IMG/VR virus record: IMGVR_UViG_3300004448_000020
Location: 1 to 28,208 of that record
Length of the DNA stretch: 28,208 nt
Source of the DNA: a virus
Reading direction: 5' to 3' (one strand)
Part shown: positions 1 through 28,208 of the stretch, in pieces
How positions within the stretch are numbered: position 1 is the stretch's first letter
Layout: each line of letters opens with the position of its first letter
The notes under the pieces: generated by a model
Told to the model about the DNA's origin: nothing
What the model saw: the letters and a program-made list of their open reading frames with translations, nothing else
The model's database searches: none
Made by a program: the position numbers and the translations under genes

Positions 1-30
1 TGGTGCGTCTACCGATTCCGCCACACTCCC
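1..30 (-). tRNA. tRNA-Leu, 5' part only, cut by the window edge
   Basis: Read on the minus strand, the first 30 bases give an acceptor arm beginning GGGAGTG and a D-arm with GGCGGAATCGGTAGACGC, the typical start of a class II leucine tRNA. The anticodon, variable arm and 3' half lie outside the window, so the isoacceptor cannot be given. The end of a coding frame from the gene upstream runs through these same bases. Confidence 0.75.
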
Positions 31-216
31 ATCAATGTAGAGTACGCCGATTTGTTTGGCGTTACCAATTTCCCAAGTAGGAGGATGAAAATTGCAATAC
101 TCATTGAATGTAATCTTCATTTCCTTCTCAGTAAGATTAGCATGTTTTGCTGCTTTTGGCAAGTTCCATTTTGCTGACCAAAGATTTTCCATTGCTTCGC
201 GAGTTTCAGGTCTCAT
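1..216 (-). CDS. Small conserved-type phage protein, 3' end outside the window
   Basis: The frame opens with ATG at 216 (MRPETREAMENLW...) and stays open for 72 codons to the window edge. The start forms an ATGA overlap with the stop of the gene upstream (213-215), which supports translational coupling. The product is soluble-looking, with a Trp/Lys/Ala-rich N-terminus and a HPPTW motif near residue 45. The style resembles small cyanophage proteins of unknown function, and no function can be assigned. Its last visible 10 codons coincide with the 5' part of the tRNA-Leu, so either the protein ends inside the tRNA gene or the two overlap more deeply. Confidence 0.6.
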   Translation of the reverse strand, partial: MRPETREAMENLWSAKWNLPKAAKHANLTEKEMKITFNEYCNFHPPTWEIGNAKQIGVLYIDGSVAESVDAP

Positions 217-626
217 AGGTACTTAGGATAAACTTGATAGATGTAATCTTTAGGTTGCAAATTGTATCTGGTGATTTCTTTTAAGGCATGTTCATGACAA
301 ACAAACCAACATAATCGTTTTTGTTTTTTAATTTCTAAACGATATGGAAATGTTTGATGGGGAAATAGTTCTTGCTTACGACTATTTTTAGGTTCAATAA
401 CCTTCTTTCGTGATGTCGTCTTCTTGGATGAGTTCGTTGTACCAGAAGTCTTCGGTGTCTTCTTGGGTTGCTTCGGAGATGCCAGTTTCTCCAGATTCTT
501 TTTCAAATTCTGCTGAGTCTTGACGGAGGCATTCGTCGAAGAAGTTTTTGAAGTCTTCTTCCGTCCAGTTGTTGAGGACGCTTTCAATCGGGTCGTTTTC
601 GTCCCATTCGATTTCGAGTTTGCCAT
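213..626 (-). CDS. Hypothetical protein with Lys/Ser/Thr-rich N-terminus; true start uncertain
   Basis: The frame from ATG 626 to TGA 213 encodes 137 residues. The last ~54 residues (below about 390) lie outside any other gene and look like a real folded module, with LCWFVCHEHALKEI and two cysteines. The stop overlaps the next start as ATGA. The first ~80 residues (Lys, Ser, Thr) lie entirely over the acidic gene at 394-648 in the +1 frame. GAA/GAC-rich codons in that gene automatically produce AAG/ACG codons here, so the basic stretch may be a shadow. I see no good Shine-Dalgarno for ATG 626 and no clear internal ATG. The C-terminal module is probably real; how it is started is open. Function unknown. 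Confidence 0.5.
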   Translation of the reverse strand: MANSKSNGTKTTRLKASSTTGRKKTSKTSSTNASVKTQQNLKKNLEKLASPKQPKKTPKTSGTTNSSKKTTSRKKVIEPKNSRKQELFPHQTFPYRLEIKKQKRLCWFVCHEHALKEITRYNLQPKDYIYQVYPKYL

Positions 627-648
627 CAGGCAGTTCTTTCACGTTCAT
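394..648 (-). CDS. Small acidic hypothetical protein
   Basis: An 84-residue, strongly acidic protein (MNVKELPDGKLEIEWDENDP...) rich in Glu and Asp throughout, with a Trp/Phe-containing helix (NWTEEDFKNFFDEC) near residues 27-40. It has no membrane segment or signal. The ATG at 648 is preceded by a GAGGTAA-type ribosome site. It sits in the minus-strand operon of small genes. It resembles small acidic cyanophage proteins of unknown role. A second long frame overlaps most of it (see the gene at 213-626); this frame has the better start and composition, so I take it as the main product of the shared stretch. Confidence 0.7.
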   Translation of the reverse strand: MNVKELPDGKLEIEWDENDPIESVLNNWTEEDFKNFFDECLRQDSAEFEKESGETGISEATQEDTEDFWYNELIQEDDITKEGY

Positions 649-973
649 GTGTTACCTCAGTAATTATACCACGAGTAAAGGTTAAAAAGCAAGATGGAAA
701 TGGTGCGTAGTAACAATCCCACTTGGCAGGAAATACTTCTACTACACCATTCCAATAAATTGGTTTGACTTTACCGTGATTGCCATTAGGAATATACTCA
801 GTAAAATCATTATTGAAGTCTTGTGTATGTGAGTAATCAACTTCATACAGTTTACCTGTAGGGTCAATCCAATAATCATACATCATACACTCCAAATCTT
901 TTGTTTGAAGGTCTTTTCTGTTGTAACCTGGTCCCAAGTTATAAGAAGACCGAACAGTGTCGTACAAACCCAT
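626..973 (-). CDS. Conserved-type small phage protein of unknown function
   Basis: I place the start at the ATG at 973 (MGLYDTVRSSYNLGPGYN...), which shares one base with the stop of the upstream gene (TAATG). An in-frame upstream codon would add three residues and lacks this coupling. The 115-residue product is rich in Tyr, Asp and Trp (YDYWIDPTGKLYEVDYSHTQ), suggesting a small beta-rich soluble protein. It belongs to the small-gene operon downstream of gp5. It looks like a recurring T4-like phage hypothetical; no enzyme motif is visible. Confidence 0.65.
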   Translation of the reverse strand: MGLYDTVRSSYNLGPGYNRKDLQTKDLECMMYDYWIDPTGKLYEVDYSHTQDFNNDFTEYIPNGNHGKVKPIYWNGVVEVFPAKWDCYYAPFPSCFLTFTRGIITEVTHERERTA

Positions 974-1155
974 TAGGAGCATTCCTCCTTATTGAATAGC
1001 TTACGACATTTCTTGACATCTTTAAGTTCATCTTTAATCATCTGATAGGCATCTTCAGGTGATATTTTACGTGCCATTTCCATAGCAGTGATGACTTCAA
1101 CTCTAGTACCAAAGTGCTTGAGTGCTTCCTCAAAACAATTTAGTTCTTCATACAT
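973..1155 (-). CDS. Small hypothetical protein, helical
   Basis: A 60-residue protein starting MYEELNCFEEALKHFG, mostly charged and predicted helical, with a C-terminal KCRKLFNKEECS segment containing two cysteines. Its stop is coupled by one base to the next gene. A 42-base AT-rich gap separates it from the metallopeptidase gene upstream. That gap has TATA-like hexamers but no convincing -35 box, so I do not call a promoter there. The ribosome site before the ATG is weak. Function unknown. Confidence 0.55.
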   Translation of the reverse strand: MYEELNCFEEALKHFGTRVEVITAMEMARKISPEDAYQMIKDELKDVKKCRKLFNKEECS

Positions 1156-1197
1156 GTTTTATTTCACGGGTTCTCTATATAGTTACCTTTATAGGAC

Positions 1198-1878
1198 CTA
1201 GTTTTTAATATATCCGTTATCCTCAAGATACTTACGAGTCAAAGGAGTTGGTTCGTAAACTTCCCACATCTTACCACCAGCACATGCAGCAAGAGCATTC
1301 ATTGTCATGTTTTCAGTACGACCTGCCCAACCTGCTTCTGCTTCCCATGGTACAGCATTCTTAGGATATGTACGCTCTGCGAGTACACGCCAAATCATAG
1401 GAACTTCATCCTCTGGTTTGATGATAGCAATGAGTGAGTTATCAATAGTACCTGCCATACAATCTTGTGCAGCATGCCATCCTTCGTGACGCATAACCAT
1501 CATGAGAGTACCAGGTTGTCCCATAAAATTCTTATTCAGAAAGAAGTTATTAGAGACAGTATGATATACACCACGATGTCCTGCAGGAAAATACTTTTCA
1601 TCTGCCAGAAATACATTCACACCAACTAGATTAAGTGAGTGCAAGATGTTATGGAACTCACCAGTGACACCACTGAATTCTTGAGTGTTATCATACTCTG
1701 ATGAGATATCAAGCATAGAGTATACTTTTTTGACATCATCAGTACACTCACCTAAGAGCATACAACCCATAGAGTGCATGGTCTTGTATTCAGTTTCTTT
1801 AAGTGGATTTGCTTGTACTGACATACCATGTGCCATACCAAACATCAATCCAGCAAGAATTGCATTACGCAGTTTCAT
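1198..1878 (-). CDS. Secreted HExxH zinc metallopeptidase candidate
   Basis: I start this at the ATG at 1878 because it gives a clean signal peptide: MKLR, a hydrophobic core, and a small-residue cleavage region around SVQANP. The longer frame would place 15 extra residues ahead of the signal. The 226-residue product has the zinc motif HEGWH at about residues 131-135 and a candidate third ligand in an EAEAG motif near 179-181, an arrangement like gluzincin-type metallopeptidases. Several cysteines fit an exported protein. It overlaps the upstream gene by 14 bases. Known: HExxH plus a downstream Glu marks zinc peptidases. Inferred: it acts in the periplasm or on the cell surface, or is carried in the virion; the substrate is unknown. 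Confidence 0.6.
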   Translation of the reverse strand: MKLRNAILAGLMFGMAHGMSVQANPLKETEYKTMHSMGCMLLGECTDDVKKVYSMLDISSEYDNTQEFSGVTGEFHNILHSLNLVGVNVFLADEKYFPAGHRGVYHTVSNNFFLNKNFMGQPGTLMMVMRHEGWHAAQDCMAGTIDNSLIAIIKPEDEVPMIWRVLAERTYPKNAVPWEAEAGWAGRTENMTMNALAACAGGKMWEVYEPTPLTRKYLEDNGYIKN

Positions 1879-2092
1879 CAATAGCTCCAACAAATTGTTT
1901 ACGGAATTCTTCAACTTGGTCAATTACTTCCTCAGATAAAGGAGGTCCTGACTGAACAATTGGTGCAAGGATTACAGCAGCACCATCAGGTCTCTCAATA
2001 CGCCAAACGCAACGATTGCGTTCACACATATCAACAATAAACTCAAGATACTGTTGTGCTTCTGCTTCTGTTATTGAAATTGGTTCGTTCAT
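1865..2092 (-). CDS. Small hypothetical protein
   Basis: The start is the ATG at 2092 (MNEPISITEAEAQQYLEF...), which overlaps the upstream stop as ATGA. A longer in-frame start is possible but lies inside the upstream gene. The 75-residue product is acidic and probably alpha/beta, with a central strand-like segment RCVWRIERPDGAAVILAP. There is no signal, membrane helix or catalytic motif. It is the second gene of the operon driven by the promoter at 2305-2333. Confidence 0.6.
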   Translation of the reverse strand: MNEPISITEAEAQQYLEFIVDMCERNRCVWRIERPDGAAVILAPIVQSGPPLSEEVIDQVEEFRKQFVGAIDETA

Positions 2093-2283
2093 TTTACAGC
2101 AAAACAATAAGTAATTGAATCTGAATCAACTATCTGTTGGATATCAGATACTGTCTCAGCAAAACCTGCAGCACCTGTAGAGTTAAAGTGCCATTTAACA
2201 TCTGACTCATACCCTTCGTCATCGACGAGAGTAATTTTACGTTTTGAAAAGTTTACAAAGATGTGATTGAGAGCGTCGGTCAT
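2089..2283 (-). CDS. Small hypothetical protein, first gene of the small-gene operon
   Basis: A 64-residue protein (MTDALNHIFVNFSKRKITLVDDEGYESDVKWHF...) with alternating hydrophobic residues suggesting a small beta fold. Its ATG at 2283 lies about 20 bases downstream of the -10 box of a strong sigma70-like promoter, making it the first gene of a likely early operon running to position 1. No function can be read from the sequence. Confidence 0.6.
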   Translation of the reverse strand: MTDALNHIFVNFSKRKITLVDDEGYESDVKWHFNSTGAAGFAETVSDIQQIVDSDSITYCFAVK

Positions 2284-2304
2284 GGTTCTTTGAGAGACTC
2301 TCGT

Positions 2305-2333
2305 ATCATAGCACAGACGACAGCGGTTGTCAA
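2305..2333 (-). promoter_or_regulatory. Sigma70-type promoter of the small-gene operon
   Basis: On the minus strand a perfect TTGACA (2328-2333) is followed, after exactly 17 bases, by TATGAT (2305-2310). The -35 overlaps the stop codon of gp5. This is a host-type, probably early, promoter and would give a ~20-base leader before the ATG at 2283. Confidence 0.8.
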
Positions 2334-4861
2334 TTCAAGAAGATTGATTTTCCAGAGACCCTGACAATACCCTGAGAACTAATATTGAGTGCTGCCAATG
2401 CATCAATGGTGCCAACGGTGCTGGCAGAAATCCTAAACAATCCTGCTGCAACATCAACATTGAATGCTCCAGTGGTGACACTACAGTTATACCCAGTAGC
2501 ACCACAAGTAAAATTAACTGGACCAGAAGGATTGACCACATTAAACCTAGGAACTGCGTCAGCAGCAGAACCTCCAGGAGTTATAATATAATCTACAGAA
2601 CCTCTAACAGAATTAAAGATACCTGCTTTTGCCGAGAAGGGTGAAGTTGTAGGAAAGTTGATAAAGTGATATTCTGAAATCGTATTAAACTCGATTGAAT
2701 TATTTGCATTAATCATAATTTCTCCACCAGAGTAACTTTGATTCATACAAGAAACTTCTAAAGACGAACCCGCAATTTTATTAGCTTGTGAAGCAAGTTC
2801 AATTTCAGATGCTTGCAATCCAAGTTTAGCACCTGCAACATTAACATCAAGGTCAGAACCAAGTCTGATAGTATGCTTTTGAATTCTTTCGTTTTGCGAA
2901 GCACCATTTTTAGGTGCTACTGTTGGTGCTCCCTCAGCAGACATAAAGAATCCACCACCGACTTCAAGATGACAATCACCAGTAATTTTTAAATGATAAC
3001 TTCCATCAATAGTACGAACATAATCACCATCAACAAGTTTACAGTCATCACCATGAACTTCTTGAGTATAATTACCTGCATATGAAGTATGATCGGCAAC
3101 TAGATTTCCAGTATCGCCTTTACTGCCTGCATTTTTCTTTACATAACTAGTATATTTTTTATCTAGTTCTTCTTGACTAATATCGGGATTACTTTTTCTA
3201 AGTTGTCTTAAAAATTGATACTCAGAAAAAGATGAGTTATTATAATTTACTGATGTATGGGTAGTACCATTTTCAGATTTTTTAACCGTTGCTTGACGAC
3301 CAGGAGTACCAACATGTAACTCATAGGCACCATTGATGAAAGTTTTTGCTGCAGTTAGATATGGATCTGCTTCCTTATAAAGACTATCCCAGAGACTAGC
3401 TCCAGCATCATTACTTCCACAATCTCCTCTTTGTCGTCCCCTAATCCTATTAATTTCATTTAACTCAGCATCCGTACAGTGAGTGACACCAAACATAGGA
3501 AACCAACCTACCGTATCCTTACCACCATGTGCTTCACGATCGCAACCTGAGGTAAAGAAATTTAAGAAGAATGAAATCAAACCAGTAATATTGCTAATTC
3601 CTTGTTGAATTAAATCTGTACCTTCTTCAAAGATTTTACTTCCTTCCTTCCAAGTTTGAATAATTTCTTGTACTTGCTCAAAACCTTCTACAAGTTCAAC
3701 AACAGTTGATACAACATCTTGCATAGTGCTGATGATGCTCTGGACTTGACAGATAACAGAATCAATAACATCCTGAACTCCTTGTAAAACCATTTCTGCT
3801 TTACTAATAGCAGCATCAAGAAATCCTTCTACAAGATTAATAACAGAACCAATGGGGTCTGAAATATATCCCATCAATTTGCTATCTTCAAGACACAAAG
3901 CAGAAAGAATTTGTTGAATTGCTTGCTGAATAATAGTATAGATGATATATGGTGCTCCTGTAGCACCGCCCAATAAACTAGCAATTGATAATTGTTCTGT
4001 AAGTTGAGAAAATTGCTGTCTTATAGCAGAAATAACTTGAGTGAAGACACTACTCAAGAAGTTTTGTAATTTTGATGTGAGTGCTTCTGCTGTAACTAAC
4101 TTACCACTAACAACATCTAGAAAATTACCACTCTCATTTTTAACAAGACTGCCTGCACTATTAGCAATATCTTCAACGAGATAACTCAATTTATATTCCA
4201 AACTTTTCCAAGGTCCACCAACACCATTACCAGCAGGAATTGGTTTTTCAGGATTTCTAGGTTTCTGTGCATTACTAGAACTACCAGCAATTCCAGGTTG
4301 AGTGCCAATATTTGCAGGTTGACCAATTCCTCCAGGAGCAACGGTTTTAGAATTAGGAAGTGCTACTGAATTATTTTGCGAACCTGCTCTATGAGTAGAT
4401 TTTAGAATATTTGTCTCACCTGGAGGAAGTTGACCTGCTCCTGGAGCAAGACCAGGTTCCATTTTCTCTCCTGTAAATGCAAACTCTTTAGTGTCTTGAC
4501 TATCAGAATTTTTATTTACACGAAGAACTCCCATTACAAGAGGCATTTGTGCGCTTTCTCCATCAAGGAAAAAACCCATAACAATTGCACCAGGTTGCAA
4601 CTGTCCAGAACTTTCACCCTGAGAATCATTACCTGCTTGTGAAGTATGCTGCATCACTGTTGCCCAAGGTAATGCTTCTGTGGGCAAATCTGTTGTAGTT
4701 CCTCCTCTTACATTTGTATAGTATCCAAGAACTCTAACTTTTACTCGACCCAATTCCATGGGGTCTTCAGTATCTTCCACTTCACCAACCCACCAGTAAA
4801 ATCCGTCTTTACCAACGAAATTTACTGTAGGTTCATTGATGATACCGTCAATGGTTTGCAT
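2330..4861 (-). CDS. 5: Baseplate hub/spike protein gp5, without a visible lysozyme domain
   Basis: An 843-residue central spike protein. Residues 1 to about 115 match the gp5 OB-fold (WWVGEVEDTEDPMELGRVKVRVLG, then LPWATVM and GAIVMGFF). Residues ~120-215 are a Pro/Gly/Asn/Gln-rich linker. Residues ~215-440 are a long helical, Ile/Val/Gln-rich region. After ~590 there are beta-helix-like repeats of short strands (DGDYVRTIDGSYHLKITGD...) to the C-terminus. T4 gp5 carries a lysozyme between OB-fold and beta-helix; I see no lysozyme signature here, and the helical insert sits in its place. The gene lies behind a late promoter that overlaps tRNA-Val. Assignment to gp5 is firm from the OB-fold; the loss of lysozyme is my reading. 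Confidence 0.85.
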   Translation of the reverse strand: MQTIDGIINEPTVNFVGKDGFYWWVGEVEDTEDPMELGRVKVRVLGYYTNVRGGTTTDLPTEALPWATVMQHTSQAGNDSQGESSGQLQPGAIVMGFFLDGESAQMPLVMGVLRVNKNSDSQDTKEFAFTGEKMEPGLAPGAGQLPPGETNILKSTHRAGSQNNSVALPNSKTVAPGGIGQPANIGTQPGIAGSSSNAQKPRNPEKPIPAGNGVGGPWKSLEYKLSYLVEDIANSAGSLVKNESGNFLDVVSGKLVTAEALTSKLQNFLSSVFTQVISAIRQQFSQLTEQLSIASLLGGATGAPYIIYTIIQQAIQQILSALCLEDSKLMGYISDPIGSVINLVEGFLDAAISKAEMVLQGVQDVIDSVICQVQSIISTMQDVVSTVVELVEGFEQVQEIIQTWKEGSKIFEEGTDLIQQGISNITGLISFFLNFFTSGCDREAHGGKDTVGWFPMFGVTHCTDAELNEINRIRGRQRGDCGSNDAGASLWDSLYKEADPYLTAAKTFINGAYELHVGTPGRQATVKKSENGTTHTSVNYNNSSFSEYQFLRQLRKSNPDISQEELDKKYTSYVKKNAGSKGDTGNLVADHTSYAGNYTQEVHGDDCKLVDGDYVRTIDGSYHLKITGDCHLEVGGGFFMSAEGAPTVAPKNGASQNERIQKHTIRLGSDLDVNVAGAKLGLQASEIELASQANKIAGSSLEVSCMNQSYSGGEIMINANNSIEFNTISEYHFINFPTTSPFSAKAGIFNSVRGSVDYIITPGGSAADAVPRFNVVNPSGPVNFTCGATGYNCSVTTGAFNVDVAAGLFRISASTVGTIDALAALNISSQGIVRVSGKSIFLN

Positions 4862-4885
4862 CGGTTGAATAATCTATAACGTTTT

Positions 4886-4893
4886 TATTTATG
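4886..4893 (-). promoter_or_regulatory. T4-like late promoter before gp5
   Basis: The minus strand reads CATAAATA, matching the T4-like late -10 element (TATAAATA in T4; the first base varies here). It ends about 25 bases before the gp5 ATG and overlaps the last two bases of the tRNA-Val gene. Confidence 0.65.
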
Positions 4894-4963
4894 GGCGAAG
4901 AGGGGATCGAACCCCCGACAACCTCCGTGTAAAGGAGACACTCTACCGCTGAGTTATTCGCCC
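4892..4963 (-). tRNA. tRNA-Val (anticodon TAC)
   Basis: A 72-base cloverleaf on the minus strand: acceptor GGGCGAA pairing with TTCGCCC, a D-arm with ACTCAGCGGTAGAGT, anticodon stem TCTCC/GGAGG around loop TTTACAC (anticodon TAC), T-arm with GGTTCGATCC, and discriminator A. No CCA is encoded; the next bases are TAAATA. Its first 10 bases are also the last codons and stop of the CpeT-like gene. Phage tRNAs of this kind are thought to supplement host decoding for AT-rich phage codons. Confidence 0.92.
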
Positions 4964-5406
4964 ATTCGAGTGAATTTATAGAGTAATTCACTACCCCACA
5001 TCATCTCCCCCTCAGAATTGTAACCTTGGTCTTTACTATGAAGTTTACCTCCATATAAATGAATTTCTGCTACAACTCTATATCCCCGAACACCAGTGCA
5101 TTCACTACCGCCAAGTTGACCGTGCCATGCATTGCCGTCGTATGTAAATATCATATCACAGTTTCCTGCTCTTGTCCAGTTCAAATCATAGTTTTGAAAA
5201 TGAACTTCAGTCTCTGAAATTACAATCGCTTTATGATACCGTTCTCTATAAGGATTTTCTGGTCCATCACATCTATAATAATTTTTAGAGTGGTATCCAC
5301 CATCTATTTTTTCCCAAAGTATTTCAACTGTAGAATACTTAGTTGGTTGACTTTGTGCTTGATATCTATTAGACCAATGACCTAAAATATAATCATCAAT
5401 CTTCAT
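4954..5406 (-). CDS. cpeT: CpeT/CpcT-like phycobiliprotein lyase family protein
   Basis: I start at the ATG at 5406 ([21 protein letters not shown]...), giving 150 residues; an in-frame start seven codons earlier lies inside the CP12 gene. The order of motifs fits the CpeT/CpcT (DUF1001) family: [10 protein letters not shown] near the N-terminus, then [29 protein letters not shown] and [12 protein letters not shown]. Family members attach or chaperone bilin chromophores on phycobiliproteins; phage copies are shorter than many host ones. It overlaps cp12 by 11 bases and the tRNA-Val by 10. The context (CP12 plus CpeT) points to manipulation of host light harvesting and carbon metabolism. Whether it is an active lyase cannot be judged. 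Confidence 0.8.
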
Positions 5407-5623
5407 ATACTCTACACTCTGGCTCACTTGGGTTCTGATCGCAGAACAATTCTAAGTATGATGGGTCATGATGATCGCCTGCTTCAATCTCTTTCTTATG
5501 ATGTTCTGCATACTCTTCTAGTTCGTGCAGTTCACCTTCAATGTGACGGCGTTGGTTGGGAGAAATTAGAGGGTTGTCAAGAATTTCTTTGTCCTTGGCA
5601 ATATGACTTTCGATGTTTTCCAT
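5396..5623 (-). CDS. cp12: CP12, Calvin cycle inhibitor
   Basis: A 75-residue, very acidic, helical protein ending in the CP12 signature: FCDQNP followed by ECRVYED, with Cys61 and Cys70 as the C-terminal redox pair. The middle segment (ELHELEEYAEHH) corresponds to the core helix of CP12. The N-terminal cysteine pair of many host CP12 proteins is absent. Known: CP12 bridges GAPDH and phosphoribulokinase and shuts down the Calvin cycle in the dark; cyanophages carry it to divert carbon to the pentose phosphate pathway. It is first in a two-gene cassette with cpeT, behind a late-type promoter, inserted between tail genes. Confidence 0.88.
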   Translation of the reverse strand: MENIESHIAKDKEILDNPLISPNQRRHIEGELHELEEYAEHHKKEIEAGDHHDPSYLELFCDQNPSEPECRVYED

Positions 5624-5648
5624 AATTGGTGATTAATCTTCATAATTT

Positions 5649-5656
5649 TATTTATT
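5649..5656 (-). promoter_or_regulatory. Putative late promoter of the cp12-cpeT cassette
   Basis: AATAAATA on the minus strand, overlapping the stop codon of the gp27-like gene and ending about 25 bases before the cp12 ATG. It fits the NATAAATA pattern seen before gp5, gp26 and the fibre gene. It would place the cassette under late control. Confidence 0.5.
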
Positions 5657-7031
5657 GACGAATAGAATCCTTTAATAGCAAAAGTTCGGTTGTCATGTTA
5701 TTTCCGAGGATTTTATGCGTCAATCCAGCTATTATATACCGTCCACTGTATTTTTTGTCAATCTTTGTTTTATTTCCAGATTTGGCAGTGCTTGGTATCG
5801 TGATTTCAATACCATGACCCGCATACAAGTCTAAATTGCCAGGAACACTGATTTGAAGTTTTAATGTTTTTAATGCTTCAATCCTCATCCATTGATATGC
5901 TTGAAGTTCAACTAACTGCTCATAGGTTGCGCCTATAGTATCAGTATCTTTTTGGTCAAATATTTGATTGGGCATAATACTATAACGTACCCTTTTTGGA
6001 TATTTTATCATTTCTTGAATGCCTTTATCCATAGATTCAAGAGGATTTTTATTCTGACCTCCTTGAAGATGAGACATCTTTGACCACAGTTCAAAAATAG
6101 AATATCTGTACGCATCTGCTGATAAATCGGTACTTGCCCCCATTTTAGAAGATGATATCGTAACAGGGTCTAATCCAATACTAAATCCTGACCATGCACC
6201 ATGTCTCAATCCCATCAAGAAATTTCTTTCTTCAGGAAAAACAATACTATCAATTTTGAATTGGTCAGCAGATTGGTTCTCACTGGTTCTCTTAGGAATA
6301 TATTCGTAACGATATAATCTTGGTTCTCCAGTATTATAATTTGTTTTTCGTGATGGTGATTGGGAGTTTACATCATCAATCATTTTGTCAATAGACTTAT
6401 AATGATATCCAAATGCATTCTCAAAAAATACATATCCACTTTGTAAAGACTTTGATGAATTGCCTGCACGAATAGAACGATTGCACATCCAGTAAATGCA
6501 ATCAAATGGTCTCCAATTAGGAATTATATAATCGTGTGCATTCAAAGTATCCTCAGTAAAAACTCTCTTATTTGTACCTAAAAATCTATTACTCCTTAGT
6601 AACAATTTTAAAATATTGTCTGCTCTAGTATCATTGTTAAAAAGTACCGTCGTATTACCAAATACATTAGTAATTTCATTTTTAATATATTCTTCAGATG
6701 CCATACTTACAATGTAAACATCTGTGCTTTGACTTACTCTAGAACGAGATTCAATATTATATGAACGAAGATAATATGTAAAGTTTGAAATCGAACCGTT
6801 AATCTGCAACTTAAAAATTTCAGAACCTGTTAGTGAACCAATTAATCCTGCCGAGTCATTAATAACTACTCTTGCCTCTAGAGTTGCAGATGTGATACTT
6901 TCAAATACTTCTATAGCAGTAACAAACTCATTTAAATCTTTACCACCATCAGAATTGGTAAGGTCTTCACCATTTCTATTAATGATTAATTTATATTCTA
7001 CTGATCCAGATTCTGACCTTGGTAATGCCAT
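5652..7031 (-). CDS. Putative baseplate hub protein, gp27-like
   Basis: A 459-residue beta-rich protein (MALPRSESGSVEYKLIINRNGEDL...). The N-terminal half has strands alternating with FKLQINGS and YYLRSYNIES segments. The middle has RPFDCIYWMCNRSI and YVFFENAFGYHYKSIDKM, and the C-terminus has DLYAGHGIEITIPS. This pattern of tube-like domains with a FENAFGYH element fits the gp27 hub protein that holds the gp5 spike. It is longer than T4 gp27 (391 residues). It starts at an ATG coupled by TAATG to the tape-measure-like gene upstream. Position between tape measure and gp5 supports the call; sequence evidence alone is moderate. Confidence 0.65.
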   Translation of the reverse strand: MALPRSESGSVEYKLIINRNGEDLTNSDGGKDLNEFVTAIEVFESITSATLEARVVINDSAGLIGSLTGSEIFKLQINGSISNFTYYLRSYNIESRSRVSQSTDVYIVSMASEEYIKNEITNVFGNTTVLFNNDTRADNILKLLLRSNRFLGTNKRVFTEDTLNAHDYIIPNWRPFDCIYWMCNRSIRAGNSSKSLQSGYVFFENAFGYHYKSIDKMIDDVNSQSPSRKTNYNTGEPRLYRYEYIPKRTSENQSADQFKIDSIVFPEERNFLMGLRHGAWSGFSIGLDPVTISSSKMGASTDLSADAYRYSIFELWSKMSHLQGGQNKNPLESMDKGIQEMIKYPKRVRYSIMPNQIFDQKDTDTIGATYEQLVELQAYQWMRIEALKTLKLQISVPGNLDLYAGHGIEITIPSTAKSGNKTKIDKKYSGRYIIAGLTHKILGNNMTTELLLLKDSIRQ

Positions 7032-9874
7032 TAGAGAATGCCCTTAAGTGGGTTGTTAAAAGAATTTAATACTGCAGCAGTTGTTTGAAGACTTGCACCG
7101 CCGCGACCACCACCTACAAGAGATGGAGTAGAACTAGATGATTGTGCCTTTTGAATACTAGATTGAGTTGCCATCGCTGCTTGTTGAACTTGCTGCATTA
7201 CAACTTGATTTTGACCAGTAGCAGCACCCATCATAGAAGATGCCAATTGCCTAGAACTATTTAATATAGTTTGTTTTGCTCTATTACGCTCTTCAGTTGC
7301 TGTTTTCAATGCAGATGCATCCTTATAAGTTTCTCCACTGGTTCCATATACACCACTATATGGAGCATAGGATTCAGACTGTCTTGCAAAAGGATTTGCC
7401 CCCCTACCTGTTAAATCATCGAACAAGTTTCTTTTTGCTGCTCCTCCAGTAGCAGCAACATCTCTGATATCATGACCACTTTGAGTCTTGCCTGTACCAG
7501 TTTCAGATATTTGTCCAGATTGCGATCCAGTAAAACCAGGAATACCAGCAGCAGATTTACTTTTTCTTCTTTGTTGTCCACCGCCACCAACAAACCAACC
7601 AAAGAAGTTATTTGGCATGTTGCCTTTTCTTCTTACATCACCTTTATTAAAGTCAGGAACTTCATTACCACCCATGAAGTCAGTTCTACCACCAACGAAC
7701 GCTGCTGCATTCTTTTGCAATGCTTTATTCTGCAGTGCCTTAGCAACTCTTTTTACATAAGAGACTGGTTTTCCCATTGCTCTTGCAGCAGAATCGGCAT
7801 CTTTGATTGCATGCCATTCTGCATTTGGTTTTCCAGTAGCTCCTGCTCTAGGATATTTCCAGGTAGGTTCATATTGCATTCTTCCAAGAAGATATCCAGA
7901 AATACTACCATTGATTTGATTGAAATTAACTCCTGATGCTTTTCTGTTGTAGACAGATTGAGCAACATCCGCCCAACCTTGAGCATCATTATCTTCAGTA
8001 CCAGCAACAGCAGCAAGAGTCCAGAAATCCTTACCCTTACCCATACCACCGCCAGTATTCGCTGAAGACTCACTAGGAGTTGTTGCAGCAGGTGCTGCTT
8101 GGGATTGACTACTCAATCCATCAAAGTCTGTCATTCCGCCTGTCATAGCATCTACAGCACCCTGGAATCTACTCATGATACTTCTTTGAGGTCCAGGTCC
8201 CATAGCGGAATCGTCATGGTTATTTTTTGGTTTTCCTCCAGATGGTCTATTGCCACTAAGCAAACCCATTTGCTGCTTAATCATATTACGAATCTTAGGA
8301 CCACCTGAGAGGTGTTTTTCGCCAGCATAAAGTTTAGATAAATCCCAACGATAATGACTACCTTTATTGCGGTCATACCAATTTGGATAATCTCTATATT
8401 CTTCAGCGTGTGTTCTTACTCTCTTATCAGTGATGTCTGAAGGTTTCCATCCCCAATTCAAAGCAAGTGCGGCAGATTCCTTTGCCATACCTTGATATTG
8501 GTTTTTCGTAATTGCTTGAGAACCAAAACTAGAACCATTTTCATTATTAGCAGTTGACATGCCAGCAACACCAATTGCTGCAGACTGACTTTTATTTCTT
8601 CCGTAGGTATGATGTGGTACACCAGTTGAACCATATTTTGCTCTACGAACAGGTTGTCCACTAGAAGGAATGTAAGTGTGATATCCATATCCATTATGAA
8701 AGTTGGTGGCATTCCTATTACCAGCACTCCAATGCAAGAATATCTTCTTATTGGCATTATCTCCCTGAGTATTATCCTGCCTCTTTGATGCGTCTAAGTA
8801 TCCACCTTGAGAGAATCCAGGAAGTTTATATCCACCTCTTTTTGCCTCACCAATTCTCTTAGAGGTGAGACCAGACATTCTTTGTGTTGCTGGTGTATTA
8901 AAGGGAACTACAAATGCTCCACCATCAGCTTTACGCGCAACATATTCTTTACCATGACCGATAAATGAAGTACTTCTACCTCCATCTAATGATACTTTAT
9001 ATCCAGACTGAGGACCATTAATCCATCCACCAGCATGTGCTTTTTTTATCTTACCACCATGTGCCTTTTCTTCTGGTTTATCTTCATTTAAAGATTGGAA
9101 TGCCCGATAAGAACCATACGCCAAACCTGCACCCGCTGCTAGTCTTAAAGCACCACCGCCTCTTCCGCCACGTCTTCTTCCCCCTGTCCTACCTCGTCCT
9201 GTAGCAAATCTAATCAAAGTAGAAATTGCTCTACCGATATCAGTAACAATTTTTAATGGATTGGCAAGATAACGTGCCCCCAGTAAAAGTGTTCCGACAC
9301 CAACTAATAACTTACCAACAGATAGAGTTTTGTCCCACCAACTAGTATCATCCGACAATAATGTGTATAAAGAATCAATAGTAGTTGTTATACCAAATTT
9401 TGCCCAATCAAATATAAATTTACCAATCTTAGCTATAACACCAATAACATTCTTAACAGTTTCTCTATTTTTAGGATTAGATAACCACTTTAATGCTTTA
9501 GTACCAACATAAAATTTAAACAGTCCACCAAGCATCCCTAAGATACTTTCAAAAAATCCCTTTGCTTTACCGCCAATAATCGAGGCAAAGAAACTTTTTT
9601 CTCTCTTCGTTCCTTTTTCATCAGCAAAGTTTGACTTGAAGCTAGATCTGTTCTCCTTTTGTTCCCTCTCAAGGTCAATTATAGCAATTTTTTTGAGGTC
9701 TGTCAAGACCTTTCCTAAACTGTTAAGGGTTCCCCCTAGATTATTAATCGCTTTTGTGTTAGAATTGATTACCGATGCTACTTCACCACTACTTTCCGAG
9801 GCAGAAGAGACTTCTTTTACCTGGACAAACTTATAAAAATTTATTTTACTGCTTTTGTTTACTGCCGTTGCCAT
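7031..9874 (-). CDS. Tape-measure-like tail protein with amidase-like and SleB-like cell wall hydrolase domains
   Basis: A 947-residue protein. Residues 1-260 are helical with hydrophobic stretches and a motif set (INFYKFVQ, NTKAINNLGGTLNSL, LSNPKNRETVKNVI) that parallels the neighbouring 850-residue protein. Residues ~215-245 are Arg/Gly-rich. Residues ~376-520 look like an N-acetylmuramoyl-L-alanine amidase/PGRP domain: FLHWSAGN, GYGYHTYIP, and late RTHAEE and RWDL motifs as metal and substrate elements. Residues ~615-735 look like a SleB/Hydrolase_2 domain: LAAVAGTEDNDAQGWADVAQSVYNR, with a Glu in the expected place. The C-terminus is low complexity (Ser, Gln, Ala). I infer it sits in the tail and opens the peptidoglycan during DNA entry. 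The domain calls come from motifs only. Confidence 0.7.
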   Translation of the reverse strand: MATAVNKSSKINFYKFVQVKEVSSASESSGEVASVINSNTKAINNLGGTLNSLGKVLTDLKKIAIIDLEREQKENRSSFKSNFADEKGTKREKSFFASIIGGKAKGFFESILGMLGGLFKFYVGTKALKWLSNPKNRETVKNVIGVIAKIGKFIFDWAKFGITTTIDSLYTLLSDDTSWWDKTLSVGKLLVGVGTLLLGARYLANPLKIVTDIGRAISTLIRFATGRGRTGGRRRGGRGGGALRLAAGAGLAYGSYRAFQSLNEDKPEEKAHGGKIKKAHAGGWINGPQSGYKVSLDGGRSTSFIGHGKEYVARKADGGAFVVPFNTPATQRMSGLTSKRIGEAKRGGYKLPGFSQGGYLDASKRQDNTQGDNANKKIFLHWSAGNRNATNFHNGYGYHTYIPSSGQPVRRAKYGSTGVPHHTYGRNKSQSAAIGVAGMSTANNENGSSFGSQAITKNQYQGMAKESAALALNWGWKPSDITDKRVRTHAEEYRDYPNWYDRNKGSHYRWDLSKLYAGEKHLSGGPKIRNMIKQQMGLLSGNRPSGGKPKNNHDDSAMGPGPQRSIMSRFQGAVDAMTGGMTDFDGLSSQSQAAPAATTPSESSANTGGGMGKGKDFWTLAAVAGTEDNDAQGWADVAQSVYNRKASGVNFNQINGSISGYLLGRMQYEPTWKYPRAGATGKPNAEWHAIKDADSAARAMGKPVSYVKRVAKALQNKALQKNAAAFVGGRTDFMGGNEVPDFNKGDVRRKGNMPNNFFGWFVGGGGQQRRKSKSAAGIPGFTGSQSGQISETGTGKTQSGHDIRDVAATGGAAKRNLFDDLTGRGANPFARQSESYAPYSGVYGTSGETYKDASALKTATEERNRAKQTILNSSRQLASSMMGAATGQNQVVMQQVQQAAMATQSSIQKAQSSSSTPSLVGGGRGGASLQTTAAVLNSFNNPLKGIL

Positions 9875-12426
9875 TATTGCATCCTGGTTGTCAGACTAGA
9901 AGGTCCACCACTTACGGCACCACCACCTGTATTTATGGGTACAGCTTGCATAATCGGTTGTAATTTTTCTACAACGATAGGAAGAGGTATAAATTCCACT
10001 ACTTCGTCAAGAATTAGTCTTTCAGACAATCCTCCAGGGGAAAGTACTTGTTTAGACACACTCTTAGTAGCACCAATAACTTTAGGATTAATTCCTAATG
10101 CTCCTGCAGTTGCCGATACACCATCAACATAATCCCCACTCATAAACGAATTAATAATTCCATCTAATCCAAATTGCATTGCAGCAGTATCTAACATATT
10201 CATAGGACTCATTCCACCTTTGAATATTGCTCCTGCAAGTTGTCCGATAGCAGGGTTAATCATTGATAAACCTGTACTTAATGCTTGGTCATAATTAGCA
10301 CCCATTACATTTGTTAGGATACTACCTATAGCACTATTACCCATGAAGTTACCAATAGCATTACTAACACCAGGTAAGAATGATGTAGCAGCGTTCATAA
10401 GACCTTGAATTGGATTTCCCGAAGCAAGTCCTGTAACTGCATTTACGCCTGCCATGATGGGTGCTACCCCAGGAATAAACGATGCAGCAGTTTTTACAAC
10501 ATTGCCGATAGGAGAGTTTACAACTCCACTTACTGCCTTGCCGATGCTCTTAACAACACCACCTAGGAACATCTGCTGTTCTGGTTCAACAGGACTTGAA
10601 TTTTCAGATTTATTAGACCCTGTTACCATACCAATGAGTTCACCGATATTAGGCAACTTACTCAATACACTATCAATTTGACTTTTAAATCCAGATAGTC
10701 CTAAACCTTCTACTACTTTATTTTCACCCTCTTGTAATTGAGGAACAAAATCACGAACGAACATATATCCGTCGAGAAGCATTGATGCTACACTACCACC
10801 ACCTGCTGTAAAAAGACCAGCAATATCCAAGATACCTGATGTACCTTCAATTAATGCACCAATAGAGTCGCCATTTGCTGCCCTATCATAAGCAAATCCA
10901 AGGTTTACAAGTCCACCAATAACAGGAAGAACTGCAGCTGCCCTTTTTCCTAACTTACCCCCTGCGGTTGCAACGTCAGCGAAACTGCCAATGCCCTTCT
11001 TTTTAAGAACCTCAGCAGCCTGCTTCATACCAGGGATCTTCATTAAGTTTTGAGTTAATGCATCCCCTACTAGTTTTGCTTTTGCTGCAATTGGATCTAT
11101 AATAGGTCTTAATGGATTCAGTACTTTTTCAAAAAATACATTTTTGGCACCTTGTGCCATATTGCTTAAAAATTTCTTTCCTCCATCAGCAACCCAATCT
11201 CCTGCTGCCTTAAACTTATCTCCTGCTGCCAGTGCATATTTCTTTCCTTTTGCACTTATTACTTCACCTGCTTTAACTGTCTTTTCCCATGCTGCACGTC
11301 CTGCTGCAGAAAGGTTTTTATATTGATTTTTTGCCCACTCTGGAGCATTCATCAATCCAGTTTTAAACCAATTAAATGATGCTGCCGTTCCTTTTCTAAT
11401 ACTAGTCCCAAGGTCGCCAAAAAAGTCTAAACCTCTTTGTAGTCTAGATGGTTTTGGAGGTGCAATTTTTGTTAATTTAAGACGATTGAATGCCTTTAGT
11501 GCTTTGGATGCATCACCACCAGAATTTTTTAACGCATTAGCGTATGCTCTCGCAGCATCATCACCATACTCGGCAAGAATCTTTTTATATTGTTTTGATG
11601 CAGCATCACCAAACTGATCTGCAATAGTAGATACCTTTGGTCTCTTTCTAGGACCCTCTACATCAGGGTCTGCGCCACTAGGGTTCGTTGCTGTAGGTTT
11701 TGGCGGTTTTCTTGGTTTATCCGCATCTGGTGTTCTACGTCTATCAGGAGTATCTTGGAGATCTTGTTGCGCTTGAAATAAATCTCTAGCTGCAAATGCA
11801 GCACCCAAGATACCTGATATCCCCGTAATCGCGGCAACAATCTTGCCGAAAGCGTTTAGTCTCTCTCCAATAGTTGATTCTTTACCGAAGATGGCATCCA
11901 TTCCATCCGATAAACCTTGAGTTATTTTACCAGCAAATTCTGATAATTTGTTGAAAATAAATCCAACTTTATCTACAAATACTGCTACCTTTTCTCGATT
12001 TTCTTTATCACCTAGGTATTTTAATAATTCAGCAGTGAGAGCAAATGTACCAAAATCTAGAAGAATTTTACCTAGAGGTCCAATAAATTCTTCTAACCAA
12101 TTAAGACTACCTTTCCCAACATTTAATTTCTGTTTATCTGCTCTAGGGTCTTTCTTTTTTAATAACTTACTAGTTTCTTCGTTTTCTTCTGCTTCCCTAT
12201 CTTTCTTTAATCTTTCTTGTCTGCGCTCTAATTGTGTAGATTTTAATCTCGTTTTCTCTCTAAGAGCAGCAATAGAAGAAAGACCAGCAACTGTGTTTGC
12301 TAAACTTTCAACGGTCACACCAATCCTATTGATAGCAAGAGTTGAAGTTCTTGCTGCAATCGTATCTGGATTTTTACTAGATGTAAATCTAGGATTTACA
12401 AACTTATAAGGTGTTATTTTAGCCAC
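9874..12426 (-). CDS. Tail tape measure-like protein (gp29 position)
   Basis: An 850-residue protein, mostly helical. The N-terminus has coiled-coil-like charged segments (LREKTRLKSTQLERRQERLKK at ~55-75), then hydrophobic segments at ~120-215 (GKILLDFGTFALTAELLKYL, IVAAITGISGILGAAFAARD). A Pro/Lys-rich stretch lies at ~220-255, and a Gly/Ala/Ile-rich C-terminal half has many membrane-like stretches. These are tape measure features. The start is GTG at 12426, which sits inside the last codons of the gp26 frame-shift extension. It lies directly after gp26 and its extension, where tape measure genes lie in other tailed phages. Assignment to T4 gp29 is by position and composition. Confidence 0.65.
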   Translation of the reverse strand: MAKITPYKFVNPRFTSSKNPDTIAARTSTLAINRIGVTVESLANTVAGLSSIAALREKTRLKSTQLERRQERLKKDREAEENEETSKLLKKKDPRADKQKLNVGKGSLNWLEEFIGPLGKILLDFGTFALTAELLKYLGDKENREKVAVFVDKVGFIFNKLSEFAGKITQGLSDGMDAIFGKESTIGERLNAFGKIVAAITGISGILGAAFAARDLFQAQQDLQDTPDRRRTPDADKPRKPPKPTATNPSGADPDVEGPRKRPKVSTIADQFGDAASKQYKKILAEYGDDAARAYANALKNSGGDASKALKAFNRLKLTKIAPPKPSRLQRGLDFFGDLGTSIRKGTAASFNWFKTGLMNAPEWAKNQYKNLSAAGRAAWEKTVKAGEVISAKGKKYALAAGDKFKAAGDWVADGGKKFLSNMAQGAKNVFFEKVLNPLRPIIDPIAAKAKLVGDALTQNLMKIPGMKQAAEVLKKKGIGSFADVATAGGKLGKRAAAVLPVIGGLVNLGFAYDRAANGDSIGALIEGTSGILDIAGLFTAGGGSVASMLLDGYMFVRDFVPQLQEGENKVVEGLGLSGFKSQIDSVLSKLPNIGELIGMVTGSNKSENSSPVEPEQQMFLGGVVKSIGKAVSGVVNSPIGNVVKTAASFIPGVAPIMAGVNAVTGLASGNPIQGLMNAATSFLPGVSNAIGNFMGNSAIGSILTNVMGANYDQALSTGLSMINPAIGQLAGAIFKGGMSPMNMLDTAAMQFGLDGIINSFMSGDYVDGVSATAGALGINPKVIGATKSVSKQVLSPGGLSERLILDEVVEFIPLPIVVEKLQPIMQAVPINTGGGAVSGGPSSLTTRMQ
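9930..9937 (-). promoter_or_regulatory. Possible internal late promoter before the second tape-measure-like gene
   Basis: CATAAATA on the minus strand, inside the 3' end of the upstream coding region and about 56 bases before the ATG at 9874. The match is as good as the others, but intragenic copies can arise by chance. Confidence 0.35.
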
Positions 12427-12613
12427 TTGCTGCCTGCTGCTCCTTCATACGTTTTTCTTCTTCTTTTAGGAATTGTATTAACATATTGACATAGATTTCC
12501 TTTTCCCAAGGCATTAGGTTGTCAATGTGTTCTATATTCCATTTATGATGATGCATTAATGAAAAATTGCCTTCATAATAAGAGCGAAGATTTGTATGGA
12601 GGAGTGCTATCCG
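12419..12613 (-). CDS. -1 frame extension of gp26 (putative tape-measure chaperone T-like domain)
   Basis: This frame has no clear start of its own near its 5' end but is open from the last base of a perfect slippery heptamer at the end of gp26 to a TAA at 12419-12421. A -1 shift there would add 64 residues to the first 236 residues of gp26, giving a ~300-residue fusion. The added part contains SYYEGNFSLMHHHKWNIEHI, then DNLMPWEKEIYVNML, and ends in a charged helix (FLKEEEKRMKEQ). This HHH-x-W plus helix pattern resembles the short second frame found downstream of tail assembly chaperones in other contractile systems. An internal ATG at the MHHHKW motif could alternatively start a separate ~45-residue protein. 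It overlaps the next gene's GTG start. Confidence 0.65.
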   Translation of the reverse strand, partial: RIALLHTNLRSYYEGNFSLMHHHKWNIEHIDNLMPWEKEIYVNMLIQFLKEEEKRMKEQQAASG

Positions 12614-13320
12614 AAAAAAGATGCCAGACCTTCTAAAACAATTTCGTTTTCTACCCCAGTATTGGGATTAGTCACTTTAAGTGTATGTGACAACTTAGGC
12701 ATGGTTTCAAAAAATTCTTGAATCATACCGAATTGCTTACTATTCAATTCTTCAAACCATTCTATAAGTTCTTTTTTAGAGACATCTACGCAATCATAGA
12801 CTTGAGCAGGATCGGAAATTGTTTTTACACAACCCGCTGCCATTTCAAAAACTTGTTCAATTTGATTAACATCCTCATCAGAAAAATTCATCTTAACGAA
12901 CATTTCAAGGGAAGGATATCCCATAGTAACGATAATTTCATCACTAAGTTTCAACTCAGTTTTATGAGTTTTATCTGTTTTGACGGTGATTTCATCTAAA
13001 GGAATTTCAACGTCAACCTCAGTCTCATTATCGTCAGGCATTGTAAGACTGATATTCACAGTCTCACCAACAGATTTTGTGCGAATTTGCAAGAATAGAT
13101 ATTCAATATCAAATGTTGAGAGATTTTTTACATCCTTAACATCAGTACAATCCGAAACAATTTTTGTAATTGCATCTACTAATTCTTCAGTTTCCCCTGT
13201 CTGAGTGGCAAGAAGAAGTAATTTTTCTTCTTTAACTAGAAATGGTCTAAAATTCACTACTTTGCCTGTTGAAGGCAGTTTCAATTTGTACTTAGGTACA
13301 TTAATCTTAGGTAATGCCAT
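12607..13320 (-). CDS. 26: Baseplate hub/tail assembly protein gp26-like
   Basis: A 237-residue protein beginning MALPKINVPKYKLKLPSTGKV, with an acidic middle (MPDDNETEVDVEIPLDEI) and a helical C-terminal half (MFVKMNFSDEDVNQIEQVFE, KKELIEWFEELNSKQF). This matches the T4 gp26/gp51 baseplate family. T4 gp26 is 208 residues. In T4 this protein assists assembly of the central hub. The last codons contain a slippery run and a TAG stop, after which the -1 frame is open (see the extension). A late promoter lies about 25 bases upstream. Position just ahead of the tape measure fits a chaperone role. Confidence 0.8.
   Translation of the reverse strand: MALPKINVPKYKLKLPSTGKVVNFRPFLVKEEKLLLLATQTGETEELVDAITKIVSDCTDVKDVKNLSTFDIEYLFLQIRTKSVGETVNISLTMPDDNETEVDVEIPLDEITVKTDKTHKTELKLSDEIIVTMGYPSLEMFVKMNFSDEDVNQIEQVFEMAAGCVKTISDPAQVYDCVDVSKKELIEWFEELNSKQFGMIQEFFETMPKLSHTLKVTNPNTGVENEIVLEGLASFFG
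12613..12619 (-). promoter_or_regulatory. Slippery heptamer for putative -1 ribosomal frameshift
   Basis: On the minus strand the sequence is T TTT TTC in the gp26 frame, a textbook X XXY YYZ heptamer, followed by GGA TAG. Slipping back one base bypasses the TAG and enters a 64-codon open frame. No strong downstream stem-loop is obvious by eye. Confidence 0.65.
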
Positions 13321-13341
13321 AAAAATTCAATTCAGTAATTT

Positions 13342-13349
13342 TATTTATC
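13342..13349 (-). promoter_or_regulatory. T4-like late promoter before gp26
   Basis: GATAAATA on the minus strand in the 32-base gap between gp54 and gp26, ending about 21 bases before the gp26 ATG. Confidence 0.6.
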
Positions 13350-13352
13350 AAA

Positions 13353-14195
13353 TTATCCAACGTTGCCAGTTGATGAGATTAGATCCTGGTAGTTATTAAA
13401 TAATTTACTAAATTGAAAATTGACTAATGGATCAGTTCCAGGTTGTGTTAAGTTATCAAGTTGTATTTGTGAGGGGTTGATAGTTGAAGGGAATTGAAGG
13501 TCTTCAGATTGATAGAATCTATATCTTTCATAATAAAACTGAACTGTCATACTTACAGTTTTTGCCTGAGCATTGTCTAACTGTATAGAACCAATATTGT
13601 AAGGAAATACATTACGCAGTTCATATGCTGTAGACAACGAATTTAACCTAGGGGCATTTATCTGATCTGCCCTCAATCCACTATCTCTTACTGCTCTTCT
13701 AAATTCAGGTTTACTAACAGCAGCATCACCACCACCTCTTTCCCATTTATAAATCCTCAATGTATTACAAACGTAATTATTATAATAATCAGTATACTGA
13801 CTGGCATCATTTGCCATCATAGAAATCCATTTTTCAAAAAATGCTCTCGTCTCTCCAGAACGTGGAACTCTGAATGTAATACTAATTTGACTAAAGGTAG
13901 AACCAGTAGCATATCTAATTGCAGAACCTAACTGGTTATATGTTCCTGTTGTAACTTGTTTACTAGGAAGATTTACACTTTCTGCATAATAATTTAATAA
14001 TGTTCTTAAAACTTCTCTTTGAGGTTCGTACTTAGTCGTATTCATTCCATAAGCACCATTCTGCAGCATCGGAGGAGTACTAAAATGCACCGAGAAAAGA
14101 TTGGAATATGAAGGAGCGTTTGGTTCATTCTTAAAAAATCCAATAAATTCTTGTAATGAATTATATTGTGCTTGCTCTTTATTTGGAATTGCCAT
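13353..14195 (-). CDS. 54: Baseplate tail tube initiator gp54
   Basis: A 280-residue protein starting MAIPNKEQAQYNSLQEFIGFF, with NLFSVHFSTPPML, YYAESVNLPSKQVTTG, YATGSTFSQISITFRVPRSG and VSMTVQFYYERYRFY. The alternating strand pattern and the NLPSKQVTTG/FRVP elements are those of tail-tube-like proteins. Cyanophage versions of gp54 read very similarly in my memory. gp54 sits on the hub and starts tube polymerisation; gp48 (plus strand, 14653) caps the same structure. T4 gp54 is 320 residues. It is coupled to gp4 upstream by a TAATG overlap. Confidence 0.78.
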   Translation of the reverse strand: MAIPNKEQAQYNSLQEFIGFFKNEPNAPSYSNLFSVHFSTPPMLQNGAYGMNTTKYEPQREVLRTLLNYYAESVNLPSKQVTTGTYNQLGSAIRYATGSTFSQISITFRVPRSGETRAFFEKWISMMANDASQYTDYYNNYVCNTLRIYKWERGGGDAAVSKPEFRRAVRDSGLRADQINAPRLNSLSTAYELRNVFPYNIGSIQLDNAQAKTVSMTVQFYYERYRFYQSEDLQFPSTINPSQIQLDNLTQPGTDPLVNFQFSKLFNNYQDLISSTGNVG

Positions 14196-14614
14196 TACAC
14201 TTTAAGTTCTTTTTCAGTAATTAACATAAACTCCCAACCATTATCCATACAAAACTCCGTTGCTGCTTTCCATTTTGCTTGATTAACAGCGTAGGTCACT
14301 ACTTCATTTATATATCGTTTTGTGTGTCTTTTTTGAGTCTTGGGTTCTTTAGTCTGTTTGTAGGGTTTTACTTCCACTAGATATTTTTTGTTATTGATTT
14401 TAACATAAAAATCTGGAAAGTACCTATGTTTTCTACCATCAACAGGAGAGACATACGGTATAATAATTTCTTCACTACCCCACTCTTGAACAGATGTGGT
14501 AATATCGCACCATTTCATGAATTTATACTCCCAAGAGGAGCGATAAATCACATTGGCGAAATCGCCTTTATACTTCCCAGGAAAAGAAGGTCTATACTTT
14601 CCTTGATAGCGCAT
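14195..14614 (-). CDS. 4: Head completion protein gp4, nuclease-fold
   Basis: A 139-residue basic protein. It shows the T4 gp4 pattern: GKYRPSFPGKYKGD, VIYRSSWEYKFMKWCD, EWGSEEIIIPY and SPVDGRKHRYFPDF. The PD-(D/E)xK nuclease core is intact: Pro67-Asp68 in RYFPDF and Glu81-Val-Lys83 in LVEVKP. gp4 trims or seals DNA in filled heads so tails can attach. Length is close to T4 gp4. It is the first minus-strand gene after the divergent gap with gp48, and its stop couples to the gp54 start. Confidence 0.88.
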   Translation of the reverse strand: MRYQGKYRPSFPGKYKGDFANVIYRSSWEYKFMKWCDITTSVQEWGSEEIIIPYVSPVDGRKHRYFPDFYVKINNKKYLVEVKPYKQTKEPKTQKRHTKRYINEVVTYAVNQAKWKAATEFCMDNGWEFMLITEKELKV

Positions 14615-14619
14615 AAATA
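14612..14619 (+). promoter_or_regulatory. T4-like late promoter of the gp48-gp53 operon
   Basis: CATAAATA on the plus strand, overlapping the start codon of gp4 on the opposite strand and ending 33 bases before the gp48 TTG. It is the only plus-strand copy I found in an upstream position. A weaker minus-strand match (CCTAAATA at 14636-14643) could serve gp4. Confidence 0.6.
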
Positions 14620-14652
14620 CATAGAGGTCACATAATATTTAGGTAGTATCTT

Positions 14653-15666
14653 TTGTCCAACTCAATCTATAGATATCCTTTAAATCCCCCTGTGTCCGAA
14701 GGTGGTAATGCTGGTGACTTAGAGTCTCCAACAGAGTTTATTGACTATCTTGCCATGAGAAGATATGCTATCAATTATAATGATAGCGATTCCAACTATT
14801 ATGGGTTGAATCTTCCAGGTAATAAAGTTAGTAAAGTTCATAGAAATGAGAGAGTATATCTGGCAATCCCAAATCAAATTCAAACTCAATATCAACCAAA
14901 CTACAGACAAGTAGATATTGGTGTTGCTGGAGTTGCAGCAGCAGGGTTGATGAATAGTGGTGGTGATATGGACCAGATAGTTAATACTATTCAAGGTGCA
15001 GCAGATGCTGCTTTACCAGAGTTTGCTTCTGCAGCAATTGCAAGTTCAGCATCAAATATAAATCAAATGTTGGGTCTTGCAGGTAATATTGATGCTAATG
15101 CTTTACAAGCACTGACAAAAGGAAAAGTATTCAATCCATTTACTGAGCAACTATTCAGTAATATGTCATTCCGAACTCACAACTTCTCATTTAAGTTTTT
15201 TGCCCGTAGTGGAAGAGAAGCACAAGAAATCTTTAAAATTATAAATTACATTAAATTTGGTTCAGTTCCTATCGTAGGATCTGCAGATGATGACGAATTT
15301 AACACAGATAATAGTGGTGGAGATAGTAGTGAAGCTAATGAAAATTTTAAAAATCTCTTCGCAAGCGATGGTGCAGCAAGAGCTCGTTCTGCTCGATATT
15401 TTGAAGTTCCTGACAAGTTTGAACTTTCTTATAGAAGACTTAATGCAAAAGGTGACTATGACGCAGCAGGATATCCATTGCATCATAGAATCAAAGATTC
15501 TGTATGTGCAGGAATTCAAGTAAATTACACTCCAGATGGGTCGTATAACGCTTTCAGACACTTACTGAGTGGTCAACCCCAAATTATGGTTCCATCTGTT
15601 GCTGTCAATTTGACATTCATCGAAACTTCAATTATTACTCAACGAGATATTTCAGCAGGATACTAA
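14653..15666 (+). CDS. 48: Baseplate tail tube cap gp48
   Basis: A 337-residue protein beginning MSNSIYRYPLNPPVSEGG. The start is TTG at 14653: an in-frame TAG lies nine bases upstream, no other start is near, and AGGT sits eight bases before it. The middle is Ala/Gly/Asn-rich (VAGVAAAGLMNSGG...). The second half has the tube-type pattern: FNPFTEQLFSNMSFRTHNFSF, FFARSGREAQEIFKIINYIKFG, VPDKFELSYRR and VPSVAVNLTFIET. Together with gp53 next door this fits gp48, which caps the gp54 ring. T4 gp48 is 364 residues. gp48 and gp54 are distant relatives, so the two names could be exchanged. Confidence 0.75.
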   Translation: MSNSIYRYPLNPPVSEGGNAGDLESPTEFIDYLAMRRYAINYNDSDSNYYGLNLPGNKVSKVHRNERVYLAIPNQIQTQYQPNYRQVDIGVAGVAAAGLMNSGGDMDQIVNTIQGAADAALPEFASAAIASSASNINQMLGLAGNIDANALQALTKGKVFNPFTEQLFSNMSFRTHNFSFKFFARSGREAQEIFKIINYIKFGSVPIVGSADDDEFNTDNSGGDSSEANENFKNLFASDGAARARSARYFEVPDKFELSYRRLNAKGDYDAAGYPLHHRIKDSVCAGIQVNYTPDGSYNAFRHLLSGQPQIMVPSVAVNLTFIETSIITQRDISAGY

Positions 15667-15670
15667 ACTA

Positions 15671-16603
15671 ATGGGTTATTTTAATCGTTTACCAGATACT
15701 TATATTGCTGAAGGCACATCATCGGATGAAAATTATAAGTATCGCTTAGTTAAAAATATATTCCGAAGAGCAGTTACTATTCCAAATCTGAATCAGTATA
15801 TTACTCTGTTTGAAACTTACTCGTTACGTGATGGAGAAACACCTCCAACAGTAGCATATAGACTATTAGGTGACGCAGAATTAGACTGGGTTATTTTGTT
15901 AGTTAATAATATTGTAGATGTATATGAAGAGTGGCCAAAAAATCAAGTAGATGTAGTATCTTTGGTTGAATCTAAATACGACGATCCTGACTCAGTGCAT
16001 CATTGGGAAACTAATGAAGTGTTATACAATGATATTGTTTTTGTCAAGGAAGGTACAGAAGTAAATGAATCTTTTAGAGTAGTCTTTCCTGATGGAACTA
16101 CAAAAACAAAAGAAGAATCAATATATCCAGTATCTAATTATGAATATGAAGATTATTTAAATGAAATTAAACGTCAGATTTTGATACCAAATGCAGAGAT
16201 TGCTGAATTAATTATTGAAGAATTTGATGATTTAGTTCAATATCAACCACATTCTGAATTGGATGAAAACAATGTAAAACAAACAAAACTAAGTATTGCT
16301 CAAAAATTCATTAATAGAAAGAGTTCTTCTACTGCTAGTGCAACTAGAAGAACTAATCTTTTGCCAGTAGTTAATACTTTTGACTTTGGTTCTACATTTG
16401 GTGCTTCAGTTATCACTACTGGTTCGACAGGTGCTGTTGCAGTAACAACAACATCAACCACTACAGTTGCAGGTGTTCAGTCTGTGAATCCTTCACCTTC
16501 TCCAACGCCAAGTCCTACACCATCGCCTACACCTTCTCCAACGCCAAGTCCTACGCCATCACCTACACCAAGTCCTTCACCAGGTTACGGCGGTGGATAC
16601 TAG
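15671..16603 (+). CDS. 53: Baseplate wedge protein gp53 with a Pro-Ser-Thr repeat tail
   Basis: A 310-residue protein. Residues 1-215 match the gp53 wedge protein: MGYFNRLPDTYIAEG, a NIFRRA element, GETPPTVAYRLLGDAELDWVILLVNN and VYEEWPKNQ. T4 gp53 is about 196 residues. The extra ~95 residues form a Thr/Val-rich linker and then a PSPT repeat, ending in GYGGGY. It starts four bases after the gp48 stop. gp53 helps close the hub-wedge joint. The repeat tail is probably flexible and displayed on the baseplate. Confidence 0.88.
   Translation: MGYFNRLPDTYIAEGTSSDENYKYRLVKNIFRRAVTIPNLNQYITLFETYSLRDGETPPTVAYRLLGDAELDWVILLVNNIVDVYEEWPKNQVDVVSLVESKYDDPDSVHHWETNEVLYNDIVFVKEGTEVNESFRVVFPDGTTKTKEESIYPVSNYEYEDYLNEIKRQILIPNAEIAELIIEEFDDLVQYQPHSELDENNVKQTKLSIAQKFINRKSSSTASATRRTNLLPVVNTFDFGSTFGASVITTGSTGAVAVTTTSTTTVAGVQSVNPSPSPTPSPTPSPTPSPTPSPTPSPTPSPSPGYGGGY
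16498..16569 (+). repeat. Tandem 36-base repeat encoding the PSPT tail of gp53
   Basis: Two adjacent 36-base units (16498-16533 and 16534-16569) differ at only two positions and encode SPTPSP-type residues; shorter 12-base subunits continue on both sides. The near identity suggests recent duplication by slippage. Confidence 0.85.
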
Positions 16604-16625
16604 TCCTAACGAAGATTACATAACC

Positions 16626-16784
16626 ATGGACATATCAAAAGACGGACTCGTACTAATGTACAAATCCGTCTGTGTTCATTTAGATAAATGGCCTGGTGGA
16701 GATTCTTACGAGCAAGAAGCGTTATTTTTACTAAAAGAGAACCTACTTAGGATTCTCTTAGAGCAACAATTTAAAAAACCCTAG
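16626..16784 (+). CDS. Small hypothetical protein after gp53
   Basis: A 52-residue product if started at the ATG at 16626 (MDISKDGLVLMYKSVCVHLDKWPGG...). A GTG at 16593 would add 11 residues and overlap the gp53 end. It is helical at the C-terminus (EQEALFLLKENLLRILLEQQ). It ends just before the terminator hairpin at 16798-16816. Function unknown. Confidence 0.6.
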   Translation: MDISKDGLVLMYKSVCVHLDKWPGGDSYEQEALFLLKENLLRILLEQQFKKP

Positions 16785-16790
16785 GAGTCA

Positions 16791-16816
16791 AAAAATTGGC
16801 GGAGATTTTTTCCGCC
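16791..16816 (-). terminator. Rho-independent terminator, converging operons
   Basis: Stem GGCGGA (16798-16803) and TCCGCC (16811-16816) with a 7-base loop. In the minus direction it is followed by AATTTTTT, a good U-tract, so it ends the gp32 operon. In the plus direction the tail is only GTTTC, so it may act weakly on the gp53 operon. Confidence 0.8.
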
Positions 16817-16846
16817 GTTTCAGGGAATCAAAAGTCGAATTTCGTT

Positions 16847-17263
16847 TCAACCTCCATCAATTTGACAACCTGCCATCACTCCACCGACAATACCCAGAGG
16901 GATTGCCCAGAGACGACCATCACCTCGTGATAATGCAGCACCTGCACCACCTCCAGCAATGCCACCTAGAATTGAACCTTCGAGGCAAGAATTGTCATCG
17001 GTGTTATGTTTCCTAGCATCATCACGACGATAGACTTCACGATTACAAGGAACTTCCACTCGCTCTTTATATGATGAGACATATCCAGGGGATCTGGATG
17101 TGCCAGGAATATACTCTTCACGATATTCATTACGATAGCATCTGTTCTCTGAAGCATATCCTCTTTGAGAATTATATGCTTGACGGTTGCTTCGGTCACC
17201 AATACTTCCTGCACTAGCAGGAAGAACAGTAATTAACATCAATGTAGCGAGTGCAAGTTTCAT
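16847..17263 (-). CDS. Exported glycine-zipper protein of unknown function
   Basis: I start at the ATG at 17263, which shares one base with the gp32 stop (TGATG) and gives 138 residues. Residues 1-20 are a signal peptide (MKLALATLMLITVLPASAGS). Then follows a polar Arg/Tyr/Asn-rich region with cysteines (NRCYRNEYREEY, VEVPCNREVY). The C-terminus has a glycine-zipper segment (GSILGGIAGGGAGAALS and PLGIVGGVMAGC) like 17-kDa surface antigen and outer membrane proteins. The four cysteines may form disulfides in the periplasm. It is the last gene before the terminator and is coupled to gp32. A role in the envelope is inferred, not shown. Confidence 0.7.
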   Translation of the reverse strand: MKLALATLMLITVLPASAGSIGDRSNRQAYNSQRGYASENRCYRNEYREEYIPGTSRSPGYVSSYKERVEVPCNREVYRRDDARKHNTDDNSCLEGSILGGIAGGGAGAALSRGDGRLWAIPLGIVGGVMAGCQIDGG

Positions 17264-18192
17264 CAATCTTCCTCAGCAAGTTTGGCGAAGTAAGACAGAG
17301 TGTCATCTTCATCCTCTACAGGAGATGATGCGACTGCTGTCTGACGGAAGTCTGAAACTTCTTTACCCCAGTTTTCTACTGGTTCAGGTTTAGCAAATAC
17401 TTCCTCTTCATCCTCACGAATGGCAGGAGCAGATGCATTAGAGGTCTTACCAAGCACCAGATTCAGACGTGCTTGTAGTTGCTCATAGGACTTGAAGTTC
17501 TTAGTGTCTTCAAACTCTGCAAGAGAGTATCCTTCATTCCAGATACCTTCCAGTTTGTCATCATCAAAGTTACCAAGAGTGCTAGGTGCAGCAAACTCAG
17601 ACTTGTCATAGTTCCAGTAACCTTCGACCTTACGAATCTTCAGTTTGAAGTCAGCACCTTTCCAGAAGTTGAATGGGTCTAAAGGAGTTTCATCAGCAAA
17701 TGCAGGTTGCATTGCTTCAGTCAGTTTGTCAAAGATTTTCTTACCAAATCGATAAAGGAAGACACGACCTTCATTCTCGGGATGTGCAGAATCTTGCACA
17801 ACATAGATGTTGGAGTAGTAAGACAACTTACGCTTTTGAGCACGAGCAATCTCTTTGTCGCTTTCACGACCACTGTTCCACAGTTGGCGGTTCATTTCAC
17901 CAACAGGATCGTCCTTACCAAGAGTGGTGAGTGAGTTCTCGATGTACCATTGTCCACCAGGACCTTTGAATGCGTGACTCCAAACCTTTGCCCAAGGCAT
18001 CTCTTCTCCATCAGGAGCAGGCAGGAATCGGATAACAGCATAACCATTGCCAGACTTATCCATCTCTGGTTTCCAGAAACGTTCGTCGGCAGAAGAACCA
18101 GCAGCAGGCTGATTCAGTTTGTCAATCTCTCGCGTCAGTTTAGCGAAGGTGTCACCCTTGCTTGACGCTTTCTTGAGACTTGCGAATGACAT
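17263..18192 (-). CDS. 32: Single-stranded DNA-binding protein gp32
   Basis: A 309-residue protein with the three-part gp32 layout. The basic N-terminus (MSFASLKKASSKGDTFAKL) serves cooperative binding. The core has YAVIRFLPAP, WYIENS, KLSYYSNIYVVQD and ENEGRVFLYRFGKKIFDKL. The C-terminus is acidic (EDEDDTLSYFAKLAEED) and contacts replication partners. T4 gp32 holds zinc with His and three Cys in the segment after WYIE; here that segment (NSLTTLGKDDPVGEMN) has none of them. The start has a GGAG nine bases upstream. gp32 coats ssDNA and works with gp59, gp41 and the polymerase; gp59 is two genes upstream. Confidence 0.95.
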   Translation of the reverse strand: MSFASLKKASSKGDTFAKLTREIDKLNQPAAGSSADERFWKPEMDKSGNGYAVIRFLPAPDGEEMPWAKVWSHAFKGPGGQWYIENSLTTLGKDDPVGEMNRQLWNSGRESDKEIARAQKRKLSYYSNIYVVQDSAHPENEGRVFLYRFGKKIFDKLTEAMQPAFADETPLDPFNFWKGADFKLKIRKVEGYWNYDKSEFAAPSTLGNFDDDKLEGIWNEGYSLAEFEDTKNFKSYEQLQARLNLVLGKTSNASAPAIREDEEEVFAKPEPVENWGKEVSDFRQTAVASSPVEDEDDTLSYFAKLAEED

Positions 18193-18243
18193 TTAGTATT
18201 CTCCGTATTGAGTGTGTGTAGTTGGATTGTTTGCTACCCTGTA

Positions 18244-18272
18244 AGGATAGCATAGTATTTAGTCCTCGTCAA
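18244..18272 (-). promoter_or_regulatory. Sigma70-like promoter before gp32
   Basis: Minus strand TTGACG (18267-18272), 17-base spacer, TATCCT (18244-18249). The -35 lies in the last codons of the upstream gene. The boxes are one or two mismatches from consensus. It would allow separate expression of gp32 from the replication operon. Confidence 0.45.
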
Positions 18273-18591
18273 CCTCCCTCTGTGCCGCTTCTTCAAGTGT
18301 CTGAATCATCGCGTCCATACACTCCAAGAGGTTTGAGTATCCGAAAGCATTTGCCAAGGCATTGATTCTCGTTTTCATATCAGATGCCTCAGCATCTTCA
18401 GCAGAAGATAAAGATAATCGAGTGTAAAATGTTTTTTGCTTATCGATTAAGATTTTGCATTGCTCAATGTGATTAAGTCTTTCTTCTTTATTCATTGCAT
18501 TTAGTCTACTAGTGACTCCTGCAATTTCCTGATAGGTTTTGAAAATATCTTGTAAGTTATCTTGTACCTGTTCTGATTTAAAGAAACTCAT
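18259..18591 (-). CDS. DUF1825-like cyanobacterial-type protein
   Basis: A 110-residue helical protein starting MSFFKSEQVQDNLQDIFKTYQ, with LNHIEQCKILIDKQKTFYTRLSLS in the middle and an acidic C-terminus. The opening FF-S-E-VQ motif, the helix spacing and the length resemble the DUF1825 family, small proteins found mainly in cyanobacteria and cyanophages; this is from memory. It overlaps gp59 by ATGA and lies just ahead of gp32. Its function is unknown; placement suggests a replication-linked role or an acquired host gene. Confidence 0.65.
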   Translation of the reverse strand: MSFFKSEQVQDNLQDIFKTYQEIAGVTSRLNAMNKEERLNHIEQCKILIDKQKTFYTRLSLSSAEDAEASDMKTRINALANAFGYSNLLECMDAMIQTLEEAAQREVDED

Positions 18592-19187
18592 AGTTTTGTC
18601 CTTATAACTGTTAATATTTCCCCTTTATACTTGGTACAATCAACTTTTAAAAATGGTTGATACTTAAGTACTCTCCTGCGTATGTCTTTCCAGATGGGAT
18701 CCTTTAAGTGCTTATCAAATCTATTGATATATCCCAAACAGGTTTCAAATATAACTAGGGTTTCTAATTTTATCTCTCCTGAAAGATAGTACTTTAAGAG
18801 AGATGGATGTTCTCCTTCTCGAACTTTAAAAATTTTATCAAACTTATCTTGATATGGCGATTCAAAATCTTCTAACAGAAGATGTACATCCTGTCTAAAT
18901 TTATAACAGAATGACTCTTGATTTACTTTCCACCTTTCATAGTTATCGATAGAGAATGATTGGATATATCCTTTAGGGTCATGCATAAAATTTGCGACAA
19001 AGTAATCTTGGATAACATGATCCTCATACTTCGCCGCAAGTTTTTTAAAGAAATAACGGTCACGTCTTTCTTCAAAAGATTTTTCAGAGGCAGATACTTT
19101 ACCTCTATATTTTACATAATCATAATTATCTTTAGTGAAGTGCATCTTCAATGCAAGATACATTTTGTACACTTCAAGACCTGTCAC
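18588..19187 (-). CDS. 59: Helicase loader gp59
   Basis: A 199-residue basic helical protein starting MTGLEVYKMYLALKMHFTKDN, with YDYVKYRGKVSASEKSFEERRDRYFFKKLAAKY, the typical opening of gp59. It also has YVANFMHDP-like and LGYINRFDKHLKDPIWKDI segments. gp59 loads the gp41 helicase on gp32-coated forks. T4 gp59 is 217 residues. It overlaps gp33 by four bases (ATGA) and is followed by the DUF1825-like gene and gp32, keeping the T4 order 33-59-32. Confidence 0.9.
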   Translation of the reverse strand: MTGLEVYKMYLALKMHFTKDNYDYVKYRGKVSASEKSFEERRDRYFFKKLAAKYEDHVIQDYFVANFMHDPKGYIQSFSIDNYERWKVNQESFCYKFRQDVHLLLEDFESPYQDKFDKIFKVREGEHPSLLKYYLSGEIKLETLVIFETCLGYINRFDKHLKDPIWKDIRRRVLKYQPFLKVDCTKYKGEILTVIRTKL

Positions 19188-19435
19188 AGTGGCAATACTC
19201 CTTTGGATGTTTTTTTCATGTAGTTTAAAGTTTCTGCTTCATGTCGCAGACGTTCTTTAAGAGGTTTTGAGATTAACTTTGAGACAGTTTCCAATTCAAT
19301 TTCATTCTCTTGACAGTAAGTTAATACTGCTTCGATGTATGAAATCAAACCTCCACTTGTCTTCACTAAAGACTCAATCTCTTGAGAAAACTTTGTGGGA
19401 GTTAGAAATTTTTCTTCTGGTTTTTGTTCAGGCAT
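19184..19435 (-). CDS. 33: Late transcription coactivator gp33
   Basis: I start at the ATG at 19435 (MPEQKPEEKFLTPTKFSQEIE...), giving 83 residues; the longer frame runs back inside the nuclease gene without reason. The segment GGLISYIEAVLTYCQENEIELETV followed by LISKPLKERLRHEAETLNYM matches cyanophage gp33. gp33 binds RNA polymerase and links the late sigma factor gp55 to the sliding clamp; the NATAAATA promoters in this window would need that machinery. It overlaps the nuclease gene by 8 bases and gp59 by 4. Confidence 0.85.
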   Translation of the reverse strand: MPEQKPEEKFLTPTKFSQEIESLVKTSGGLISYIEAVLTYCQENEIELETVSKLISKPLKERLRHEAETLNYMKKTSKGVLPL

Positions 19436-20111
19436 TTGAATGTCCCCTAACAAATTCTTCAATATAGGATTTGAGTAAGTGTAAATAGTCATCAAGATTG
19501 TACTTCTGAAATACTTGAATAGTTCCCTCTTCAGTGGCGATAAGTGTGACAATTTTTTTTACCTCAATACCTGAACGTTCGAGGAACATTGCTGCGTATG
19601 CAGTCTCTTGAACAAAATAGTTCTCAATGTATTCCTCTTTTTTTTCTTTAGTTGAAGTTTTAAAATCGATTACTGCCAATTCACCGTCGAACTCAGCGAT
19701 GCAGTCTACACGACCAGCAAGACCAAGATAATGTGAATACAAAAAAGTTTCTAGACAATGGATGTTGTTGATACGGTTCAGCTCCGACTTTGCTGACTGA
19801 AACATTCTAACAGATAATGGGTTATTTTCCAAGTACCTGTTAAGATCTAGTTGTCCTTTGATATAATCTTCAGTTATTGCATGAAAAGCAGTACCTCTTT
19901 GGGTTGCTCTAGCAGTAATTCGATTTGCCTCAGTTTCACCAATTTTTTTACGCCATTTGGCAAAGAACTTCGCGCTCTTAAACGATGTGATTGAGGTTAC
20001 ACTCGGATAGTATTTATCTGCCCCAGGAATAGGATAGAAACGAGTACCATCTCTTGTCACAGGATCAACCTCAACATGTTCGCTGAGGTTAACATCAATA
20101 AAATTAAACAT
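19428..20111 (-). CDS. RecB/YqaJ-like PD-(D/E)xK exonuclease
   Basis: A 227-residue protein. The RecB-type nuclease signature is complete: RGTAFH at 72-77, GRVD at 133-136, and the DFKTS core at 149-153 (Asp149, Lys151). A later EYIENYFVQETAYAAMFLERSG segment fits the motif with a Gln/Tyr that follows the core. The N-terminal YYPSVTSIT segment is typical of these phage nucleases. It starts at an ATG coupled to phoH (TAATG) and precedes gp33. Probable role: recombination, DNA processing or host DNA degradation. Confidence 0.85.
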   Translation of the reverse strand: MFNFIDVNLSEHVEVDPVTRDGTRFYPIPGADKYYPSVTSITSFKSAKFFAKWRKKIGETEANRITARATQRGTAFHAITEDYIKGQLDLNRYLENNPLSVRMFQSAKSELNRINNIHCLETFLYSHYLGLAGRVDCIAEFDGELAVIDFKTSTKEKKEEYIENYFVQETAYAAMFLERSGIEVKKIVTLIATEEGTIQVFQKYNLDDYLHLLKSYIEEFVRGHSNA

Positions 20112-20872
20112 TAAAAACCTAGATTGTGTTTAGTGAGAAGGTACGATTTAACTAATCCAGAACGAACGATATCATCAATACCAAACTCAACGCATGTAAA
20201 CTCACGCATACTCTGGAGGATTTGGATGAAATCTGATATTCCATTCTTTTCATTACTCTTAACTAAGTCTGATTGTGTAATGTCACCACAGAACATAATC
20301 TTAGAGTCCTCACCGATGCGAGTAATCATAGAATCTAATTCATGAAAGTTAAGATTCGAGAACTCATCGACAATAACAATGGCATTGTCAAGAGTAACTC
20401 CACGGATAAAAGAAGTAGACCAAAATGAAATAGTCTCTTGCGCTCGGAGGTTGTCATAAAGCATGTCGAATGAATTGTCATCAGGCATACTAAACATATA
20501 CCTTACCATATTTTTGTATGGAATTTGATACAATGCTGACTTATCTTCATGGTCTCCAGGAAGGAAACCAATCTCTCTTGTAGGCACAAGAGACCTTACG
20601 ATGTATATTTTATCATAGGGACTGTGTTCGTCAAGCACTTCTTGTAGAGCAAGGTAAAGAGCGATAAAAGTTTTACCTGTACCTGCAGCGCCATGAAGTA
20701 ATACATTTTGCCCTAAACCATACTGCTCAAAGACAGTCTCTTGATTAGGAGTCAATGGTCTAATAGGAACCATGTAACTCTTATCAAGAGGTTTCTTTCG
20801 CTTTATTTGTTTAGCAGACATATTAGAAGGAACAGGATTACTAGTTGTATTCCTTTTACGTGCTCTTGCCAT
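20111..20872 (-). CDS. phoH: PhoH-like P-loop ATPase
   Basis: A 253-residue protein. Walker A is GAAGTGKT at 61-68, Walker B is AIVIVDEFSNL, and later GEDSKIMFCGDITQSDL is the sensor motif of PhoH proteins. The N-terminus is basic (MARARKRNTT). Cyanophage phoH is widespread and used as a marker gene. Its role in infection is not settled; PhoH proteins belong to the phosphate regulon in bacteria and resemble RNA helicase-like ATPases. It starts two bases after the stop of the gene upstream and couples to the nuclease. Confidence 0.95.
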   Translation of the reverse strand: MARARKRNTTSNPVPSNMSAKQIKRKKPLDKSYMVPIRPLTPNQETVFEQYGLGQNVLLHGAAGTGKTFIALYLALQEVLDEHSPYDKIYIVRSLVPTREIGFLPGDHEDKSALYQIPYKNMVRYMFSMPDDNSFDMLYDNLRAQETISFWSTSFIRGVTLDNAIVIVDEFSNLNFHELDSMITRIGEDSKIMFCGDITQSDLVKSNEKNGISDFIQILQSMREFTCVEFGIDDIVRSGLVKSYLLTKHNLGF

Positions 20873-20873
20873 A

Positions 20874-21104
20874 TCAAGTAAATCTACTAAGGTTTGCTCG
20901 GGGATGTGCTTTCTGGACTTTAGACATTACTTCTTTAAATCCATCAGATTGTTTGGGATTACCGTAGGTTGTACCTGCGACACCAGCATGCCAATCTTTA
21001 TCCCAATCAGGATTGTCATTTTTCCATTGCTCATATTCGGCAATGGACTTGCGAAACTCTTGTTTTTCGCCAGTGACCTTATTTAGTACGTTGTATAGTG
21101 GCAT
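20874..21104 (-). CDS. Small conserved-type T4-like phage protein
   Basis: A 76-residue protein (MPLYNVLNKVTGEKQEFRKSIAEYEQW...). The opening resembles the first strands of FmdB-like zinc ribbon proteins, but no cysteines are present, so a zinc ribbon is not supported. The C-terminal SDGFKEVMSKVQKAHPRANL segment looks conserved with small cyanophage proteins I remember next to phoH. It shares one base with the thyX stop (TAATG). Function unknown. Confidence 0.7.
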   Translation of the reverse strand: MPLYNVLNKVTGEKQEFRKSIAEYEQWKNDNPDWDKDWHAGVAGTTYGNPKQSDGFKEVMSKVQKAHPRANLSRFT

Positions 21105-21814
21105 TAATCAATCCTCAAAGAAGGTTGGAGGCAGTCACATTCATCAAGACGCTCAGGGCATCCGCAATCACCTTCAGAGCACCACCCAAGCGCCTCAGAG
21201 ATGACTGGGAACTGACAGATGAAATGCTGCTTGGCAAGGTTTGCAATGTCCATGTGCTCCTTCTGGGTGCCATTGGAGGAACGCAGTTGGATGTAATGGA
21301 TCCAATTTCTGAGATTGCCCGTCATGTACATTTTTGTGCCTACGCATAATGGTAGCACATTTCTTGCACATTCCTTTGCAATATTATTATCCAGCATCTC
21401 TTGATACAAATTCATCGCTTCTTTGAAGTGATGCTGCATCAAGATTTCAAACTTCTGTCTGGTAAACGCATCAATGTCATCAATAGAATTCTGACGATTC
21501 TTGGTGTCCTGTCTGCGTAGTTCAGGTAGAGGGATCTTCTCCGAGAGTAGGGAAGAATCAGCATAGCGTTGTGAAAATTCTTGGAATGTAAACGACCTGT
21601 GACGAAGCACCTGAGCTGCGATTGCCCTAGTAGTGTGAATCTCTAGTGTCATAGATGCTTGCTCAAACACAGACCAATGTCCATGCTTAATACAATACTT
21701 TAACAGTCCAGAAATTTTAGGGTTCTCCTGATTTGCTGGATTACTTACACGAGCAATGTATCCAATTGTTTTCTCTGCCTCAGGAGTAACAGAGATTAAA
21801 CATACTTTAGTCAT
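21104..21814 (-). CDS. thyX: Flavin-dependent thymidylate synthase ThyX
   Basis: I start at the ATG at 21814 (MTKVCLISVTPEAEK...), which overlaps the upstream gene by 8 bases and gives 236 residues; the longer frame adds an unlikely hydrophobic leader. The ThyX signature RHR-x7-S is at 71-81 (RHRSFTFQEFS), followed by QRYAD. The upstream HGHWSVFEQ segment is also typical. ThyX makes dTMP from dUMP using FAD and methylene-tetrahydrofolate. The C-terminal tail is Cys-rich (CSEGDCGCPERLDECDC). With the glutaredoxin in the same operon, it supports nucleotide supply. Confidence 0.95.
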   Translation of the reverse strand: MTKVCLISVTPEAEKTIGYIARVSNPANQENPKISGLLKYCIKHGHWSVFEQASMTLEIHTTRAIAAQVLRHRSFTFQEFSQRYADSSLLSEKIPLPELRRQDTKNRQNSIDDIDAFTRQKFEILMQHHFKEAMNLYQEMLDNNIAKECARNVLPLCVGTKMYMTGNLRNWIHYIQLRSSNGTQKEHMDIANLAKQHFICQFPVISEALGWCSEGDCGCPERLDECDCLQPSLRID

Positions 21815-22052
21815 TCTTATCAATAATAATACGGGCGAATAAGTACAAACCAAGTGACTTTAGATAACCAATACTAGAAAGTCCAAAGATACCTGGCATT
21901 AACATGTTCCATAATAGCATAAGAATTAGAGGTTTGGTAAAGAAAAAGATGGTTGCCACAATAACTGCTGCCCCATCTTCTTTATTTTTTTGCAGAATTT
22001 GTTCCGCAGTATCCTCTTCAGTTTCTTCTTTACTGAAACGGTACACGGTCAC
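21807..22052 (-). CDS. Small membrane protein
   Basis: The start is GTG at 22052: it overlaps the upstream stop as GTGA and has GGGGAGG six bases before it, better than the GTG at 22067. The product is 81 residues. Residues ~1-28 are charged; then come hydrophobic stretches IVATIFFFTKPLILMLLWNML and SLGLYLFARII, probably two membrane segments. It lies between a T4-like hypothetical and thyX. Function unknown. Confidence 0.65.
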   Translation of the reverse strand: MTVYRFSKEETEEDTAEQILQKNKEDGAAVIVATIFFFTKPLILMLLWNMLMPGIFGLSSIGYLKSLGLYLFARIIIDKND

Positions 22053-22510
22053 GAACGACCTCCCCACTGAATATCTGGATATGCCTCTTGGACAACCGAT
22101 TTCGTAATACGCTTATACTCTTTATTGAGTTGCCCATCCTTTACAAGGACTAATAATTCTGCTTCTTCAGAAGCAAGTCCTTCTAGAAGTTGAACAAACA
22201 TCGACTCTCTTTTCAGAGTAGGTAGACTCGCACCACCTTTAAAAAAGCGATACAATCCACGATACTGTTGCTCTAATCTCGTGTGGTCAGTTCCAGCTGG
22301 TGCATCATTAGGTGTAAAGGGAACATCACCCTCAGGTAGTAATGAAATTACACTATCGTCAAAGTTAATAATCATTAACTGTCTCAGAGCTGGTGTATTG
22401 TGTTTACGGAGAAGATTGATCTTCTCCGCTTTTGTTTTTGCATTAGAGACCTTTCTCAAAATCTCACTTAACAGTAACCTAGAGTTACTGTTCTCCATAG
22501 TGCGTGGCAT
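22049..22510 (-). CDS. Conserved T4-like phage protein, possibly DUF6433-like
   Basis: A 153-residue protein. I keep the ATG at 22510 because AAGGAG lies eight bases upstream. It starts MPRTMENSNSRLLLSEILRKV, with helical segments ALRQLMIINFDDSVISLLPEG and RESMFVQLLEGLASEEAELL, and ends KSVVQEAYPDIQWGGRS. The LLEGLxxEEAELL plus final EAYP pattern is what I remember from T4-like phage proteins grouped as DUF6433; I could not check this. Function unknown. Confidence 0.65.
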   Translation of the reverse strand: MPRTMENSNSRLLLSEILRKVSNAKTKAEKINLLRKHNTPALRQLMIINFDDSVISLLPEGDVPFTPNDAPAGTDHTRLEQQYRGLYRFFKGGASLPTLKRESMFVQLLEGLASEEAELLVLVKDGQLNKEYKRITKSVVQEAYPDIQWGGRS

Positions 22511-22526
22511 AATTAACTCCTTTTAA

Positions 22527-22757
22527 TCATTCTTCAAGTTCATCATCAAAGTCCCAGTAACGATTTGCTGGTCTAATAAAAATCAACTCGTCTTGTATAA
22601 TGTTACCATTTTCATCCAGCATTTCTGGATGGGTAACAGATTTTGCGTATGCTGCATTTTCTATGTAGTCTTCGACGTAACCCTTTGCTAACCAGGAAAC
22701 TGTAATTCCTAGAATGAATGCTCCGATTACTCCTAACACAACTAATGCAATTAACAT
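22527..22757 (-). CDS. Small single-pass membrane protein
   Basis: A 76-residue protein whose N-terminal 24 residues form one hydrophobic helix (MLIALVVLGVIGAFILGITV), followed by a charged cytoplasmic-type tail with VTHPEMLDENGNIIQDELIF. It ends in an acidic DFDDELEE. A GGAGG ribosome site lies six bases before the ATG. It is in the operon between glutaredoxin and the DUF6433-like gene. Function unknown. Confidence 0.65.
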   Translation of the reverse strand: MLIALVVLGVIGAFILGITVSWLAKGYVEDYIENAAYAKSVTHPEMLDENGNIIQDELIFIRPANRYWDFDDELEE

Positions 22758-22831
22758 GGTTTCCTCCGTTTGTTATTAAATCTGAACTGATGAAACCAAC
22801 CTCCCCTTTATGAACTCTAGTAATATTTAGA

Positions 22832-23068
22832 TTAGATTAGATTGTTCTCTCTAAGATATCGTACGGTTTCTGTACATCCTCCCAACTTAACACTTCCCTT
22901 TAAAACTTGAGGGAATGTGCTACCAGCACCAAATTTTTGATAGAACTCTTCACGAGTAAAATGTGTATTCAATTGCTTCTCACTAAAAGAAAGATTTTTT
23001 CCTTGTAAAACTTGTTTTACTTTTGTGCAGTAAGGACATCCACTGCGAGTGTAAATTTCAAAATTCAT
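22832..23068 (-). CDS. nrdC: Glutaredoxin
   Basis: A 78-residue glutaredoxin. The dithiol active site is CPYC at residues 11-14 in SGCPYCTKVKQ, preceded by the first strand NFEIYTR. Later motifs are TFPQVL (cis-Pro loop) and GGCTETVRYLRE (glutathione-site GG). It can reduce ribonucleotide reductase or other disulfides; the symbol follows T4-like phage usage. It starts with AGAGGT upstream of the ATG, just downstream of the terminator at 23083-23106, so it either has its own unseen promoter or depends on readthrough. Confidence 0.92.
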   Translation of the reverse strand: MNFEIYTRSGCPYCTKVKQVLQGKNLSFSEKQLNTHFTREEFYQKFGAGSTFPQVLKGSVKLGGCTETVRYLRENNLI

Positions 23069-23082
23069 AGTACCTCTAGAAT

Positions 23083-23106
23083 AAAAAAGGGACTCCTAAG
23101 AGTCCC
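23083..23106 (-). terminator. Strong rho-independent terminator
   Basis: Minus strand GGGACTC, loop TTAG, GAGTCCC, then TTTTTT: a perfect 7-bp stem with a six-T tail, 58 bases after the outer-membrane-like gene. A second hairpin (stem arms 23125-23133 and 23142-23150, one wobble pair) sits just before it without a T-tail and may stabilise the transcript end. Confidence 0.88.
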
Positions 23107-23163
23107 ATGGGTGTTCCGACTTTTGTAGAGACCGCACGAAAGGTCTCCACATTATTTAGTGAA

Positions 23164-23535
23164 TCAGAAGTTGTACTTGACGCCCAATTTAGCTCCATAG
23201 CCACGGTCAAGATCCTCATCACCACTACCAACGAACGAGACTTCGCCGTATGCACCAAGTGCCTCGGTGAGGGAGACGCCAACACCTGCCTTACCAGAAG
23301 GAACGGTGTCGCTTTCGCCACCGTCAGGAGAGACTACAGTAGCGCCACCCTGGACGTAGTATGAAGCAGACTCACCGAGTTCGCCTTCGTAACCTACGTG
23401 CAGGTCTGTTCCAGCACCGTTGTACTCAGAACCCGTCCAACCAGCATTGGTTTCGACGTTGACGTAGGGTCCTGCGAAAGCAGCACCAGCAGAAGCGAAC
23501 AGAGCAGCAGTTGCTGCGAATACAGTTTTGATCAT
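23164..23535 (-). CDS. Small outer-membrane beta-barrel-like protein
   Basis: A 123-residue protein. Residues 1-21 are a clear signal peptide (MIKTVFAATAALFASAGAAFA, cleavage before GPYV). The mature part is alternating polar/apolar strands: VNVETNAGW, LHVGYEGEL, ASYYVQGGATV, GKAGVGVSL, LGAYGEVSFV and AKLGVKYNF. The last residue is Phe after a strand, the usual signal for outer membrane insertion. About 100 mature residues would allow roughly six to eight strands. GC content is visibly higher than in neighbouring genes, hinting at host origin. It is monocistronic, with a strong sigma70-like promoter and its own terminator. A surface role such as envelope change during infection is inference. 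Confidence 0.75.
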   Translation of the reverse strand: MIKTVFAATAALFASAGAAFAGPYVNVETNAGWTGSEYNGAGTDLHVGYEGELGESASYYVQGGATVVSPDGGESDTVPSGKAGVGVSLTEALGAYGEVSFVGSGDEDLDRGYGAKLGVKYNF

Positions 23536-23561
23536 TTGAAAAATTACCTTTAAATATGTCT

Positions 23562-23579
23562 CGTAGAGTTTAACCTACG
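23562..23579 (-). promoter_or_regulatory. Leader hairpin of the outer-membrane-like gene
   Basis: Arms CGTAG (23575-23579 read on the minus strand) and CTACG around an 8-base loop, in the ~73-base leader between the promoter at 23615-23643 and the ATG at 23535. The stem is only 5 bp, so it may stabilise the mRNA or mean nothing. Confidence 0.35.
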
Positions 23580-23614
23580 GATGTAAGAGAGCTCGACTTG
23601 CCCTCGTTGTGATA

Positions 23615-23643
23615 AGTATAGCACCTTTGAGTGGTGCTGTCAA
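23615..23643 (-). promoter_or_regulatory. Strong sigma70-type promoter with a palindromic spacer
   Basis: Minus strand TTGACA (23638-23643), exactly 17 bases, TATACT (23615-23620). The spacer carries an inverted repeat, AGCACC and GGTGCT separated by 7 bases and sharing end bases with the two boxes. It is a candidate operator. It drives the gene at 23164-23535. Confidence 0.8.
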
Positions 23644-23708
23644 CAAAGAGATGCGATTAATTGAGGCACCTGCAATTTGTTGTAATTTGTTACGTTAATA
23701 ACAGTGAG

Positions 23709-23716
23709 TATTTATA
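23709..23716 (-). promoter_or_regulatory. Perfect T4-type late promoter upstream of the outer-membrane-like gene
   Basis: TATAAATA on the minus strand, overlapping the stop codon of the gene at 23712-23942. It lies about 170 bases before the ATG at 23535 and upstream of the sigma70-like promoter, so the same gene could be transcribed both early and late. Confidence 0.55.
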
Positions 23717-23942
23717 CATGTTTTCTTTTTTTGTTTTTAATTCGCGTTTCTTCTATCGCCTTTCTAATTTTTATCAACTCTTCTGCTGTTTTTGCTCTTC
23801 CTTCATTATAGGATTCCAAATCTAAGGGAACATCAATGATATCATATGCATTTAGTAGAGATTCAAACTCATAATCCCCATCACCCACCAAGTCCTGAAC
23901 CTCTTTAGGTAAATCTTCCCTATGTATTTTAGGTAACTTCAT
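23712..23942 (-). CDS. Small hypothetical protein coupled to the fibre-like gene
   Basis: A 76-residue protein starting MKLPKIHREDLPKEVQDLVGDGDYEF. It is charged and helical, with a basic C-terminal end (IRKAIEETRIKNKKRKHV). Its ATG at 23942 lies inside the 3' end of the fibre-like gene (14-base overlap), so it is probably translated with it. It could be a small structural partner or chaperone of the large protein; nothing in the sequence decides this. Confidence 0.65.
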   Translation of the reverse strand: MKLPKIHREDLPKEVQDLVGDGDYEFESLLNAYDIIDVPLDLESYNEGRAKTAEELIKIRKAIEETRIKNKKRKHV

Positions 23943-26900
23943 AGTATTCGTACCCTACTGCATCTCGTGTTGTCCATATTATATTACCATTTCCTGATGA
24001 GGTGTCAAGTGAGGATGCAATTACCACATTTTGTTGATTTGAACCACCTATTCTAAGTTCAGCATTGCAATCATCACCATCAGTATCTCGGAAACAAATC
24101 TTCTTACCATTATCTTCAATAGTAAACCCCCCACTATTATCATTGATGTTTGCATTGTATGTGCCCCGCGATACGGTCGCAGTACCATTATCACTACCAG
24201 ATGAACCACTACCTTGAGTGAATGATATTCCTATACCAGGGATACTATATGTTCCAAGTGCAGTACCGTTAGTATTAGGATTATCATCCCATTCAAAATC
24301 AAAATCTAATGTAGCAGTACCGTCTCCTGTAACAACTAAACCACCTTGGTCATTAAATTTTGCTTCAACAGCACCATTAGTTCCTTCAAATGTCCACGCA
24401 ACACCTGCTGGATTTTGTTCCCAAGTAGCATTTGTCCCATTTGGATTCGTAATATTTAAAGCATTTACATTTAATACATGAGGACCAGCACCAATATTGG
24501 TTAATTGATATTCTTTTACAGGTCCTTGAAACCCTGTAGTAGTACCAATAGTTACACCATCTAAGATAAATGTTGCAGTATTATCTGCATTTGTTCTTAG
24601 CACATAATTTCCAGCTGAAGGTACATTAAATGACCATGATGCACTTTGATATGTCCCTGCATTAGAGTCGGTTGATGATGGCCAAACAGCATAGGTGTTC
24701 ATAAAATTATTCCATGTATGCCAAGGAAATGAAGGAACCCATGGAGCAGTATTTTGACCACCAATACATGCACCACCTCTACAAATTCTTATGTACCACC
24801 CACCAGGATTCAAACCCCAATCATATGCTCCCCCAACAGGGTCTCCATCATCATCACGATATCCAGCATCACTATTTGTACATCTTACTGTAAATTCTAT
24901 TATTCCAGCAGGTAAATTTCTTTGATGATTGTATGGAGTACTTAATTCTCCACCTCTAAAAATACCCCCCTGAATATCCAATGCAGGTATTTCTTCGTCT
25001 TCAAAGAAAAGTTGGGCAACATCATCACATGCAAATTCAAAATTATATTGGTCTGCTTGTTCAATATTAACTCGATAAGTAACGTTCTGAACCAATTGTG
25101 GCAATGTGCATACTTCTGGATTAACCCAAGCGGCAAGAGCATTTCCACGGTCACTCCAGAATGAATCATTTTCTATAGTGTTCTGTGCTTCTACACTAAC
25201 TTTCAAAGAAGCGTTGGCATCTTTTCCATCCCTATCAAAAAAATTAATTCTTTTACCATTGTCCACAACTTCATACCCACCACTATTATCTTGAATTGTA
25301 ACTGGGAATGTTTGTCCAGCAGTTACCTCTAGAGATTCTTGTTGAGAACCCTCGTTATCACCTGGAGTTTGAATGAATATAAGACCCTCACTATTTGAAA
25401 ATGAAATACTTTCAATAGCAAGTCCAGCATTATCTGGGTCATCGTCATACTCAAAATTAAAGTTAACATTACCAACACCAGAACCTGTTACTCTTAAATC
25501 TCCATCCCGAGTAAACTTTGCAGTAATACCACCAGTAGTACCAGTGATTCTTAAATCGGCATTGCAATCATCTCCATCACCATCTTTAAAACATATTCGC
25601 GAATTATTATTTTTCAGTTCAAATCCACCCTTGTTACCACGAATACTGGCTCGGTAAAGTCCTGCACTCACGCCAAACAGAGTCTTGTCCTCATCTCCAT
25701 CTTCATCATCTGTATCTCTAGAGAAGACAATACTGCCACCAACATCTCCAATAATTACTTGCCCTAAAGCAGTACCAGCAGTATTTGGATTGTCATCCCA
25801 CTCAAAATTAAACCTCAAGTTTGCTGTGCCAGTTCCAGAAGTTTGCAATGCAGTTCCTTGCATACCAATTCTAGAAATACCAAACGCATCATATCCATTT
25901 GGATCTGTATTTACAGGGATACCATTTTCATCAGTATAATCTTGTAAAGTCTGTTTAATAATAACGTCTACATTATTTTTCCTATATTGATTTGGAATGT
26001 TAGTAGTTATATTTCTCCACCCACCATGCGTGTTGTCATAATTATCAGTACTACTAACTTCATCTCTCGATGGTATAATTTTGGACTCACTACCATTAGG
26101 CCAGACTATATAAAGACCTTCCCCAGCAAGGTTTGGTCTCTCGCCACCGTTATTATCAGTGCCAGCAATAGCTTCCAAAACTAGAGTATCAAATCCCTCC
26201 AGATTAAGATTGACTGTTGCTAAACGATTGGCTTGTGCATTTGAAAATGGAGTCGTACCTGGATTACCAAAAGCAAGATACTTATTACCACCACCATTAG
26301 GGAAAACAAAACCTCCAAATGCACCAGAACCATTGCCCCAATTTCTTGTGGAAGTTCCATTGACTCGTAAATTAATACCAGGATCTGTTATAAGATAACT
26401 CAAACTTCCTTGAAATGATGCACTTACATTGTTGTTACTAATTAAAAATTTCTGTCTTGATGACACAGGGAATGTAACTGGTGAAGACCTTTCTCTTGCT
26501 GCCATCAATACTCTTTCGCCATTAGCAGAAAAGAATGCATTGTTTCTAATATTAATATCAGGGTCAAAAGGAAAACATGCATCAGGTCCTATATCAGGAA
26601 TAAAGAAATCTTCGTCTAATCTTAAATTTCTTATAGAAGCATCTCCCCAATCATAACACTCTGCTTGAGGAGCAATACATCGTTCCCAGTCATCGAAGAC
26701 TGTATCATTTATCCATTCGTATTTACAATCGTAGTATGTTCCATCGCTTCGCTTCTTACATCTAATTCTTTTAATGACAATAGGTTTAGAAGGACCCCAA
26801 TAATCCTCATCACCATCAAGTTCCAGCGTAGTTTCACGGACATCTGGGTCTGCTAACGCATCTCTTCCGTCTAGCGCAATGTCTGCCTCTGGTCTGATGA

Positions 26901-26946
26901 CATCACAAACAGGACCAAAATTTCCTTCAGGATAATAAAATGCCAT
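23929..26946 (-). CDS. Large repeat-rich virion or fibre-like protein
   Basis: A 1005-residue protein, rich in Gly, Asn, Asp and Thr with many short strands. Residues 1-130 have Cys/Trp-rich segments (KRSDGTYYDCKYEW, CFPFDPDINIRNN). Residues ~365-590 hold two related modules and ~865-970 a third; each has NF-[ED]-[WY]-DD-[ND]P, then an SGG or KGG turn, and a D-x-DG-x-D-x-x-A loop (DTDGDDCNAELRI type). Between them, ~590-850 holds two beta-sandwich segments (QADQYNFEFACDDVAQLFFED and AGNYVLRTNADNTATFILDG) reminiscent of PA14-like sugar-binding domains. No T4 namesake is evident. A late-type promoter precedes it, so it is probably a virion component, possibly for host attachment. Confidence 0.7.
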   Translation of the reverse strand: MAFYYPEGNFGPVCDVIRPEADIALDGRDALADPDVRETTLELDGDEDYWGPSKPIVIKRIRCKKRSDGTYYDCKYEWINDTVFDDWERCIAPQAECYDWGDASIRNLRLDEDFFIPDIGPDACFPFDPDINIRNNAFFSANGERVLMAARERSSPVTFPVSSRQKFLISNNNVSASFQGSLSYLITDPGINLRVNGTSTRNWGNGSGAFGGFVFPNGGGNKYLAFGNPGTTPFSNAQANRLATVNLNLEGFDTLVLEAIAGTDNNGGERPNLAGEGLYIVWPNGSESKIIPSRDEVSSTDNYDNTHGGWRNITTNIPNQYRKNNVDVIIKQTLQDYTDENGIPVNTDPNGYDAFGISRIGMQGTALQTSGTGTANLRFNFEWDDNPNTAGTALGQVIIGDVGGSIVFSRDTDDEDGDEDKTLFGVSAGLYRASIRGNKGGFELKNNNSRICFKDGDGDDCNADLRITGTTGGITAKFTRDGDLRVTGSGVGNVNFNFEYDDDPDNAGLAIESISFSNSEGLIFIQTPGDNEGSQQESLEVTAGQTFPVTIQDNSGGYEVVDNGKRINFFDRDGKDANASLKVSVEAQNTIENDSFWSDRGNALAAWVNPEVCTLPQLVQNVTYRVNIEQADQYNFEFACDDVAQLFFEDEEIPALDIQGGIFRGGELSTPYNHQRNLPAGIIEFTVRCTNSDAGYRDDDGDPVGGAYDWGLNPGGWYIRICRGGACIGGQNTAPWVPSFPWHTWNNFMNTYAVWPSSTDSNAGTYQSASWSFNVPSAGNYVLRTNADNTATFILDGVTIGTTTGFQGPVKEYQLTNIGAGPHVLNVNALNITNPNGTNATWEQNPAGVAWTFEGTNGAVEAKFNDQGGLVVTGDGTATLDFDFEWDDNPNTNGTALGTYSIPGIGISFTQGSGSSGSDNGTATVSRGTYNANINDNSGGFTIEDNGKKICFRDTDGDDCNAELRIGGSNQQNVVIASSLDTSSGNGNIIWTTRDAVGYEYYEVT

Positions 26947-26947
26947 T

Positions 26948-26972
26948 AAAAAAGAGGAGTCTTATCTCCTCT
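26948..26972 (-). terminator. Rho-independent terminator after purM
   Basis: Minus strand AGAGGAG (26966-26972), 6-base loop, CTCCTCT (26953-26959), then a run of Ts to 26948: a 7-bp stem with a T-tail, ending two bases before the ATG of the fibre-like gene. It would stop transcripts from purM before they reach the fibre gene. Confidence 0.75.
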
Positions 26973-26979
26973 ATTTATT
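26972..26979 (-). promoter_or_regulatory. Late promoter nested against the terminator
   Basis: AATAAATA on the minus strand, sharing one base with the 5' arm of the terminator hairpin and lying between the purM stop and the fibre-like gene. The expected start site, about six bases downstream, falls at the end of the 5' arm. Confidence 0.6.
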
Positions 26980-26983
26980 TTAA

Positions 26984-27913
26984 TTACTGAACCTCTCCAA
27001 TAATCCAAGACCTCATGCCATGTGGAGTATCAGCAATCAAGTTCTGAGTTAGTGTTGCAACCTCTTGTGGAACCACTAAACAGAATCCAATACCAAGGTT
27101 GAATACATTTCTCATCTCTTCCTCAGCAATATCTCCCGCCTCTTGGATCTTGTTAAAGAGTTCTGGTCTCTCCCAAGCATCATAGTCAACATCAACTTTC
27201 ATCCAAGCAGGAAGACATCGTGGAAGATTCTCAGGGATACCACCTCCAGTGATATGAGCCATGCCTAAGATAGGAACTTCATCCAACAGGTGCTGAATGA
27301 GAGGAGCATAGATGGTGGTTGGTGTTAGCAACTCAGGCATCTCCTTGTAGAAGATTTTATTTCTCCATAACATATCATTGATGAGTGTGTAACCATTACT
27401 ATGAAGACCACTACTCTCAATACCAATGACTACATCACCAGGTCTGATATTCTGGCCATCAACAATCTCATTCTTCTCTACAATACCAGTACAGAAACCA
27501 GCAAGGTCATAGTCAGTTGCTCTAAAATGCTCTGCTGTTTCTCCACCTAGGAGTTCCATTCCAGCAAGTCCACAACCAGTGACAACTCCATACACAATGT
27601 CACTGACATTAGCATCAAGTGATTTGGTAGAGATATAATCTAGAAAATATAATGGTTTAGCACCAGAACATATAACGTCATTGACGCACATAGCAACGAG
27701 ATCCTGACCAATAGTGGTGTAATCAAATGCAATCCTACAAATGTTAATTTTAGTTCCGACACCATCAGCACCAGATACTAATACAGGTTGTTCATATCCT
27801 GGTGGAACATGAATCATTCCATTGAACCCACCAATCCTAGGTGCCATTACCTTAAGATACTCTACAAAGGACCGACCCTTTTCAATGTCAACACCAGAAG
27901 TTTTGTAATCCAT
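26984..27913 (-). CDS. purM: Phosphoribosylaminoimidazole (AIR) synthetase PurM
   Basis: A 309-residue enzyme of purine synthesis that converts FGAM to AIR using ATP. Family motifs are in order: VSGADGVGTKINI (ATP-site loop, ~46-58), DVICSGAKPLYFLDY, GGETAEHFRATDYDLAGFC, ESSGLHSNGYTLI and MAHITGGGIPENLPR. It is shorter than typical bacterial PurM (~345), partly because the N-terminus begins close to the first conserved block. It starts at an ATG coupled by TAATG to the upstream gene. Cyanophages carry purine genes as auxiliary metabolic genes to support nucleotide supply. A terminator follows it. Confidence 0.95.
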   Translation of the reverse strand: MDYKTSGVDIEKGRSFVEYLKVMAPRIGGFNGMIHVPPGYEQPVLVSGADGVGTKINICRIAFDYTTIGQDLVAMCVNDVICSGAKPLYFLDYISTKSLDANVSDIVYGVVTGCGLAGMELLGGETAEHFRATDYDLAGFCTGIVEKNEIVDGQNIRPGDVVIGIESSGLHSNGYTLINDMLWRNKIFYKEMPELLTPTTIYAPLIQHLLDEVPILGMAHITGGGIPENLPRCLPAWMKVDVDYDAWERPELFNKIQEAGDIAEEEMRNVFNLGIGFCLVVPQEVATLTQNLIADTPHGMRSWIIGEVQ

Positions 27914-28113
27914 TAGTCAGTTTTTCCTAAGCGAATGTATAATGTAATGAGTGATTGTGATATTAAATCACAAGAATATGTGAATCCAATCTTGTCTTCC
28001 TTGTCCCAGTGTTCTCTTTGACTTTTAAGAAGTGTGGAAAACTCCTTAATTTTAGACCTCATTTCCTCTTTAGATAATTTATCCAATGATTTCACCTTTG
28101 GCAATTTGTTCAC
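27913..28113 (-). CDS. Small helical hypothetical protein before purM
   Basis: The frame from GTG 28113 encodes 66 residues (MNKLPKVKSLDKLSKEEMRSKIKEF...), charged and helical, with a C-terminal DLISQSLITLYIRLG helix. The GTG lies 35 bases inside the upstream gene without a clear ribosome site. A TTG at 28086, with AAAGG about 11 bases upstream and next to the upstream stop, is a good alternative (57 residues). The stop couples to purM. Function unknown. Confidence 0.55.
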   Translation of the reverse strand: MNKLPKVKSLDKLSKEEMRSKIKEFSTLLKSQREHWDKEDKIGFTYSCDLISQSLITLYIRLGKTD

Positions 28114-28208
28114 GACGTTTTAGTTTCCATACGATGTAATCCATTGTAGGGATACACATAGGATTCCAACCAACAAAGGATGTTGATTCTCCACTTGGTA
28201 TCTTCCAA
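28079..28208 (-). CDS. C-terminal part of an unidentified protein, start outside the window
   Basis: An open frame enters from the window edge and ends with TAA at 28079-28081. The visible 42 residues include SFVGWNPMCIPTMDYIVWKLK and end REQIAKGEIIG. It overlaps the longer start choice of the next gene. Too little is visible to name it. Confidence 0.6.
   Translation of the reverse strand, partial: WKIPSGESTSFVGWNPMCIPTMDYIVWKLKRREQIAKGEIIG

Follow-up and report, generated by a model that had tools for sequence, protein, structure and literature searches.

The chaperones gpG and gpGT of phage lambda, encoded upstream of the tape measure gene, are a short form and a version of it extended in the -1 frame near the 3′ end of the gene, a design like that proposed for the locus described here. 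The lambda slippery site is GGGAAAG, unlike the T TTT TTC of our locus. In a 2010 review of T4 tail morphogenesis, gp26 and gp51 are treated as hub assembly chaperones, gp51 being essential and of unknown function, and frameshifting is not mentioned. A frameshifted chaperone pair has precedent among T4-like phages, reported by Vladimirov, Gautam & Davidson (2022; Virology 566:9-15, PMID 34826709), as cited in PMC10885494 and PMC12846349. The passage of PRFect (PMC10885494) that cites Vladimirov et al. 2022 adds that in some T4-like phages a short gene is accompanied by a longer, fused one, with no frameshift; that of PMC12846349, citing the same work, gives polyT slippery sequences as known in the TAC-N genes of T4-like phages. 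The TAC locus of Pseudomonas phage Adele and the Vandenendeviridae (PMC12846349) resembles the present case: a -1 shift takes place on a polyT motif with which TAC-N closes at its 3′ end, and the extension used to be annotated as a gene of its own or taken for intergenic sequence; the motif there is GTTTTT, in a different phage family, whereas ours is TTTTTTC.

The window, by which we mean the whole stretch of DNA analysed (28,208 nucleotides, from a marine cyanobacterial virus), contains the following features at this locus.

12607 to 13320, minus strand: gp26, the putative short tail assembly chaperone TAC-N, 237 aa (PF12322, E 5e-74; phrog_150, E 1.9e-84).
12629 to 12634, minus strand: Shine-Dalgarno-like AGAAGG, 9 bases 5′ of the heptamer, a possible upstream stimulator, weak here (recoding comparison).
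12613 to 12619, minus strand: T TTT TTC, the slippery heptamer, in phase with gp26 and kept in nearly all relatives.
12607 to 12609, minus strand: zero-frame stop TAG of gp26, one codon past the heptamer (read from the sequence).
12419 to 12613, minus strand: putative -1 extension TAC-C, annotated in cyanophages as 'gp51', of 64 codons and a TAA (phrog_634, E 7.9e-31; coding signature of the -1 frame ahead of its first ATG).
9874 to 12426, minus strand: next gene, 850 aa, whose GTG start overlaps the stop of the -1 frame; a tape measure candidate by position and size only.

It is very probable that gp26 is a short TAC-N and that a -1 slip on T TTT TTC adds a C-terminal domain to it, giving a long TAC-NC chaperone. 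The gene closes with the codons GCA TCT TTT TTC GGA TAG, and the X XXY YYZ heptamer that a sequence-only reading of this DNA had pointed out is present in the correct phase for the gp26 frame; the six bases given there as its distance from the stop were a mismeasurement, the heptamer ending 3 bases (the one codon GGA) and starting 10 bases before TAG. We infer that a minority of ribosomes, close to the end of gp26, step back one base on the heptamer, with tRNA-Phe exchanging its pairing to TTT and TTC for one to TTT and TTT, and that the shifted ribosomes bypass TAG. The predicted product of this tandem slip is RIALLHTNLRSYYEGNFSLMHHHKWNIEHIDNLMPWEKEIYVNMLIQFLKEEEKRMKEQQAASG, 64 codons followed by TAA (12421-12419), and the fusion would have a length of 236 + 64 = 300 residues. 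The -1 frame ends at the next long gene, as had been claimed, its TAA overlapping the GTG start (12426) by eight bases.

The 27 genes of the window contain 39 in-frame X XXY YYZ sites in 8306 positions, and no site other than the gp26 heptamer lies within 30 bases of where a gene ends; 19 of 2000 dinucleotide shuffles were open for 63 codons. The strong evidence for the frameshift is comparative, rather than provided by these chance figures from within the window. In the window, the -1 frame can be read without a stop from about 16 codons ahead of the heptamer; several relatives (e.g. L014, L021, L033-L040) have a -1 stop immediately 5′ of the heptamer, so that the shift there must fall inside the last 10 bases.

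The sample comprised 186 gp26-bearing sequences, the window included, drawn from viral-contig scans and phage records. Aligning the junction across relatives, which the sequence-only reading had proposed as a check, bore it out: the T6 heptamer is present, with the C-domain in the -1 frame, at 178 of the 180 loci with a classifiable C-domain (window counted), and TTTTTTC stands exactly 10 bases before the stop at 175 of 177 tabulated loci. The arrangement extends to phages of Pelagibacter, Methylophilales, Sinorhizobium, Nitratidesulfovibrio, Rhizobium, Acidovorax, Ochrobactrum, Prochlorococcus, Stenotrophomonas and Xanthomonas, as well as to Vibrio nt-1 and schizoT4 vibriophages; TTTTTTT or TTTTTTG replaces TTTTTTC in some of these phages. 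Frameshifting is reportedly conserved in several T4-like groups. A viral-contig scan with the gp26 of SRB7757 found no relatives. Sequencing error as the source of the open -1 frame is excluded by its conservation in independent records.

The sequence-only reading had also held that relatives with the downstream frame and no slippery run would speak against it. Two loci, in Kuttervirus Salmonella Se_AO1 (L189, 4795-5000) and Vibrio phage D532 (L046, 5720-5900), retain the -1 C-domain but lack a T6 run where gp26 ends (ATTTTCATT and CTTTTCAAG, respectively); a different slip sequence may be used in these two, or initiation may be coupled. A different departure is seen in S-SCSM1 (L050, 4714-4760), in which the heptamer is intact and an 11-base insertion after the gp26 stop places the C-domain in the +1/-2 frame. 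The insertion, which L135 and L136 do not have, may be real or a sequence error.

The codons at the slip site are themselves informative. Among 38 lineages, defined as clusters at 70% identity, the last two phenylalanines of gp26 are encoded by TTT (36 of 36) and TTC (36 of 37), while other conserved phenylalanine columns mix the two codons; under gp26 codon usage the log10 P of this freezing is about -17, which is overstated in that the lineages are treated as independent. After the slip, the first 19 codons of the -1 frame contain no ATG, GTG or TTG at 36 of 43 window-clade loci, and 30 of the 42 changes within them fall at third positions of that frame (P 5e-7); in the same clade this stretch has stops in both other frames. 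Since these codons offer no start and evolve as -1 coding sequence, translation must enter from upstream. Together, the frozen codons and the -1 coding signature go beyond protein conservation.

These observations bear directly on the possibility that the C-domain is a separate small gene (gp51), with its own start codon or with re-initiation coupled to the gp26 stop. Public records do annotate it as a separate CDS, with inconsistent starts (31 codons in ACG-2014g, 57 in S-PM2), or leave the locus without any annotated gene, as in the Acidovorax ACP17 and Ochrobactrum ORM_20 records. An ATG is found 2-6 codons into the -1 frame in many lineages, and because of its position soon after the slip site coupled re-initiation could contribute in those relatives. 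However, the start is not conserved between clades, and the early ATG, where present, is often inside a predicted hairpin; the internal ATG of the window (LMHHH) is itself not conserved, the corresponding residues being LVQHH in L032-L040. A separate start is difficult to reconcile with the 36 window-clade loci whose 19 startless codons evolve as -1 coding sequence, and re-initiation would leave the frozen synonymous positions of the heptamer unexplained. We therefore regard a separately started gene as very unlikely. The -1 frameshift giving a short and a long chaperone, as the sequence-only reading had it, is supported by the conserved loci, by the frozen slip-site codons and by -1 coding sequence that lacks a start.

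It might also be supposed that RNA polymerase, not the ribosome, changes frame by slipping on the T6 run, since a homopolymer run exists and the resulting fusion protein would look identical. This is extremely unlikely: exactly six T precede the C in nearly all relatives, the preceding codon (AGT, TCT, GAT, GCT, GGT or AAT) never extends the run, the phase of the run to the reading frame and the C at position Z are kept, and a hairpin located about 5-6 bases further 3′ is consistent with a shift made by the ribosome. A T6 run is also shorter than the runs usually reported to slip in transcription.

A downstream RNA stimulator and, in bacteria, an upstream Shine-Dalgarno-like one are common but not obligatory for -1 frameshifting. 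Across relatives RNA structure is in excess immediately 3′ of the slip site (at offset 0, mean z -1.94 with 47% below -2; at 21 other offsets, mean z -0.8 to +0.25 and at most 17% below -2), and roughly half of the lineages have a downstream hairpin, which may be new. Its stem is typically GTATGGCTCA/TGAGTCATAC, starting right after the stop and having the early ATG inside; L103 has a GCG/CGC variant. When one fixed hairpin was assumed across all non-window lineages, covariation was near null (51% standard pairs against 47.7% with re-dealt partners), because the stems differ between lineages. Upstream, lineages carry a GAGGG or GGAGGG stretch nine bases before the heptamer, and pairing to the anti-Shine-Dalgarno sequence is stronger in the lineage set than in synonymous recodings (mean -7.1 versus -5.4 kcal/mol, 0/300). 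The window's own Shine-Dalgarno-like site was no better than its synonymous recodings, and its downstream RNA has no notable structure (z -0.36), a downstream stimulator thus being absent here. It is possible, though on balance doubtful, that cyanobacterial and proteobacterial T4-like phages share a composite element with three parts: T TTT TTC itself, the Shine-Dalgarno-like stretch 9 bases ahead of it and, starting about 5-6 bases after it, a hairpin in which the only early internal ATG is hidden in many lineages. The sequence of this hairpin would turn over fast and would have been lost in some phages, such as that of the window, and in S-SCSM1 the extension would have moved to the -2/+1 frame.

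The two parts of the proposed protein belong to conserved families. The window gp26 matches PF12322 at 249 bits (cut-off 24.5), and the -1 product falls in a family of its own, phrog_634, which carries the label 'baseplate hub assembly catalyst' after T4 gp51. An AlphaFold model of gp26 (pLDDT 82, 40-sequence alignment) has as its top PDB fold match the HK97 tail assembly chaperone gp13 (2OB9), a partial and weak match at ranks 1 and 3 (E 0.52-0.62; probability 0.82; query TM 0.22) to a protein less than half as long as gp26; taken on its own this model-based match is not significant (E 0.52). A profile sequence search of gp26 against the PDB returned nothing credible. The viral matches of the model include the 'baseplate hub assembly catalyst' of Acinetobacter phage ZZ1, which fits the gp26/gp51 paralogy discussed below. 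It is proposed that the two forms would work as lambda gpG and gpGT do, jointly covering the tape measure protein and delivering it to the subunits of the tail tube.

The next gene, of 850 aa, is a plausible tape measure. It has no match in Pfam and matches phrog_790, labelled 'endolysin', and the genes found downstream in relatives match tape measures only in part. The genes at 7031-9874 and 9874-12426 share phrog_790, 1200 and 2588 in their N-termini (database label 'endolysin'), and these two large post-chaperone genes thus look like tandem paralogues. In S-PM2 (L044) the gene after the chaperone (4886-8389) encodes a phage tail lysozyme domain (PF18013, E 7e-25), and its N-terminal part gives an ADP-ribosyltransferase-like match (PF01129, E 1.3e-5). 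Elsewhere in the window, 15671-16603 encodes a gp53-like baseplate wedge protein with a long PSPTPSPTP repeat at its end.

Genes 26 and 51 of T4-like phages belong to the same family (PF12322) and have the same short/long design as the window, the difference being that T4 has a second gene for the long form, whereas in the window it would arise by the -1 shift. One PF12322 gene is found in each of 17 non-T4 phage records and three large viral contigs, and two in T4. T4 gp51 is a single open frame that matches PF12322 over residues 1-201 (E 7.7e-55) and phrog_634 over residues 147-246 (E 8.2e-24), and the C-terminal domain that it shares with TAC-C, both matching phrog_634, is visible in an alignment (A3). 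T4 gp51 is thus a paralogue of gp26 that carries this C-terminal domain as an in-frame fusion, which explains why the small cyanophage 'gp51' matches only its C-terminal part. The claim that gp26 and gp51 are one frameshifted gene in T4-like phages is thus supported for the window and its relatives, but not for T4, with its second gp26-family gene.

T4 itself does without frameshifting: gene 26 would supply the short form and gene 51 the long one. With a single gp26-family copy in the other records and two in T4, it arrives at the pair by gene duplication. For the other phages, a single gene that yields two products is far likelier than the annotated gp26 and separate 'gp51'. In the records inspected, gp26 is followed by a separately started 'gp51' of varying length, or by nothing, which indicates a widespread annotation error. 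The frameshifted and duplicated-gene versions would be two routes to the same short/long chaperone pair.
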